From the NCBI RefSeq assembly GCF_034048115.1, contig NZ_CP139145.1, positions 2,294,001 to 2,358,000 on the forward strand: 64,000 nucleotides of DNA. The letters are read 5' to 3'. The notes beneath the pieces are model-generated. The model ran no database searches, was not told the DNA's origin, and saw nothing but the letters and a program-made list of their open reading frames with translations. The DNA comes from Pseudarthrobacter sp. IC2-21. GTDB taxonomy: Bacteria > Actinomycetota > Actinomycetes > Actinomycetales > Micrococcaceae. This document shows, one piece after another, positions 1 to 64,000 of this stretch (position 1 is its first letter; every line of letters begins with the position of its first letter). The translations under genes were made by a program, and so were the position numbers.

Positions 1-2307
1 GAACTCCGCGAAATCGGCGTGGTTGCTCGGACCCTGCCCGCAGATCCCCACCTTGATACCGGCCGCGTGAGCCCGGTCGATGACCTGGCCGATCATCGAT
101 GTCACGGCTTCGTCCCTCTCATCGAACAGTCCCGCCAGCTGCTCTGAGTCCCGGTCCACCCCGAGGACAAGCTGGGTCAGGTCATTGGATCCGATGGAGA
201 AACCGTCAAAGAGGCCGGCGAACTCCGAGGCAAGGATGACGTTGGAGGGAATCTCGCACATCATGTACACCTTCAGGCCTTGCTCGCCGCGGACCAGGCC
301 GTTTGCCGCCATCTCCTTGATCACCAGGCCGGCCTCGTGGGGTGTCCGGCAGAACGGGACCATAATGATGACGTTCGTAAACCCGAGGTCCTCCCGCACC
401 CGCTTCAGCGCGCGGCACTCCAGGGCGAACCCTTCGCGGTAGCGCTCGTTGTAGTAGCGCGAGGCCCCGCGAAAGCCCAGCATAGGGTTCTCCTCGGCAA
501 CTTCGAAGGAGCCGCCGCCAATCAGGTGGCCGTACTCGTTGCTCTTGAAGTCGCTGAGCCTGACAATCACCGGGTTCGGGTGATAGGGCGCGGCAATTTT
601 TCCGATGCCCGTTGCCAGCACATCAACGAAGTACTCCTGCAGGTCCGGATAGCCGTGCGTGATCTCCCTGATGCGCCCGGCCTCGCCGGGATCCCGTACC
701 CGTTCCGGGTGGACCAGGGCCATGGGATGGATCCGGATGAGGTTACTGATGATAAATTCCATCCTCGCCAAGCCCACGCCCGCCGCCGGCAGGCGCCACC
801 ATTGGAAGGCGGCTGAGGGACTGGCGATGTTGACCATCACAGCAGTCCGCGTCTCCGGCAGCGCCCCCAGGTCAACCTGCTCCACGTCGAACGCCAGGGT
901 GCCGGCGTAGACCTGCCCATCCTCTCCCCCGGCGCAGGAAAGCGTGATGGGTTGGCCGTTCTCGAGCACCGAGGTGCCGTTCCCGGTGCCGACGACGGCG
1001 GGGACACCCAGTTCCCTGCTGACGATGGCGGCGTGGCTGGTGGGGCCGCCGTGGTCAGTAACAATGCCGGCGGCCCGCTGCATGATGGGAACCCAGTCAG
1101 GGTCGGTCATGCGGGTGACCAGGATGGAGCCGTCCCGGAAATCATCGATGTCTTTGGCGTCCCGCACCACGCAGGCGAGGCCGTGCGCGATCGATCCGCC
1201 GATCGCCGCGCCTTCCGCCAGCAGCCGCCCCGACTCGCGAAGGTGGTAGACGCTGAACACTGAGCCGCTGCGCCTCGCCTGGACAGTTTCGGGCCGGGCC
1301 TGGACCATAAACAGTTCCCCGGTGGCGCCGTCCTTGGCCCACTCCATGTCCATCGGACGGCCGTAGTGGTCCTCCACCGCCACAGCCCAGCGGGCCAGCC
1401 GCACCGTCTCGGCATCGGTCAGGACGAAGGACCGGCGTTCCTGGTCCGAGGTATCCACCGTCCTGGTCCGCGCATGGCCGCCGCGGCTGTAGACCATCTT
1501 GCGTTCCTTGGCTCCCATGGTCTTTTCGATGATCGGCGTCAGTTCCGGATCAGCCAGCAACGGCTTGAACACCTGGTACTTGTCCGGATTGATGCTTCCC
1601 TGAACCACTGTTTCGCCCAGTCCCCACGCAGCACTGATCAGGACACTGCGGGGGAACCCGGACTCTGTGTCGATCGAAAACATCACCCCGGACGCGCCAA
1701 TGTCTGAGCGCACCATCCGCTGCACCCCGACGGACAGTGCCACCTCCAGGTGGTCGAACCCCTTGATTTCCCGGTACGAGATGGCCCGGTCAGTAAACAG
1801 GGAGGCGTAGCAGCGCCTGCAGGCTTCCAGGAGCTCCCGTTCCCCGGAAATGTTCAGGAATGTTTCCTGTTGGCCGGCGAAACTCGCGTCCGGAAGGTCC
1901 TCGGCGGTGGCGCTGCTGCGCACAGCCACCGACGCCCTGGCCTGGCCGGTGCGTTCGCACAGTGCCCTGTAGTGTTCCCGGATGGTGGCGGCGATGTCGG
2001 GCGGGAACTGGCCTTCGAGAATGAGCTCCCGGATGGCCTCCCCCGCCTCCCGCAGGGTTGCGCGGCCCGCACGGTAGTTCTCAATCGAGGTGCGTATTTG
2101 CCCCTCGAGGCCGTTCGCGGCCACAAAGGCACGGTACGCTGCGGCGGTGGTGGCGAAGCCCTCCGGAACCCGGACGCCGGAACTCAGCAGGGAGCGGGTC
2201 AGTTCACCCAGCGACGCGTTTTTGCCGCCTACGGCCGGCACGTCGCCCATCCCCACTTCATCGAACCACATCACATGAACGCCAGTTATCGCCGTCGTAT
2301 CAGCCAT
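1..2307 (-). CDS. ppsA: Phosphoenolpyruvate synthase, 3' end cut by window edge
   Basis: Converts pyruvate, ATP and water to PEP, AMP and phosphate (gluconeogenic). The start at 2307 gives MADTTAITGVHVMWFDEVG, then VGGKNASLGEL, the usual N-terminal nucleotide-binding domain opening. The swivelling phosphohistidine domain is visible as GGPTSHAAIVSREL, with the catalytic His at residue 425 (codon 1033-1035). The PEP-binding domain reaches VGICGQGPSNHADFAEF at the edge; about 30-40 residues are probably missing. AAGGA seven bases before the ATG is a good ribosome binding site, and a DosR-like box lies 36-49 bases upstream. Oddly, there is no stop codon between this gene and the upstream ATPase, which is in the same frame. 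Confidence 0.93.
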   Translation of the reverse strand, partial: MADTTAITGVHVMWFDEVGMGDVPAVGGKNASLGELTRSLLSSGVRVPEGFATTAAAYRAFVAANGLEGQIRTSIENYRAGRATLREAGEAIRELILEGQFPPDIAATIREHYRALCERTGQARASVAVRSSATAEDLPDASFAGQQETFLNISGERELLEACRRCYASLFTDRAISYREIKGFDHLEVALSVGVQRMVRSDIGASGVMFSIDTESGFPRSVLISAAWGLGETVVQGSINPDKYQVFKPLLADPELTPIIEKTMGAKERKMVYSRGGHARTRTVDTSDQERRSFVLTDAETVRLARWAVAVEDHYGRPMDMEWAKDGATGELFMVQARPETVQARRSGSVFSVYHLRESGRLLAEGAAIGGSIAHGLACVVRDAKDIDDFRDGSILVTRMTDPDWVPIMQRAAGIVTDHGGPTSHAAIVSRELGVPAVVGTGNGTSVLENGQPITLSCAGGEDGQVYAGTLAFDVEQVDLGALPETRTAVMVNIASPSAAFQWWRLPAAGVGLARMEFIISNLIRIHPMALVHPERVRDPGEAGRIREITHGYPDLQEYFVDVLATGIGKIAAPYHPNPVIVRLSDFKSNEYGHLIGGGSFEVAEENPMLGFRGASRYYNERYREGFALECRALKRVREDLGFTNVIIMVPFCRTPHEAGLVIKEMAANGLVRGEQGLKVYMMCEIPSNVILASEFAGLFDGFSIGSNDLTQLVLGVDRDSEQLAGLFDERDEAVTSMIGQVIDRAHAAGIKVGICGQGPSNHADFAEF

Positions 2308-4980
2308 GGTTTGATCCTTACGGGACAGATGCTCCAGCATCAGAGTCTTTGGTCCTGCGGACCCCTGGCGGGGAACCGGCGGAGATATCCGGGCGCCGCT
2401 ACCCACAGGCCGCCGCAGCTTCTTGTGCAGCCAGTCCGCTGCCAGCACCGCAGGGACCGCCAGGGCGGCCATGGCGAATCCGACGGGCGGCGGGGGCAGC
2501 TGACCCAGGGCGGCCGCGACGGGACCGACGTAGAGGCACACCGCCAAAGCAGCGAGTTCGGCCAGTACCGCCCAAAGCAGCAGCCGGTTCGTCAGCCAGC
2601 CCTGTTTCCAGGGCGGCCGGGTAGCGCTGCGGCACGCGAACGCATTCGCCAGCTGGCCAAGCACCACAGCGGTGAAGGCCGCCCCGGATGCCGCCATCAG
2701 CAGCCCCGGATCGTGCGGGCCCCCGCGCATCCAGCCGCCGCTGAACAGCACCACGGAGAATCCCGTCATGGACACCAGGGCTTCCACCGGCCCCAGCACG
2801 CAGAACACCCGGAACATCAGCCGGCGGTCCATCAGGTGGCGCCGCTCCGGCGGCCGCTTCAGCACTCCCTTCCCCGGCGGTTCACCGCCGAGGGCAAGTG
2901 CCGGCAGCAAATCGGTACCGATGTCCAGGGCGAGGATCTGAAGAACGCCCAGGGCGAGCGGAAACTGGCCGCCGGAGAGTGCCCAGATGATGAAGGGGGT
3001 CAGCTCGGCAACGTTGTCGGTCAGGTGATAGGTCAGGAACCGGTGGATGTTGGCGTAGGTGGCGCGTCCCTGTTCAATTGCTGCCACGATGGTCCCGAAG
3101 TGGTCATCCAGAAGAACCAGATCGGAGGCTTCGCGGGCCACGTCCGTTCCGCTGAGCCCCATCGCCACCCCGATGTCGGCTTCCTGGAGCGCCGGGCCGT
3201 CGTTAACGCCGTCACCGGTCATGGCCACGACGTGACCCCGGCTCTGCAGTGCTCTGGCCACCCGAAGCTTCTGTTCCGGGGAGACCCTGCTGACCACGAT
3301 GCCGTCCCGGTCCAGCAGGGCACCCAGGATCTGTTCGTCCTCCGGCAGTTCTGCTCCCTCCAGAATCAGTTCGGGTGTTCCCAGCAGTCCAATTTCCCGC
3401 GCGATGGCGGCCGCCGTTGCCGGATGGTCCCCCGTGATCATGCCTATCCGGATGCCGGCTTCCCGCGCGGTCCGGATCACCTCGTCCACTCCCTGCCGGG
3501 GCGGGTCATGGAGGGCGATCAGCCCCAGCAGGTGAAGGTCCCTTTCGGCTTCCTCCGCCGGGCACTCCAGCCAGTCCCCGGCGCGGCCGGGAAGTTCGCG
3601 GCTGGCCACTGCCATCACCCGCAGTCCCCGTGACGCCATCGCCTCCACTTCTTCCGCCGCCGCGTTCGTGGACCCGTTGCAGAGCGGAATGACCGATTCG
3701 GGCGCCCCCTTGACGAAGAGCGTGGTGCCGGCGATGACAGATTCGCGACGGCGCCGGGGGTCGAAGGCGAACCTTCGCGCCGGCCTGGCATTCTCAGGCG
3801 TTGTCCCGGAAAGGCGGCGGGCCAGGACATCAAGGGCGGCTTCCATGGGGTCGCCGTCCGCTCGCCACTCATCGCCGTGTTGAACGGCCCGGCCCTGGGA
3901 GGCTGCACGTGCTGCGAGCGCCGTGCGGGTTGCTGCGCCCACCGCCTGCCCCTCGATCCGGGCAACCGGCAGGTATCCCTCCCCGGCCACCTTCACCCGG
4001 CCCTCAGCGGTGAAGACTTCGACGGCGTTCATCCGGTTCTGCGTCAGGGTTCCTGTCTTGTCAGTACAGATGAACGTGGTGGACCCCAGGGTTTCCACCG
4101 CCTCCAGGTTGCGGACCAGCGCGTTCCGGGCCGCCATCCGCTGCGCACCCATGGCGAGGGACAGCGTGACAGTTGGCAGCAGCCCCTCCGGAACCAGGGC
4201 AACCGCCACTCCGATGGCGAAGAGGAAGGCGGCACTCCACGGGATGCCCACCAGCAACGACACCAGGAAGAAAACCCCGGCGACGGCCAGTGCAACCCCG
4301 GCTATGAGCCGGACGATCCGGCGGAGTTCACGCGCCAGGGGCGTTGGGGGCGAGACGGTGCCGCTGGTCAGCTTGGCGATTCCGGCCAGCCTCGTGTTTG
4401 CGCCGGTGTGGGTCACAACCGCTTCCGCCGCGCCGTTGACAAGGAACGTCCCGCCCCAGGCAGGCTCGCCGCTGCCCTTCTGCACCGCTTCGCTTTCCCC
4501 TGTCAGCAGGGACTCGTCCACGGCGCAGCCGGAACCAAGAACCAGGACGACGTCGGCCGGCACCCTGTCACCCGCTGTCAGAATGACGGCGTCACCCGGG
4601 ACCAGTTCGCTGGCGGCAATCCTGCGGGTCTGGCCGTCCCGGCGGACGGAGACCTCGGCCGGCAGCAGCCCGCGGAGTTTTTCGGCCGCGTGCTGTGCGC
4701 GTTCCTGCTGGATGTGGGCGAAGATTCCGTTGACCAGCACCACCACGATGATGGCAACGCCCAATTCCGGCATTCCTCCGACGAACGCCAGCACCGAGGC
4801 GCACCAGAGCATCAGGGCAAAAAAATGCGTCAGCTCACCGAGGAGTTTGCGCCACTGCGGCACGGGCTTCGCTTCGGGAAGTACGTTGGGTCCCGATTCC
4901 CGCAGCAACGCCGCGGCACGCCCGGAGCTCAACCCGGTCGCCTCCAGCCCGGATTGCGGCGGCCCCTCGCGTGGTGCCAC
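2308..4980 (-). CDS. Cation-transporting P-type ATPase (CtpF / P2-like), no stop before ppsA
   Basis: Membrane ion pump of the P2 (Ca2+-type) family. In order: N-terminal cation-ATPase domain, first transmembrane helices, the actuator motif DESLLTGESEAV, PEGLLPTVTLSLA in helix 4, the phosphorylation motif ICTDKTGTLTQNRM (catalytic Asp307, codon 4060-4062), the hinge TGDGVNDGPAL (the family usually has Ala where this has Gly) and C-terminal helices ending near HKKLRRPV. GTG at 4980 follows GGAG with five bases between, and sits two bases after the stop of the GH65 gene, so the two are coupled. About 891 codons to position 2308 is normal length for CtpF-type pumps, but no stop occurs there and the frame runs on into ppsA. 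The ion is not predictable from this. Confidence 0.9.
2343..2356 (-). promoter_or_regulatory. DosR-like box upstream of ppsA
   Basis: On the minus strand this reads AGGACCAAAGACTC. It matches the DosR/DevR core GGGACTWWAGTCCC at most positions and is nearly identical to sites at 8380, 12690 and 49213. It lies inside the ATPase-ppsA linker, 36-49 bases before the ppsA ATG, which suggests that ppsA has its own promoter. The regulator is inferred. Confidence 0.5.
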
Positions 4981-4982
4981 TG

Positions 4983-7900
4983 CTACTCCGTGTTCCCCGC
5001 GTGGTTAAGCGCTGGTTTGGGGGAAAGGGTGAATTGCCGGGTCTGGCCGGCACGGATGAGGGTGCGTTCGGAGCCGACCTGCAGCCAGATGGCGGGCGCA
5101 TCTCCGGGGGCCGCCGCCAGGGTTAGCAGGCCGTGTTCCAGGTGGACTGCGAGCAGATGGTCCCGGTAGCGGACTTGGAACGACACTGACCTGATCCCCT
5201 GGGGCATCTTCGGTGCGAAGAGGAGTCCTTCGCCGGTGAACCTGAGGCCGGCGAAGCTTCGCTGCACCACGTCGATGGTTCCTGCCATCGCGCCGAGATG
5301 TATCCCTGTGCGGGTGGTGCCGCCCTGGGTGTCATCAAGGTCTGCGCTCAGGGCTTCACGGAAGGTATTCCAGGCCCGCTCCGGATCCTTTGCCGCCAGG
5401 ACGGAGGCGTGCGCCACCCGGCTGAGGGTGGAGCCGTGCGCTGTGCGGGCGAGGTAGTAATCGACGGTTGCTTCAATCTGGGCGGCGGAGATGTCGTAGC
5501 CCAGACCGGCCAAAAACCGCGTCAGTTCCTTTTCGCCCAGGACGTAGAGCAGCATCAGCACATCGGCCTGCTTGGCCAGGCGGTACCGGTTGGTGCTGTC
5601 CCCCTCCGCTTCCAGGATCAGGTCCAGGCGCTCGATGTTTGTGTAGACGGTGCGGTAGCGGTCCCAGTCCAGTTCCTGCAGTTGTTCGTACCCGGCAAAC
5701 TGGCTGATGATGCCGTCGTGGAACGGTACGAACATCCGTTGGCTGAGGTGCTTCCACCGTGCTACTTCCGAGGGGCCAACGGCCAGGCGTCCCTGGAGCT
5801 CCTCGAGGTCGTGGCCCTGCAGCGTTGTCATGATGGCGCAGGCCTGGGCACAGACCCACGCGGCCAGCACGTTTGTGTAGGCGTTGTCGTCCAGGCCGGC
5901 ACCGTCTTTGTCCGGATGGCCTGTGTGATATTCATCCGGCCCCATGATTCCGCGAAGATGGAACCGGTCCTCCTCCCGGTCGTGTTCGGCCATGGAAGTC
6001 ATCAGGCGTGCCACGTCCACTATCAGCTCGGCGCCGTGGCGCAGGAGCCATTCCCTGTCCTGGGTGGCCAGAAAGTACTGCCACGCGTTGAAGGCGACGG
6101 CGAGGCCGGCATGCCGCTGAAGATGTGAGTAGTCCGGTACCCACCGGCCGGAGCGCCGGTTGAAGAGCCAGAGCGGAGTCTCCTCCCTTCCGTCACTGCC
6201 GCTCTGCCAGGGGAAGAGCGCGCCGCGCAGCCCTGCCGTCGCAGCCGCCTCTCTGGCGGCTGGAAGCCTGCGCCAGCGGTAGTTGATCACGGAACGCGCC
6301 ACGAAAGGCATCCTGGAGGTGAGGAGGGGGAGGACGAACAGTTCGTCCCAGAACACGTGGCCACGGTAGCCCTCCCCGTGGAGCCCGCGCGCGGGCACGC
6401 CTGCGTCCTGCTCGGCAGTGTGCGGGCTGAGCGTCTGCAGCAAATGGAAAACATGAAGGTTCACGATGAGCTGCACCTCGGGGCTGCCGTCAATCTCGAT
6501 GGCGAACAGGGCCAGGAGCCTGCCCCAGACGGCCTCGTGTTCGGAGAGCAACTGCTCGAAGTCGGGGCTGGCTGTCCTTAGCACGGACCGGGCAGCCACG
6601 GCCGGCGAGGAGATCGCGTGGTCACGGGACGTGACCACTGCCGCCGTCCGCGTGATCACCACGGGTGCCGCGTCAGCCAGCTCAAGGCGCCACGCCCGGA
6701 AGGAGAGCCCTTCCTCCTCCCCCGGCGCGCCGTCGTCGTTCTTCCCGGAGATTTCGGTGCGCACAGCGGTGGCGATGCGGATGTGGCTTTGGCTCGTTTC
6801 CACTTCCACAACCTGAACCGGCTCAGCCGGGTCTGGAGCACCCAGCCGGACCAGGTGGTGGTGGGACAGGAGCGCGTCTTCCGGGACGTTCTCATTGGTG
6901 ACTCCACAGTCCACTCCGCTGCGGATCTCCACCGCGCCGCTCCACCCCACCGCCGTCACTGTGGTGTTCAGGGCCATGAGATGCGGCTGAGCCATGGAGA
7001 CGAACCTGCGCTGGTTCACCGCCAGCCGCCGCCCGTCCTGTGTTTCCAGCAGAACGTCCCGTTCCAGGGTGGCCCGGCGCATGTCCAGGACCCGCCGTTC
7101 CCTCAGGACCTTCAGGCCGCCCCTGGACCACCAGTCCGAACCCTCCAGCCGGACGTCCACCACCAGCCAGTTGGGGGCATTGACCATGTGCTCGTCCTCC
7201 ACGTCCTGGCCCTGGACGTTGCTTACCAGTCTGTTGTAGACCCCCGCCAGGTAGGTGCCGGGGTAGTGGATTTCGTTCATCCTGCTCTCGGGAGCGGCGC
7301 CGCGGACGGCCAGGTAGCCGTTCCCCAGGGTGGTCAGCGCTTCCCGGTGACCCTCATGGGCGGGGTCGTAGCCTTCGTAAATGAGGCGCCACGGATCGGT
7401 GAGGACCCGTCCGAGGTCCAGTTGCCCCACGTCCGTCAGCACAACGTCGGCTCCCGCCGCTTCAAGGTCGGCCCGCCTGTCGGCCCGGTCGATGCCGACC
7501 ACCAGGCCGAAGCCGCCGCGCCGGGCGGCCTCCACCCCGGCGACGGCGTCCTCAATCACCACGGCGCGGGCCGGCGGGACGCCCAAACGGTGCACGATCT
7601 CAAGGAGCACTGCGGGATCGGGCTTGCCGGGAAGCCCCAGCTCGGCGGCGATGACCCCGCCCATCACGAGGTCGAAAGTGCCGGACAGGCCAGCAGCCGC
7701 CAGCACGGCGGACGCGTTCCGGCTCGATGTTGCCACGGCCACAGGTATCTGGGCGGCGCGCAGCCTTTCGATCAGGGCCAGTGTTCCCGGGAACGTGCGG
7801 ACACCATCGCGTCCCAGCAGTTCTTTGAAGATCCGGTCCTTTTGCCTGGCGAGGCCATAAACCGTCAGCTCTCCCGGCGCATCCCCCGGTTTGCCGTCCG

Positions 7901-8162
7901 GCAGGATGATTCCGCGGGAGGCCAGGAAGGACCGGACGCCGTCTTCACGCGGTTTGCCGTCAACGTAGTCCAGGTAGTCGGCCGCGGTGAATGACCTTTT
8001 TCCCGGCTTCCCCGTCAGCCGCGGATCGGCCAGCAGCTGATCGAAGAGTTGTTTCCAGGCCGCCTCATGCACGGTTGCCGTGTCCGTTACCACCCCGTCC
8101 AGATCGAAAATCACTGCATCAAATGGTGACAACGCCGCTGACGCCGTGGGTGATTCAGCCAT
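4983..8162 (-). CDS. HAD phosphatase / phosphoglucomutase-like domain fused to GH65 sugar phosphorylase
   Basis: Bifunctional enzyme of about 1059 residues. Residues 1-240 are a beta-phosphoglucomutase-type HAD domain: nucleophile motif DLDGVVTDT (Asp20, Asp22), VATSSRNASA, GKPDPAVLLE and VIEDAVAGVEAA. The rest is a GH65 domain with FWDELFVLPLLTSR and the general-acid motif GPDEYH (Glu744, codon 5931-5933) followed by DDNAYTN. GH65 members act on alpha-disaccharides such as trehalose, maltose or kojibiose, and the HAD domain would convert the released beta-glucose-1-phosphate. M. tuberculosis Rv2006 (OtsB1) has a related architecture. I chose ATG 8162, just before the HAD domain; GTG 8234 is possible but has no ribosome site. 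Substrate is unknown. Confidence 0.9.
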   Translation of the reverse strand: MAESPTASAALSPFDAVIFDLDGVVTDTATVHEAAWKQLFDQLLADPRLTGKPGKRSFTAADYLDYVDGKPREDGVRSFLASRGIILPDGKPGDAPGELTVYGLARQKDRIFKELLGRDGVRTFPGTLALIERLRAAQIPVAVATSSRNASAVLAAAGLSGTFDLVMGGVIAAELGLPGKPDPAVLLEIVHRLGVPPARAVVIEDAVAGVEAARRGGFGLVVGIDRADRRADLEAAGADVVLTDVGQLDLGRVLTDPWRLIYEGYDPAHEGHREALTTLGNGYLAVRGAAPESRMNEIHYPGTYLAGVYNRLVSNVQGQDVEDEHMVNAPNWLVVDVRLEGSDWWSRGGLKVLRERRVLDMRRATLERDVLLETQDGRRLAVNQRRFVSMAQPHLMALNTTVTAVGWSGAVEIRSGVDCGVTNENVPEDALLSHHHLVRLGAPDPAEPVQVVEVETSQSHIRIATAVRTEISGKNDDGAPGEEEGLSFRAWRLELADAAPVVITRTAAVVTSRDHAISSPAVAARSVLRTASPDFEQLLSEHEAVWGRLLALFAIEIDGSPEVQLIVNLHVFHLLQTLSPHTAEQDAGVPARGLHGEGYRGHVFWDELFVLPLLTSRMPFVARSVINYRWRRLPAAREAAATAGLRGALFPWQSGSDGREETPLWLFNRRSGRWVPDYSHLQRHAGLAVAFNAWQYFLATQDREWLLRHGAELIVDVARLMTSMAEHDREEDRFHLRGIMGPDEYHTGHPDKDGAGLDDNAYTNVLAAWVCAQACAIMTTLQGHDLEELQGRLAVGPSEVARWKHLSQRMFVPFHDGIISQFAGYEQLQELDWDRYRTVYTNIERLDLILEAEGDSTNRYRLAKQADVLMLLYVLGEKELTRFLAGLGYDISAAQIEATVDYYLARTAHGSTLSRVAHASVLAAKDPERAWNTFREALSADLDDTQGGTTRTGIHLGAMAGTIDVVQRSFAGLRFTGEGLLFAPKMPQGIRSVSFQVRYRDHLLAVHLEHGLLTLAAAPGDAPAIWLQVGSERTLIRAGQTRQFTLSPKPALNHAGNTE

Positions 8163-8379
8163 GGCGCGCCACTCAGAGCCCGCTTCGGGCAGCGGGCGGT
8201 CCCGGCTTGTCCGGCCGCCGGTGCGGGCCGCCACGGTAAAATCGACGCTTAGTGATCACAGCCCCTTGACCTTCCCGAAGACGCGATGGAAGCGGCCGTG
8301 CTTGCCTCCGCTGGCAGGAAAAGGGGCGGCTGGCCGCGGTACCCGTGCCCACTCAAACACGCGGCCCCCGGTCCCGGCA

Positions 8380-8393
8380 GAGGCTTTGGTCCT
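8380..8393 (-). promoter_or_regulatory. DosR-like box upstream of the HAD-GH65 gene
   Basis: Minus-strand AGGACCAAAGCCTC, one base different from the site before ppsA. It is about 220 bases upstream of the chosen ATG (8162) and 145 upstream of the alternative GTG. The intervening sequence holds no other gene. Regulatory role is inferred from the shared motif. Confidence 0.4.
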
Positions 8394-8398
8394 ACGAA

Positions 8399-8536
8399 CG
8401 GGTAGCCAGGACCCCGCGAAGCAGGTAGCCGCTACTCGTGTGTCCCTCCACGCCAGTGCCTACTGTGATGAACGGGGTCGGCGGTGTGTGATGCGTACCG
8501 AGACCGTACGCACCGCCCCCAGCCACCGCCGGCCCC
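8399..8536 (+). repeat. 138-nt structured intergenic element, copy 1
   Basis: Shares its layout with 27921-28057. CGGGTAGCC opens both copies and a 62-63 nt hairpin begins exactly 75 bases later in both. The outer stem pairs GGGGTCGGCGGTG (8474-8486) with CACCGCCGGCCCC (8524-8536), with one G-U pair. The inner stem is TGCGTAC / GTACGCA. Differences from copy 2 keep the pairing on the plus strand, so it may be transcribed as RNA. It could instead be a REP/MITE-like repeat. Confidence 0.55.
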
Positions 8537-8570
8537 CTCATCAACGTGACGCGGCCCGCCAGGTTCAGGA

Positions 8571-8984
8571 TCAGCCCCGGGTGCGGGTGAACAGGCCGCC
8601 GATGAGTCCCGCGAGCGCTGCCGGCAAAGCGATAAGGCCGGCGATCTGAGGGGTCACGGACGGTACCGTCATGATCATGATCGCCATGCCCACCAGGACT
8701 GCCGGCGAGGCCACGCAGACCGTCACCCACAGGGGATTTCCACGCACCTGCGACCAAATGGCTGCGGCGAGGGACATCACAGCCCCGGCCAGCATCACCA
8801 GCCGCCCCACGCGCAGCCGCTCGATGAACTCCGGCGTCGTAGCGTAGGCGAAAAACGTTGTCCGCTCGAGGGCAATGACTGTGACGATGATGGCGCCAAC
8901 AACCAGAGCTGCCCACGGGAGCGACCGTCCCCTCCACCAGGGCCGGACCACATAGCGTTCGTTGCCATTCTGCGAACTCGTCAC
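8571..8984 (-). CDS. Small four-helix membrane protein, paralogue of the 25.7-kb protein
   Basis: 137 residues, unknown function. A basic N-terminus (WWRGRSLPW) is followed by about four hydrophobic segments and ends LIGGLFTRTRG. The stretch NPLWVTVCVASPAVLVGM aligns with NRLWVTICVGLPGALVGW in the protein at 25741-26130, and both share an Ala-rich helix ending in W-x-x-x-R before it, so the two are paralogues. No catalytic or ligand motif is evident. It stands alone, downstream of a divergently oriented small gene. Confidence 0.75.
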   Translation of the reverse strand: MTSSQNGNERYVVRPWWRGRSLPWAALVVGAIIVTVIALERTTFFAYATTPEFIERLRVGRLVMLAGAVMSLAAAIWSQVRGNPLWVTVCVASPAVLVGMAIMIMTVPSVTPQIAGLIALPAALAGLIGGLFTRTRG

Positions 8985-9116
8985 AAGGCGAGCCTAGCGG
9001 CCCCGGGGATGCCAGCCCAGACGGATCCCAAGCAGCAGGGTCACCGGCAGGGCGGTCACCACGTGGATCATAAAAAGCTGTTGACTGGCCTGCGTGCCGG
9101 GGTCGAAACTTTGGGA

Positions 9117-9311
9117 ATGACCAACGAACCTGAAGCCCGGGCGCTCATGGAAGTTATGGATCGTCTGACCGAACGCTTCCCCGAAAAGGAGCGGTCGGCT
9201 ATAGAGCAAATCGTTGCCGAAGAGCACGAATTGCTCGACGACGGTCCGATCCGGGACTACGTTCCGGTCCTGGTCGAACGGGCCGCCAAGCTGCGCCTCG
9301 CGAATTCTTAA
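9117..9311 (+). CDS. Small helical protein, unknown function
   Basis: 64 residues, MTNEPEARALMEVMDRLTER onward, with a charged amphipathic composition. It contains VAEEHELLDDGPIRDYVPVLVERAAKLRL. This pattern (helix, glutamate-rich turn, IRDYVPVLVER) resembles short actinobacterial three-helix dimerisation proteins, but the match is from memory. An in-frame start at 9009 exists; the upstream 36 codons look non-coding, so ATG 9117 is preferred. GGGA directly precedes it, closer than a normal Shine-Dalgarno site. It lies just before the TerC riboswitch. Confidence 0.6.
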   Translation: MTNEPEARALMEVMDRLTERFPEKERSAIEQIVAEEHELLDDGPIRDYVPVLVERAAKLRLANS

Positions 9312-9374
9312 GGCCCCGGGCAGACCTTTGCCGGTTCGTTTTCGGCGGTCATCCCGGTTAGAGTATTAGGTACG

Positions 9375-9472
9375 TAAGGGAGTATTCCGAAGCGTTGCAT
9401 ACGTCAACACGTCAGGCACAGATGCCTGGCCGGGTGCAACGGCCAGCCGGACGGCGGGCGGAGAGACTTACC
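9375..9472 (+). promoter_or_regulatory. yybP-ykoY (Mn2+-sensing) riboswitch upstream of terC
   Basis: Hallmarks of the family are present in order: GTAAGGGAGTA at the 5' side, CGTCAACACGTC, two GC-rich arms (GGCACAGATGCC and a GCCGGG/CGGC arm), then GGGCGGAGAGACTTAC at the 3' side. The closing stem pairs GTAAG (9375-9379) with CTTAC (9468-9472). The family binds Mn2+ and very often controls TerC/MntP-type membrane proteins, which is what follows at 9511. Confidence 0.85.
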
Positions 9473-9510
9473 CGGCTCTTTGCTACCCACCTTACGAAAG
9501 CGGGCACACG

Positions 9511-10698
9511 TTGACTGTTTCTCCCCTGGTCTGGGGCATTACCATTGTGGTCATTCTGGCCCTCCTGGCCTTTGATTACTTCTTCCACATCCGGAAAGCC
9601 CACGTTCCCACGCTCAAGGAAGCGGCCATCTGGTCCGGCCTCTATGTAGGAATCGCCCTGGTCTTCGGCATCCTGGTCCTGGTCTTCGGCGGCCCGGCCA
9701 TGGGCTCGGAGTATTTCGCCGGGTACATCACCGAGAAGGCGCTCTCGGTGGACAACCTGTTTGTCTTCCTGATCATCATTGCCAGCTTCCGTGTTCCCCG
9801 GGAAGATCAGCAGAAGGTGCTGCTGTTCGGCATTGTGTTCTCGCTCATTGCCCGCACCGGATTCATTTTCCTCGGCGCCGCGCTGATCAACTCCTTCGCC
9901 TGGGTCTTCTACGCGTTCGGCCTGATCCTGCTGCTCACGGCCGGGAACCTGCTCAAACCCGATGCCGAGCACGGCAGCGAGGCGGACAACTTCATCATCC
10001 GCCTGGCCCGCAAGTTCTTCCACACCACCGATCATTACGACGGCGACAAGCTCTTCACCATGGAGAACGGCAAAAAGGTCCTGACTCCCATGCTGCTGGT
10101 CATGGTGGCCATCGGCGGCACGGACATCCTGTTTGCCCTCGATTCGATCCCGGCGATCTTCGGCCTGACCCAGAACGTCTACATTGTCTTCACCGCAACG
10201 GCCTACTCGCTGATGGGCCTGCGCCAGCTGTACTTCCTGATTGACGGACTGCTGGACCGGTTGATCTACCTCTCCTACGGACTGGCAGCGATCCTGGCCT
10301 TCATCGGCGTCAAACTCATCCTGCACGCCCTGCACGAGAACAACCTCCCGTTCATCAACGACGGCCAGCCGGTCCCGGTCTTTGAAATCACCACCGGCCT
10401 TTCCCTGACGGTCATCATCGGCACGCTGGTCATCACGGTGGTGGCATCGCTGCTGAGCAAGGCAGGCAAGGCGCAGACCGCCATCAACAACGCGCGCCGG
10501 CACGCTGTCAGCTACCTGGACCTCGGCTACACTGCGGATCCCGCCGAGCGCGAACGTATTTACAACGCCCTGCTGAACGAAGTTCGGCAGATCGAGGAGA
10601 TGGACCCGAAGTACCGCAACAAAGCCAAGGACGTGGAAGCCATCCGCGCCGAGGTGGCCGAAGCGCACCGGCAACACGCCCTGTACCTGGCGCGGTGA
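9511..10698 (+). CDS. TerC/Alx-family membrane protein
   Basis: 395-residue integral membrane protein with about nine hydrophobic segments. It shows the family's acidic in-membrane motifs: KALSVDNLFVF near residue 80 and GGTDILFALDSIPAIFG near residue 205, whose Asp residues are thought to handle metal ions. The C-terminus is a cytoplasmic helical tail (RQIEEMDPKYRNKAK). The family is implicated in Mn2+ export and in metallation of exported proteins. The start is TTG 9511; no earlier in-frame start fits and no strong ribosome site is seen. The preceding Mn2+ riboswitch supports a manganese role. Confidence 0.92.
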   Translation: MTVSPLVWGITIVVILALLAFDYFFHIRKAHVPTLKEAAIWSGLYVGIALVFGILVLVFGGPAMGSEYFAGYITEKALSVDNLFVFLIIIASFRVPREDQQKVLLFGIVFSLIARTGFIFLGAALINSFAWVFYAFGLILLLTAGNLLKPDAEHGSEADNFIIRLARKFFHTTDHYDGDKLFTMENGKKVLTPMLLVMVAIGGTDILFALDSIPAIFGLTQNVYIVFTATAYSLMGLRQLYFLIDGLLDRLIYLSYGLAAILAFIGVKLILHALHENNLPFINDGQPVPVFEITTGLSLTVIIGTLVITVVASLLSKAGKAQTAINNARRHAVSYLDLGYTADPAERERIYNALLNEVRQIEEMDPKYRNKAKDVEAIRAEVAEAHRQHALYLAR

Positions 10699-10830
10699 CC
10701 TTTCCGCCGGTGGAGGCCTAGCCCGTCACCAGGTTCACCAACTCGTGTTTCTCCGGGTTGACCTCCACCGGCAGGTTCGGCCTGACATTGTAAGCATCCG
10801 CCGGCCGGGCGGATTGATCCCGCGGACAGG

Positions 10831-10862
10831 GCCGGCAGGGGCGATTTTACGCCCCTGCCGGC
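10831..10862. terminator. Strong hairpin, possible bidirectional terminator
   Basis: A perfect 13-bp stem, GCCGGCAGGGGCG (10831-10843) with CGCCCCTGCCGGC (10850-10862), around the loop ATTTTA. It follows terC by 130 bases and precedes the SDR gene. There is no T-run, so intrinsic termination is likely but not certain. Confidence 0.5.
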
Positions 10863-10949
10863 AGCACTGACAGGGGCGCGGAAAAGGACTTCAGCACCCC
10901 GACCTGGCCGGCTCTTGCCCTCCCACGCCGCGGCGCGTATGAGAGAGGC

Positions 10950-11746
10950 ATGGGTTCGAAGAGAAATGACCTCCATGGACGAGTGGCAGTGGTGACCGGC
11001 TCCAGCCGCGGTCTGGGGTTTGCGATGGCGCGGCTTCTGGGGCGGCAGGGTGCAACGGTGGTTTTGGCGGCCAGGTCGGAGGCCGGCGTCGCGGCCGCCG
11101 TCGAGCGGTTGGATGCGGAGGGGATCGCGGTGTCCGGACGTCGCTGCGACGTCGGTGACCTGGCCGACGTCGAGGATCTGCGTGACGAGGCCAGGAACCG
11201 CGGGACACTCGACATCTGGGTCAACAACGCCGGAACCTCCGGTGTCTTCGGGCCCACGGCCGGCACCCCGGCCGATGACTTCGCACGAGTGGTGCGCACC
11301 AACATCCTCGGCACCTTCCACGGCTCACGGGTGGCGTTGCCGGTGTTCCTCGACCAAGGCCACGGCGACCTCGTTAACGTTTATGGCCAGGGCGACCACG
11401 GGCCGGTGGCGCTGCAGAATGCTTACGCGTCCAGCAAACGGTGGGTCCGCCAGTTCACCGAGACGCTGCGGCGTGAAACCCGGGGCACCGGGGTGCGGGT
11501 ACACGGCATGAACCTTGGCCTGGTGATGACGGACCTGCTCGGGCGGGTCACGTCCCAGCCCGGCTATGAGGACCGCCTGGGCGGCCTGCAGGTCGTCGTC
11601 GGCCTATGGGGGCAGACACCCGACGACGCCGCGCGCCCGCTCCTGGACCTCGTCACCTCGGACGCCGCCGAGTTCCGGTCCCTCACCACCCGGACCCTGG
11701 TAACGCGCTGGACATCACCGTACTTGGCACCCAGGGCAAGGACTGA
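10950..11746 (+). CDS. Short-chain dehydrogenase/reductase, frameshifted near its 3' end
   Basis: Rossmann-fold oxidoreductase: VAVVTGSSRGLGFAMA (TGxxxGxG cofactor motif), RCDVGD, VNNAG and the YASSK catalytic Tyr/Lys pair. Substrate unknown. As written, the frame from 10950 runs to 12056, and its last 80-odd residues are antisense to the VOC gene. A one-base shift near 11695-11702 (one missing G in ACCCTGGTAACG) would instead give the tail GNALDITVLGTQGKD and stop at TGA 11744-11746, leaving a normal convergent gap. I therefore give 11746 as the natural end. A true mutation or a sequencing error would look the same. Confidence 0.75.
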
Positions 11747-11807
11747 CCGGGCGATCGGGGAGTCCGCCACTGCCGGGCTGCCGGGGCGTGCCGTTGTGCG
11801 GGATCAG

Positions 11808-12635
11808 TTATTCCGACGGCGGCGTGAACTGGCTGGCAGTGAACTCCGCGCCTTGAGGATCCCGGATCAGTGCCGTCCGCGTCCATTCATTGTCGCTCTG
11901 GCCCACAACGGTGGCGCCGAGGAGTTCGGCTTCAACCACCGTCCGGTCGCGGTCGGCTACGGTGAAAGAGACGTGCCAGTGCGGCGGTTCGCCGGGGGCA
12001 ACACCCGCGATCCAGGCGATTGCGTCCTCGAAGCCGGGCGGGGCGTCCAGCCCTGACTGCCGTGCCCGGATGTCCGGATCAGCTGTGGCCTCCAAATGAT
12101 CCCCATAGCCGGGCCTGCGGATCATCAGCCCGAAGCCGAGGTTGTCCACTTCCCAACCGAAAGCCTGCTCATAGAAGGCAACCGCTCCGTCCGGGTCCGG
12201 GGTGTGCAGATCGCTGAAATTCCAGCTGCCTGGCTGGTTGACAACTTGTGCCCCCAGACGCAGCCTGGCTTGCCAAATGCGGAACTCGGCGCCGCCGGGA
12301 TCGATCAGCGCCGCACTTCGGCCGCCCTCCCCCGCATCGGCGGCCGCCGCGCTCACCCTGGCGCCGGCGTCGGCTAACCGCATCACTGCCGCATCCGCAT
12401 CGTCAACGGACACGTAGGTATTCCACCTTGCGGCAGCCCCCTGGGCGCCGCCCATCCCGCAGACGTCCTGGCCGTCGAGTGTGCCGATCAGGTAGCGCCC
12501 GGGGGCTCCCGGCGGCATGACGTCCCGGAAGGCCCAGCCGAAAAGTCCACTGTAGAACTCGACGGCGGCCTCGACGTCGGGCTGCTCGGTATCGATCCAA
12601 CAGGGGACACCGTGCGGGTAGGTCCGTGCGGTCAT
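11808..12635 (-). CDS. Two-domain VOC (glyoxalase/bleomycin-resistance) protein
   Basis: 275 residues made of two beta-alpha-beta-beta-beta modules. Module 1 is about residues 8-125 (PCWIDTEQPDVEAAVEFYSG, LFGWAF, ALIDPGGAEFRIWQ). Module 2 is about 140-270 (WNFSDLHTPDPDGAVAFYEQ, AFGWEVDNLGFG, IRDPQGAEFTASQF). Members bind metal ions or small ligands; the substrate is not predictable. ATG 12635 is used. It is convergent with the frameshifted SDR. Confidence 0.88.
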   Translation of the reverse strand: MTARTYPHGVPCWIDTEQPDVEAAVEFYSGLFGWAFRDVMPPGAPGRYLIGTLDGQDVCGMGGAQGAAARWNTYVSVDDADAAVMRLADAGARVSAAAADAGEGGRSAALIDPGGAEFRIWQARLRLGAQVVNQPGSWNFSDLHTPDPDGAVAFYEQAFGWEVDNLGFGLMIRRPGYGDHLEATADPDIRARQSGLDAPPGFEDAIAWIAGVAPGEPPHWHVSFTVADRDRTVVEAELLGATVVGQSDNEWTRTALIRDPQGAEFTASQFTPPSE

Positions 12636-12689
12636 GACTGGCTCCCGTCCATGGCGAAAAGCCTAGCGAGCCCGGCACCCCGGGCGGGA

Positions 12690-12703
12690 GGGACTAATGA
12701 CTC
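12690..12703 (+). promoter_or_regulatory. DosR-like box upstream of the hemerythrin gene
   Basis: GGGACTAATGACTC, two bases different from the 49213 site, and within three of the DosR core. It lies inside a GGGAG...CTCCC inverted repeat, 63 bases before the hemerythrin ATG. Role is inferred. Confidence 0.4.
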
Positions 12704-12765
12704 TCCCGTCGGTCTGGGCGGCGGCGCACAGTTGAGGAACGCGCAGGAGTCAGGAGTCAGGGACC

Positions 12766-13293
12766 ATGGAAGAAAGCAAGGACGAGGCCGCCGAAGCACA
12801 CGCGCTCCAGGCAGTCGAGCGCCATCATGCTGCGATGCTGAAGCAGCTCACCGGGCTGGTAGCTGCGCTGATGGCGGCCGTTGAGGCCAGCGATGCCGCT
12901 ACCGAGGGCGTTGCCCGCGCGAAGCTCTTGGATTGGTGTGAGAACGAGCTTGTTCCGCATGCCTTGGCCGAAGAAGGTCCCTTGTACGGCGGGCCGCGCG
13001 CCACCCCGGAGGGGAGGCTGCTGGTCGAGGGGATGCTGGCCGAGCACCGGGTGATCGTCAGTCTTGTGGAGGAACTGCGGACGTCCACCGGCCTTGCTGC
13101 GGCAGTGGCGGGCGCCATCATCCAGCGTTTGTTTGCGCTGCATCTGGAGAAGGAAAACGGCCTCCTGATGCCTTTTATTGCCGCTTCCCCGGACATGTCC
13201 CTAGCCGAGGCAGTGGAGGGGTTGCATGAGTTGGTCGGCGGAACTGCCGGCCACCACCCGGAGGCGCACGGCGCGGGCCACCGCCCTGGTTAA
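12766..13293 (+). CDS. Hemerythrin HHE-domain protein
   Basis: 175-residue four-helix bundle with the di-iron ligand pattern: ERHHAAMLKQL in helix 1, ELVPHALAEEGPLY in helix 2, MLAEHRVIVSLVEEL in helix 3 and FALHLEKENGLLMPF in helix 4. The family binds O2, NO or iron and is often stress-related. The C-terminal tail is His-rich (GHHPEAHGAGHRPG). GGAGTCAGGGACC precedes ATG 12766. The DosR-like box upstream fits a hypoxia or NO response. Confidence 0.88.
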   Translation: MEESKDEAAEAHALQAVERHHAAMLKQLTGLVAALMAAVEASDAATEGVARAKLLDWCENELVPHALAEEGPLYGGPRATPEGRLLVEGMLAEHRVIVSLVEELRTSTGLAAAVAGAIIQRLFALHLEKENGLLMPFIAASPDMSLAEAVEGLHELVGGTAGHHPEAHGAGHRPG

Positions 13294-13412
13294 CTTGCGG
13301 GCCGCCGTCGTTATGCGTCAGTGACTGGCCCGGTTCATTGACCTGCCGGTTCCGCCAGGCGGTCCGCCGGGCGTGCATGGGCAGGCCGGCGGTTCGGGCG
13401 GATGATAGTCCC

Positions 13413-13991
13413 ATGCAACGGATCATCGGGTGGCTGGCGTCAGTCATTATCGTCACGCTCATCTTTGGCAGCATCTATGTCACCCTTCAGCAGTTCGGCC
13501 GGAGGGCAGTCAATGCGGCACCGGCAGCGGCAGCGGCTGTACGGGTCCAGCAGCCGGGGTCCGGACCAACGGCAGTGCCGCCCCTGGAACTGACGGCCGA
13601 TAGCGGAGTCTTCGTCATGGTCTTCGGGACGGACAATAAACCCACGTCCAGCACAGTGGCCCTGCACGGGGAACTACCCGTCGTTCCTGCGGGCGTGCTG
13701 GAGACGGCAAGAAGTCTGGGATCCGACACCGTCACGTGGCAGCCCGAACCGGGACTCCGGATGGCGGTGGTGGCGCGGCAGGCGCCGGGAGGGGTAGTGG
13801 TCGCCGGGCAGTCCCTGACGCCTTTTGAGGACAGTGACAGGATGAGCCAGCTGTTCCTGGGGGCCGGCTGGCTGGGCAGCATGGTGGTCCTTGCCACAGC
13901 TTACGGTTCCATGGCCCTCATCAGGCGCCGCCAGGACATTGTTCACAGTGCCGTCTTGAAGGAAGGACCCCATGAACAAGACCCGGCTTGA
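13413..13991 (+). CDS. Membrane-anchored protein of unknown function
   Basis: 192 residues. An N-terminal helix (IIGWLASVIIVTLIFGSIYV) is followed by an Ala/Pro-rich linker, an extracytoplasmic domain of about 110 residues (ELTADSGVFVMVFGTDNKP to VVVAGQSLTPFEDSDRM), and a second helix near residues 147-168 with a short basic cytoplasmic tail. ATG 13413 is preferred over 13338 because it begins at the membrane segment. The gene overlaps the start of the next by 20 bases, so the two are probably co-translated. Confidence 0.75.
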   Translation: MQRIIGWLASVIIVTLIFGSIYVTLQQFGRRAVNAAPAAAAAVRVQQPGSGPTAVPPLELTADSGVFVMVFGTDNKPTSSTVALHGELPVVPAGVLETARSLGSDTVTWQPEPGLRMAVVARQAPGGVVVAGQSLTPFEDSDRMSQLFLGAGWLGSMVVLATAYGSMALIRRRQDIVHSAVLKEGPHEQDPA

Positions 13992-14610
13992 GGCGTTCAG
14001 CGATGGCGTGCTTGCCATCATTATCACCATCATGGTGCTGGAACTGCACACGCCCGAGGAACCGACGTGGCATGGATTTGCCGCTGTCATGCCCACGTTC
14101 CTCAGTTACCTGCTCAGTTTCGTCTACGTGGGAATTTACTGGAACAACCACCACCACATGATCCAACTGGCCGGGAGGGTCAACGGTGCCATCCTGTGGG
14201 CCAACCTGCACCTGTTGTTCTGGCTCTCGCTTTTCCCCTTCAGCACCCGCTGGATGGATGAATCCGCCTTCGTGCAGGTTCCGGTCCTGATCTACGGCCT
14301 CAATCTGCTCTGCGCCTCCATCGCCTACTACATCCTGCAACAGGCACTGATCCGCCAGCAGGGCAGGGACGGCGCCCTCGCCCAGGCCGTCGGCAGGGAC
14401 TGGAAGGGCAAGGCTTCGCCGCTGATCTACATCGCCGGCATTGCCACCGGAATTGTCCAACCGTTGCTCGGAATCGCCGTTTACACCGTGGTGGCGCTGA
14501 TCTGGCTGGTGCCGGACCGCCGGGTTGAGCATTTCGTCACCCGGGCGCACCAGGACGACGGCGTTGCTGACCAGGCCGGGGATAACCGCGCCCAGGGTGA
14601 ACGCAGTTAG
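13972..14610 (+). CDS. TMEM175 / DUF1211-family potassium channel-like protein
   Basis: 212-residue integral membrane protein with the family signature R-x-x-AFSDGVLAI at the first helix (RLEAFSDGVLAIIITIMVLE) and six hydrophobic segments (SYLLSFVYVGIYWNNHHHM, LWANLHLLFWLSLFPF and others). Bacterial TMEM175 proteins form tetrameric K+-selective channels. AAGGA five bases before ATG is a good ribosome site, and translation is coupled to the overlapping upstream gene. Confidence 0.88.
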   Translation: MNKTRLEAFSDGVLAIIITIMVLELHTPEEPTWHGFAAVMPTFLSYLLSFVYVGIYWNNHHHMIQLAGRVNGAILWANLHLLFWLSLFPFSTRWMDESAFVQVPVLIYGLNLLCASIAYYILQQALIRQQGRDGALAQAVGRDWKGKASPLIYIAGIATGIVQPLLGIAVYTVVALIWLVPDRRVEHFVTRAHQDDGVADQAGDNRAQGERS

Positions 14611-14662
14611 CTCTGCCGCCCGCATGCCTCGACCCGGGCTGCTTTCCTCGGCGCGGGGATGC

Positions 14663-15616
14663 CTAGGCTGAAGCCGCCTTCCTGTTCCTGCCTTGGTAGA
14701 GGCGGCGGTAGCTTGACGGCGTTGTCTTGAACTTGCGGGCGAAGTGCATCCGGAAGTTTGCGGTTGTTCCCAGGCCGGTCCTTGCCGCCACAGCCTGCAC
14801 CGTCAGGCCGGTGGTTTCCAGGAGCCGGGATGCTTCCGCCAGGCGCTGATCGTTCAGCCACGTCAGAGGTGTCATTCCTGCTTCGGCCGTGAACTTCCGG
14901 GCGAAGCTCCTGGGGGCCCAGCCGGCATGTTGAGCCATCCCGTCCACTGTGAGCGGCTCGGCAAGGTGCCGCCGGGCCCACGCACAGGTGTCCGCGAAGA
15001 GGGCCAGCGGCGCGGCGACTGCACGCTCCATGAACTGGACCTGGCCACCTTCCCGGTGAGGCGCCACCACCATCCTCCGGGCAATGCTGTTGGCTGCCTC
15101 AGTTCCAAAGTCCTTTCGGACCAGATGCAGGCAGAGGTCAATGCCCGCGGCCACCCCGGCGCTGGTGCTGACGTTGCCGTGGTCTATGTACAGGACGTCC
15201 GCATCGACGGTGACTTCCGGGTACAGGGTTTGGAGGCGTTCGGCGTTTCTCCAGTGGGTGGTGGCGCGTTTGCCATCCAGCAGGCCCGCAGCGGCCAGGG
15301 CGAAAGCACCGGTGCATACGGACACAACACGGACTCCGTTGTCCGCTGCCTGCCGGAGTGCCTCGCAGACCTCGGCGGGCGGATCATTGAGCGGTTCGTA
15401 GCCGGGCACCACCACGGTATCCGCAGACAGGATCTCCTCCAGGCCATTCGTCGCCTGGATGGAGAACCCGGAGGTCGTCGGCACCAGGCCGGGCCGGGCC
15501 GCACAGATCCGGAACGAGTACCGGCCCCGCTCATCCTCATGGCCGAAAACCTGCGCGGGGATGGCAAGATCGAACGCGACCACCTCCGGCAGCGCCAGCG
15601 CGACGACTCGGTGCAT
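14663..15616 (-). CDS. GlxA-type AraC-family transcriptional regulator
   Basis: 317 residues. The N-terminal DJ-1/PfpI-like domain (about residues 1-190: VVALALPEVVAFDLAIPAQV, VVPGYEPLND, SVCTGAFALAAAGLLDG) is followed by an AraC DNA-binding domain (about 215-310: MAQHAGWAPRSFARKFTAE, TPLTWLNDQRLAEASRLLE). Such proteins sense an unknown ligand. The start at ATG 15616 gives MHRVVALALP, typical of the family; the longer frame to 15826 adds unlikely sequence. It is divergent from the alpha/beta hydrolase, which it may regulate. Confidence 0.88.
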   Translation of the reverse strand: MHRVVALALPEVVAFDLAIPAQVFGHEDERGRYSFRICAARPGLVPTTSGFSIQATNGLEEILSADTVVVPGYEPLNDPPAEVCEALRQAADNGVRVVSVCTGAFALAAAGLLDGKRATTHWRNAERLQTLYPEVTVDADVLYIDHGNVSTSAGVAAGIDLCLHLVRKDFGTEAANSIARRMVVAPHREGGQVQFMERAVAAPLALFADTCAWARRHLAEPLTVDGMAQHAGWAPRSFARKFTAEAGMTPLTWLNDQRLAEASRLLETTGLTVQAVAARTGLGTTANFRMHFARKFKTTPSSYRRLYQGRNRKAASA

Positions 15617-15718
15617 AGGGCCACTGTACTCACGAAGCCGCCGTCCGGGCAGGATCCTTTCCATACCGGGCATTTTTGCCATGCATTTTCGGTGCGCGCG
15701 AGTGCCACGATTGGTTGC

Positions 15719-17071
15719 ATGACAACCTTTCCGGCACGGCAGGCAGAGACGGTTCCCACTCCCCCGGACCACCCGGCAAAAGGCGCGGCCCGCCCACCAG
15801 AGGCTGGTCCGGCCCCCAGGGAACACCCGGGCTGGCTCGTGGCCGCCTCACTGGCCACGGGCGTCCTCGCGGCCCTGCTCCTGGCCTTCGCCCCGTTCAT
15901 ACCCGCCACCGAAACCGGGATGGCAGGCGGCATTCTGGTGGGCCTTGGGCTCGGATGGGTCATGCTGGTTGTGCTGTCGGCCCTGTTCACTTCCCAGCCG
16001 CAAAAGTGGGTTCTGGTTCCGGCGCTCTTTATGGGCCTGGGCGGAATCCTTCTGCTGGCTTTCGGTGCCCCGGCACAGGATGTGTTCACCTGGGCGGGGC
16101 CGCCCGCACTGCTGGCGCTGGCGGTATGGATGGCATTCCAAGCCCGGCGGCAGCTTCGTAGCCGGGGCGGAATCGTCCTGCTTTACCTGGTGACCGCAAT
16201 GCTCGTCATGTCTTCCGTGGGCGCGGGCTTCGAAACCCTGCAGCAAGCGGCGAGCAAGGCGGTTTCTCCGCCGCAGGGGCAGCTGATCGACGTCGGCGGT
16301 CACCGCCTGTACCTGAACTGCACCGGATCAGGCAATCCCACCGTTGTGATCGAACCGGGGGCCGGAATGATGTCCGCTGACCTTGGTTGGATAGCGCCCG
16401 CTGTTGCTCGCGAGACCAGGGTGTGTGTCTACGACCGGGCAGGCCGCGGGTGGAGCGATCCGGCAGGAACCATCCAGGATGGTGCGCAGACAGCCGCTGA
16501 CCTCCGCACGTTGCTGGAGCGCGGGAATGTCCCGGGACCGTATGTGCTGGCTGGACATTCCTTCGGCGGCCTCTACGCACTCGCATTCGCCGCCCGATAT
16601 CCCGAAGATGTGGCCGGGCTGGTCCTGGTGGACTCCACCGCACCGGCATCCGCCCCGGCATCAGGGCACGGCACGAGCCAGGGGTCCGAGGACACGATGA
16701 AACGTGCCTCCGCGCTGGCTTCCATTGCAGGGCGTCTCGGGGCGGGAAGGTTGCTTGGGGCCACGCCCGGCCACCTCAAAGGCACAGCCGACGAGTACAT
16801 TCGCGCAGGCTCGTCGGCGCAGCAAGCTGCCGGGCTGAGGAACTTCAGTGATAAACCGCTGGTCGTCCTGACCGCAGGCACCGGCAGCCAGCCCGGCTGG
16901 GCTGCATCGCAGGAAGCCCTTGCCTCACTCTCGACGAACAGCCGGCACCGGATCATCGACGGGGCAACCCACACCTCATTGATCACGGATCAGCAGGGCG
17001 CGGCTGCGACAATCCGCGGCATCCTCGACGTCGTCGCCGCCGTGCAGACTGCCGGCCCGCTCAGGCCGTAG
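15719..17071 (+). CDS. Membrane-anchored alpha/beta hydrolase
   Basis: 450 residues. The N-terminal 190 contain about four hydrophobic segments (LVAASLATGVLAALLLAF, GILVGLGLGWVMLVVLSALF and others), then a hydrolase domain: IDVGGHRLYLNCTGSG, IEPGAGMMS (oxyanion region), nucleophile elbow GHSFGG and GATHTSL with the likely catalytic His. Only ATG 15719 gives a sensible N-terminus; the larger open frame upstream is antisense to the AraC gene. Substrate unknown. Confidence 0.85.
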   Translation: MTTFPARQAETVPTPPDHPAKGAARPPEAGPAPREHPGWLVAASLATGVLAALLLAFAPFIPATETGMAGGILVGLGLGWVMLVVLSALFTSQPQKWVLVPALFMGLGGILLLAFGAPAQDVFTWAGPPALLALAVWMAFQARRQLRSRGGIVLLYLVTAMLVMSSVGAGFETLQQAASKAVSPPQGQLIDVGGHRLYLNCTGSGNPTVVIEPGAGMMSADLGWIAPAVARETRVCVYDRAGRGWSDPAGTIQDGAQTAADLRTLLERGNVPGPYVLAGHSFGGLYALAFAARYPEDVAGLVLVDSTAPASAPASGHGTSQGSEDTMKRASALASIAGRLGAGRLLGATPGHLKGTADEYIRAGSSAQQAAGLRNFSDKPLVVLTAGTGSQPGWAASQEALASLSTNSRHRIIDGATHTSLITDQQGAAATIRGILDVVAAVQTAGPLRP

Positions 17072-17102
17072 GCTAGCCCCAGCACCCTCTCTAAGGAGTC
17101 CC

Positions 17103-17699
17103 ATGGCCGGCCTTGTTCCCGAGTATCTGACGTTCGACTACAGCTGCCGGTTCCGCGGTGTTCCCGGCGTGCACCACGACCCGGAGGACTACCCCGTGAC
17201 CTGGTCCGTCACCGCCAAGGGGACCGTCTGGGACGAGGATGACGACGGCGCGGACGGCACGGAGGTCACTGTCGGAGAAGCCCGCCTGTACCTGGTTCCG
17301 GACCCGGGCATCATCGATCTCTTCCTGACCCTGGACGCCGGCAACCCGGAAGTGGCCGGCGTCGGTGAGATGCTCACCCTCAAGCGCCCGGACCTTATCG
17401 AGGACATGGTCCTGGGCGGGGACCTGCTGATCGTTTCCTCACTGTGGATCGAACCGAGGTTCCGCGGCAACAAGCTCGGCCACGCGGTCCTGAAGGCGAT
17501 CCTCGGCACCATCGGCCGTTCAACCGTCCAGGTCATCCTGCAGGCCGCCCCCGCCCCCGCCGAAGGGGTCCCCGAGGAGGGCACCCCCGAGCACGACGCG
17601 GCCAAGGCTGCCCTGCGCCGTTACTGGGAAGCGTTCGGGTTCCAGCAGGCCGACGGCGACTACCTTGTCCTTGACGACATGGCAGACGTTCTGGACTGA
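17103..17699 (+). CDS. Hypothetical protein with GNAT-like acetyl-CoA fold
   Basis: 198 residues. The segment LWIEPRFRGNKLGHAVLKA near residues 115-135 resembles the acetyl-CoA-binding R/Q-x-x-G-x-G/A loop of GNAT acetyltransferases, and the C-terminal RRYWEAFGFQQADGDYLVLD also fits that fold. The first 60 residues are acidic (WDEDDDGADGTEV). AAGGAG eight bases upstream supports ATG 17103. No substrate can be assigned. Confidence 0.75.
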   Translation: MAGLVPEYLTFDYSCRFRGVPGVHHDPEDYPVTWSVTAKGTVWDEDDDGADGTEVTVGEARLYLVPDPGIIDLFLTLDAGNPEVAGVGEMLTLKRPDLIEDMVLGGDLLIVSSLWIEPRFRGNKLGHAVLKAILGTIGRSTVQVILQAAPAPAEGVPEEGTPEHDAAKAALRRYWEAFGFQQADGDYLVLDDMADVLD

Positions 17700-17846
17700 T
17701 CCACACCCGGCGGGCGCCCGGGATACCCGCGCCGGGACATTCCGGACAAGGGGCGCCCGATCCTCGGTGGCCGCCCTGATTTTGGCATTTCAAGGGCGCG
17801 GAGATTCTGCCAGAATAACTCCCGACGGCAGGTCAAGGAGGCCGCA

Positions 17847-18461
17847 ATGGGAAGAATCGTCGTGATGAACCACGTGACGCTGGACGGGGTGATGCAGGGG
17901 CCCGGGAGGCCGGACGAGGACACCCGGGGCGGATTCATCCATGGTGGCTGGGCCAGCCGCTCCGCAACGCCCGGCGACGCGGAGGCCAACGCTATGGGCG
18001 AAAGGATGGCGGCCGGGGGCGGCTTGGCCGGATGGCTGTTCGGACGACGTACCTATGAGGACCTGCTCAGCTACTGGAACCAACAACCCAACAGCCCTTT
18101 CGGCCCTCTGCTCAACAAGGCGTCCAAGTACGTCGCATCGACCACGCTCACCGAACCGCTCCCGTGGCCCAACTCAACGCTGCTGCGAGGCGATGTCGCC
18201 GTCGCCGTGGGCCGGCTGAAGGCGGAATCCGACGGCGTTCTGGCGATCATGGGCAGTGGGGAGCTGCTCGCCGCCTTGATGGCTGCAGACCTGGTCGACG
18301 AGTACTTGCTGATGATCCACCCGCTGGTGCTCGGCACCGGCCGGCGGCTGTTCCCGGAGACTGCGTACCTCGCGCTGCGACTTATCGAGAGCACCACGAC
18401 TGCTGCCGGCGTCCTGATCGCCGTCTTTGAGCCTGCGAGGGACCGAAACCTCGGGGCCTAG
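17847..18461 (+). CDS. Dihydrofolate reductase-like / RibD C-terminal domain protein
   Basis: 204 residues. The opening VVMNHVTLDGVMQGPGRPDE, GWLFGRRTYEDLLSYW and the late GSGELLAALMAADLVDEY and HPLVLGTGRRLFPE match the common single-domain dihydrofolate-reductase-like family. These bind NAD(P)H; physiological substrates are mostly unknown. AAGGAGG six bases before ATG is the strongest ribosome site nearby. Confidence 0.88.
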   Translation: MGRIVVMNHVTLDGVMQGPGRPDEDTRGGFIHGGWASRSATPGDAEANAMGERMAAGGGLAGWLFGRRTYEDLLSYWNQQPNSPFGPLLNKASKYVASTTLTEPLPWPNSTLLRGDVAVAVGRLKAESDGVLAIMGSGELLAALMAADLVDEYLLMIHPLVLGTGRRLFPETAYLALRLIESTTTAAGVLIAVFEPARDRNLGA

Positions 18462-18668
18462 GGGATACTCTCGGCGGCTTCCTGTTCCCCAAGTCCTTGT
18501 CCGGTGGGTGTCTCCTTGGAGAGCCATTCGTTCTGCGGCCGTGAATATTCTTGAGCGATTCTTGAGGTTTTAGGATCCGGGGGACTTTAGGATCAGGGAA
18601 GTGCCTGCTGGCACAAGCTGATGGCTGTCCTGAATTGGCGGCCTTGACGATTGCGGGGACCGATCGCT
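18462..18668. promoter_or_regulatory. Leader region of the GH26 gene with a direct repeat
   Basis: Contains TTTAGGATC(C/A)GGG twice, about 18 bases apart (18570-18581 and 18586-18597). The copies bracket GGGACTTTAGGATC (18581-18594), which matches only the 5' half of the DosR core well. ATTCTTGAGCGATTCTTGAGG just upstream is another short repeat. Probably a regulated promoter; no RNA fold is recognised. Confidence 0.35.
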
Positions 18669-19898
18669 GTGTTCAAGTTTGTGAAAATTCTTACCGCTGC
18701 CCTTGCCGTCTGCGCCGGCTTGACGCTGACCGGGGTACAGCCGGTGCAGGCAGCACCGGCAACCGCCCAGGTTCTGCTTAGCCCTGCCTCCGGGCCGGCC
18801 GGATCCGCTGTCACCGTCAGCGGCACCGGGTTCAAGGTCTCGACCTCGGGAACCGTCATCGCAGGCTCGACGACGTTCGCCTTCCGGACGGCGTCAAACG
18901 GTTCGTTCAGCACATCGATCACCGTCCCGGCAGCAGCGACGGGAAAGCTGACGATTACTGCGAAGACTTCATCCGTTCAGGCTTCCTCCGTCTTTACCGT
19001 GACCGCGGCCGCACCGGCGGCGCTTCCGCCCGTCAGCACGGCCGGCCTGCGTTTCGGGGTCGCCACCAGCGGCGGGCCCCTGGCCAGTGGCGAGCTCGAT
19101 GATGTGTCCCGGGTTGCCGGCGAAAGCCCGTCCAGCATTCTCTTCTACAAGGATTTTCTCCAGGCACCGCCCATCGCTGAGATGGACGCGGCACGGGCCC
19201 GTGGTGCCGTGCCCCTGGTGACGTGGGAGCCGTGGGCCTGGGGCGGGGGGCTGGACCAGCCGGCTTATGCGCTCGACAGGATCACGGCCGGGGACTTTGA
19301 TGCGCGCATCACCCAGTGGGGGCAGGCTCTGGCCGCCTGGGGTCATCCGCTGCAGTTGCGCTTCGCGCATGAGATGAACGGCGACTGGTACCCCTGGGCA
19401 GAAGGAGTTAATGGCAACGCGGCGGGCGACTATGTTCAGGCCTGGCGCCACGTGCACGACGTCGTCGCTGCCACCGGCGCATCCAATGTGTCCTGGGTAT
19501 GGAGCCCCAATGTTCCCTATTGGGGTTCCACCGATTTGTCCGGCCTTTTCCCGGGCGCCGGATACGTGGACGTCGTCGCGCTGGATGGGTACAACTGGGG
19601 TACGTCCGCGTCGTGGAGTGGCTGGATTTCACCGCAGGATCTGTTCGCACCCGGAATCGCCCAGTTGAGGTCACTCGCGCCGGGCACTCCGATTCTGATC
19701 GCCGAGACAGCCTCCAGTGAAGCTGGCGGATCAAAGCCCGCATGGAACACGGATCTGATCTCGTATCTGGCCGCGCAGCCGGACGTGATGGGTTTCGTTT
19801 GGTTCCATATGCAGAAGGAAGCTGACTGGCGCATTAACAGCAGTGACGCCTCGGCGGCAGCCTTCAAGTCCGGGCTGGCGGCGCGCCGGGCGTCCTAG
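18669..19898 (+). CDS. Secreted GH26-like glycoside hydrolase with N-terminal Ig-like domain
   Basis: 409 residues. A signal peptide (KILTAALAVCAGLTL to PVQAAP, cut near residue 28) is followed by an IPT/TIG-like beta domain (about 30-110, SPASGPAGSAVTVSGTGF) and a GH26-type barrel. Catalytic candidates are acid/base Glu235 in FAHEMNGDWYPW and nucleophile Glu346 in ILIAETASSE. GH26 enzymes cut mannans and related beta-glycans, and related barrels occur in exopolysaccharide loci. GTG 18669 with GGGGA nine bases upstream is preferred to TTG 18651. It faces the GT2 synthase locus tail to tail. Confidence 0.87.
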   Translation: MFKFVKILTAALAVCAGLTLTGVQPVQAAPATAQVLLSPASGPAGSAVTVSGTGFKVSTSGTVIAGSTTFAFRTASNGSFSTSITVPAAATGKLTITAKTSSVQASSVFTVTAAAPAALPPVSTAGLRFGVATSGGPLASGELDDVSRVAGESPSSILFYKDFLQAPPIAEMDAARARGAVPLVTWEPWAWGGGLDQPAYALDRITAGDFDARITQWGQALAAWGHPLQLRFAHEMNGDWYPWAEGVNGNAAGDYVQAWRHVHDVVAATGASNVSWVWSPNVPYWGSTDLSGLFPGAGYVDVVALDGYNWGTSASWSGWISPQDLFAPGIAQLRSLAPGTPILIAETASSEAGGSKPAWNTDLISYLAAQPDVMGFVWFHMQKEADWRINSSDASAAAFKSGLAARRAS

Positions 19899-19910
19899 CT
19901 GCGGGACCGG

Positions 19911-20066
19911 TTAGGGCCGCGCGGCGGGGTTTCGGCGGACGAGTGCGATCATTGCTGCGCCGATCAGCAGAATCCCGAGGGCTGTCAGCAGGCCTGCGCC
20001 GATGTTGAGGCCGGTGTAGGCCAGGGCCGCGCCGGACGCGGGGATGGCGGTGTTCATTCCGTACAT
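19911..20066 (-). CDS. 51-residue mini-protein carrying an LAXTG sorting signal
   Basis: MYGMNTAIPASGAALAYTGL, then a Gly/Leu-rich membrane helix (GAGLLTALGILLIGAAMIAL) and a basic tail (VRRNPAARP). LAYTG fits the LAXTG motif used by actinobacterial class E sortases, with the expected helix and charged end. There is no separate signal peptide and almost nothing before the motif. It starts two bases after the stop of the GT2 synthase, so it is very likely co-translated. ATG 20057 is an alternative start. No sortase gene is in the window. Confidence 0.65.
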   Translation of the reverse strand: MYGMNTAIPASGAALAYTGLNIGAGLLTALGILLIGAAMIALVRRNPAARP

Positions 20067-20068
20067 AG

Positions 20069-21262
20069 TTAGTTGATTTCCTCTGCTGTGTATTGCGCTT
20101 CCCAGCGGTCGATGCGCCGCCGGGTGATCTTGGTGATTAGTACTGCCCACCAGGAGGCAATGAACCATCCCGAGCGCAGCCACATGAAAATTTCCTGCGG
20201 GAAGAAGGTCGCCGCAATCAGGATGTCTTTCCAGTCGCGGTGCGGTATCCGCAGTGCCCGTTTGATGTCCAGTGCCACAAACAGGATGGGCACGAGCCAC
20301 CAGAACAGAACGACCTGGAAAGCCCCGAGAGTTATGGAGAGGACGATGACGATGATCCACAGAAGTTTGAGGAAGACGCCTAACAGGCCCATGGCCTGCT
20401 GGGCCCAGTCGCGCAGCGTCAGGCGGTTGAACCCCAGGGCGAGCAGATCCTCGACGGTGCCGACCTGCCATTTCATCCGCTGACCCCAGAGGGCCTTGAG
20501 GGACTTCATGGAATCGGTGTAGGCCCGCACGTCCGGTGAAACCTGGCAGACATACCCAAGCTCCCGGATTCGGTAGGTCAGCTCAAAGTCTTCAACCTGG
20601 GAGGTATATACCCAGGGGCCGTCCCGGTCCTCTCGGGCGGCGATGCGCCTCAGGACCTCGTTGTTGATGGCGCAGCCGGTTCCAGCCAGCACGCTCGTCC
20701 GGCCCAGGCGCAGCGTGGTGTCGGTCCAGGTCGCGAACTCGGCCTTTTGCAGCCGGCTGAGTAGGCCGGGGTCCTGCATGGTGAACTTCGAGGAAGAACC
20801 TCCCAGGATCGCCGCTGATTCATCAGCAAATTCGCGGTCCCAGGCCGCCAGCGCGTTCGGCGGCAACACCGTATCGGCGTCCAGGCAGATGACGATATCC
20901 GCGTCATAGGCGTACTCTGCCCAGGCGCGGTTCAGCGCCTCGGACTTGCGGTGTTCCAGGCGGGGCAGCTCCATCACTGTGACCGGATATTTGCGCGCTT
21001 CGCGGGCCGTCTCATCCGTGCAACCGTTCGGCACCACCACGATCAGATCCGCCGGCCGGACTTGGATCATCAGGCCGTCAAGCGTTGCCCCGATTGATCC
21101 GGCCTCGTTATACGCCGGAACCAGGACCACCATCCGCAGCCCGGAAGCGGCGGTGGTCGTCTTCCCCGGCGCTGGGGCTGGCGACGTGATCTGCCCGGCG
21201 GCTCGGACGCTCCGGCGGTCCCTTGCATCAACTACCAACGGCAGGGCGGCGGACATGGACAT
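20069..21262 (-). CDS. Processive family-2 glycosyltransferase (polysaccharide synthase)
   Basis: 397 residues. The GT2 catalytic domain (about 40-290) has VVLVPAYNEAGSIGATLDGL, ICLDADTVLPP (DxD), YTSQVEDFELTYRIRELGY (ED) and the product-binding GQRMKWQ, corresponding to the Q-x-x-R-W motif of cellulose/chitin/PNAG synthases. Three or four C-terminal helices follow (LLGVFLKLLWIIVIVLS, VVLFWWLVPILFVAL). ATG 21262 follows AGAAGGAGG at ideal spacing; the TTG at 21286 is just upstream of it. It probably makes and extrudes a polymer together with its neighbours. Confidence 0.9.
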   Translation of the reverse strand: MSMSAALPLVVDARDRRSVRAAGQITSPAPAPGKTTTAASGLRMVVLVPAYNEAGSIGATLDGLMIQVRPADLIVVVPNGCTDETAREARKYPVTVMELPRLEHRKSEALNRAWAEYAYDADIVICLDADTVLPPNALAAWDREFADESAAILGGSSSKFTMQDPGLLSRLQKAEFATWTDTTLRLGRTSVLAGTGCAINNEVLRRIAAREDRDGPWVYTSQVEDFELTYRIRELGYVCQVSPDVRAYTDSMKSLKALWGQRMKWQVGTVEDLLALGFNRLTLRDWAQQAMGLLGVFLKLLWIIVIVLSITLGAFQVVLFWWLVPILFVALDIKRALRIPHRDWKDILIAATFFPQEIFMWLRSGWFIASWWAVLITKITRRRIDRWEAQYTAEEIN

Positions 21263-21574
21263 GGAGCCTCCTTCTGGACTTGGCAATGTCCCGGAGGGAC
21301 CTGCAAACCCAGCTAATAGCCCCTATCTCAGAATTAGACCCGGCTGCCCATCAAGGTTGAATAAATTGACATCAAGTCTTGCTCAAGGAAGCGACAGCTG
21401 GATATTACTTAGTCAGCTGATTCGGTCGATTGGGCTCTGACCTGCGCTTATGCACAAACATGTTGCCCACGATTCGCGAGGCCAGGGCGAACCTTCGGAG
21501 TTTCGCCGCGCAGGACCGGCCACGCCGGGAACCTGGGGGTTGAGCCCTTCATCCCGTGCCGAGCTCCCGGGACG
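21263..21574. promoter_or_regulatory. AT-richer intergenic region upstream of the GT2 synthase
   Basis: About 310 bases without a credible gene. The first 170 are markedly less GC-rich than the surroundings (for example GGTTGAATAAATTGACATC near 21354-21372), as expected for the synthase promoter reading left. The remainder near 21430-21570 holds nothing recognised. No clear operator palindrome was found. Confidence 0.35.
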
Positions 21575-23011
21575 TCACGATGACGGGGGCGTCGGACGGC
21601 TTGTGGGCGCTAGAGGGATGATTGTGCGGTATTTGCCGCCCGCAGTCTGTTGCGGGGTCTCTGAGCTTGGCTCCACGGCGACGTGGCCCAGACCGAGGCC
21701 GGTAAGCAGGTCAGTGATCCCCTGTTGGACCGCTGCCCGCACCTGCTCGGCGTCCGCGCCCAATTCTGGGCGCAGGCGGACGGAAAGATGGGCAGGAGCA
21801 GTCTGGACTATCTGGAACAGCTCCACCCCGGGGGTCCCGTCGAGGACGGTGGCCAGCGCCAGCGGGGGTACTGCGACCGTGCCCTGGCCGTCGGCGATGG
21901 GAAAGACGAGCACATCGGAGGACCGTCCTTCCACGCGCAAAGCGGGCGCCGGATTACCGCATACGCACGGGACCGGCTTCATTAACACCCTGTCCCCGAC
22001 GTCATAGCGCAGGATCGGTAGGATGCGGTTGGCCAGGTTCGTCAGAAGTACGGTGTGTGAGACCACCCCCGGCGGCACGGGGCGGCGGTCGGCGTCGACG
22101 GGTTCAAGAATCACCCAGTCCTCGAGTAGGTGCAACCAGCCCTCGGCGCAACCGGAGGCGACATAGCCGGACTCGGTGCAGCCATATATTTCCCGCACCG
22201 GCGCCGCAAAGGCACGCTCAAGGCGAACCCGTTCGTCCGGCGGCAGGCCCTCAGCAGTGCTCAGCACCAACAACGGGCTAACCCGCAGCCGTCCTGCTTC
22301 CTGCTCGCTGGCCAGCAGGCGCAGCGCACTTCCATAGGCGCCAAGCACCACCGGGCGGATAGCGTTTAGTTCGGCCACCAAGCCGGGCAGGGGGCGATGG
22401 ACCGAAAGAATCCGCAGCTGCCGGTGGCGCCGGGGCTTTTCCCGCATCTCCCGGGTACTCGCAGCCACGGACAGGAAGTGCCCGCCTGTGGCTACCACCA
22501 TCGCAACATTGGCCCTTGAGGAGAGAAGCCGCACCAGCTGACGCACCGACAGCCAACCAGCGGCCAACCGCGTAATCAGCCCCGAAGTTACTGCCCAATA
22601 GCGGTCATCGAGCACGAACAAACCCCGGGTTCCAGTGGTTCCGGCGGTGGTGGCCACCAAGTACTTCCCCGCGAACCGCTCCCCGATCCGGGCTGGGTCC
22701 GCCACGAACTCCTCAACCGCTGCACGGGTGACCGCGGGGTCCGTAAGCACCTGATCGAAGTGGGCCATCAACGTGGGCTTATCCGTCACCGGCAAAACAG
22801 TGACGTCCTCAACCCGTTCAGGCAGCCCCCGGTACAGTTCCAGGTAATAGGCCGAATGCTCGCGGGCAAACGCCAGCAGGTCCGCCAGACGCTCCCGCTG
22901 CCCGGTACGGATGGCCTCTCTGCCGCGTCGGTGGGTGCGATACGCGTCCCACCACACCCGCCGCGCATCGCCCCGACGGTCCCGGAGCACATCTCCTCGT
23001 GGTGTTCCCAT
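21575..23011 (-). CDS. CapK/PaaK-like adenylate-forming enzyme
   Basis: 478 residues resembling phenylacetate-CoA ligase and CapK proteins: LADLLAFAREHSAYYLELYR at the N-terminus, TTAGTTGTRGLFVLDDRYW (ATP-binding loop), REIYGCTESGYVASGC and RILPILRYDVGDRVLMKPVP, then VEGRSSDVLVFP. Relatives in polysaccharide loci are thought to activate acyl or similar groups for transfer. It is upstream of, and co-oriented with, the GT2 synthase after a 312-bp gap. No strong ribosome site precedes ATG 23011. Confidence 0.82.
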   Translation of the reverse strand: MGTPRGDVLRDRRGDARRVWWDAYRTHRRGREAIRTGQRERLADLLAFAREHSAYYLELYRGLPERVEDVTVLPVTDKPTLMAHFDQVLTDPAVTRAAVEEFVADPARIGERFAGKYLVATTAGTTGTRGLFVLDDRYWAVTSGLITRLAAGWLSVRQLVRLLSSRANVAMVVATGGHFLSVAASTREMREKPRRHRQLRILSVHRPLPGLVAELNAIRPVVLGAYGSALRLLASEQEAGRLRVSPLLVLSTAEGLPPDERVRLERAFAAPVREIYGCTESGYVASGCAEGWLHLLEDWVILEPVDADRRPVPPGVVSHTVLLTNLANRILPILRYDVGDRVLMKPVPCVCGNPAPALRVEGRSSDVLVFPIADGQGTVAVPPLALATVLDGTPGVELFQIVQTAPAHLSVRLRPELGADAEQVRAAVQQGITDLLTGLGLGHVAVEPSSETPQQTAGGKYRTIIPLAPTSRPTPPSS

Positions 23012-23086
23012 GGTCGATTCTAGGAATGGATACTCCTGCCAGAACAGAGACTCGCCCCGAAAGGCGGCGAGTCATACTGTGGAACC

Positions 23087-24166
23087 ATGGACGCTGCAGC
23101 AGCTAACGCCTTGGCCATTCCGCCGGTACCAGTCCACCGCCCCACGACGGTCCCTGAAGACACCATCACCCTCGCCGCCGGGGTATGGCTCCTCGCCGGG
23201 ACCTATGTGGACGGTTGGGCCCACAACAACCTCCATGACCTTGAGACCTTCTTCACCCCTTGGCACGCGGTCCTCTACTCGGGCTTTGCTGTCTGTGCCC
23301 TCTGGCTCGCGGCCCTGACGTGGCGCCGGCATGCACCGGGTGCGCGGTGGACGGAAGCGATCCCGGCCGGCTACGGACCGGCGGCGGCAGGCGTCGTGCT
23401 CTTCCTGGCCTCCGGGGCGGCCGACTTTGCCTGGCATTCGGTGTTCGGCATTGAACAGAACCTCAAAGCGCTGTTCAGCCCGTCCCATCTGGGACTCGCT
23501 GCGGGCGGATTCCTGATCCTCAGCGCTCCGTTTTCCGCCGCATGGAATGCGCCAGTGCGGTCACGGTCACAGCTGGTTCCGGCCTTCGTGAGCGCGATGC
23601 TTTCCGGCATGGTCGCGGCGTTCATCCTGCAGGAATTCGCTGTCTTCGCGCGCCACGGGCTCGTTCAGACTTACGCCGGGCCGGCCGGACAGTCCGCGGT
23701 GGCCGCTCCGACGTCGTCGGGCATCTTGGTTGCCCTGGGATCCTTCTTTGTCTCAACGGTCGTGCTCTTCGTGCCCGTCCTGTTGCTGTCGCTGCGCTGG
23801 CACCTAAACGCGGCAGTGCCCGCGGCCATGGCATTCGTCCCCTCCGTGGCGATGCAGCTTATGGTGGCGATGCGGGACGCTTGGCTGGTGCCGGCAGCCC
23901 TCGTCGGTTCCGTGCTAGTGGGATTGGTGTGGGCCGTGGTCCGCCCGGCTCCGGGCCGCCACGGAAGAATCATGACCGCTGCGGCGCTCTCCCCCGTCGT
24001 GTTCTGGGCCGCGTACTTCGCCGGCGTGGCGCTGCACGACGGGGCCCTCAGCTTCTCCCCCGAGATTTGGGGCGGGACGCTCGCCTGGACCGGGCTCGAG
24101 ATGCTGGGTCTGGCCGTACTCACGCTCAAAGGGGGGTCTACGGCAGGCCTGCCGCACCGGCGATAG
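23087..24166 (+). CDS. Multi-pass membrane protein with conserved-looking His/Asp residues
   Basis: 359 residues, about nine hydrophobic segments, family not recognised. Polar residues cluster at helix ends: YVDGWAHNNLHDLETFFTPW, ADFAWHSVFGIEQN and LFSPSHLGLAAGG. This is a pattern seen in metal- or haem-handling membrane proteins, but no known signature is complete. CATACT at 23073-23078 ends eight bases before ATG 23087 and there is no ribosome site, so the transcript may be leaderless. It is divergent from the CapK-like gene. Confidence 0.75.
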   Translation: MDAAAANALAIPPVPVHRPTTVPEDTITLAAGVWLLAGTYVDGWAHNNLHDLETFFTPWHAVLYSGFAVCALWLAALTWRRHAPGARWTEAIPAGYGPAAAGVVLFLASGAADFAWHSVFGIEQNLKALFSPSHLGLAAGGFLILSAPFSAAWNAPVRSRSQLVPAFVSAMLSGMVAAFILQEFAVFARHGLVQTYAGPAGQSAVAAPTSSGILVALGSFFVSTVVLFVPVLLLSLRWHLNAAVPAAMAFVPSVAMQLMVAMRDAWLVPAALVGSVLVGLVWAVVRPAPGRHGRIMTAAALSPVVFWAAYFAGVALHDGALSFSPEIWGGTLAWTGLEMLGLAVLTLKGGSTAGLPHRR

Positions 24167-24240
24167 CACCGCCGGCGCCCTCCACCGCGGCGAGCATGGC
24201 ATCCCGGGGGGCGCCCCGGTCGACCACACCGAACGGGCCG

Positions 24241-24656
24241 TCACCCTGATCCGCGAGGGTGGGTCTCCCGACGCTGCGCCGGTCCTCCGCACGGACGAGG
24301 AGGGGCCAACAGTGCCAGAAGTATTGCAGAAGCCTGCTGTCGGAGTACGAATGCCCAGGTGAAGTCGAACGGTCCGGGAGGGAAATCGGGCGGAACGCGC
24401 AGGACGAGGGCGCTGCCGGTATCCACGCGGCCTACCTCAAGGTCTGCGGAAGCAGCCGGATCCAAGTGGAAACGGTCGCCTAATTTAATGTCCTGCCACT
24501 CCGGATGGATGCGGTCGGCGCCCCGGGCATCTCGCCTTCTACTTCGTCAGCTGTGGCACCCCAGCGCAGGTAAGAGCGCCGAAACAGGAACCCCAAGGTC
24601 AGCACTGCGGTGGCCACTGCTGGCCCGGCAGGATGTTGCACATTCTGTGCCGCCAT
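24241..24656 (-). pseudogene. Remnant of an SRPBCC-family protein gene
   Basis: Two recognisable pieces lie in different frames. The first is an N-terminal part beginning near ATG 24656 (FLFRRSYLRWGATADEVEG) that runs into a TAG. The second is a downstream part (ADRIHPEWQDIKLGDRFHLD, ALVLRVPPDFPPGPFDFTWAF). In intact SRPBCC proteins of this type roughly 60 residues separate these pieces, so an internal deletion with frameshift is inferred. The C-terminus after WAFVLR also looks replaced. Confidence 0.6.
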
Positions 24657-24793
24657 CACGTCGGCCCTGTTGTCGTTAGATGGGCGAAAATACTCTTCTT
24701 CACGGGGGTCTTTCTATCGGGGATGGGGGGCCCGGACAAAAAGGCGCCCCGAAGTCTCTGGTCCTCGATGCTGCCAAGGCGTATATTCCGTCC

Positions 24794-25141
24794 ATGGCAA
24801 AGGATCCGGTCCAGACCAACCCGGCTAATTATCGGGTGGCCTTTGAAAATGAACGTGTACGCGTGCTCGAGTATGTCGACTCCCCCGGGCACGCGACAAC
24901 CGAACACAACCACCCCGACAGCGTGATGATCACGCTTAGTTCTTTCCGCCGCCGGATCTCGTCCAACGGGAATTCAATGGAGGTGGAGCTACCTGCCGGA
25001 GTCGCGCGCTGGGTGCCCGCACAGCAGCACTCCGGAGAAAACATCGGGGCGACCGACACCCACACGTTCTTCATCGAACTCAAAGAATCCCGCCCGTCTC
25101 CCGATGGTGCGACAGAACACTTGGGACCGACACCCTCCTAG
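24794..25141 (+). CDS. Small cupin-fold protein
   Basis: 115 residues. The double-stranded beta-helix motif is visible as RVLEYVDSPGHATTEHNHPD (His pair) and later HTFFIELKES. Small cupins of this type are cytoplasmic, with unknown substrates. ATG 24794 is chosen over 24680 because the extra N-terminus is not protein-like. A strong ribosome site is not seen. Confidence 0.75.
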   Translation: MAKDPVQTNPANYRVAFENERVRVLEYVDSPGHATTEHNHPDSVMITLSSFRRRISSNGNSMEVELPAGVARWVPAQQHSGENIGATDTHTFFIELKESRPSPDGATEHLGPTPS

Positions 25142-25269
25142 TTCGCTCCTCGGTCATGCCAGTTGTCTTCCTCGCGTACCGTACGGCAGCGTCCCGGAAC
25201 GCCAGCTTTCAGGACTAGGGATTGACGTTCCGGTGGGCTCAAGCCGGTGTCCTCGTAGAAATCCGGCGT

Positions 25270-25533
25270 CTACTCGAAGATTTCGATGCGCGGTTCGCCC
25301 TGAACACCGCCCCGCTGCATGGCTTCCTTCAGGTCCTTCCGGCCGAAGAATGCCTTCGCGGTTTCTACATTGTCGAAATGGTGGATCACGAGGACATTGT
25401 TCGGATCATCGGCCATCCGGTACACGGATGCCTGGCTGACCCCGCCGTCGTTCTGCATGTCACTCACCGAGTCATAGACTTTGCGCCATGCGTCGTAGTC
25501 GGCGACCCGGTGAAGGATGATTGAAACAGCCAT
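25270..25533 (-). CDS. Dimeric alpha/beta-barrel (cyclase/monooxygenase-like) small protein
   Basis: 87 residues, MAVSIILHRVADYDAWRKVY, then a Met/Asp-rich turn (VYRMADDPNNVLVIHHFDN) and VETAKAFFGRKDLKEAMQ. This beta-alpha-beta-beta pattern is that of small ABM-fold proteins. AAGGAG precedes ATG 25533 at good spacing; the upstream part of the longer frame is not coding-like. Function unknown. Confidence 0.75.
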   Translation of the reverse strand: MAVSIILHRVADYDAWRKVYDSVSDMQNDGGVSQASVYRMADDPNNVLVIHHFDNVETAKAFFGRKDLKEAMQRGGVQGEPRIEIFE

Positions 25534-25740
25534 GGCTTCTCCTTTGAAGCGTGCCGCGCCATGTGCTCCGGACGGTCCTTGGGTCGAACGCTGCAGCCCT
25601 TGATCGTTGGGGGCGCGTACACAATTTGCCTGCGGCGACCCGGACTGAGCCGTCCAAAGCTGTATTACTCCCACGCTGACCAGGCTGTCAACGGTCCGCA
25701 TTTTGCCCTGAGGTCGCAGGGATTGTTCCAGGGCTGCTGA

Positions 25741-26130
25741 TCAGTCCGTTTGCCGGCGGCCGCGCACCCTGATGACCTCAGCGACCCCGCCCAAGGCCAT
25801 TGGGTAAGCCACGACGGCGGCCACGTACCGCTTCAGGTCGTAGGGGTTATCCAGTGTCGCCCATCCCACGAGAGCCCCCGGCAGCCCGACACAGATGGTC
25901 ACCCAGAGGCGGTTCTCCCGCGCACCCGACCAGACTGCGGACGTGACGGACAGTGCGCAGCCGGCGAAGATGAAGCGATTGCCGATCCAGACCTGTTCCT
26001 GATCGGCTGGCACGGGCAGCCAGATATGCCAGCCGGCACGCCAGATCCCGTAGCCGATCATGGCCATCGAGGCGAGGACAAGCAGGACCCACGCGATGGT
26101 TCCAGCCCGCCGGCGCCCTGCATCAGACAT
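25741..26130 (-). CDS. Small four-helix membrane protein, paralogue of the 8.6-kb protein
   Basis: 129 residues. Hydrophobic segments are IAWVLLVLASMAMIGYGIW, FIFAGCALSVTSAVW, WVTICVGLPGALVGW and YVAAVVAYPMALGGV. NRLWVTICVGLPGALVG aligns with the protein at 8571-8984. GGGGG six bases before ATG 26130 favours that start over ATG 26136. Function unknown. Confidence 0.7.
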   Translation of the reverse strand: MSDAGRRRAGTIAWVLLVLASMAMIGYGIWRAGWHIWLPVPADQEQVWIGNRFIFAGCALSVTSAVWSGARENRLWVTICVGLPGALVGWATLDNPYDLKRYVAAVVAYPMALGGVAEVIRVRGRRQTD

Positions 26131-26462
26131 CGTCATCCCCCTTACCCCTGAGCTTAGAGTGCCCGGGGCCTGGCAACTCTGGTGAGCCTACGACGAATGA
26201 CGGTTCGTTTCTCTGTGGAGTATTCATGCGGCGCCAATGCGGGGTGTTCGCACTCGGTCATTTGCTTCTAGACTGGCGCCATGGACACCACAACGGATGA
26301 GCCCCGGCTGCGCGCCGCGGTGACAGCCCTCACCGGCGGACCTGCGAGCCATTCACCCCAGGCCGGCGCCGACGCCTGAGCCGTAGCAAAGGCATCTCGC
26401 CAGGGCCGGTGCGAGTCCCGGAATAAGGAGCAGACCATGCCGGATCCGGAGCCCACCCAGTG

Positions 26463-27233
26463 ATGTTTGGGAAGGTCGCCCTGGTTACTGGGGCGAGCCG
26501 GGGCATCGGGGCAGCCATCGCGGACGCCTTGGCACGCGCCGGTGCACACGTTGTTCTAACCGCGCGGGATCAGGATGCTTTGTCGCGCCAGGTGCAGGTC
26601 CTGAAGTCGGACGGGCTCCAGGCCACGGCCGTCCCCGCTGACGTCAGGGACGAGGCTTCTGTGAAGGCTCTTCTGGCGGAAATTCGTGAGCGGTGCGGAC
26701 GTCTGGATGCCGCGGTGAATAACGCCGCGGGCGGCGGCCGGCCGCCGGCACCGTTAGGCGAGTGGACGGTTGAAGACTTCGACGGGGCCATCGCCGTGAA
26801 CCTGCGCGGAGTCTTCCTGTGCCTGAAGTACGAAATCGAACTCATGCTTGAGACCGGAACCGGTGCAGCGATTGTGAACATGTCATCCACCGCTGGAGAG
26901 CAGGGCGTCGCCGGCCTCACCGGGTACACTGCGAGCAAGTTCGGGGTCGGTGGCCTCACCCGCGTGGCGGCCCTGGACTACGCCGCCCAGGGAATCCGGG
27001 TGAATGCGATTGCTCCCGGACCGATACTTACCGACCGGCTCGCCGCTGCAGGGCAGGCGGCCCAGGACGGGGTTGCCGCGACCGTACCGCTGGGCCGGAT
27101 CGGTGTTCCCGGCGATGTTGCCGCCGCAGCCCTCTGGCTGTGCTCAGACCAGTCCTCGTTCGTCACCGGGACCGTGCTTACCGTCGACGGTGGCCGGCTC
27201 GCAGGAACACCGGCGTTCAAGGTCAGCGGTTGA
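26463..27233 (+). CDS. Short-chain dehydrogenase/reductase
   Basis: 256 residues: KVALVTGASRGIGAAIADAL (cofactor motif), PADVRD, AVNNAAGGG, MSSTAGEQG and YTASKFGVGGL (catalytic Tyr/Lys), IRVNAIAPGPI and SSFVTGTVLTVDGG. It is a typical classical SDR, likely NAD(P)-dependent; substrate unknown. ATG 26463 has no ribosome site of its own. AAGGAG belongs to an eight-codon frame (26437-26463) whose TGA overlaps this start as TGATG, so either translation is coupled or the original N-terminus was split by a frameshift. Confidence 0.88.
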   Translation: MFGKVALVTGASRGIGAAIADALARAGAHVVLTARDQDALSRQVQVLKSDGLQATAVPADVRDEASVKALLAEIRERCGRLDAAVNNAAGGGRPPAPLGEWTVEDFDGAIAVNLRGVFLCLKYEIELMLETGTGAAIVNMSSTAGEQGVAGLTGYTASKFGVGGLTRVAALDYAAQGIRVNAIAPGPILTDRLAAAGQAAQDGVAATVPLGRIGVPGDVAAAALWLCSDQSSFVTGTVLTVDGGRLAGTPAFKVSG

Positions 27234-27385
27234 GGCCGCACGCCTTCACTACGGGAGCTCGGTGTCTGGAACTGGACCAGACATATCCGCCCTACCGGGG
27301 CCAGGGATGGTTGACACACTCACTCGATCGAGGCGATGTACGCAGCTACGCTTTAAGGGACAAGAATGTCAGACCGGAGGCACAT

Positions 27386-27736
27386 ATGCCAGTACTCCTA
27401 ATCGCCCGTTTTCGTGGGGACGTCGAAGAATTGACTCGAGCGTATGATCGGGCACATAAAGTGATCATGGATGCTGGCGGACCGCCTGGAGAACTGCGGC
27501 ATCATTGCGCGCTAGGCGACGGCCCACTCTATCTGATCGGCGTATGGGAGTCCGAGGATCTGATGAGGACACGCTTCGCCAGTGAGGGCTTCAATAAAAT
27601 CCTCGCTGAGTCTGGGTTCCCTTCCATGGACGAAGCCGAGATCACGATTCTGGATCTACACGCAGTCGAACCGCCGCTTCTTCCGCCTACAGGCCTCTCC
27701 CCGGGAACCCCTGCCCCCCAGGCCAGAGGCGTTTGA
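27386..27736 (+). CDS. Small protein with ABM-like fold, function unknown
   Basis: 116 residues: MPVLLIARFRGDVEELTRAY, then DGPLYLIGVWESEDLMRTRF and a Pro-rich tail. The pattern of beta strand, long helix, two strands (YLIGVWES) and helix resembles dimeric alpha/beta-barrel proteins such as the one at 25270-25533. GGAGG six bases before ATG 27386 decides the start. It stands alone at the edge of the degraded zone. Confidence 0.7.
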   Translation: MPVLLIARFRGDVEELTRAYDRAHKVIMDAGGPPGELRHHCALGDGPLYLIGVWESEDLMRTRFASEGFNKILAESGFPSMDEAEITILDLHAVEPPLLPPTGLSPGTPAPQARGV

Positions 27737-27920
27737 GGTTGTTTGGTTGCCCGGTCGAACGCCAATACCTCGTTATTGCCATCAAGATCCTGCTCTCAGG
27801 CAGCGTTGAACGAATGGGGGATGTTTCCGGAGCGCGATAGGCCCTCCGGGTCAGCCACTGGACTCGAAGTCGTCCTCCTGGAAGCCTCCCTCGGCCTCAC
27901 CTGAGCCGCCCGGCCGGGAG

Positions 27921-28057
27921 CGGGTAGCCCCTAACCCTCTAAACAGGTACCGCGCCCAATGTACGCCGCAAGTGAGCTCGCCTAATGTGTGAAGCGGGGC
28001 CGGCGGTGAGTGGCGCGATCTATGGTCGTCGCACCACCCCCAGCCATCGCTGGCCCC
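27921..28057 (+). repeat. 137-nt structured intergenic element, copy 2
   Basis: Partner of 8399-8536. It opens with CGGGTAGCC, and 75 bases later GGGGCCGGCGGTG (27996-28008) pairs with CATCGCTGGCCCC (28045-28057). Two changes from copy 1 become G-U pairs if the plus strand is the RNA, but A-C mismatches on the other strand. The inner stem TGGCGCGAT / GTCGCACCA keeps its place. The rest of 27737-28130 shows no gene. Confidence 0.55.
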
Positions 28058-28130
28058 TTCTACTCCGCCGCTTCCGAATCGCCCGGCCTTCCTGGGTGAG
28101 GCTGGCCCACTGTCGGCCCGATAGGCTTTC

Positions 28131-28620
28131 TCCCCATTACTACCGCCAAACGCCGCGCATCCTACCCGGAGTGGGTTCATATGTACCGGCAGGGCATCCC
28201 ATCATCGAAAATCGCTCTCGATACCGGCGCGCCGTCGAGCACCGTCAGGTATCGCCTTCACCTGGCCGGTCGGGACGACCCCACTCTCCGTGACGCCCGC
28301 AAGGCTGCGCTGCGAGCTGTCACCCGCAAGACCTCCGCCGGCCAGCGGAACCTCGATGACATCATCGCGTTCCACAAGGCGGAGGGCCGACCGCCAACAA
28401 CGGGCGGGCAGGCACCGCGGAAAAGGCACTGGGTGCTTGGCTGCACCGCCGCCGGCAGGACGCCGCAGTAGGTGCCCTTCCCCCGCCCACCGGGATGCCT
28501 TGAACATCGTCCCGGGCTGGGAGTACCGGCCACCTGAGAGGCCGACAACGCTGCCCGCTCGGGCCGCCGACTCGCTGAGCTGATCGAGTACCGCGCCGCC
28601 GGCAACGACTGGCCCCGGCA
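28131..28620 (+). pseudogene. Degraded helicase-associated-domain protein gene
   Basis: The frame opens as TTAKRRASYPEWVHMYRQGI and continues SSTVRYRLHLAGRDDPTLRD, then NLDDIIAFHKAEGRPPTTGG. It then changes frame near 28415 (AEKALGAWLHRRRQDAAVG) and again near 28500 (ALNIVPGWEYR), with LIEYRAAGNDWPRHK at the end. This is the repeat pattern of actinobacterial helicase-associated-domain proteins. The expected initiator at 28131 appears to be ATT. At least two frameshifts make it non-functional. Confidence 0.6.
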
Positions 28621-28623
28621 CAA

Positions 28624-28892
28624 AGGGTGGCGACGATTCCCTCCCCGTTTGTGGCTAGTAGTTCTAGAAGCTGGGAGACCGGGTCCAGGATCCCGGGCCC
28701 GTGAGCGAAAAGCATCCTGGCTGGATGCAGTTCGCTGAGTTTGCGCAGCGAAAGTTCAGCTTCGTCAGCGTCCGCGGTGAACGCCGAAGGTGCACGGGTC
28801 AAAGTCCCTGTCACGGTGGCTACCGCATCCCCGACAAACAGGATTCCATCATCCTCCTGCAGCAGGCTGATGTGGCCCTTCGTGTTGCCCAG
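28624..28892 (-). pseudogene. 5'-truncated MBL-fold metallohydrolase remnant
   Basis: The minus strand reads NTKGHISLLQEDDGILFVGD, then AVATVTGTLTRAPSAFTADA, LRKLSELHPARMLFAHGPGI. This is the C-terminal half of a metallo-beta-lactamase-fold hydrolase (H-x-x-GH...GD...HG). The N-terminal half with the HxHxDH motif is absent, and the frame runs out into the neighbouring pseudogene. Confidence 0.6.
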
Positions 28893-29110
28893 TTAGCTGC
28901 AGTGCGTTTTCCCCGTTTTGCCGAAATTGCGCCGCAGACGGAGCGATTTTTCTGAGTCAGGATCGCCTTCAACCTGATAGGCAGTGCTGTCGTCACAAGT
29001 CGCACCCATCGTCTCCGGGACGTGACTTCAACGGCAGCAGGGGGACCTCCGTCGCGTGGGTGCGACGGGCTAAATGAGTAATGTCCGGGCATGCGAGTAC
29101 ACTGAAGGAA

Positions 29111-29126
29111 TCGAACATATATTCGA
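29111..29126 (+). promoter_or_regulatory. LexA (SOS) box of umuDC
   Basis: TCGAACATATATTCGA, a 16-base near-perfect palindrome matching the actinobacterial SOS box (TCGAAC-N4-GTTCGA type, with one changed base). A -10-like TACACT (29097-29102) lies just upstream. It is 13 bases before the umuD start, so LexA would block transcription. Confidence 0.88.
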
Positions 29127-29139
29127 ATAAAGGTGTGTT

Positions 29140-29571
29140 GTGGGCGTTATTGTCGGTCCCCGCGTGATAGACGCGGGCGTGTCTTTGTTGTCGGTGCTGA
29201 TCTCCCCGGTGCCGGTCGCTGCCGGGTACCCCTCGCCGGCACAGGACTACTTTGATGGCCGGATCGATCTGAACGAGCACCTGATCAAGGACATCACCAG
29301 CACCTACGTGGTCCGGGTCTCCGGAGACTCGATGGAACGCGCCGGGATCAGCGATGGCGATGAACTGATCGTGAATCGGGCGCTGGAGCCGCGCGACGGG
29401 TGCGTGGTCATCGCCGTGCTGGACGGGGAGCTGACGATCAAGCGGCTGCGGATGACCCCGGCCGGGGTGGTGCTGCAGGCGGAGAACCCGGCCTATCCGG
29501 ACATCCGGGTACCAGCCTTGTCTGACCTGATCATCTGGGGTGTCGCCACCCGGTGCCTGCACCATGTCTAA
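29140..29571 (+). CDS. umuD: UmuD-like S24 peptidase (DNA polymerase V accessory)
   Basis: 143 residues. After RecA-stimulated self-cleavage it acts with UmuC in translesion synthesis. The cleavage region is [20 protein letters not shown] (cut expected at Ala-Gly). The catalytic serine is Ser64 in [10 protein letters not shown] and the lysine is Lys101 in GELTIKRL, matching the Ser/Lys dyad of the family. GTG 29140 follows AAAGG. The gene overlaps umuC by eight bases. Its last residues [12 protein letters not shown] share 21 bases with umuC. Confidence 0.93.
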
Positions 29572-30844
29572 GCCGGCTTTGATGCGGCAGATGCCGCAGA
29601 TCGCGCACGTGGACGTGAACTGCTTCTACGCCTCCGCCGAACGGGCCTTCGACCCGTCGCTGGAGGGCCGGCCTGTTGTGGTGCTGTCCAACAATGACGG
29701 CTGTGCCGTCACCCGCTCCCCCGAAGCCAAAGCCCTCGGCATCCCGCTTGGCGAGCCCTGGTTCAAACTCGCACCCAGGGCCAAGGAATGGGGGCTGGTT
29801 GCCCTGTCCAGCAACTACGAGCTCTACGGCGACATCAGCGCCCGGGTCATGGAACTGCTGGGCCGCTACTCAGCGTGGCTCGAGGTTTACAGCATCGACG
29901 AGGCCTTCCTCGGCGTCAAAGGCACCCCGCCCGAACTCCTCGCCCTGGGGAGTGAGATGAGGACCGCGGTCCGGCGGAACGTCGGCGTGCCCGTCTGCGT
30001 CGGCATTGCCGCTACCAAGACCCTCGCGAAGCTGGCGAACAAGTGGGCGAAGAACAACCGGGCGTTCGGCGGGGTCTGCCACTGGGACTCCATCCCCGCA
30101 TCAGAACGCGAAGGGCTCATGGGCCGGCTCTCGGTGATCGAGATCTGGGGTGTCGCCACCCGGCTGACGAAGCGGCTGAACGTGATGGGTATTTTTTCGA
30201 TCCTGGACTTGTCCCGGGCCGATCCGGTGATGATCCGGGACCGCTTCTCCGTTGTGATGATGCGCACCGTCCTGGAACTCCAGGGCACCCCGTGCATCCC
30301 CATGGAGGAAGAACGCATCGGGCGGGACCAGCTGATCTTCTCCCGCTCCTTCGCCACACCCATCACCACCGCCGCCGGGATCCGCCAGGTCATGAGCGTC
30401 TACGGGCAGCAGGCGTCCGCCCGGCTGGCCAAGGTCCTGACCGCATTCGCCGGAACCTCCCACTACAACGCGCAGGACACCTCCTACCCCTCGGTCTGTG
30501 TGCCGCTGCCGATGCCCACCGCCGACCCCGTGATCCTGACCAAGGCCGCCCACGCCCTCCTCCCCTCCGTCAACGAGGGCATCCGGTACGCCAGGGCCGG
30601 GATCATGGTCACCGACCTGCGGCCCACCGGCAACCAGCCACCCCTGGCCTTGTTCGAGAACCCGCACGAGGAACGCCACATCGGGTCCCTCCTCGAAGAC
30701 GTCGCCAAGCGGTACGGCCGCGGCTCCATCGGCCTCGGCCACGCCGGGATCCGCGGCGGGCGGGACTGGACCATGAAACGGGACATGCTCTCACCCCGGT
30801 ACACCACCCACTGGGACGAACTCCCCCTCGTCAAGGCCGCCTAA
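29564..30844 (+). CDS. umuC: Y-family DNA polymerase UmuC
   Basis: 426 residues, the error-prone polymerase subunit of Pol V. The palm motif [19 protein letters not shown] and [10 protein letters not shown] carry the catalytic acidic residues, followed by [18 protein letters not shown], the thumb, and a C-terminal little-finger/UmuC region ([17 protein letters not shown]). ATG 29564 lies inside the umuD stop and is preferred to 29540. In the helix-hairpin-helix the usual WGxGRR is WGVATR, encoded by a 21-base repeat also found in umuD. Confidence 0.93.
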
Positions 30845-31041
30845 AATCCACGCACCGCCTGCACGAAGGTCTGGCCCCAGGAATCCAGACGCGTCAGTGC
30901 CCCCTGATCCTGTAGCTCTCCAGTGAGCACATGCCGCCGTGGTGTCCTCCCAGGCCAGAAGCCAAAAGAAGGGCGCCCGGAAAATGTTGAAGCAGACCGT
31001 TCGGTTAAGAGACCGCGTCCGTCCGTCCGTGAGTTTCCGAT

Positions 31042-32484
31042 CTATACAGGGTGGACATACGTCTTGTACTCCTGAAACTCCTCAAGGGCTCGTGGTCCCC
31101 TGAGACGGCCCAGGCCGCTTTGCTTGAACCCGCCTTCCTCGAACTGGTCGGCCATGACCACCCAGGAGTTGGTCCACACAGTTCCGGCTTTGAGCCCTCG
31201 GGCCACCCTGAGAGGTCGGTCAACGTCCCGGGTCCAGACCGCCGCGGAAAGCCCGTATCGGGTTCCATTGGCCAAAGCGACGGCTTCGTCCTCGGTGTCG
31301 AAGACTTCAAACGTCGCCACGGGGCCGAAGACTTCCTCTTGGACGATTTCGCTCTCTACGTTGTCCACTTCAAGAAGACTCGGTCGGTAGAAGGCGCCGC
31401 CCGCGACAATGAGGCCGCCACGGACCAGCGGCTTCGCCCCCGCGTCGATGGCCCTACGTACAAACTCATCGACACGGCCGGCGCTGGCAGCATCGATCAT
31501 GGGGCCAATGTCGCTGCTCAGATCATCGCCCGGGCCAGCCACGACGGCGTCGAGGGCCGCGGCGAGCCGTTCCCGAAGCCTGCCGCTCACACCCCGCTGA
31601 ACAAGGATTCGGGAGCCGGTCATACAGAACTGGCCTGCAAAGACCGTCACGCCTTTCGTCAGGACCGGCACGGCCCGGTCAAGATCAGCGTCATCGAACA
31701 CGATCATCGGCGTCTTTCCGCCGAGCTCCAGCAGGACCCGCTTGAGCGTGGGCGCAGCGCCCGCCATGATCTCCCGGCCCACGCGCGTGCTTCCGGTGTA
31801 TGAGAGGGCGCCGACGAGCGGCGACGTTACAAGCTCCCGGGCGAGCAGGTCCCCTGACTCGGTGAGTGAGCTGAGGACACCGGGTGGGAGACCGGGCGTG
31901 TCGGCATAGATCTCATGGAGGATGCCATTCACAAGCGCTGTCTGCGAGGGCATCTTCACCACCGCGGTGCAGCCGGCGGCAAGAGCCGGGGCAAATGAAC
32001 GGACCGAGAGGATGACCGGCGAATTCCACGGGACGATGACTCCGGCAACACCGACTGGTTCAGGTACTGAGGACATGTGTAAGCCGGCCCGGACCTCCGC
32101 CGCGCGCCCAGTTGAGGTCAGGGCCAGGGCGGCGCAGTAGCGGAGCGTCGCGGGCGCACCTCCCACCTCACCTTGGGCCTCCCCCACGAGCTTTCCGTTC
32201 TCCCGCGCGAGCATCTTCGCTAACTCTGGGCTGCGAGTCTCAATACGGTCGGCGAGCTGATTGAGTACCTTATGCCGAAGCTGCCTGTCCGATGCCCAAT
32301 CAGTCTCGCCAAACGCCCTGCAGGCGCCCGAGAGGGCCCTGTGCACCTGCGCCTCATCGGCGTCCGTGTAGGACCCCAGAGCGGACCCGTCAGCAGGTGA
32401 CCGCGACACGCTCACGTTTGGGCCGACGCTGAGCTCACCATCGACAAAGTTCCCGGCTTCTGCCGCCTGCAACCCGACCGTCAT
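31042..32484 (-). CDS. Aldehyde dehydrogenase family protein
   Basis: 480 residues. NAD(P)+-dependent oxidation of an aldehyde: IVPWNSPVILSVRSFAPALA (cofactor pocket), YTGSTRVGREIM, LELGGKTPMIVFDDADLDRA with the general base Glu, and the catalytic Cys in GQFCMTGSR; EEVFGPVATFEVFDTEDEA near the C-terminus. AGGAGAGGGCT precedes ATG 32484. It stands alone and its substrate is unknown. Confidence 0.92.
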   Translation of the reverse strand: MTVGLQAAEAGNFVDGELSVGPNVSVSRSPADGSALGSYTDADEAQVHRALSGACRAFGETDWASDRQLRHKVLNQLADRIETRSPELAKMLARENGKLVGEAQGEVGGAPATLRYCAALALTSTGRAAEVRAGLHMSSVPEPVGVAGVIVPWNSPVILSVRSFAPALAAGCTAVVKMPSQTALVNGILHEIYADTPGLPPGVLSSLTESGDLLARELVTSPLVGALSYTGSTRVGREIMAGAAPTLKRVLLELGGKTPMIVFDDADLDRAVPVLTKGVTVFAGQFCMTGSRILVQRGVSGRLRERLAAALDAVVAGPGDDLSSDIGPMIDAASAGRVDEFVRRAIDAGAKPLVRGGLIVAGGAFYRPSLLEVDNVESEIVQEEVFGPVATFEVFDTEDEAVALANGTRYGLSAAVWTRDVDRPLRVARGLKAGTVWTNSWVVMADQFEEGGFKQSGLGRLRGPRALEEFQEYKTYVHPV

Positions 32485-33410
32485 AGCCCTCTCCTAACGA
32501 CGTAGCACGCCATCACGCCCATCACGCCGCGAACGCCTTCGCATGAGGCTCGTTTAGCGGGCCTCTGCCCGTAGGCATCCCCAAGAGGACTCGCAGACAG
32601 AGGTGATCAGACACTGAGGCTACTGCTAGGGAGAGCGCACCACTAGACCTTTCATCTTGAAGGGGTCCATACCGCTTGAGCGGCAGCGCCGGGCAACCCC
32701 CCTGCTGGCAGGGCCGACGCCGGCCTCGCCGCCGACTGAGCTCCAGCAGACGGCCCATCAGTTGAACGGTCTAAGGGTGGATACCGTCGCCAGACGGGCT
32801 AATAAAGGAAGTCGAGATGTCCGACCTCGCCGCGCCTCTGGGCGACTTTCAGGGCCACCCGAACCGCCTTAGCCTGAATGTAGTTGAACGTCCTGACCAC
32901 TTCTTCCGGAGACGCGCTGCTCTTCTCTAGTGAACACGCGACCAAGCGACCTGGACGGCAGCTCAAGGCAATTGCTTTGGGCGGCCGTGGGTCTTGGCTG
33001 AGGAGCGCGATGGCACCTTGAATCCGGGCACGCTCCTCCGGAAGCAGCACCCGTTCAGGGCACCCCCGCCCGGTCCCGGAGTGGTTACCGATCAAACGAA
33101 GTAAAAATGACCAACTCGTTGCATCCGGTCGTGACGCTGCAAAGCGCAGCGAAGCCGACCGGGACGGCCAGCCAGGAGAAGCGAGCGGGGCCCGAGCATG
33201 GCGCTCACCGAGGTCAATGCCATGGCGGCACTGCCGCCCCAGAAACCGACAGCGATGGAGATCACCCCCGGCGGAAATCCTCAGTGCCGACGTCGCCCGG
33301 CAGGGTAGGACATTGACGCAGACAAAGTGCAGACATGAGCATACGATGCAGTCATTACCACGCCGGCTGTCCGGCGGCGGTGCCTGCACTGATGGCTCTG
33401 GGGGAACACA
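32485..33410. other. Intergenic zone with decayed sequence
   Basis: About 925 bases without an intact gene. Several short frames exist on both strands, but none has a coherent start and ribosome site. A RelE-like fragment (minus strand, about 32930-33060) is the only piece with a family resemblance. Frames around 33106-33300 contain a possible membrane segment (VISIAVGFWGGSAAMALTSV on the minus strand) interrupted on both sides. Promoters for the aldehyde dehydrogenase and the 33411 gene must lie at the two ends. Confidence 0.4.
32930..33060 (-). pseudogene. Possible RelE/ParE toxin remnant
   Basis: The minus strand reads LLPEERARIQGAIALLSQDP, then RPPKAIALSCRPGRL. This resembles the middle of RelE-type toxins (R-x-I-x-x-AI-x-x-L-x-x-DPRPP...L-x-GRPG). 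The flanking parts, including the usual WRxRVGDYR segment, are missing. The match is short and from memory. Confidence 0.3.
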
Positions 33411-33866
33411 GTGAAGCAAAAAACAGCAATCATCACCATTGTCATCGCCCTGGTGCTCGCCGTTACGACTGCGCTCTATATTGTCCGGGCTACTGAAGAC
33501 AGGGTTACTGCGGATTTTGTCGCCCGGGTCGATCGCTTCGCCATTCCTGCCGACTGGAAGCAGGAGTCGGAAATTGTCCGGCCGGAGCGCTTCCTGTGCA
33601 TGAGCCCCAATCCGTGCCCGAGCATCTCCAAGCGCTGGGATGCAGGCAAAGAGACCTCCCTGGATGAACTCAAGTCAGTGATCTCCGGGGTCGGCTTTGA
33701 GATGAAGATTGAAAGGAACTGCCAGCGGCGGGGCGACGCCATCGGTAACACGACTGTCTGTGAGGCCACGGGAAATGACGGTGCGTATGACTACATCCTG
33801 AACGTCGCCAGCCCCGATCCAAACGAACCCAACACCATTGTGCTCAGCGTGCAACCACACTTGTGA
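33411..33866 (+). CDS. Membrane-anchored or secreted small protein, unknown
   Basis: 151 residues. One N-terminal hydrophobic helix (AIITIVIALVLAVTTALYIV) serves as signal anchor, followed by an extracytoplasmic domain. Two close cysteines (FLCMSPNPCPS) and two later ones (ERNCQRRG, TTVCEAT) suggest disulfides. GTG 33411 follows GGGGGA at nine bases. No family recognised. Confidence 0.7.
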   Translation: MKQKTAIITIVIALVLAVTTALYIVRATEDRVTADFVARVDRFAIPADWKQESEIVRPERFLCMSPNPCPSISKRWDAGKETSLDELKSVISGVGFEMKIERNCQRRGDAIGNTTVCEATGNDGAYDYILNVASPDPNEPNTIVLSVQPHL

Positions 33867-34000
33867 TTCTGCAAAATCCTCTGAACGATTTATCTAGTCA
33901 CTGGAGAAAAGGACGAGTCCCCTGAGAGCATGCAGGCCGCGCCCACGACCTTGAGCCGCAGGCCAGGGCGGCATTTCCGTTCAGTAACCAAGGGGGGTAA

Positions 34001-34199
34001 ATGCTGTGCGCCCGAAACTCCCCACTACTTAACCGCCGCCACGTTGACGGCAGCACTCGCAGCTTTGGCGCTGATCGCTCCGCCGGCATCCGCTGCGGAT
34101 CCGTTGACCGAATGTGTGCCAACGTGGAGACGATCTTTGCCCGGGCTCCCATGCATCAGCAGATAGGGCCGCTCATTCAGGATGGCCAGAGGTTCAGAA
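34001..34199 (+). pseudogene. Broken cutinase-like gene
   Basis: AAGGGGGG and ATG 34001 look like an original start. The signal peptide (YLTAATLTAALAALALIAPP, then ASAADPLTE) is in another frame. The mature N-terminus returns to the first frame as CANVETIFARAPMHQQIGPL, IQDGQRF, which resembles the cutinase opening (C-x-x-VE-x-x-FARGT...). It stops being cutinase-like near 34199, right at the nrdF end. Two frameshifts plus truncation. Confidence 0.55.
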
Positions 34200-34207
34200 G
34201 ACGAAGA

Positions 34208-35275
<1,068 letters not shown>

Positions 35276-37501
35276 TTAAAGCATGCAGCTGACGCAGCCG
35301 TCCACCTCGGTCCCTTCCAGCGCGAGCTGGCGGAGACGGATGTAGTAGATGGTCTTGATGCCCTTCTTCCAGGCGTAGATCTGGGCCCGGTTGATGTCGC
35401 GCGTGGTGGCGGTGTCCTTGAAGAACAGCGTCAGGGACAGGCCCTGGTCCACGTGCTGGGTGGCGGCGGCGTAGGTGTCGATGACCTTCTCGTAGCCGAT
35501 CTCGTACGCGTCCTGGTAGTACTCCAGGTTGTCGTTCGTGAGGTACGGCGCCGGGTAGTACACGCGGCCCAGCTTGCCTTCCTTGCGGATCTCAATCTTG
35601 GACGCCACCGGGTGGATCGAGGAGGTGGAGTTGTTGATGTAGGAGATCGAGCCGGTGGGCGGCACAGCCTGCAGGTTCTGGTTGTAGATGCCGTGCTTCA
35701 TGACCGAAGCCTTCAGCTCGCGCCAGTCATCCTGCGTGGGGATGTGGATGTTCTTGAACAGCTCCGCGACCTTCTCGGTCTGCGGCACCCACTCCTGCTC
35801 CGTGTACTTGTCGAAGAACTCGCCCGAGGCGTACTTGGACTTCTCGAAGCCGCCGAAGGTCTGCCCGGTCTGGATGGACAGCAGGTTGGAGGCGCGGATG
35901 GCGTGGTAGACCACCGAGTAGAAGTAGATGTTGGTGAAGTCCAGGCCCTCTTCGGAGCCGTAGTGGACCCGCTCGCGGGCAAGGTAGCCGTGCAGGTTCA
36001 TCTGGCCCAGGCCAATGGCGTGGCTCTGGTCGTTGCCGCGGGCGATGGACGGCACCGAGGTGATGTTGGACATGTCCGAGACAGCCGAGAGGGACCGGAT
36101 GGCCGTCTCGATGGTCAGGCCGAAGTCCGGGCTGTCCATCGTCTTGGCGATGTTCAGCGAGCCCAGGTTGCAGGAGATGTCCTTGCCGGTCTGGTCGTAG
36201 GACAGGTCATCGTGGTACGTGGTGGGCTGCGAAACCTGGAGGATCTCCGAGCACAGGTTGGACATGATGATCTTGCCGTCAATCGGGTTTTCCCGGTTCA
36301 CGGTGTCCTCGAACATGATGTACGGGTAGCCGGATTCGAACTGGATCTCGGCGAGCGTCTGGAAGAACTCACGCGCCTTGATCTTGGTCTTCTTGATCCG
36401 GGAATCGTCCACCATTTCGTAGTACTTCTCGGTGACCGAGACGTCGGAGAACGGCATGCCGTAGACCTTTTCGACGTCGTACGGGGAGAACAGGTACATG
36501 TCCTCGTCCTTCTTGGCCAGCTCGAACGTGATGTCCGGGATGACAACGCCCAGCGAGAGGGTCTTGATGCGGATCTTCTCGTCCGCGTTCTCGCGCTTGG
36601 TGTCCAGGAAACGGTAAATGTCCGGGTGGTGCGCGTGCAGATACACAGCACCGGCACCCTGGCGGGCACCGAGCTGGTTGGCGTAGGAGAAGCTGTCCTC
36701 GAGGAGCTTCATCACGGGGATAACGCCGGAGGACTGGTTCTCGATCTGCTTGATGGGGGCGCCCACTTCGCGGATGTTGGTCAGCGCGAACGCCACACCG
36801 CCGCCGCGCTTGGACAGCTGCAGCGCCGAGTTGATGGACCGGCCGATCGACTCCATGTTGTCTTCGATGCGGAGCAGGAAGCAGGAGACCAGCTCGCCGC
36901 GCTGGCGCTTGCCCGCATTCAGGAATGTGGGGGTGGCCGGCTGGAAGCGGCCTTCGATGATCTCGTCCACCATCTGCATGGCCAGCTTTTCGTCGCCGCG
37001 GGCCAGGTGCAGGGCCACCATGCAGACACGGTCCTCGTAGCGTTCCAGGAAACGCTTGCCGTCGAACGTCTTCAGTGTGTAGGACGTGTAGAACTTGAAC
37101 GCGCCGAGGAACGTCTCGAAGCGGAACTTCTTCTTGTACGCGCGGTTGTAGAGCTCGCGGATGAAGTTCATCGTGTACTGGTCGAGGGTTTCGCGCTCGT
37201 AGTACTGGTTCTTCACCAGGTAGTCGAGCTTCTCTTCCAGGTCATGGAAAAAGACGGTGTTGTTGTTCACGTGCTGCAGGAAGTACTGGTGGGCAGCCTC
37301 GCGGTCCGCCCCGAACTGGATCTCACCGTTCGGGCCGTAGAGGTTCAGCATGGCGTTGAGCTCGTGATAACCCAACCCCTTGTAGGCGGCCGGCATCTCA
37401 GGCTTCTCGAGGTCGACGCCGTGCTTCTCGACGGCGGCACTCGCGCGGGTGCCCTGGCCTTCGGCCCTGGTTACTTCTGTGTCTGCGACAGTCGTGTCCA
37501 A
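35276..37501 (-). CDS. nrdE: Class Ib ribonucleotide reductase alpha subunit
   Basis: 741 residues, the catalytic subunit. It shows [20 protein letters not shown] with a redox cysteine, [13 protein letters not shown] (radical cysteine region), the radical-transfer tyrosines near the C-terminus ([13 protein letters not shown]) and the terminal C-x-x-C (VDGCVSCML) that accepts electrons from NrdH. About 35 N-terminal residues ([20 protein letters not shown]) extend beyond the core domain. It overlaps the end of nrdI by 31 bases. Confidence 0.97.
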
Positions 37502-37944
37502 AACGTGTCCAATCCATTGTTTACGCGGGCCACGTCTTCTGGCGTGCCCATAAGTTCAAAGCGATAGAGCGGGGGTACGTGGCATTTCGCCGCGATGATG
37601 TCCGCGGCCATGCAGTAGTTGTCCCCAAAGTTTGTGTTGCCTGCACCGATGACCCCGCGGATCAGTTGCCTGTTCTGCGGGTTGTTCAGGAAGCGGATGA
37701 CCTGCTTGGGCACTGAGCCCGCACCCCCGGTGCCGCCGTATGTCGGAACCACCAGCACGTACGGCTCGGTGGCGAGGAGCGGGGCGTCCTTGGCCTGGAG
37801 CGGGATCCGCGCCGCGTCGACGCCCAACTTGGCGACGAAGCGGCTGGTGTTCTCGGAAGTGGAGGAAAAGTAGATAAGCCGGCTGTGCGTGGTGACAGGC
37901 GGCAACGGGGCCGCCTGGGCCCTGGCTTCTGCCAGTGCTGCCAC
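37471..37944 (-). CDS. nrdI: NrdI flavodoxin-like protein
   Basis: 157 residues. Supplies superoxide to assemble the dimanganese-tyrosyl cofactor of NrdF. FMN-binding features: [20 protein letters not shown] (phosphate loop), [15 protein letters not shown] and [20 protein letters not shown]. Two in-frame GTG starts exist; GTG 37944 has AGGTGA at good spacing and is preferred to 37953. It lies 53 bases after nrdH. Confidence 0.93.
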
Positions 37945-37997
37945 GGGAGTCACCTCATGTGTGGGTCGAAAAAATGCCGGTTGGCTGGAAGTTGAGG

Positions 37998-38243
37998 CTA
38001 GGCCACGGAGGAGACGGCAGCCTGTGCCAGTTCCTCGATCTTGTCCGGGCGGAAGCCTGACCAGTGGTCCTGGTCGGTGACCACAACAGGTGCCTGCATG
38101 TAGCCAAGTGCCTTCAGGCGCTCCAGTGCCTCGGCGTCCTGGGAGATGTCAACGCTCTGGTAGGCGATGCCTTTTTTGTCCAGCGCTCGGTACGTTGCAT
38201 TGCACTGCACACATGCAGGCTTGGTGTAAACCGTAACGGTCAT
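37998..38243 (-). CDS. nrdH: NrdH glutaredoxin-like electron donor
   Basis: 81 residues with thioredoxin fold: [20 protein letters not shown] carries the CxxC redox pair (CVQC), and MQAPVVV the cis-proline. It reduces NrdE after each turnover. First gene of the nrdHIEF operon; the palindrome at 38307-38318 lies about 65 bases upstream of its ATG. Confidence 0.95.
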
Positions 38244-38306
38244 GGTTCCCTGTCCCCTTTATCGAAATCTTCGCTCGTCTTTGTCCCGCCCAAGCTGTAC
38301 GTCGAT

Positions 38307-38318
38307 ACTACATGTAGT
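38307..38318 (-). promoter_or_regulatory. NrdR-like box upstream of nrdHIEF
   Basis: ACTACATGTAGT, a perfect 12-base palindrome in the style of actinobacterial NrdR boxes (CACTACAT-x-TAGTG). The AT-rich stretch 38348-38377 further upstream probably contains the promoter. NrdR boxes normally come in pairs about 31 bases apart; a good second box at that distance was not found. Confidence 0.6.
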
Positions 38319-38539
38319 GCAGACGGCTCTTCGGAACCCCAAGATGATGTATTACAAGTATGTCATTTAATGCACTTTTAATCCACAGGCACCGGCCTTC
38401 AAAATGTCCGGATTCCAGCGTTTTTTGCGGACGAAATCCACACCCTGTGGAGTACTTCCCAACAATTAACGGCCAGCGTGTCGCGTTCTGGACGGCGTGT
38501 CGCCATGCCCGGAACGGCGGCCAGAACAGTGCCGCCAAC

Positions 38540-38572
38540 CACAACATGTAGTGGTCAGCACTACATGTTGTG
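38540..38572. promoter_or_regulatory. Paired NrdR-like boxes as a 14-bp inverted repeat
   Basis: CACAACATGTAGTG (38540-38553), GTCAG, CACTACATGTTGTG (38559-38572): two NrdR-like boxes facing each other as a perfect inverted repeat. They sit between nrdH and the TspO gene, 127 bases before the latter's ATG. They may act on either promoter. Confidence 0.55.
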
Positions 38573-38699
38573 AGGGGCCCATGGACCCGGGACGAAGCGG
38601 CGGCCACCCCGTACCATCAACCGTGTGGGCGACTGCCCTCACAGAAGCCGGACCTGGGCTACATCTGTAGCGGGGACTCCAAGGGAATTGAGGGTCAGC

Positions 38700-39257
38700 A
38701 TGAAATTGAAGACACTAGCGTGGACTGCGGCCGCCACAGCCGCGACTGCCGCCGCCGGCGGAGCGGCTACGGACCCTAACAGCTCCTGGTACCGCCAGCT
38801 GCGCAAGCCGGACTGGCAGCCGCCGGCCCTCGCTTTCCCTGTTGTATGGACCGCACTGTACGCGGACCTTGCCGTCAGCTCCGCGGCCGCCCTGGACAGT
38901 AGCAACGGAGAAGACAGCGGGAACAGGAAAACCAGTGGCACCGGGGCTGGCAGCCAGAAGCCCGGCGGCACAGCGAGGAAGCAGGAAATCCGCGCCTATC
39001 GCGGCGCCCTGGCCACCAACTTCGTCCTCAATGCTGCCTGGAGCTGGCTTTTCTGGCGCTCACGCCGGCCCTGGCTCGCTGCGGCGGAGGCGGCAGTGCT
39101 GGCGGCCAGCAGCACCGACCTGGTCCGGCGGACCTACCGGCTGAACCAACGGGCCGGGGTGTCGCTTGCTCCCTATGCGGCCTGGTGTGGCTTCGCCACC
39201 ATCCTGTCCACGGCAATCGCCAGGCTCAACCCCGGAACTGGCATCCAGCAGAAGTAG
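38700..39257 (+). CDS. TspO/MBR-family membrane protein with a loop insertion
   Basis: 185 residues, five-helix protein that binds porphyrins and cholesterol-like ligands. The signature WYRQLRKPDWQPPALAFPVV, then WTALYADLAVS, is present, as are NAAWSWLFWRSRRPW and the C-terminal LAPYAAWCGFATILSTAIA. Between helices 2 and 3 there is a hydrophilic insertion of about 30 residues (SSNGEDSGNRKTSGTGAGSQ) not usual in the family. ATG 38700 follows GAGGG. Confidence 0.88.
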   Translation: MKLKTLAWTAAATAATAAAGGAATDPNSSWYRQLRKPDWQPPALAFPVVWTALYADLAVSSAAALDSSNGEDSGNRKTSGTGAGSQKPGGTARKQEIRAYRGALATNFVLNAAWSWLFWRSRRPWLAAAEAAVLAASSTDLVRRTYRLNQRAGVSLAPYAAWCGFATILSTAIARLNPGTGIQQK

Positions 39258-39266
39258 CCTGCCGGT

Positions 39267-41054
39267 TCAGTCCCGGGCCACCAAGGTGTCCCGGATCTCC
39301 CGGCGCAGGACTTTGCCAATAAGCGAACGCGGCAGCGAACCGAGCACAACCACCCTGCGGGGCACCTTGTAGGCTGTCAGCTGCTCCCGGGCATAGGCCA
39401 ACAGCGCCGCGGAATCGAGGGTGCTGCCCGGGATCGGGACCACCGCCGCCACCACGTCCTCTCCCCCGCCGGGCCGGGGCAGCCCTACTACGGAGACTTC
39501 GGATACGCCGGGGAAGGTGGCGATGACATCTTCCACCTCACTGGGCGAGACGTTGAAGCCGCCGGTGATAATCAGCTCCTTGATCCGGTCCCGGATGGTG
39601 ACGAAGTAGTCGTTGTCCACCGAGACGATGTCGCCGGTGCGGAACCAGCCGCCGTCGAGCAGGGCCTCTTCGGTCTCCTCCGGCCGGTTCCAGTACCCCG
39701 CAAATACCTGCGGCCCGCGGATCAGCAGCTCCCCTTCCTCCCCCGGGGCCCGGTCCAGGGCCACGTTCTTCGGATCCACCACCCGGATGTCCGTCAGCGG
39801 GAACGGCACCCCAACGGTGCCGGGTTTCCGCCTCGGGCCGAACGGGTTGCCGATGGCGATGGGCGACGTCTCGGTCAGCCCGTAGCCTTCGATGAGATAG
39901 CCGCCGGTCGCTTTTTCCCAGGTGTCAACAGTCGTGGCGGGCAGGTTCATGGCGCCGGAGATGGAGAAGCGGATGCTGTCCAGCCCGATGCCGCGTTCCG
40001 CAGCGGCGGCGGCAATGCGGTCATAGATCGGTGGCACGGCAGGCAGGAAGGTGGCCGGCGATTTCCGGAGCGCCTTCAACACCAGGTCAACGTCGAACTT
40101 GGGGAACAGGACCAGCTTCGCCCCGATGCTGAGGGCAAACGTCATGCACAGCGTAAGACCGTAGGCGTGGAACATCGGCAGGACGGCATAGACCGTCTCC
40201 CGGCCCTCTTTCAGCCCCGGCACCCAGGCCCGCCCCTGCGCTGCGTTGGCCTGCAGGTTCGCGTGGGTGAGCATGGCGCCCTTAGGCAGCCCGGTGGTGC
40301 CGGAGGTGTATTGGAGGACGGCCAGGTCCTGGGCGGCGGGGCGGGGATGCTTCTTTTTGAGCTCACCCGCGCCGAGGAGTTCCCGCCACGGCATGACCGG
40401 GCGAACGGCAGGCGCCGTGCGGCCCTTCGCTTCGCCCCTGCCGATGGTGAGGGCGGCACGGGCCTTTCGGGCGGCAGGAACCGGGAGCCGCAGTGCCAGC
40501 CGCTGCGGCAGCGGCATCGCGGGGATCAGTTCCACCGAGACAATCGTGCGGAGTCCGACGTCGGCCGGCAGCTGCCGGACCCGCTCCACGGCCTTGTCCC
40601 ACACAATCGCGACGGCGGCACCGTGGTCCTCGAACAGGTGCCGCAGTTCGCGGTCCGTGTAGAGCGGGTTGTGTTCGACCGCCACCGCGCCAAGGCGCAG
40701 CACTGCGTGGAAGGCAACCACGTGCTGCGGGCAGTTCGGCATCACCAGGGCCACCCTGTCGCCGGCTTTGACCCCCAACTTCTTCAGGCCGGCCGCGGCC
40801 CGGCGGATGAGTTTTCCGAGCTCACGGTAGCTGGTGCCGGCGCCGAAGAACTCCAGGGCCGTCTTGGAACCGTAGCGGCGGACGGACTGATCCAGGAGGT
40901 CAACCAGCGATCCCTTGGGCAACACAAGGTCCGCCGGGACTCCCGGCCCGTAGGAATTCGTCCACGGGCGCTCACTCCAGGGCTGACCCGGCTGGGCTGC
41001 GGCACCCTGCCCTGTATCGTCGTCGGACGTCTTCCGCGTGGTCTTCTTCATCAT
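39267..41054 (-). CDS. Long-chain fatty-acid CoA ligase
   Basis: 595 residues, acyl-adenylate-forming enzyme: PCP-like MPNCPQHVVAFHAVLRLGAV, the ATP loop YTSGTTGLPKGAML, GYGLTETSPIAIGNPFG, GWFRTGDIVSVD and the C-terminal lysine region GSLPRSLIGKVLRREIRD. The N-terminus is long and polar (KKTTRKTSDDDTGQGAAAQP). AAGGACTG just before the ATG pair (41054/41051) decides the start. Convergent with tspO, ten bases apart. Confidence 0.92.
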   Translation of the reverse strand: MMKKTTRKTSDDDTGQGAAAQPGQPWSERPWTNSYGPGVPADLVLPKGSLVDLLDQSVRRYGSKTALEFFGAGTSYRELGKLIRRAAAGLKKLGVKAGDRVALVMPNCPQHVVAFHAVLRLGAVAVEHNPLYTDRELRHLFEDHGAAVAIVWDKAVERVRQLPADVGLRTIVSVELIPAMPLPQRLALRLPVPAARKARAALTIGRGEAKGRTAPAVRPVMPWRELLGAGELKKKHPRPAAQDLAVLQYTSGTTGLPKGAMLTHANLQANAAQGRAWVPGLKEGRETVYAVLPMFHAYGLTLCMTFALSIGAKLVLFPKFDVDLVLKALRKSPATFLPAVPPIYDRIAAAAAERGIGLDSIRFSISGAMNLPATTVDTWEKATGGYLIEGYGLTETSPIAIGNPFGPRRKPGTVGVPFPLTDIRVVDPKNVALDRAPGEEGELLIRGPQVFAGYWNRPEETEEALLDGGWFRTGDIVSVDNDYFVTIRDRIKELIITGGFNVSPSEVEDVIATFPGVSEVSVVGLPRPGGGEDVVAAVVPIPGSTLDSAALLAYAREQLTAYKVPRRVVVLGSLPRSLIGKVLRREIRDTLVARD

Positions 41055-41198
41055 CAGTCCTTGCCGCCGGAATCTGCCGAGTGTGCGCGCAATCTGCACG
41101 CCGCAAGAATCCTACCGGCGCGCGGGGGCGTGTCTGGAAATCCGGGCCGTGGACGTCCTCGCTTCGTCCCGACGTCACTTGCCACAATGGAATCTCAC

Positions 41199-41220
41199 TA
41201 TAGACTTTCCAACATGGAAA
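41199..41220 (+). promoter_or_regulatory. Leaderless promoter and operator-like repeat over a start codon
   Basis: TATAGA (41199-41204) ends nine bases before ATG 41214, the spacing expected if transcription begins at the ATG. The inverted repeat TTTCC-AACAT-GGAAA (41206-41220) covers that start. The winged-helix gene downstream could bind it. There is no ribosome site. Confidence 0.4.
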
Positions 41221-41681
41221 CTAACTTTGGGATGCCCCCATCGTCCGAGGACGCCGCGGCCACCCTCCGGGACCTGGCTCTTGACCGGCAGGCACTGGCC
41301 GACAGCGTACATGTCCCGACGGCGCTACTGGCCGCCCTCGGAGCCCTGGCGGCCTGGTGGGTGGCTGGAGCCGCAGTGGCGAATCCCGGCGAGAACTACG
41401 AGCCCCCGGCTTCGGCATGGCTGGGCTTGGTGGCAGCTTTGGTGATATTCCACCTGATCCGGCGCGAAACCGGCATCCGGTTCCGAAAGATGGGCCCGCG
41501 GGCAGCATTCATGCTGGTCGCAATTCTGGCACTCTGCCTGGCCCTGTTTTCCATCTCACTCGGCCTGGTTTCCGTCGGTGCCCGCTGGGCCGTGACGCTC
41601 ACAAGTCTGTCCGCCTTTCTTCTGGTTACCTGGCTGGCAGGCATCGCCTACCGCTCGGCGCTGGATCAGCTGCGCAGGTGA
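41214..41681 (+). CDS. Membrane protein paired with a winged-helix regulator
   Basis: 155 residues with four hydrophobic helices (LLAALGALAAWWVAGAAV, WLGLVAALVIFHLI, FMLVAILALCLALFSISLGL, SLSAFLLVTWLAGIAY) after a soluble N-terminal helix. This arrangement, a small four-helix protein overlapping a short winged-helix gene, recurs in actinobacteria. ATG 41214 (or 41187 in frame). Its TGA overlaps the next GTG. Confidence 0.75.
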   Translation: METNFGMPPSSEDAAATLRDLALDRQALADSVHVPTALLAALGALAAWWVAGAAVANPGENYEPPASAWLGLVAALVIFHLIRRETGIRFRKMGPRAAFMLVAILALCLALFSISLGLVSVGARWAVTLTSLSAFLLVTWLAGIAYRSALDQLRR

Positions 41682-41983
41682 CCACGCCCCGGTTCGACGA
41701 CCTCATCCACGCGCCCGCAAGGCTGCGGATCTGCGGCCTCTTACGGCCGGTAAACCAGATGGACTTCGCCGTGCTGCGCGACACCCTTGGCCTCTCGGAT
41801 GCCACACTGTCGAAGCACCTCAAAGCCCTCGCGGAAGCCAAATACATCAGCCTGATCAAAGCGGCATCGGCTTCGCGCACCGATGCCCGGCGCCTGACTT
41901 GGGTTGCCCTCACTCCGGCCGGCCGGAACGCGTTCGACGCGCACCTGCGTGCATTGCAGCAGATCGCCGGCATAGACAACTGA
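41678..41983 (+). CDS. Winged-helix transcriptional regulator
   Basis: 101 residues: FDDLIHAPARLRICGLLRPV, DFAVLRDTLGLSDATLSKHL (recognition helix), KALAEAKYISLIKAA and a wing followed by TWVALTPAGRNAFDAHLRAL. Matches the small MarR/ArsR-like family that contains one winged helix and a dimerising C-terminal helix. GTG 41678 overlaps the preceding TGA (GTGA), so it is co-translated and probably autoregulates through the repeat at 41206. Confidence 0.85.
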   Translation: MTTPRFDDLIHAPARLRICGLLRPVNQMDFAVLRDTLGLSDATLSKHLKALAEAKYISLIKAASASRTDARRLTWVALTPAGRNAFDAHLRALQQIAGIDN

Positions 41984-42081
41984 CCCGGCGGCGGCAAGAA
42001 TTCCAGCCGTCGGCGGAAGGATAATCCGGCCCTTTACTGCCGTCTCGGTTGAATGTCAGACCCCCTTGTGATGATGGGTGT

Positions 42082-43635
42082 ATGAGGAACCCGGCAGTGA
42101 CGAAGGCGTTTGCGGATATCACCGCGGCCATTGCTGTGCTCCATGCCGAAGTGCGCGCCGGCGTGTCGGGTGGGGGCCTGGGCAGGGGACCCGGCGGCGA
42201 TGCGTTTTCTGCGGAGGGCGATCCGTTGCGGGGTCTGTCCGAGGATTGCCTGGACGTTCTGGCCGGGGCCGCGGCCGCTGACGCGCAAATGGCTGGGTTG
42301 AAGGCCCGGGCTGCCATGACGTACGCGGACACCGTCCAGGCGGCAGCGGCTCCGGATGCTTCGGTGCCGGCCCAGGAGATGGCGGTGACCGCGGAGGTCG
42401 CGTGTGCCCTGAGCATCGGTGACCGGGCCGCGGGTTCGTTCCTGGCCGTTTCCCACGCCCTGGCCACTACCTTGCCGCTGACCTTGGCCGGTCTGCAAGC
42501 CGGCAGCATCTCCTGGCAGCATGCCCGGGTCATGGCGGACGAAGCCGCCACCCTTGATGCCGAAGGTGCAGCTGCGTTGGAGGCCCACTTCCTGGACCCG
42601 GACGCACCGGACGCCGCCCGGGGCTGTCCCGCCGGGGAAATGCCGGCGTCCCGGTTCCGTCACCGGGCCCGTACCTGGCGCGAACGCCACCACGCCGAGA
42701 GCATCGAGACGCGCCACGCCAAGGGTGTCCTGGACCGGCGGGTTGAGTACTGCCCGGACCAGGACGGGATGGCCTGGATCACCGCCTACCTCCCCGGGGA
42801 CCAGGCGGCAGCCATCTGGAACCGGACCACCGCCATCTCCCGGGGCCTGCAGGGCCCGGCGGAGCAGCGGACCCTCACCCAACTCCGCGCCGATGTCTTC
42901 GCCGCCGCCCTCCTGACCACCGCGGACCTGACCACCACGGACCTGCGCAACAGCGGGGACCCGGCCAGCAGCGGAGGCCCGGGCAGCAACGGAGGCCCGG
43001 GCAGCAGCGGGGACCCGGCCAGGAATGGGAGCTCTGAAGAACACGACCCGGGGCAGGTCCCGTCGCCGCGGGCCCAGGTGCTGGTGACCGTGCCGGTGTT
43101 CTCGCTGCTCGGGGCCACCGAGGAGCCGGCCATGCTGGACGGTTACGGTCCCATCCCGGCGTCGATGGCCAGGGACCTGGTAGCGAACGGGGCCGAGTCG
43201 TTCCACCGGGTCCTGATTGACCCGCGCGACGGGGCGCCGCTGGAAATCGGCCGCACCAGCTACCGGCTCACCAAGGCCATGCGGCAATGGCTGCGGCTGC
43301 GGGACGGCAAATGCCCCTTCCCGGGCTGTTCGAACAACTCACTGGACAACGAAGCGGACCACCTCCTCGCCTGGGCCAACGGCGGCACCACCGGAGTTTC
43401 CAACCTGGGACAAACCTGCCCCAAACACCACCGGCTCAGGCACACCAGCACCTGGCAGCCCACCCCCGCCACCCGCGACCAACCCCCGGGCTGGATCTCC
43501 CCGTCCGGCCGGCACTACAAAAGCGAACACCAGGACTGGGAACCACCCCACTGGCCCGACCATCCGGACCGCGTCCACCTTGGAATATCCCTCGGAGAAG
43601 AGGATCTGGACCGGTTCCTCCACGCCCGGGCCTGA
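42082..43635 (+). CDS. DUF222 / 13E12-repeat HNH endonuclease-domain protein
   Basis: 517 residues. The N-terminal DUF222 region (about 60-300) is helical. The C-terminal HNH domain has GKCPFPGCSNNSLDNEADHL and TCPKHHRLRH, with zinc cysteines and the catalytic DH/N/H residues. Such genes are present in many copies in Arthrobacter and mycobacteria. The linker (residues about 290-315, 42951-43025) is built of GGPGS/GDPAS repeats. ATG 42082 is preferred to 42049. Role unknown; a mobile or self-propagating history is suspected for the family. Confidence 0.88.
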   Translation: MRNPAVTKAFADITAAIAVLHAEVRAGVSGGGLGRGPGGDAFSAEGDPLRGLSEDCLDVLAGAAAADAQMAGLKARAAMTYADTVQAAAAPDASVPAQEMAVTAEVACALSIGDRAAGSFLAVSHALATTLPLTLAGLQAGSISWQHARVMADEAATLDAEGAAALEAHFLDPDAPDAARGCPAGEMPASRFRHRARTWRERHHAESIETRHAKGVLDRRVEYCPDQDGMAWITAYLPGDQAAAIWNRTTAISRGLQGPAEQRTLTQLRADVFAAALLTTADLTTTDLRNSGDPASSGGPGSNGGPGSSGDPARNGSSEEHDPGQVPSPRAQVLVTVPVFSLLGATEEPAMLDGYGPIPASMARDLVANGAESFHRVLIDPRDGAPLEIGRTSYRLTKAMRQWLRLRDGKCPFPGCSNNSLDNEADHLLAWANGGTTGVSNLGQTCPKHHRLRHTSTWQPTPATRDQPPGWISPSGRHYKSEHQDWEPPHWPDHPDRVHLGISLGEEDLDRFLHARA

Positions 43636-43723
43636 GGAGGGTCTCCTTCAATCATCCAAAACTTCAAACGGCCAAAGCTCCCAAGCAGCCAAAGCTCCCA
43701 ATCCGGCATAGTCAGGGCCGTTG

Positions 43724-45106
43724 CTACAGCTGCGCCTCCCGGCGGTCCAGCACAATCTGCTGCACGTCCAGGTAGCCGGACTGGAAACCGGCGCGGGAGT
43801 AGCAGAGGTAGAACAGCCACATCCGCTGGAAAACGGCGTCGAAGCCCAGTTCCCCCACTTCCAGCGAGCGGGCCATGAAGCGCTCCTCCCAGAGGCGCAG
43901 GGTCGCCGCGTAGTGATCGCCCATGCCCATCCGTTCACGCACCCGGAGTGTGGTGTGCTGCTGGGTCACGCCCTCGATCGCCCGCACGGACGGCAGGAAA
44001 CCGCCGGGGAAGATGTACTTGTGCACCCACGTGTATGCGTTGCGCGTCGCCAGCATCCGGCCGTGCGGCATGGTGATGGCTTGGATGGCCACCTTGCCGC
44101 CCGGGGCCAGCACCCGGTCGATGGTCTGAAAGTAGATGGGCCAGTATTCATAGCCAACCGCCTCGATCATTTCAACGGAAACGACGGCGTCGAACTCGCC
44201 TTCCACCGCCCGGTAGTCCTGCAACGCGACCGTCACCTTGTCCGCGTAGCCCGCGGCCGCAATTCGCTCCTGCGCGAGCGCCCGCTGTTCGCTGGACAAA
44301 GTCACGCTGTAAACAGTGGCGCCGCGGGCAGCGGCGCGGAGTGCCAGTTCGCCCCAGCCGGTGCCGATCTCCAGCAGCCGGGTGCCGGATCTGACGCCGG
44401 CTTTATCCAGCAGCCTGTCAATCTTCGCCTGCTGCGCTTCCGCCAGAGCCTCCCAGGGGACCGAGTCCAACGCCCCCTCGCTCCGTGGGAACAGCGCCGA
44501 GGAGTAGCTCATGGTGGTGTCCAGGAAATTCGCGAAGAGCTCGTTGGACAGATCGTAGTGGCGTGAGATGTTGCTTCGCGTGTTCTGCTCTTCGTTGCGT
44601 TCCTGCCGCGGAGTCCGTGGCAGGTACAGGGTCCGCAGCGTCTGCAGCGGCTTTGGGATCAGTGTGTCCACCGAGGCAGCAAAGACCTCCAGTACCCCAG
44701 CCAGGTCCGAGGCCTCCCAGTCACCCGCCATAAACGATTCTCCGAGCCCGATGAGGCCGTTGTCCCCGATGCGCCGCTCGAAGTCCTCCGGCCGGAGCAT
44801 TGTCATAACCGGAGCCCCGGGGCCGCCAGTGCCCAGGACTGAACCGTCAGGGTAGGCCACCTGCAGTGGCAACCGGCGCACGGCTGCCTTGAACAGCAGG
44901 CCTGCGGCCTTGCCCGCGATGACGGCCTTGGCGCCCGACGGCGCGTGCGCAACACCGGGCCAAACCTCCGGATCGATGGTGGCGGGCGACGCCGGTACCC
45001 CGGCAGCGTTGTCACCTCCAGCTTTGTTCCCGGCAAGGGGCAGCCGCGCGGACGTCGCGGCGGGAACCTGCGCAGCGGCCGTTCCGTTCTCATCGGTCAT
45101 TGTCAT
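43724..45106 (-). CDS. Cyclopropane-fatty-acyl-phospholipid synthase family protein
   Basis: 460 residues, SAM-dependent methyltransferase acting on unsaturated acyl chains of phospholipids. N-terminal lipid-binding part (LGESFMAGDWEASDLAGVLE), then NISRHYDLSNELFANFLDTT, MSYSSALF, the SAM loop LLEIGTGWGELALRAAARGA and VSVEMIEAVGYEYWPIYFQT. It overlaps DUF1365 by four bases (ATGA), third gene of a lipid-modification operon. A methyl-branched or cyclopropane product is possible; the sequence does not decide. Confidence 0.92.
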   Translation of the reverse strand: MTMTDENGTAAAQVPAATSARLPLAGNKAGGDNAAGVPASPATIDPEVWPGVAHAPSGAKAVIAGKAAGLLFKAAVRRLPLQVAYPDGSVLGTGGPGAPVMTMLRPEDFERRIGDNGLIGLGESFMAGDWEASDLAGVLEVFAASVDTLIPKPLQTLRTLYLPRTPRQERNEEQNTRSNISRHYDLSNELFANFLDTTMSYSSALFPRSEGALDSVPWEALAEAQQAKIDRLLDKAGVRSGTRLLEIGTGWGELALRAAARGATVYSVTLSSEQRALAQERIAAAGYADKVTVALQDYRAVEGEFDAVVSVEMIEAVGYEYWPIYFQTIDRVLAPGGKVAIQAITMPHGRMLATRNAYTWVHKYIFPGGFLPSVRAIEGVTQQHTTLRVRERMGMGDHYAATLRLWEERFMARSLEVGELGFDAVFQRMWLFYLCYSRAGFQSGYLDVQQIVLDRREAQL

Positions 45107-45834
45107 TGAACTGCCTCCTGTGAGGGGTGATGTGGCCTTTTGACGACGGGCAGGCGCCTTGCCCAGAGTTTAACGCCCTGAAAACGGATTAATGCGGATA
45201 CCAGCAGCGGCGCGGCCGGCACGGCGATGGCCGCCGCCAGGATGTTACCGAGGGTGGCCGGGCGCCGTTCACCATCCATGGTGGCGACGAAGGGCCGGTG
45301 CCCCTCGCGCTCCAGGACGATGGAGACGGAAAGCCGTTCCTCCGGAGCAGGCACCTTCATCCGGTAGCTCCCGTCGACGTCGTTGAACGGCGAGACGTAG
45401 AACGCCTTGGGCACGCTGGCCCTGCCGGAAGCGTCCGTGTCCAGGAGGTAGCAGTGGCGTTCCCCATAGGTGTTGTGGACCTCGGCGATGACGCACTGCA
45501 GATCCCCGGAAGCCCGGTAGCACCAGAAAAGAGTGAGTGGATTAAAGACGTGCCCGAAGACCCGGGCGCTGGTCAGCATCCGGATGGGCCCGCCGTCGGG
45601 CTCCATGCCCCGGGTCCGCAAAAACCGTTCCACGTTGCTGCGGATTGTGGAGGCGGGATCACCCAGATGGTCGGCGGCCCGGAAAACAGCCAGCGGCCGC
45701 AGTAACCGGGGCAGCTTCGGCAACCGGTCCACGTCCACGAACCAGCTGTAGCTCCGGTAGGTGAATGCATTCTTCAGCGGGGTCTTCCGCACGTGGGAGA
45801 TGGACGTGCGGTAGATCGCTGCCGTTGGGCTCAT
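45103..45834 (-). CDS. DUF1365 family protein
   Basis: 243 residues with the family signature: AIYRTSISHVRKTPLKNAFT, YRSYSWFVDVDRLP, VFGHVFNPLTLFWCYR, VIAEVHNTYGERHCYLL and KAFYVSPFNDVDGSYRMKVP. Function is unproven, but it almost always lies between an FAD oxidoreductase and a CFA-like enzyme, as here, in lipid-modification and light/stress operons. Overlaps both neighbours by four bases. Confidence 0.92.
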   Translation of the reverse strand: MSPTAAIYRTSISHVRKTPLKNAFTYRSYSWFVDVDRLPKLPRLLRPLAVFRAADHLGDPASTIRSNVERFLRTRGMEPDGGPIRMLTSARVFGHVFNPLTLFWCYRASGDLQCVIAEVHNTYGERHCYLLDTDASGRASVPKAFYVSPFNDVDGSYRMKVPAPEERLSVSIVLEREGHRPFVATMDGERRPATLGNILAAAIAVPAAPLLVSALIRFQGVKLWARRLPVVKRPHHPSQEAVQ

Positions 45835-47228
45835 GCGCCCTCCGTTGCTGCCATCAGTTCCGGCTCGCCTGCAGTCGTTTCGGGAGACTCGACGCCGGGT
45901 GCGTCCCAGGCGCGTCCCAGGCTGGCCGCGGCCCGGACACCGGAGAGTGCGCCGTCCTCGTGGAAACCCCAGCCCAGGTAGGCGCCGGCGTAGGCGATCC
46001 GGTCATCGCTGAGCAGGGCGATCTGTTGCTGTGCGCGTAGGGACTCAGGTGTGTATTGCGGGTGCTCGTACACCATCCGGTCCAGCACACTATCCTCCTT
46101 GATGAGTTCCGACTCCCCCAGGCTCACCAGGTACGGCCGGCCATCAGCAGGCTGCAGCCGCTGGAGGCGGGTGAGGTCGTAACTGACCAGGACCTTATCC
46201 GGCCTGGCATCGCAGCCGGGGAGCCGGTAGTTCCATGATGCCCGGGCGTTGTCCGCTGCGGGCAGGACGGCCGGGTCCCGGTGGAAGACTGTGTGGTTGA
46301 CCGAGTAGGGCATGGCGCCAAGCGCCTCCTTTTCGGCCGGTGTGGCGTCGGCGAGGAAGCCAAGGGCCTGGGCCGGGTGTGTGGCAATGACTACCGCTTC
46401 GAAGTCTTCGATGCCCGCGGCGGTGTCGACTTCGACACCGAGGGCGTGCCGGCGGACGGCGGTCACAGGACTGTTGAGCCGGATGTCCGGGAGCGTCGCG
46501 GCCAGCTTTTCAACGTACTGGCCCGAACCGCCGGTGACCGTCCGCCACTGCGGCGAACCCTTGACGCCCAGCATGCCGTGATGGCCCAGGAAGGTGAAGA
46601 GGTACCTTGCCGGATAGGACAGTGCCGTGGTGGGGTCGCACGACCAGACCGCACTCACCACGGGCGTCATGAAGTGGGAGATGAAGTAGGGGCTGAAGCG
46701 CTCCTTGTCGAGGAATTCGCCGAGGGTGAGCTCGTCACCCCCGGTACCGGCGGCGCCGTCGTCGGACGTCGTGCCCGCATCGATCAGCGCGCGCGCCCGC
46801 CGGTAGAAACGCATCACTTCAACCAGCATCAGCAGATAGCGGCCGCGCAGGAGGCTGGAAGGCCGGGCGAGGATGCCTTTACCGCCGTCGCGCGCTCCCG
46901 CATACTCCAGGCCGCAGCCGTCGCACCGGATGGACATGCTCATTTCAGAATTCTGGGTCTTGACCCCCAGTTCCGCAAACAGCCGCAGCAAGGTGGGATA
47001 GGTCCGCTCGTTGTGGACGATAAATCCGGTGTCCACGCCAAGAGTGGAGCCGTCAGGCTGCGGGACGCTGTGCGTGTGTGCGTGGCCGCCGAGCCTGCTG
47101 TCCGCCTCGAACAGGGTGACCTGGTCGTGCCGGTTCAGGATATAAGCGGCCGTCAGGCCGGCCACGCCGCTGCCCACGACGGCGATGCGCCTGGCTGCGG
47201 CGGCGCCCGATGTTGGGGGTAGTGACAC
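45831..47228 (-). CDS. FAD-dependent oxidoreductase (amine-oxidase fold) of lipid operon
   Basis: 465 residues. FAD site RRIAVVGSGVAGLTAAYILN, FEADSRLGGHAHTHS, GVDTGFIVHNERTYP and the C-terminal YAGAYLGWGFHEDGALSGVR. The family partner of DUF1365 and CFA synthase. GTG 47228 has AGGAG at seven bases; the longer frame to 47363 overlaps the LysR gene and is less likely. It is divergent from that LysR gene, which may regulate the operon. Confidence 0.9.
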   Translation of the reverse strand: MSLPPTSGAAAARRIAVVGSGVAGLTAAYILNRHDQVTLFEADSRLGGHAHTHSVPQPDGSTLGVDTGFIVHNERTYPTLLRLFAELGVKTQNSEMSMSIRCDGCGLEYAGARDGGKGILARPSSLLRGRYLLMLVEVMRFYRRARALIDAGTTSDDGAAGTGGDELTLGEFLDKERFSPYFISHFMTPVVSAVWSCDPTTALSYPARYLFTFLGHHGMLGVKGSPQWRTVTGGSGQYVEKLAATLPDIRLNSPVTAVRRHALGVEVDTAAGIEDFEAVVIATHPAQALGFLADATPAEKEALGAMPYSVNHTVFHRDPAVLPAADNARASWNYRLPGCDARPDKVLVSYDLTRLQRLQPADGRPYLVSLGESELIKEDSVLDRMVYEHPQYTPESLRAQQQIALLSDDRIAYAGAYLGWGFHEDGALSGVRAAASLGRAWDAPGVESPETTAGEPELMAATEGA

Positions 47229-47355
47229 CTTATGCTCCTCTGCTGAACGGTTGCCCTTGGATATACACAGGGCAATTCGGAACAGCGGGTGGGGTGGATG
47301 GGTCGATGGGTTGGCACTTTTATCAGCAACGAGCCGGCAGCAGTAGTGTGGGCTG

Positions 47356-48273
47356 GTGGTCAATCCCGTACATCTGAAGACCCTCCTTGAGGTTACCCGG
47401 CTGGGTTCGTTCTCAGCCGCCGCGGCACGCCTGGGCTACACGGCCTCGGCGGTGTCCCAGCAAATGTCCGCCCTGGAACGCGAGGCGGGGGTGATCCTCT
47501 TCCAGCGTTCGGCACGCAGCGTGGTTCCCACCGAGGCCGCGGTGGTGATGAGCCGGCACGCCGCGAAAGTACTGACGGACATTGAAGCCCTGATGGCCGC
47601 TGCCGCCAAAACCCAGGGCAGTAAGAGCCAGGAACTCCGGCTGGGCATCTTCCCCAGCCTTGCCACCTACGTCCTGCCGCGCATCCTGAAGAACCCTTCA
47701 TGGAAGGACCTGGGCATTGATCTGCGGGTGTCCGTTGCCGAACCGTCCCAGACCATCCAGGGTCTCCGGTCCGGCGGTGACCTGGATGTGGGCCTGGTGT
47801 TTCAGGTGGGCCAGTCCGGCTTGGCCTGGCCGCAGACAATCAACAGGCAATGGATCGGCGATGACAACTTCCGCGTGGTGCTTCCGGCCGGCTGGGGCTT
47901 CGGACCCGAAGCGAAAGTGGCTGCGGACCATCTGTCAGAACTGCCGTGGATCATGCACCACCCCGGGAGTCCGGATGCCGTGGTGATCGACCGGCTTTTT
48001 GCAGGCTGCAACCTGCACCCGCGGGTCGTGGCACGCAGCGATGATTTCCACGCAAGCCTGGAAATGGCCGCGGCCGGGCTGGGCGCCGCGCTGGTACCGG
48101 AGCTTGCGCTGCGGAACCGGCCAGCCGGCGTCGTGGTGCTGGACGTGCCGGAGATACGGCTGGCACGGAACGTCTTCGCGCTCGTCCTCAACGAGAAAAA
48201 AACCGCACGCGTCCAGCTGTTCGTGGACCTGCTGGCTGAAACTCTGGCGGGCCTCGGGACGGCGGGGAAATAG
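47356..48273 (+). CDS. LysR-family transcriptional regulator
   Basis: 305 residues. N-terminal winged helix (VHLKTLLEVTRLGSFSAAAA, RLGYTASAVSQQMSALEREA) and a periplasmic-binding-like effector domain (RLGIFPSLATYVLPRILKNP, DVGLVFQVG). GTG 47356 is 128 bases from the start of the FAD oxidoreductase, the usual placement for a regulator of the divergent operon. Effector unknown. Confidence 0.92.
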   Translation: MVNPVHLKTLLEVTRLGSFSAAAARLGYTASAVSQQMSALEREAGVILFQRSARSVVPTEAAVVMSRHAAKVLTDIEALMAAAAKTQGSKSQELRLGIFPSLATYVLPRILKNPSWKDLGIDLRVSVAEPSQTIQGLRSGGDLDVGLVFQVGQSGLAWPQTINRQWIGDDNFRVVLPAGWGFGPEAKVAADHLSELPWIMHHPGSPDAVVIDRLFAGCNLHPRVVARSDDFHASLEMAAAGLGAALVPELALRNRPAGVVVLDVPEIRLARNVFALVLNEKKTARVQLFVDLLAETLAGLGTAGK

Positions 48274-48318
48274 CCCCGAACGCTGGAATGCGCAGCGCTG
48301 GGGGTCTATGTTGAAGGT

Positions 48319-48825
48319 ATGAACAGGGTAGCGAGCCAGCACTTTGGAGAAATCGAGCTCAACCACGGCAGGGACCACAACGTCGCTACCAGACATGAGC
48401 TCGGCGGCCATACCCTGGAACTCGACCTGAACATCAACGCGCACGACCACTTCGACGAAGCAGCCATGCACAAGGTGGACTACCGGCTCCGCTTCCTTCC
48501 CGAACTCGTGGACGAAGTCCGGGAAATGATTGCCGAGGAGCTGGGGCAGGAAGGCACCAGCCCGCAGGAATACCTCAACTTCCACTGCAGCGCCCTCAAA
48601 ACCGAGCAGCTGCAGAAGATCTTCGGCGTCGAGGAACGCAGCCAGCTCACCAATGACGTCTTCCTCAAGGCCCTCAAGCTCGGCCACGTGGGCATCTTCC
48701 CCGGCCAGCCCGAACGCTACTTTGTCCTGGACTTCACCTTGGGGGCGCACTTCACCGACGAGGTACTGGTGGCCTCAGCGGATGAGGACGGCGTCGTGGA
48801 CGACGAAATCCTCTGGGAGTCCTGA
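48319..48825 (+). CDS. DUF2004-like protein
   Basis: 168 residues, acidic and soluble: HTLELDLNINAHDHFDEAAM, VDYRLRFLPELVDEVREMIA, HVGIFPGQPERYFVLDFTL and DEVLVASADEDGVVDDEILW. The later part matches my recollection of DUF2004 proteins, which have no known function. GAAGGT directly precedes ATG 48319. Confidence 0.75.
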   Translation: MNRVASQHFGEIELNHGRDHNVATRHELGGHTLELDLNINAHDHFDEAAMHKVDYRLRFLPELVDEVREMIAEELGQEGTSPQEYLNFHCSALKTEQLQKIFGVEERSQLTNDVFLKALKLGHVGIFPGQPERYFVLDFTLGAHFTDEVLVASADEDGVVDDEILWES

Positions 48826-48876
48826 ACCCGCACCCGTTAAACCCCGAAAAACCCCGAAGGTCCGCCTGCGCGGCGT

Positions 48877-49143
48877 TCACTGGGCTGCGCCGCGTCCGCG
48901 ACGCAGCGTAGCCAGCCGTGCGGTGTACTCGTTCTCATCGATTTCACCGCGGGCAAACCGCTCAGCCAGCAAATCCTCCGCTAATCCGCGACCAGGCACT
49001 CCGGCGTCGTACCGCCGGCCGCCGGCTCCCAGGGCTCGCGCCAGAAGGACGATGGCAGTGATGATGGTCCCCCAGAACAATACAAAGCTCACGATCGTCA
49101 GGACATAGCCCCAGCCACCCATGTCTCCGCCCCAGTACATCAT
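48877..49143 (-). CDS. SHOCT-domain membrane protein
   Basis: 88 residues. Gly/Trp-rich start (MMYWGGDMGGWGY), one helix (VLTIVSFVLFWGTIITAIVL) and the short SHOCT helix pair at the end (EDLLAERFARGEIDENEYTA). SHOCT domains assist oligomerisation. AGGAGG eight bases upstream fits ATG 49143. Divergent from the 49387 gene with two DosR-like boxes in between. Confidence 0.85.
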   Translation of the reverse strand: MMYWGGDMGGWGYVLTIVSFVLFWGTIITAIVLLARALGAGGRRYDAGVPGRGLAEDLLAERFARGEIDENEYTARLATLRRGRGAAQ

Positions 49144-49212
49144 CGCTAACGCCTCCTGAATGTCGATGCCCGCCCTCTCTTTGAATATCAGGTGCGGCCC
49201 TGTGAAGTGTCA

Positions 49213-49226
49213 GAGTCTTTGGTCCC
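49213..49226 (-). promoter_or_regulatory. DosR-like box, SHOCT side
   Basis: Minus-strand GGGACCAAAGACTC, one base from the ppsA box. It is 70 bases upstream of the SHOCT ATG and oriented toward it. Confidence 0.5.
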
Positions 49227-49337
49227 CTACGCCGGGCGACGGCCGCTCCACCCCCACCAACTCCGGCCACGCGAACACCGGCCCCGCCACTTCCACGCTC
49301 CGCCAGTTCCACGCTTGCGGTCCACCCACCGGGACTG

Positions 49338-49351
49338 GGGACCTTTAGCCC
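49338..49351 (+). promoter_or_regulatory. DosR-like box, 49387-gene side
   Basis: GGGACCTTTAGCCC, a palindromic variant of the same motif, 36 bases before ATG 49387. Weaker than the 49213 site in its 3' half. Confidence 0.4.
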
Positions 49352-49386
49352 TACTGCGCTCTGCTGGCCCGTTTTCACCATTAGCT

Positions 49387-50091
49387 ATGGATAAGCGCAG
49401 ACGATGGCGCCTAGCGGCGTGGCTGCTGTTCGCCGGTGTGCTGGTCTCCCTGGTGGCGGGCCTGTTCCACGCCGAATCAGGGGACGCCAACGATCATGTG
49501 GCCTCGTTCGCGGCGTATGCCGCCAGCGGGATCTGGACGTTTGTGCATCTGGGCCAGTTTGTGGGCATGGCCCTGCTGATCGCCGGACTGTTTGTCCTCC
49601 TGCCTGCCCTTGTTGTTCGGCCGGGCCTCCTCGCCGTGACTGCCAGATTCGGCGCCCTGGCCGCGGCAACCGCTCTGGCTCTGTATGGCGCGCTCCAAGC
49701 CGTGGACGGCGTCGCCCTCAAACACGCCGCCGACGCCTGGGCAGCCGCTCCCGCGCCCGAGGAGCCGGCGCGTTTTGCCACCGCCGAGGGCATCCGCTGG
49801 CTGGAATGGGGCATGCGAAGCTATCAGAGTTTTATGCTGGGAACCGCCCTGGTACTTTTCGGCATTGTCATAGCCGCAACGCGTCAAGTGTCCCGCGTCA
49901 TCGGCTATCTCATGGTGCTGTCCGGGGTTGCTTACCTTGTTCAGGGCTGGATCATCGGAGCGGAAGGATTCGCACCCGCAAACACGTTGCCCACCCTGAC
50001 CGGAATTCTGGCCACCGTCGCCTGGAGCCTGTGGTTGCTCGTCAGTGCCCTGCGGATGCAGACGCCCGGCCGCTCAACCGCCGGAACCTAA
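49387..50091 (+). CDS. Six-helix membrane protein (DUF4386-like)
   Basis: 234 residues: hydrophobic segments LAAWLLFAGVLVSLVAGLF, FVGMALLIAGLFVLLPALVV, FGALAAATALALYGAL, FMLGTALVLFGIVIAA, VIGYLMVLSGVAYLVQG and LTGILATVAWSLWLLVSAL. Placement resembles DUF4386-type proteins of unknown role. ATG 49387; the upstream in-frame region overlaps the divergent promoter area. The DosR-like box suggests hypoxic control. Confidence 0.75.
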   Translation: MDKRRRWRLAAWLLFAGVLVSLVAGLFHAESGDANDHVASFAAYAASGIWTFVHLGQFVGMALLIAGLFVLLPALVVRPGLLAVTARFGALAAATALALYGALQAVDGVALKHAADAWAAAPAPEEPARFATAEGIRWLEWGMRSYQSFMLGTALVLFGIVIAATRQVSRVIGYLMVLSGVAYLVQGWIIGAEGFAPANTLPTLTGILATVAWSLWLLVSALRMQTPGRSTAGT

Positions 50092-50095
50092 AGCG

Positions 50096-50135
50096 CGACG
50101 GCGGCCGCGCACCGAAAGGTGACCGGCCGCCGTCG
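50096..50135. terminator. Bidirectional hairpin between the 49387 gene and metE
   Basis: CGACGGCGGCCG (50096-50107) pairs with CGGCCGCCGTCG (50124-50135), a perfect 12-bp stem with GTTATT following on the plus strand. It lies between two convergent stop codons. Confidence 0.7.
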
Positions 50136-50164
50136 GGCGTTATTCAGATGTCCAGCGGGACGCC

Positions 50165-52501
50165 TTAGCTGGCCGCGGCCAGCAGGCCCGCCCGGATGGT
50201 CTTGGTGGCCTTGACCACGTTACGCAGGGACTCTTCGGTCTCGGCGTAGCCGCGGGTCTTCAGGCCGCAGTCCGGGTTGACCCAGAGCTGGCGGGACGGG
50301 ACGTGCTTGACGGCGGTGGCCAGCAGTTCGGTGACCTCAGCCTCACACGGAACGCGCGGCGAGTGGATGTCGTAGACACCCGGGCCCACGCCGCGGCCGA
50401 AGCCGTGGGACTCGAGGTCGTGGACAACCTCCATGCGTGAGCGGGCAGCTTCGATGGAAGTCACGTCGGCATCGAGCCCGTCGATCGCGTCGATGATGAC
50501 GCCGAACTCCGAGTAGCAGAGGTGGGTGTGGATCTGGGTTGCGTCGGCGGCACCGGCGGTGGCCAGCCGGAAAGAGTCCACGGACCACTTCAGGTAGGCT
50601 GCCTGCTCTGCCTTGCGCAGGGGCAGAAGCTCCCGCAGGGCAGGCTCGTCCACCTGGATGATCTTGATCCCGGCAGCTTCGAGGTCAGCGATCTCGTCGC
50701 GCAGGGCCAGGCCCACCTGGTTGGCTGTCTCGCCCAAAGGCTGGTCGTCGCGGACGAAGGACCAGGCCAGGATTGTGACCGGCCCGGTGAGCATGCCCTT
50801 CATCGGCTTGCCCGTCAGCGACTGGGCGTACTCAGCCCACTTGACCGTGATGGGGGCGCTACGGGTGACGTCGCCCCACAGGATGGACGGCCGGGTGCAG
50901 CGTGAGCCGTAGGACTGGACCCAGCCGTGGACCGTGACGTCGAAGCCGTCGAGGTTCTCGGCGAAGTACTGGACCATGTCATTGCGCTCGGGTTCGCCGT
51001 GCACCAGGACGTCGTAGCCCAGTTCCTCCTGCAACTCAACAACGCGCTTGATCTCGTCCTTCATGAGCTGCTCGTACTGTGCGTTAGTGAGCTCGCCCTT
51101 GTTGTTGCGGGCACGGGCCGACCGGATCCCGGAGGTTTGCGGGAAGGAACCGATGGTGGTGGTGGGCAGCGGCGGCAGGTGCAGGGCCTTTTCCTGGGCA
51201 GCCTCGCGGACCGCGTACTCGGAGCGGCTGAAGTCGGCGTCGGTCAGCGAACCGGTGCGGGTGCGGACCTCCTCACGGCGAACACCGGCGGCGGCGGCGC
51301 GGCCGGCGATCGCGGCCGATGCCTCGTCAATGGCTGCCCGGGCAGAAGCGGGATCGGCCAGGTAAGCGGCCAGTGCCTTGACCTCAACAGCCTTCTGGTC
51401 AGCGAAGGCGAGCCAGCTGCGCAAGTCGTCGGAAAGCTGGCCCTCTTCGGTGACATCGTGCGGGACGTGCTGGGTGGATGTGGAGGTACTGACGGTGACG
51501 CGGCCGGCCGCCGCCTTCAGTTCATCCAGCTTCGCGGCCGAGGCGGCGAGGTCGTTGCGCCAGATGTTATGGCCGTCAACGACGCCGGCAACCAGGGTTT
51601 TGTCCCCTAGGGCAGCGAGTGCCGCTGCCGAGGGAACGGCGCCCTTGAAGGCGTCGATGTGCAGGGCGTCAATGGCGGTGGCAGCCAGGGTCCCGAGCTG
51701 GCCGTCCAGGGCTCCGTACGGGGTGGAGACGAGGATCTGCGGGCGCTTGGCGGCGCCGGACAGCACCTCGTAGGAACGGGCGACGGCTGCCTCGATTTCC
51801 GCTGCCGGCGTATCGTGGTCAACCACCAGGGCGGGCTCATCAAGCTGGATCCAGCTCGCACCTGCGGCGGTGAGCTTTTCGAGCAACTGCGTGTAGACCG
51901 GCAGGATGTCTTCGAGGCGTGACAGCGGCGCGAACCCTGCGGGGGCGTCGTCGGATGCCTTGGACAGCAACAGGTAGGTGACCGGGCCAACAATGTACGG
52001 GCGGGTCTCGATGCCGTTGGCCAGGGCGAACTCGAATTCCGCCACGATCCGGTTGGAGGCCAGGGCAAACGTGGTCTCTGGACCGATCTCCGGAACCAGG
52101 TAGTGGTAGTTGGTGTCGAACCACTTGGTCATTTCCAGCGGCTGCTGGTCCTTCGTACCGCGGGCCAGGGTGAAATAGCCGTCGATGTCCAACTGGCCCT
52201 CGGCGTTGAGGAGGTTGCCGAAACGGGCCGGAACCGCGCCGAGGTGCGCGGTGGCATCCAGCACCTGGTCGTAGTAGGAGAACGTTCCCGGGACGGCGGC
52301 AGCTTCGGTGAGGCCCAGATCCTGCAGCCGCCGGGCGATGCTCAGCTGGATGTCCTTGGCGGCCGCGTCCAGCGCGTCGGCATCGATCTTGCCGGCCCAG
52401 TAGGCCTCGACTGCCTTTTTGAGTTCGCGGCGGCGGCCGATCCTCGGGTAGCCCAGGAGGGAAGCGGCGGGGAACGGGGTGGCGGGGTTGTTTTCAGGCA
52501 T
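50165..52501 (-). CDS. metE: Cobalamin-independent methionine synthase
   Basis: 778 residues, the last step of methionine synthesis using 5-methyltetrahydropteroyl-triglutamate. N-terminal half ASLLGYPRIGRRRELKKAVE; catalytic half with ATQIHTHLCYSEFGVIIDAI (zinc His/Cys), VDEPALRELLPLRKA, GPGVYDIHSPRVPCEAEVTE and NPDCGLKTRG (zinc Cys). Full family length. It follows metF by 53 bases, so the methyl donor is made in the same operon. No riboswitch seen before it. Confidence 0.97.
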   Translation of the reverse strand: MPENNPATPFPAASLLGYPRIGRRRELKKAVEAYWAGKIDADALDAAAKDIQLSIARRLQDLGLTEAAAVPGTFSYYDQVLDATAHLGAVPARFGNLLNAEGQLDIDGYFTLARGTKDQQPLEMTKWFDTNYHYLVPEIGPETTFALASNRIVAEFEFALANGIETRPYIVGPVTYLLLSKASDDAPAGFAPLSRLEDILPVYTQLLEKLTAAGASWIQLDEPALVVDHDTPAAEIEAAVARSYEVLSGAAKRPQILVSTPYGALDGQLGTLAATAIDALHIDAFKGAVPSAAALAALGDKTLVAGVVDGHNIWRNDLAASAAKLDELKAAAGRVTVSTSTSTQHVPHDVTEEGQLSDDLRSWLAFADQKAVEVKALAAYLADPASARAAIDEASAAIAGRAAAAGVRREEVRTRTGSLTDADFSRSEYAVREAAQEKALHLPPLPTTTIGSFPQTSGIRSARARNNKGELTNAQYEQLMKDEIKRVVELQEELGYDVLVHGEPERNDMVQYFAENLDGFDVTVHGWVQSYGSRCTRPSILWGDVTRSAPITVKWAEYAQSLTGKPMKGMLTGPVTILAWSFVRDDQPLGETANQVGLALRDEIADLEAAGIKIIQVDEPALRELLPLRKAEQAAYLKWSVDSFRLATAGAADATQIHTHLCYSEFGVIIDAIDGLDADVTSIEAARSRMEVVHDLESHGFGRGVGPGVYDIHSPRVPCEAEVTELLATAVKHVPSRQLWVNPDCGLKTRGYAETEESLRNVVKATKTIRAGLLAAAS

Positions 52502-52554
52502 GGAAGATTCCTTTGAAGTCTTGAAGCGGGGAAGAAGGTTGTGTGCAGGCGGGG

Positions 52555-53637
52555 TCAGCTGGCCAGCTGGCGTACCCCGGCCTCGGAGCGGGTGGCTGTG
52601 TTCGGCCGGGCAGCCGCGGTGGAGCGGGTCACGGCAGTGGAGCGGGCGCTGGACTGAGCAGCGGCGCTGCGTTGGGTGGCGGAACTGCGTTGGGCGGCGG
52701 CGCTGCGTCGGCCAACCGAACGTGCCTGGCGCGGCAGTGACAGTTTGTCCAGGACCTCCAGGGCGCTGACATGTTCGTTGAATGTGTAAAGGTGGATGCC
52801 CGGCGCCCCGGCGTCCAGGGCTGCGTTGGCCAGGTCCACAGTGGCCCGGACCCCGATCCGCAGCCGCTCGGCGTCGGTCTCTGCCCCGGCCAGGAGTGCC
52901 AGGAGTTCCGGTTCCGGTTCCACGCCCGTCAATTCTCCAAGACGGGTGACGCGCCGAAGACTGGTCAGCGGCATAACGCCCGGGACGATGGGAATGGTAA
53001 CGCCGGCGCGGCGCGCACGGCTGACAAGGTCGGCGTACTGCTCAGTGCGGAAATACACCTGCGTGATGGCGAAGTCAGCGCCGGAGCGCTGCTTCGCGAG
53101 CAGTACCTCGACGTCGTGGGCGACGGTGGGTGACTCCGGGTGCCGGGTGGGGTAGGCCGCTACTCCCACCGCGATCTTGCCTGCGCACAGCAGCGCTGAC
53201 CGCCTCTGTTCGACACGGCGGATGAGCTCAATCAGGTCCTGGGCATACCGCAGCGACCCGGGAACGGGCGGCTCTCCGTCCTGGGGGCGGTCTCCCCGCA
53301 GCGCCAGGATGCCCCGCACCCCGGTGTCCAGCAGCTCCCCGATGATCTCAGCCAGTTCCTCCGGGGTGTTGCCCACGCAGGTCAGGTGGGCCAGTGGCCG
53401 GAGGGTGGTTTCGAGCAGGAGCCGGTTGATGAGTTCGACGGCGGTGTCCCGGTTTGAGCCACTGGCACCGTACGTGACCGAGACGTAGTCCGGCTCGGTG
53501 GTCTCCAGTTCCCGGATGGTGGTCCAGAGCGACTCAGCCGCAGCAGGAGAACGCGGCGGGAAGAGTTCGTAGGAAAGCGCAACGGGGGCGGTTTCGCAGA
53601 GATTTGGATGTGTTTCGATAAGGCTTGGGGGTGACAT
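52555..53637 (-). CDS. metF: Methylenetetrahydrofolate reductase with repetitive C-terminal tail
   Basis: 360 residues. Flavin enzyme reducing 5,10-methylene-THF: ALSYELFPPRSPAAAESLWT with active Glu, YVSVTYGASGSNRDTAVELI, ALRGDRPQDGEPP, FAITQVYFRTEQYADLV and PGIHLYTFNE. Residues 307-360 (52558-52719) form a low-complexity Ser/Ala/Thr/Arg tail (SAAAQRSSATQRSAAAQSSA) that is not part of the family fold. First gene of metF-metE. Confidence 0.95.
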   Translation of the reverse strand: MSPPSLIETHPNLCETAPVALSYELFPPRSPAAAESLWTTIRELETTEPDYVSVTYGASGSNRDTAVELINRLLLETTLRPLAHLTCVGNTPEELAEIIGELLDTGVRGILALRGDRPQDGEPPVPGSLRYAQDLIELIRRVEQRRSALLCAGKIAVGVAAYPTRHPESPTVAHDVEVLLAKQRSGADFAITQVYFRTEQYADLVSRARRAGVTIPIVPGVMPLTSLRRVTRLGELTGVEPEPELLALLAGAETDAERLRIGVRATVDLANAALDAGAPGIHLYTFNEHVSALEVLDKLSLPRQARSVGRRSAAAQRSSATQRSAAAQSSARSTAVTRSTAAARPNTATRSEAGVRQLAS

Positions 53638-53957
53638 TTGCGTCCTTGGCTTTGGGCCATTGGCAGCTTCCGGTCAACATGGTGTGACCGCAGGCCGGGC
53701 AATGAATTGAGTTTGGGGAACACGGACAAACTTCTCAGGGACGCAGCCGCGACTGTTACGCCTGGAACGAAGTTTTCCGTGAGCAAATGTCAGGCCCACA
53801 TGGGGGCACCCACACCCTCCGGATCGGAGGATCGCTGACACGTTACCTCGGTAACTTGTATAGAACTCTAAGAGCCGGCGGCGCCCCGTTCAAGTTCGCC
53901 GCCGAATTAAGACGCAGTTTTACGTCTTGTTTCGGGGCTGCATAGAATTTTGTTCGC
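53638..53957. promoter_or_regulatory. metF upstream region with a 14-bp palindrome
   Basis: 320 bases without a gene. GTTACCTCGGTAAC (53842-53855) is a perfect palindrome and TATACA-like sequence lies beside it (53856-53862 region, minus strand), so it may be an operator for metF-metE. Next to the upstream operon end, AAGACG-CAGTTTTA-CGTCTT (53909-53928) is a hairpin. No known riboswitch was recognised. Confidence 0.45.
53909..53928 (-). terminator. Small hairpin after the Bat-like operon
   Basis: AAGACG and CGTCTT form a 6-bp stem with an 8-base loop, 30 bases after the last stop of the operon; AATT follows on the minus strand. Weak terminator candidate. Confidence 0.4.
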
Positions 53958-54710
53958 CTACCAGGGCCGGTCCGCTCCCGAGCCGAAGTCATTGTCCCGG
54001 AGGTACTCGTCCCGTTCCTGCCCCGAGTTCCGCTCGCTCCGGGCCTCCCGGGTACTGTCCTTGAGCTGGTCAAGCTGACTCTGGCTCCGCGGTTCTGCCG
54101 GCTGGCCGGATTCCCCGGGCGTCTTCGCAGCCCCGGGTTTGCCGGGGCCGGCATTCTCTTCGCCCTTCCGCGTCAACCGCTCCCCGGCCTGGTTGAGCTT
54201 GTCCGCCGCTTCCGTCCCGGGCCCGCCCTCAGCGCTGGCATCAAAGCAGTTGTCCGGGGCAGCCTTCACCACCGTCAGTCCTTCGGCGAAAAGGCTGGCT
54301 GCGGAGCCTTGGTCCCCCGCGGCGGCCTGAAGATCACCGAGGCGTTCGATACTGAGCGCCAGGTTAACCCGGATGGCACATTCGTCAACGTGGCCCGCAC
54401 GTTCCAGTGCTTCCTCAAAGCTGCGGCGGGCTCCGGCGTAGTTCCCGGCGAGGAACAAACCGTCACCTTCCACGAAAGGCGCCTTGTGGGGCTCGGTGAA
54501 GTTAGCGATGCGCAGCCCGGCCGCGGCATCCGCCACGGCACCGGCGTCACCGCCGTCGAAAGCCTCCTCTGCCTGGCCGGCCAGCACCCCGACGCTGAGC
54601 AGCTTGGCGGCCAGGCAGAGCAGAAACAGCACCGGCAGGAGGGACCACCGGAGCAGCCGGCGACGGCGCAGCAGCCTGTCGCCGGGCATCTCGCGTCGGG
54701 GCTGCCTCAT
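53958..54710 (-). CDS. Last gene of the MoxR-Bat operon, TPR-like membrane protein
   Basis: 250 residues. One N-terminal helix (WSLLPVLFLLCLAAKLLSVG) then a tetratricopeptide-like region (FVEGDGLFLAGNYAGARRSF, VNLALSIERLGDLQAAAGDQ) and a polar disordered C-terminus rich in Glu, Ser and Gln. Its position and layout match BatE-type proteins of MoxR operons, where TPR parts aid complex formation. Overlaps the upstream VWA gene by four bases. Confidence 0.8.
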   Translation of the reverse strand: MRQPRREMPGDRLLRRRRLLRWSLLPVLFLLCLAAKLLSVGVLAGQAEEAFDGGDAGAVADAAAGLRIANFTEPHKAPFVEGDGLFLAGNYAGARRSFEEALERAGHVDECAIRVNLALSIERLGDLQAAAGDQGSAASLFAEGLTVVKAAPDNCFDASAEGGPGTEAADKLNQAGERLTRKGEENAGPGKPGAAKTPGESGQPAEPRSQSQLDQLKDSTREARSERNSGQERDEYLRDNDFGSGADRPW

Positions 54711-55789
54711 GTCCGCGCGTCCCCTGCGTGCCGGACCGCGACGGTCTGCGCGCGGTCCGGCACGGAGTTTGCGGCCGGCAGCCGCAGCCAGTGCCGCAGC
54801 AGTAAAACCGCTTCCCGCAGACCGAGCGTGAACGCGCCAAGGGCGAAGATCCAGTACAGCTCAAAGCGTCCGTCCAGACCTCCGCCCTCCGGTGCCCGTT
54901 CAAGCTTGCCGGGATCCGCTGCCTGCATCATCGGCGCCACGGCATCGCCTGCATCGCGGTGAACATACGGAATTCCCAACTGGCCGGCTATCCACTGCAG
55001 CCTTCCTTCGTCGATAGCGGACAGCGCATCCCCGCCGCTGCCTGACGTGCGGTCCTGGATATAGCCGGGCCCGGTATCGCCGCCGGAACGCGACCCGCTG
55101 TTTTCCCTCATCCGGCCACCCTCCGCTGTGCCATAGCCCAGCACGGCTCCCCCGTTCACCAGGCCGCCGCCGACCTGGATGCCTTCCGGCGCCGCGGCGC
55201 TGGTCTGTTCCCCGTCGCCCAGATAAAAAACCAATCTGGGCCGTTCGGGGTGGCTGTCGCGCGCGGCGCGCAGCCGCTCCGCCAGCAGCTTGGCAGCCGA
55301 CGTCACGCTGCTCCCCTTGGAAAAGGCTGGCATCTGCGGCTGCAGCACAGCGACAGCGGTGTCCAGCGCCGAAGTGTCCGTCGTCAGGGGCATCCGGACT
55401 ACGGCATTGCTGTCGAATGTCAGGACGGAGAATCGCGCGCCGGCCAGTTCGCCGGCGATGGCCAGGATGTCCTGGCGGACACCGTCCAGCCGCGGCGATT
55501 GGTTGCCGTAGTCTTCGGCCACAATGCTGCTGCTGGTGTCCACGACAAAGAAAACGTTGACGTCCGAGGTGGCCGTCTGGGTGTTTCCGCCGGGAATCCC
55601 GGGCCTGAGTGCGGCGGCCAGGAGCAGCAGCACCATGACGCTCCTGAGCAGCCATTCGTGGAGCCGGCCGCGGCTCCGCCCGGCGCCACGCTGCCGAAAC
55701 GCCCGCACCAGCCGCCAGGCCATGGACAGCACAACGGCGCCAATGAGTGCCGACATCAGCCACAGGGGAAGGACAGGTTGCAGGGTCAT
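54707..55789 (-). CDS. VWA-domain membrane protein (second Bat-like)
   Basis: 360 residues. N-terminal helices (LWLMSALIGAVVLSMAWRLV, SVMVLLLLAAAL), a von Willebrand A domain with the MIDAS motif VDTSSSIV and later FYLGDGEQTS, then a C-terminal helix (FALGAFTLGLREAVLLL). Such proteins bind divalent metal and partner proteins. Coupled to both neighbours by four-base overlaps. Confidence 0.9.
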   Translation of the reverse strand: MTLQPVLPLWLMSALIGAVVLSMAWRLVRAFRQRGAGRSRGRLHEWLLRSVMVLLLLAAALRPGIPGGNTQTATSDVNVFFVVDTSSSIVAEDYGNQSPRLDGVRQDILAIAGELAGARFSVLTFDSNAVVRMPLTTDTSALDTAVAVLQPQMPAFSKGSSVTSAAKLLAERLRAARDSHPERPRLVFYLGDGEQTSAAAPEGIQVGGGLVNGGAVLGYGTAEGGRMRENSGSRSGGDTGPGYIQDRTSGSGGDALSAIDEGRLQWIAGQLGIPYVHRDAGDAVAPMMQAADPGKLERAPEGGGLDGRFELYWIFALGAFTLGLREAVLLLRHWLRLPAANSVPDRAQTVAVRHAGDART

Positions 55790-56817
55790 GGCTTCAGCCG
55801 CCAGGATGCGCCTGCCAGGACCAGGCCGGACAGGAGAGCCACCGTCAGCGGCACGTTGGGCAGGTCCGAAACCACGGCCCGCGGTGCACCCTCCAGCGCG
55901 GCCGCTTCCGTGTCCTGCACCCGGCGGACGATGTCCGCCACCGCATCCGGGTGATCCAACGGGTAGTACGCCCCGCCGCTGGCGTCGGCTGCTTCCCGCA
56001 GCCTTGCGCCGGGCTGCGCAGGCCCCGGACCGTAATCAAAGTCGCCGGGATTCAGCGCATACACCTTGACGCCGCGCTCCCTGGCCAAGGTGCCGGCTTG
56101 CTCCAGGGTGAAGATCGGATCCCCGGAGAGGTAGTTGTCCGTCGCCAGGACAACGGAACGCGACCGCTGGCCGGGTGCATCCGGCCCGGCCCCGCCGGTT
56201 GGTGATACCGCCCTGGCGGCGCCGGCGCCTGCGGGCGGGAACCCGGCGACGCAGGACGCCAGGCCGTCGCCGATCAGCGAAGACCCGCGCCCGCTCCAGG
56301 TGCCGTCCAGGAAGCCCGCACTGCCGGGGTCGCCGTCGAAAGCCGCTTTGGCCAGCGTGAGCTGTTCCTGCACGTACTCATAGTCGTCGGTCAACGGAAA
56401 AACCTGGACCGCACTGCTGTCGAAAATGGTGAGGCCGATTCTTTCGCCGTCGAACTCCTTGGCCAGGACACCAAAGACCTCCACCACGGCAGAATCGGCG
56501 CTGCTCATGGAGCCGGAACTGTCCAGGCACAGCATGATGTCCCGGTTCCGCTGCTCAGGCCGGACGGTGGTCAGCTCTACCGGCCGCGCCGCCGCTACCA
56601 CCGCGGAAACGAGAAGGGACGCGGCGGCGAGCGCCGCAACGGCAAGCCAGCGGCGGTGCCGGCGCAGGGCAGCCTGGTATTCGGGCAGAGCGGTGAGGCG
56701 GTCCGCGTGGGCAACCGGCCGGCGTCGTGCGTTTGCCTGCGGGCGGAGCGCCCGCCAGAGTGCTGCGGCCGCCAGGAGCAGCGCAGGCGGAATCACCCAC
56801 CAGAACATCAGTTCCAT
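55786..56817 (-). CDS. VWA-domain membrane protein (first Bat-like)
   Basis: 343 residues. Helices at both ends (FWWVIPPALLLAAAALWRAL, LTVALLSGLVLAGASWRL), a VWA domain with a complete MIDAS motif CLDSSGSMSS and VLATDNYLSGD. It overlaps both neighbours by a few bases, indicating one operon. Confidence 0.9.
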   Translation of the reverse strand: MELMFWWVIPPALLLAAAALWRALRPQANARRRPVAHADRLTALPEYQAALRRHRRWLAVAALAAASLLVSAVVAAARPVELTTVRPEQRNRDIMLCLDSSGSMSSADSAVVEVFGVLAKEFDGERIGLTIFDSSAVQVFPLTDDYEYVQEQLTLAKAAFDGDPGSAGFLDGTWSGRGSSLIGDGLASCVAGFPPAGAGAARAVSPTGGAGPDAPGQRSRSVVLATDNYLSGDPIFTLEQAGTLARERGVKVYALNPGDFDYGPGPAQPGARLREAADASGGAYYPLDHPDAVADIVRRVQDTEAAALEGAPRAVVSDLPNVPLTVALLSGLVLAGASWRLKP

Positions 56818-57275
56818 TGCCCCACCGCCTGCCGTGCCGTCTCGGCCGATTGCGGCACCGGCGGCAGCGGTTCCATTCCGAACTCGCCCGGATAGATCCT
56901 CCGGACTGCCTCTGCGATGACGGGAAGCGGGTAGCCTTCCAGCTCGGCCAGGGTCATTCGGGGCGCATCCACTCCTGTCACGTCCCGGGCAAACGTGCGC
57001 ACCAGCAGGCTGAGCTTCTGGTGGGATTCACGGGAGCTCAGCAACCCGGCCCTGGAATCAGCGGCCACCGCGTCAATCCGCTGCAGATAGGTCTCCTTAA
57101 GCCCTTGAAGGTCCGACGGCGTGGTGAACGGGGCCGCGGCTGCCGGCCGCCGTTGGCGGGTGCTGAGGAATACGAAGCAGTACCAGCCCAGGGCCACCGC
57201 CACCAGGGCAAAGCCGGCCCACATCCAGGCGCCGCTGTATTGCAGCGGCCCGATGAGGCCGCCGTCAGCGTGCAT
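56808..57275 (-). CDS. Single-helix protein of MoxR-Bat operon
   Basis: 155 residues. One helix (MWAGFALVAVALGWYCFVFL) followed by a soluble helical domain (YLQRIDAVAADSRAGLLSSR, MTLAELEGYPLPVIAEAVRR). Occupies the place of the DUF4381-like gene in other MoxR operons; similarity is positional rather than clear. Confidence 0.75.
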   Translation of the reverse strand: MHADGGLIGPLQYSGAWMWAGFALVAVALGWYCFVFLSTRQRRPAAAAPFTTPSDLQGLKETYLQRIDAVAADSRAGLLSSRESHQKLSLLVRTFARDVTGVDAPRMTLAELEGYPLPVIAEAVRRIYPGEFGMEPLPPVPQSAETARQAVGQWN

Positions 57276-58146
57276 GCCGGTGCCTTTCGAGCAGGGCGAA
57301 AAGTTCCGTGATCACCTTGCTGCTGCCGGTCACATGGCCTTCGGTGATGCCGGCGCGGCGGAACATGTCCTGCCGGCCGGAGTCCCGCTCCCCTGCTGCC
57401 CTCACGTAGGCCTCCGTGACTGCGGTGGATGAGGCCAGGTGTCCCAAGAGCGTGCCGGAGTCAGCCACGCTGAAGGCCTCCCCGGCGCAGCCATCTCCGG
57501 CAAGGACGGCGTCGCGGATGGTGAGCCAGAGGATTTCGTGCTGGGCACGAAGCCGGCGCAGCAGCTGTTCCAGCTCCGGGCCGGCCGCAAGCTCGTCGGC
57601 CACAACAAAGATCAGGAACCTGCCTTTGACCGTGCGGGCCACGTGTTCCAGCTGGGCCTCGATCCGGCTGGGCCCGGAGTCCAGGCCCGTGGCGGAATCA
57701 ATCGTCCGCAGGACCCGTTCCAGGTGCGCCTCCCCGGCCTTGGCCGGGGTCGCACGCGTGCCGTCAGCGTCTCCGCAGACCAGGCCCACCACGTCGCCGT
57801 GCCTGTTCGCGAGGTACCCCATGACCCCGAGCGCCATGAGGGCGATGTCCTTCTTGGCTTCGCCGTCGCGGGCTTCGGCGGCCATGTTCCGGCCCGTATC
57901 CGCTACGAGCAGGACGGTCTGCCGCCGGGCGGCAACATGGCGTTTGATGAGGGGTGACCCGTGCCGGGCGGTGGCTTTCCAGTCGATGGCGCGGACGTCG
58001 TCGCCGGGAATGTAGGCCCGGAGGTCGTCAAAATCGAGGCTGTGGCCCCGGAAGACTGAAGCGTATTCGCCGTCGAGCATGCCGCGGGCTTTTCGGTGGG
58101 CGAAGACGGCCATTTTCGACTTTACGCGGGTCAGGAGGCTGGTCAT
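57265..58146 (-). CDS. DUF58 protein of MoxR-Bat operon
   Basis: 293 residues with the DUF58 signature RKARGMLDGEYASVFRGHSL, DFDDLRAYIPGDDVRAIDWK, ATARHGSPLIKRH, followed by a VWA-like domain (TVLLVADTGRNMAAEARDGE). Family function is unproven; it works with MoxR ATPases. It overlaps the next gene by 11 bases. Confidence 0.93.
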   Translation of the reverse strand: MTSLLTRVKSKMAVFAHRKARGMLDGEYASVFRGHSLDFDDLRAYIPGDDVRAIDWKATARHGSPLIKRHVAARRQTVLLVADTGRNMAAEARDGEAKKDIALMALGVMGYLANRHGDVVGLVCGDADGTRATPAKAGEAHLERVLRTIDSATGLDSGPSRIEAQLEHVARTVKGRFLIFVVADELAAGPELEQLLRRLRAQHEILWLTIRDAVLAGDGCAGEAFSVADSGTLLGHLASSTAVTEAYVRAAGERDSGRQDMFRRAGITEGHVTGSSKVITELFALLERHRHAR

Positions 58147-58154
58147 TGCCGGGC

Positions 58155-59240
<1,086 letters not shown>

Positions 59241-59317
59241 CCTATCCAAGCCACCTGCGCAAATACCTGCAATGGGGACCCCTCCCCATGGCAGGTCCCC
59301 GGGTCTATCCTGATGAA

Positions 59318-59515
59318 ATGATTGAGCTACCAGCCAGTTACCAGGCCTATCTCGCGGACAAAAGCCCTACGTTCATCGACACCGTTCGGCCCATCCTGAT
59401 GCAATCCGCCGCGGATAAGGCCCACGGCGTCCGGGTCCTTAACCTGCCTCACGGCCATCAGGCGCACCTCGACGACACCATTCCCTATGGTGTCGTCGTG
59501 GAGGACATCGACTGA
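59318..59515 (+). CDS. Small hypothetical protein
   Basis: 65 residues: MIELPASYQAYLADKSPTFI, then GVRVLNLPHGHQAHLDDTIP and YGVVVEDID. No known family. ATG 59318 has a weak upstream site. It sits between two minus-strand genes and its acidic, helix-then-strand composition is protein-like. Confidence 0.5.
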   Translation: MIELPASYQAYLADKSPTFIDTVRPILMQSAADKAHGVRVLNLPHGHQAHLDDTIPYGVVVEDID

Positions 59516-59593
59516 GAGTTTCGGCGCATAGTGCTGCCCTGGGCCCCCAGCCGCGGATATCCGTAGGGGACCCCGGGGGGCAAGGAACTGCGG

Positions 59594-60850
59594 CTAAACC
59601 TCCAGGAGCAACCGTTGTGACCGGGGCGCCAGCGTGTGTTCCAGGACCAGGCAGGCAGCGCCAACGGCGCCAACATCCTCACCAACCCCGGTGCCCACAA
59701 CCTCGATGGTGTGGATCAGCCGGGCCGCGCTGTTGGCATCCACCAGTGCCGGGATCTTCTGCAGGTAGCGGTCCGCGATGCGGCTCCAGAACGGGCCGCC
59801 AAAGACCACCCGTTCGACGTCGAGCGTGTTGGTGACTACACAAACGGCACGCGCCACGAGGACTGCGGATCTGTCGATGATGGCCAGTGCTTTTTCGTCG
59901 CCGGCATCGGCGAGGTCGCACAACTGCGCGAAGCTCTGCTGGACCTCTGCCCCGTTGTTGTGGTTCGCGGAGCCGTCCAGAATCCCTGCGCCTACGGCTT
60001 CCGCCACCAGCACCTTTGGAATCACGGAGGACTTCACGCAGCCCCGCAGGCCGCAGTCGCAGGGAGGCCCGTCCGGATCCACCATGATATGGCCGATCTC
60101 GCCCGCATTTCCCGATGTTCCACGCACCACTTCATCGTTGAGCACAATGCCGCAGCCGATGCCCGTCCCCATGTACATGAACACGAAGCTGCCCGCACCG
60201 CTGGGGCCGCCGGCCCAGGTTTCGGCGACGGCGGCACTGGTCACGTCCTTGTCAACCAGGACGGAATAGCCGGTGGCTTTGGCCAGGGCGTTCCGGAGTT
60301 CAACACGGTCCCAGCCCGGCAGCAGCGGCGGGTCAACCACGGTGCCGTTGTCCAGGTCGATGGGGCCGGGGGCGGCGAGGCCCAGGCCTGCGATCTTGCT
60401 TGCATCCACGCCGGACCCGGCAACCAGCTGTTCGATTTCGGTGGCCATGGTGGCGATCACGGCGGCAGGATCATTCCCGCCCGGGGTTTTGATGCGGGCG
60501 TGCTGCACAACTGCGCCGACGAGGTCGAGGACCACAAAGGTGGTCACGGCAGGGTCCAGGTGGACGCCCACGGCGTACATTCCGGCCGGGTTCAGTCGCA
60601 GCATGGTGCGGGGTTTGCCCGGTCCGCTGCCTTCTTTGCCGGCCTCGACAATCAGGTGCTGGTCCAACAGCCGGCGCGAGATGTTGGAGATGGTCTGCGG
60701 GGAAAGGCCTACGATCTGAGCCAGCTCAACGCGGCTCAGGCCTCCGGATGAGCGGCGGATGGCATCGAGGATCACCGTCAGGTTGAAGTCCCCCATGCGC
60801 GGCAGGTTGGTCCCGCGCCGTGGAGCCGAGGGCTGGCGTATGTCTGGCAC
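59594..60850 (-). CDS. ROK-family transcriptional regulator
   Basis: 418 residues. N-terminal winged helix (LSRVELAQIVGLSPQTISNI, SRRLLDQHLIVEAG) and a sugar-kinase-like ROK domain (AVGVHLDPAVTTFVVLDLVG, GTSGNAGEIGHIMVDPDGPP, CDCGLRGC with zinc cysteines). GTG 60850 follows AGGGGAGACC. Probably a sugar-responsive repressor; no sugar genes adjoin, so the target is unknown. Confidence 0.92.
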   Translation of the reverse strand: MPDIRQPSAPRRGTNLPRMGDFNLTVILDAIRRSSGGLSRVELAQIVGLSPQTISNISRRLLDQHLIVEAGKEGSGPGKPRTMLRLNPAGMYAVGVHLDPAVTTFVVLDLVGAVVQHARIKTPGGNDPAAVIATMATEIEQLVAGSGVDASKIAGLGLAAPGPIDLDNGTVVDPPLLPGWDRVELRNALAKATGYSVLVDKDVTSAAVAETWAGGPSGAGSFVFMYMGTGIGCGIVLNDEVVRGTSGNAGEIGHIMVDPDGPPCDCGLRGCVKSSVIPKVLVAEAVGAGILDGSANHNNGAEVQQSFAQLCDLADAGDEKALAIIDRSAVLVARAVCVVTNTLDVERVVFGGPFWSRIADRYLQKIPALVDANSAARLIHTIEVVGTGVGEDVGAVGAACLVLEHTLAPRSQRLLLEV

Positions 60851-60954
60851 GGTCTCCCCTAGTATTTGCGGCCGGGTTCTGGTGATGTCTGAATGCTACG
60901 TTACCGCCAGTTCAACGCCCAGAGCCGGAGGCGGACTGCGGCGCGGTCCCGTGG

Positions 60955-62145
60955 TCAGGCCCGTTTGGTGCTGACCGCCACCGTGAATTTCGGGTTGCTG
61001 CCCTTGACCGTGGTGGGACCCACCAGCCGTTCCAGGGCCGGCAGGTACTGCAGGTGCCGGTTGAAGACTGTCCACAACTGACCGCCGGGAGCGAGGACCC
61101 TGGCCGCCGCCTCAAACAGCTTGAGCCCTGCCCCGGCATGCACGCTGGCGCCTAGGTGGAACGGCGGGTTCAGCAGGACCAGGTCGGCACTTGCGGCGGG
61201 CAGGGTGCTCATGGCGTCGTCCTGGAGCGCCGTGATCCGGTCCGTGAGGCCGTTGGCCCGGGCGGTGGCTTCGGCCGAGGCGACGGCAGCGGCGGAGCGG
61301 TCTGTGGCTGTGACGCGCGCCGCGGGGTTCGCCTTCACGTACATGGCGGCGAGGATCCCCGTCCCGCACCCGAGGTCCACAGCGTGCCCGGCGGCGGGCA
61401 TTTGCGGCAGAAAGGTCAGGAGAAACCTGGTGCCGATGTCCAGCTTCGTACCGGCGAAAACCGCGCCGTACGCTGCAACGTCGAGGTCCAGCTCTGCGAG
61501 GTGTTCGACGACGGGCCCGGGGCTGCGTGCGGCCGCACCTTCGCCACGTACGGGCTTGGGGTCGCCGGCAATGATCAGCCGTGATTTCTGCCGCGCCAGT
61601 TGGGGCTGGACGGTTTGGAAGTGACGCTCCAGGACAGCGTTCATCCCCAGTGACATGTGCTTGACCCGCCCGCCGGCGATGAGCACCACCTCCGGGGCGG
61701 CGTACCGGGCCACGGCGTGGGAGATTTCCTCGAGCTCCGCCAGCGTGCGGGGCAGCTGGAGCAGCACGGTCCCGGCACCGGCGAGCAACTTTTCCCCCAA
61801 AGGAAGCTGCTGGTAGCCTGCCAACCCCAGGACGGCGGCGTTGTTCCGCAGGGCACGCTCCCCCGTGATGAGGTCCTCGTGGACCCGGACCTGCCCGACG
61901 CCCAGGACCGCCAAGGCCCCCAAGGTAAGGGCGCCGTAGCGGTCACCGATTACTGCCAGGCTGCCCGGCGCATCCACGCGGCCGGCGGCGGCTTCGAGCA
62001 GGAGCCTGTCCGTGGCGTCCCAGGCCTGCAGGTTGGGCGCCTCAACATCGGGGTACCGCCTGAGCCTGCCGAGGATGTTGTCAAGGCTGTTCTCTGCCAC
62101 GTTGTTCCTGCCGTTTGCCGGTGTGCCGGGTGGTTGGGTTGTCAC
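60955..62145 (-). CDS. Class I methyltransferase, RlmG/RsmC type
   Basis: 396 residues. N-terminal half is a degenerate methyltransferase-like domain (SLAVIGDRYGALTLGALAVL); C-terminal half is catalytic with AVDLGCGTGILAAMYVKANP and the NPPFH motif (LVLLNPPFHLGASVHAGAG) typical of 23S/16S rRNA guanine-N2 methyltransferases. GTG 62145 overlaps the preceding TGA (GTGA), so it is co-translated with the monooxygenase-like gene. Confidence 0.9.
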   Translation of the reverse strand: MTTQPPGTPANGRNNVAENSLDNILGRLRRYPDVEAPNLQAWDATDRLLLEAAAGRVDAPGSLAVIGDRYGALTLGALAVLGVGQVRVHEDLITGERALRNNAAVLGLAGYQQLPLGEKLLAGAGTVLLQLPRTLAELEEISHAVARYAAPEVVLIAGGRVKHMSLGMNAVLERHFQTVQPQLARQKSRLIIAGDPKPVRGEGAAARSPGPVVEHLAELDLDVAAYGAVFAGTKLDIGTRFLLTFLPQMPAAGHAVDLGCGTGILAAMYVKANPAARVTATDRSAAAVASAEATARANGLTDRITALQDDAMSTLPAASADLVLLNPPFHLGASVHAGAGLKLFEAAARVLAPGGQLWTVFNRHLQYLPALERLVGPTTVKGSNPKFTVAVSTKRA

Positions 62146-63200
62146 TGCTGGAATGCGGGCAATTTCAGAATGGCAGCCACTGCCGCCCTGCCCGCACGGT
62201 TCGCCCCGATGGTGGACGACGACGGCCCGTAGCCCACGAGGTGCACGCGCGGCTCGGCTGCCACCTGGGTTCCGTCCATGGCGATCCCGCCGCCGGGTCC
62301 CCTCAGGTGCAGCGGCGCGAGGTGTTCAAGCTCCGCGCGGAAGCCGGTGGCCCACAGGATCACATCCGCCCGGAGGAGGCTGCCGTCGGTGAGGCGGACG
62401 CCGTCGGGCTCGATGGACGTGAGCATGGGCTGCCGCCGCAACGCGCCGCGCTTTTCCGCAGCCTGCAGGGCAGGTGTCCGGATCAGGCCGGTCACGGCAA
62501 CAACGCTCTGCGGGGGCAGTCCCAGCCTGACGCGCTCCTCCACGAGGGCGACGGCGTCGTGCCCCGCTTTTGCGTCGAAGGTGGCGTCACGCCATTCGGG
62601 CTCGCGGCGGGTGAACCAGCTGGTGGTGGTGATCCGGGAGATCTCATCCACCAGCCCGACGGCGGAAATCCCGCCGCCCACCACAATGACGTGTTTACCG
62701 CGGAACTCCTCAGCCGAGACGTAGTCGGCCACGTGCAGCTGCCGGCCGAGGAAGGTGGCGCGGCCCGGATAGATGGGCCAGAAAGGCCTGGTCCAGGTGC
62801 CGGTGGCGTTAATGACGGCTTTGCCCGTCCAATCGCCGTGATCGGATCTGACCAGAAGGCGGCCGGCCGGATCCGTGTCTTCCCTGGCAACGGAGGAGAC
62901 CTTGACCGGGCGCAGGACTTCAATCCCGAGTTGCCGTTCATAGGCCTCGAAGTACCTGCTCAGGAATTCTGAGCTGGGTTCCGCCGGGTCCACATCGGGC
63001 TTGGCAATTCCGGGGAGGTCGCTGATGCCGTTCACCGTTTCCATGATCAGGCTCTTCCAGCGGTGCCGCCACGCACCGCCCGGGCCCTGCTCGGCGTCGA
63101 GGATCGTGTATCCCAGCCCCCGGCGCTTCAGGTGGTAGGCCGCGGAAAGACCCGCCTGCCCGGCGCCGATGACCACAACGTCGGTGGTTCCGTTTTCCAT
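62142..63200 (-). CDS. Flavin-containing monooxygenase-like oxidoreductase
   Basis: 352 residues. FAD site TDVVVIGAGQAGLSAAYHLK, second nucleotide site VIVVGGGISAVGLVDEISRI, and LWATGFRAELEHLAPLHL near the end. The pattern is that of the small FMO / putative flavoprotein family; substrate unknown. Confidence 0.9.
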   Translation of the reverse strand: MENGTTDVVVIGAGQAGLSAAYHLKRRGLGYTILDAEQGPGGAWRHRWKSLIMETVNGISDLPGIAKPDVDPAEPSSEFLSRYFEAYERQLGIEVLRPVKVSSVAREDTDPAGRLLVRSDHGDWTGKAVINATGTWTRPFWPIYPGRATFLGRQLHVADYVSAEEFRGKHVIVVGGGISAVGLVDEISRITTTSWFTRREPEWRDATFDAKAGHDAVALVEERVRLGLPPQSVVAVTGLIRTPALQAAEKRGALRRQPMLTSIEPDGVRLTDGSLLRADVILWATGFRAELEHLAPLHLRGPGGGIAMDGTQVAAEPRVHLVGYGPSSSTIGANRAGRAAVAAILKLPAFQQ

Positions 63201-63219
63201 GTCCGCAGGCCGGATTCCG

Positions 63220-63573
63220 CTAGACCTTCTTCACCACGGAGGATTTCAGCTGCATGGGCCCCACTCCGTCCACCTTGCAGTCGATGTCATGGTCTCCCAC
63301 GCCGTCGACGAGCCTGATGCCGCGGACCTTGGTTCCCACCTTGATCACACCGGAACTTCCCTTGATCTTCAGGTCCTTGACCACCGTCACGGTGTCCCCG
63401 TCCGCGAGGACGTTGCCCACCGCATCCTTGATGATCCGCGGCCCCGGTTCCCCGTCGTCGGGCGCCGTCCCGGGGGCCCACTCATGGCCGCACTCCGGGC
63501 AGACCAGCAGCGCACCCATCTCGTAGGTGTGGACACTGGCACATTCCGGGCACGGCGGCAGGGACTCATTCAC
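63220..63573 (-). CDS. PhnA-like zinc-ribbon protein
   Basis: 117 residues. Zinc ribbon [27 protein letters not shown] with four cysteines, then the PhnA domain [40 protein letters not shown] and [10 protein letters not shown]. Matches YjdM/PhnA, of uncertain role despite the historical link to phosphonate use. GTG 63573 begins [10 protein letters not shown]; earlier codons are not conserved-looking. Confidence 0.9.
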
Positions 63574-63657
63574 ACCCCCATGATAATCGGGCCGCCGCAC
63601 TGACAGGCGCGCGCCGCCGTCGTACTGTTGGGCCATACCTGAAGAAAGGCACCGAGC

Positions 63658-64000
63658 ATGGCAACGGAGAATCGGGCAGCGCCGCTGCTGGCGAAAGCAC
63701 TGGGCATCGTCCTGGGTACAGATGAGATACCACTGAGGTTACGTGCGTGGGACGGTTCAGAGGCGGGGCCGCCGGATGCACCCGTGCTGGAGTTCAGGCA
63801 CCGCCGGGCGTTGCGGCGGATCCTGTGGTCGCCCGGTCAGCTGGGGCTGAGCCGCGCGTATGTTGCCGGTGACATTGACGCGCCGGGCGACATCTTCGCC
63901 GCCTTCACCGCCCTGAGCTCGGTGGGTAAGTTTTCCGAGCCCGGTCCCTTCCGGCCGCTGACGCCCCGCGAACTGGGCACACTGATGCGGACGGCGGTCC
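63658..64000 (+). CDS. Second cyclopropane-fatty-acid synthase-like gene, cut by window edge
   Basis: 114 residues visible. The N-terminal lipid-binding domain reads [40 protein letters not shown] and [20 protein letters not shown], with the GxSRAYVxGDID pattern of CFA-type enzymes. AAAGG precedes ATG 63658. The SAM domain would follow outside the window, so the assignment is probable but partial. Divergent from the PhnA-like gene. Confidence 0.8.

Follow-up and report, generated by a model that had tools for sequence, protein, structure and literature searches.

The window analysed here is a 64,000-nucleotide stretch (G000:C1:2294001-2358000) of the single 4.27-Mb contig of Pseudarthrobacter sp. 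IC2-21, and its first 4980 nucleotides carry, on the minus strand, one open reading frame (ORF) that joins a P-type ATPase, a linker and a PEP synthase (1..4980). As the first-pass annotation had read it, this frame runs from GTG 4980 through the ATPase and the linker into ppsA without a stop: none occurs between positions 4980 and 1 in the six-frame ORF list or in the translation, and the flanking genome places the stop of the fused ORF 96 bases beyond the window edge. From GTG 4980, the ORF encodes 1691 aa with a calculated mass of 179.9 kDa (1699 aa for the stop-to-stop frame), and 1660 of its 1691 codons lie inside the window.

The P-type ATPase module (residues 1-858; 2407..4980, minus strand) is recognised by Pfam and NCBIfam models and by its nearest solved structures. 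Pfam assigns Cation_ATPase_N, E1-E2_ATPase, Hydrolase and Cation_ATPase_C to residues 14-854, the score exceeds the TIGR01494 cut-off (321.5 bits vs. 62.3), and the translation carries TGES, DKTGT and GDGVND, which we take to be the P-type ATPase motifs (TGE, DKTGT and GDGxND). The closest solved structure is Na,K-ATPase alpha, with 2zxe as the best match. Because the pump scores 460 bits against the Na,K/H,K-ATPase alpha (P2C) model TIGR01106, under the cut-off of 946, it is considered a relative of that family and not a member. A simple hydropathy scan leaves some of its helices unseparated; the last helix ends in basic residues (HKKLRR), suggesting that the C-terminus is cytosolic, in which case a tethered PpsA is topologically possible.

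The PEP synthase (pyruvate, water dikinase) module starts at ATG 2307 and extends beyond the window (1..2307, minus strand). It contains PPDK_N, PEP-utilizers and PEP-utilizers_C, in that order, within residues 915-1653 of the fused protein, and scores above two NCBIfam cut-offs (TIGR01418, 1044.8 bits vs. 739.75; NF005057, 1072 bits vs. 598), with 2ols as the closest solved structure. Translated alone, PpsA would have 800 aa and a calculated mass of 86.4 kDa. The two modules are separated by a linker of 33 codons (residues 859-891; 2308..2406, minus strand), in agreement with the 30-odd codons first proposed, and this segment corresponds to the intergenic spacer of relatives in which the genes are split. 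The signals initially ascribed to ppsA are also found there: an AAGGA ribosome-binding site for the internal start (2315..2319, minus strand) lies 7 nt ahead of ATG 2307, and a DosR-like box, GGACCAAAGACTCTG (2341..2355, minus strand), encodes GPKTL in the fused frame. An out-of-frame TAG triplet lies at 2399..2401 on the same strand.

Upstream, a HAD and glycoside hydrolase family 65 protein (4983..8234, minus strand) ends 2 nt ahead of the ATPase GTG. Downstream, a phosphofructokinase-like ORF, named by eye (L082, 383-1408), shares 4 nt with the end of the fused ORF and is perhaps translationally coupled to it. On the plus strand, an open frame of 627 aa runs antisense to the junction (1750-3633), possibly a mirror frame of high-GC DNA. 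Elsewhere, the genome has six PPDK_N matches and six E1-E2_ATPase matches, and among the former is a second full-length PEP synthase (L173, G000:C1:180805) whose identity to the fused copy is 53% over 789 aa and which could buffer the effects of the fusion.

When the fused protein was searched against 206 genomes of the genus, four matches were unbroken through the junction, namely those in G000 itself, G032, G145 and G088. G032 (99% identity) is a second assembly of the same species, in about 90 contigs, and differs from G000 by 49 nucleotides over the ORF, two of which fall within the 42-codon junction segment. Identity to the query is 87% for G088 and 83% for G145; in G088, the unbroken match covers query residues 251-1660 in a stretch that contains 123 N, and the ATPase match is interrupted between residues 226 and 252. 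A junction-centred protein search, in which 8000 candidates were scored, 1939 passed and the best 120 were listed, gave at least 11 database protein clusters (P0002-P0012; 1271-1693 aa) that span the whole searched junction region at 77-90% identity, while the remaining 109 of these best 120 have no E1-E2 ATPase domain. Ten of the 11 clusters are attributed to jgi, lgn, ena or ncbi, and one of these ten, P0012, is the protein of G145 itself. The eleventh, P0003, has no source given, and this cluster may include the window's own protein.

The arrangement of the two genes was then compared across the genus in 80 of the 206 genomes, fetched either because both genes matched close together or because ppsA alone stood high among the matches listed. 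The junction lay within the fetched stretch in 76 of them, G198, G099, G139 and G041 being left out since their stretches lacked the ATPase C-terminus; the counts cover these 76 genomes, and the other 126 of the 206 fall outside the junction survey. In many genomes of the genus, ATPase and ppsA lie side by side in the same direction, and 72 of the 76 junctions are separate. The frame offset between ATPase and ppsA is 0 in 21 genomes (four fused and 17 with one stop), +1 in 33 and +2 in 22. The first-pass annotation had also envisaged that relatives might all show a stop after the ATPase: this holds for the 72, including G029, the split genome nearest to G000 (89.6%), but not for the four fused genomes. 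The eight closest genomes are equally divided, G000, G032, G088 and G145 being fused and G029, G054, G092 and G109 split. The fusion is a lineage-specific and changing state.

Beyond the genus, no ATPase-PEP synthase fusion was found outside the Arthrobacter-type group among the matches listed, either in protein clusters or in 395 genomes of the family. In this family sample (32 genera, including 77 genomes of the same genus, G088 and G145 not being drawn), matches were ordered by score, such that a near-full-length match is expected near the top, and among the matches listed only G000 and G032 gave near-full-length unbroken ones. For the best 80 of at least 589 ATPase loci, PpsA was found within the fetched flank in two (L004 and L068), on the opposite strand. 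A separate protein search with the ATPase only, whose length limits exclude full-length fused proteins and which covers the proteins themselves, has among its listed matches split-length ATPases that are 86-91% identical (P0122-P0126), and the sources named among the matches listed are Pseudarthrobacter, Arthrobacter and Paenarthrobacter.

Phylogenies of the modules indicate that the state has changed several times. On a tree of 22 rows, built from both modules with the linker left out (15 of the 76 genomes and seven of P0002-P0012, without P0006, P0007, P0010 and P0012), the fused state has to change four times (3-4 in bootstrap replicates), and on a 41-row ATPase tree six times (5-6); in each, two changes are forced by strongly supported branches. 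The 41 rows comprise 10 genomes, nine of P0002-P0012 (without P0007 and P0012) and 22 ATPases of split length, taken as the first 22 of 120 listed irrespective of adjacency to ppsA; an earlier FastTree had taken in all 76 genomes and P0002-P0011. Such counts do not separate gains from losses. Fused and split rows interleave, split G054 being placed inside the G088 fused group. A single clade of all fused rows is rejected (p-AU 3e-7), as is a clade of the G000 group, P0004 and G145 without G029 (5e-55). The test does not reject one clade for the G000 group plus P0004 (p 0.285), and it is borderline for a G088 clade (p 0.049).

The position of the stop codons bears on the direction of these changes. 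In G029, G054 and G092, the ATPase ends with a TAG in aligned columns where fused G088 has an out-of-frame TAG, and just upstream G088 and G054 differ by one base in an A run, among other differences. This alignment leans towards a loss of the stop. In G000 and G032, the out-of-frame TAG lies outside these columns. The TAG reported near position 2398 exists, at 2399-2401, but does not occupy the alignment column of the split relatives' stop, and its reading as a relic of an old stop is unsupported.

The linker itself resembles a spacer. Synonymous codon use was measured on the 39-42 codons between conserved ends, i.e., the linker and about nine ppsA codons, and is poorer in this segment than in all of 2000 windows sampled from the same ORF, both in G000 and in G032; windows with equally low codon use amount to 0.15% in G145 and 6% in G088. 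In this respect, the linker is spacer-like. Within the G000 group, the linkers are 68-73% identical, compared to 92-93% for the flanks. In length, the linker is constant within each fused group, with 37 aa in G000, G032, P0002 and P0003 and 34 aa in G088 and P0005-P0011. Of 105 same-frame split pairs that are 88-96% identical (272 pairs in all), 28 have spacers of equal length; among 16 reciprocal-nearest split pairs, nine are same-frame, and since five of these nine have equal spacer length, the contrast in length is weakened.

In general, the ATPase has a loosely defined end. Beyond the conserved part, its tail measures 0-37 codons in the 65 gapped genomes, and the ATPase frame overruns the ppsA start in frame in 4 of the 76 genomes and out of frame in seven, where overlapping genes result (G123, G061, G100, G067, G043, G071 and G113; loci L121, L142, L143, L144, L145, L146 and L147). 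Seven versus four fits the ratio of about 2:1 for out-of-frame to in-frame overruns that is expected if overruns are neutral, with few independent events behind the counts. Among 65 split genomes, 60 have a spacer that is open in the ppsA frame, compared with 35 expected by shuffling (relatedness uncorrected); the two other frames are open in 32 and 16 of 65. This openness makes an in-frame overrun easier.

The box inside the linker is shared with the split relatives. A sequence of the form GGACCAAAG(A/C)CTCTG, or one that departs from it slightly, is found between both genes in 75 of the 76 genomes, G183 being the only one in which the search pattern missed it. In the four fused genomes, the box reads GPK(T/P)L with identical third-position letters, and all four retain the ribosome site and ATG of ppsA, from which PpsA can still be translated on its own. 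Across the 4.27-Mb genome, the pattern GGACCWAAGNCYCTG has four copies, all of them inside one 51-kb interval (G000:C1:2292284 and window positions 2341-2355, 8378-8392 and 49211-49225), and its reversed control has 0. The copies precede an Hsp20-like ORF (named by eye), ppsA and the HAD-GH65 gene, the fourth being that at 49211; the copy at 8378..8392 (minus strand) lies about 145 nt ahead of the HAD-GH65 start. Judged from their positions, the four clustered boxes look like a small local regulon.

Such a grouping recalls the DosR regulon of Mycobacterium tuberculosis, where Rv1997 is the P-type ATPase CtpF, Rv2031c is HspX and Rv2029c is PfkB. In both cases, P-type ATPase, Hsp20-like and phosphofructokinase-like genes lie by GGAC-type boxes at one locus. 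However, the box here, GGACCAAAG(A/C)CTCTG, matches TTSGGGACTWWAGTCCCSAA just partly. The latter is the palindromic type of the M. tuberculosis DosR motif, which is reported with Rv1997 and Rv2031c (PMC2275270).

Both halves of the fused protein belong to known families. The pump is like the P2-type cation ATPases in having the P-type domains and motifs over its full length, but its C-terminus continues into another enzyme. Similarly, the second half has the domain order of PEP synthases and exceeds both curated cut-offs, yet an ATPase and a linker precede it in the same frame, and the two are separate in 72 of 76 genomes of the genus examined at the junction. Neighbours in an operon can fuse when the upstream stop is lost. 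The present case would follow this route, with co-directional neighbours and an in-frame spacer that turns into a linker, and departs from it in the pairing of ATPase and PEP synthase domains and in a state that switches repeatedly among close species. No published description of an ATPase-PEP synthase fusion was found in the titles and abstract openings of the papers listed. Fusion by stop loss is ordinary; what is new is which domains are paired, and that the state switches from one relative to another.

Altogether, these findings lead to a model in which recurrent, nearly neutral loss of the ATPase stop yields a fused protein besides free PpsA, and we consider this account probable. The stop would be lost in a few lineages through small frame changes just past the last membrane helix, and the spacer, which happens to be open in the ppsA frame, would become the linker. 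Ribosomes translating the ATPase would then run on to produce one protein of roughly 180 kDa, in which PEP synthase would sit on the cytosolic end of the pump, while the box and ribosome site inside the linker would allow a free 86-kDa PpsA to be produced as well. The fused state would be tolerated and not needed. The model presumes that the fused protein is made and stable, that it adopts this topology, that free PpsA is made too, that gains outnumber losses, and that the state is nearly neutral. Because the join differs among close relatives, a tolerated accident seems a better description than an essential machine, and the codon use of the linker, together with the turnover of the state, argues against strong selection. 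Three observations stand against this account: the constant length of the linker within each fused group; a divergence of up to about 11% between fused proteins inside one group (G088 to P0005/P0011), although split G054 is nested there; and a spacer that is open in the ppsA frame more often than shuffling predicts.

The same observations could be read as signs of a selected bifunctional enzyme, in which the pump tethers PEP synthase to the inner membrane face and in which the ATP consumption of the pump might be coupled to PEP/AMP production, or co-localised with it, when oxygen or energy is low. Both domain sets are present, linker length is fixed within the fused groups, the fusion recurs within one subclade, and the HKKLRR end suggests that the C-terminus lies in the cytosol, where PpsA could function. 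However, four of the eight closest genomes do without the fusion, split ATPases exist at 86-91% identity, the linker has the codon use of a spacer, and the box and ribosome site for a separate ppsA are retained. Moreover, out-of-frame overruns are no rarer than fusions, and the genome has a second PEP synthase. We therefore regard selection for a bifunctional enzyme as unlikely, albeit as the foremost of the alternatives. Its fullest version, i.e., a P2-type cation pump with a cytosolic PEP synthase tail, gained several times in parallel and kept for membrane-tethered PEP synthesis at low oxygen, with free PpsA expressed from a promoter in the linker, would be slightly more doubtful still.

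It is also conceivable that the frame is open and that little fused protein accumulates, the internal start being dominant or the read-through product being cleaved in the linker or degraded. The internal ribosome site, ATG and box kept in all four fused genomes are compatible with such an outcome, but no stop or frameshift stands in the path of the ribosome and both domain sets are present, which makes it rather improbable. The idea that a sequencing or assembly error, or a strain-private mutation, conceals a stop, which the first-pass annotation had held to be the main alternative to the fusion, could draw on the out-of-frame TAG in the linker and on a single base in an A run, one of the differences between fused G088 and split G054, but is rejected as extremely improbable and is refuted for the species, because the frame is also open at the junction in the second assembly (G032), in G145 and G088, and in 11 clusters of fused proteins at 77-90% identity, such that an identical error would have to recur in every one of these records.

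The locus offers a live series of fusions, in which the same two neighbours are joined or split depending on the close relative considered. It is a convenient case in which to ask whether tolerated stop losses are the starting point of new multidomain proteins, and how a soluble metabolic enzyme behaves once it is attached to a membrane pump. It also carries a warning for annotation, since the source name of the 1675-aa protein P0002, 'pyruvate,water dikinase', conceals the half that is a pump.
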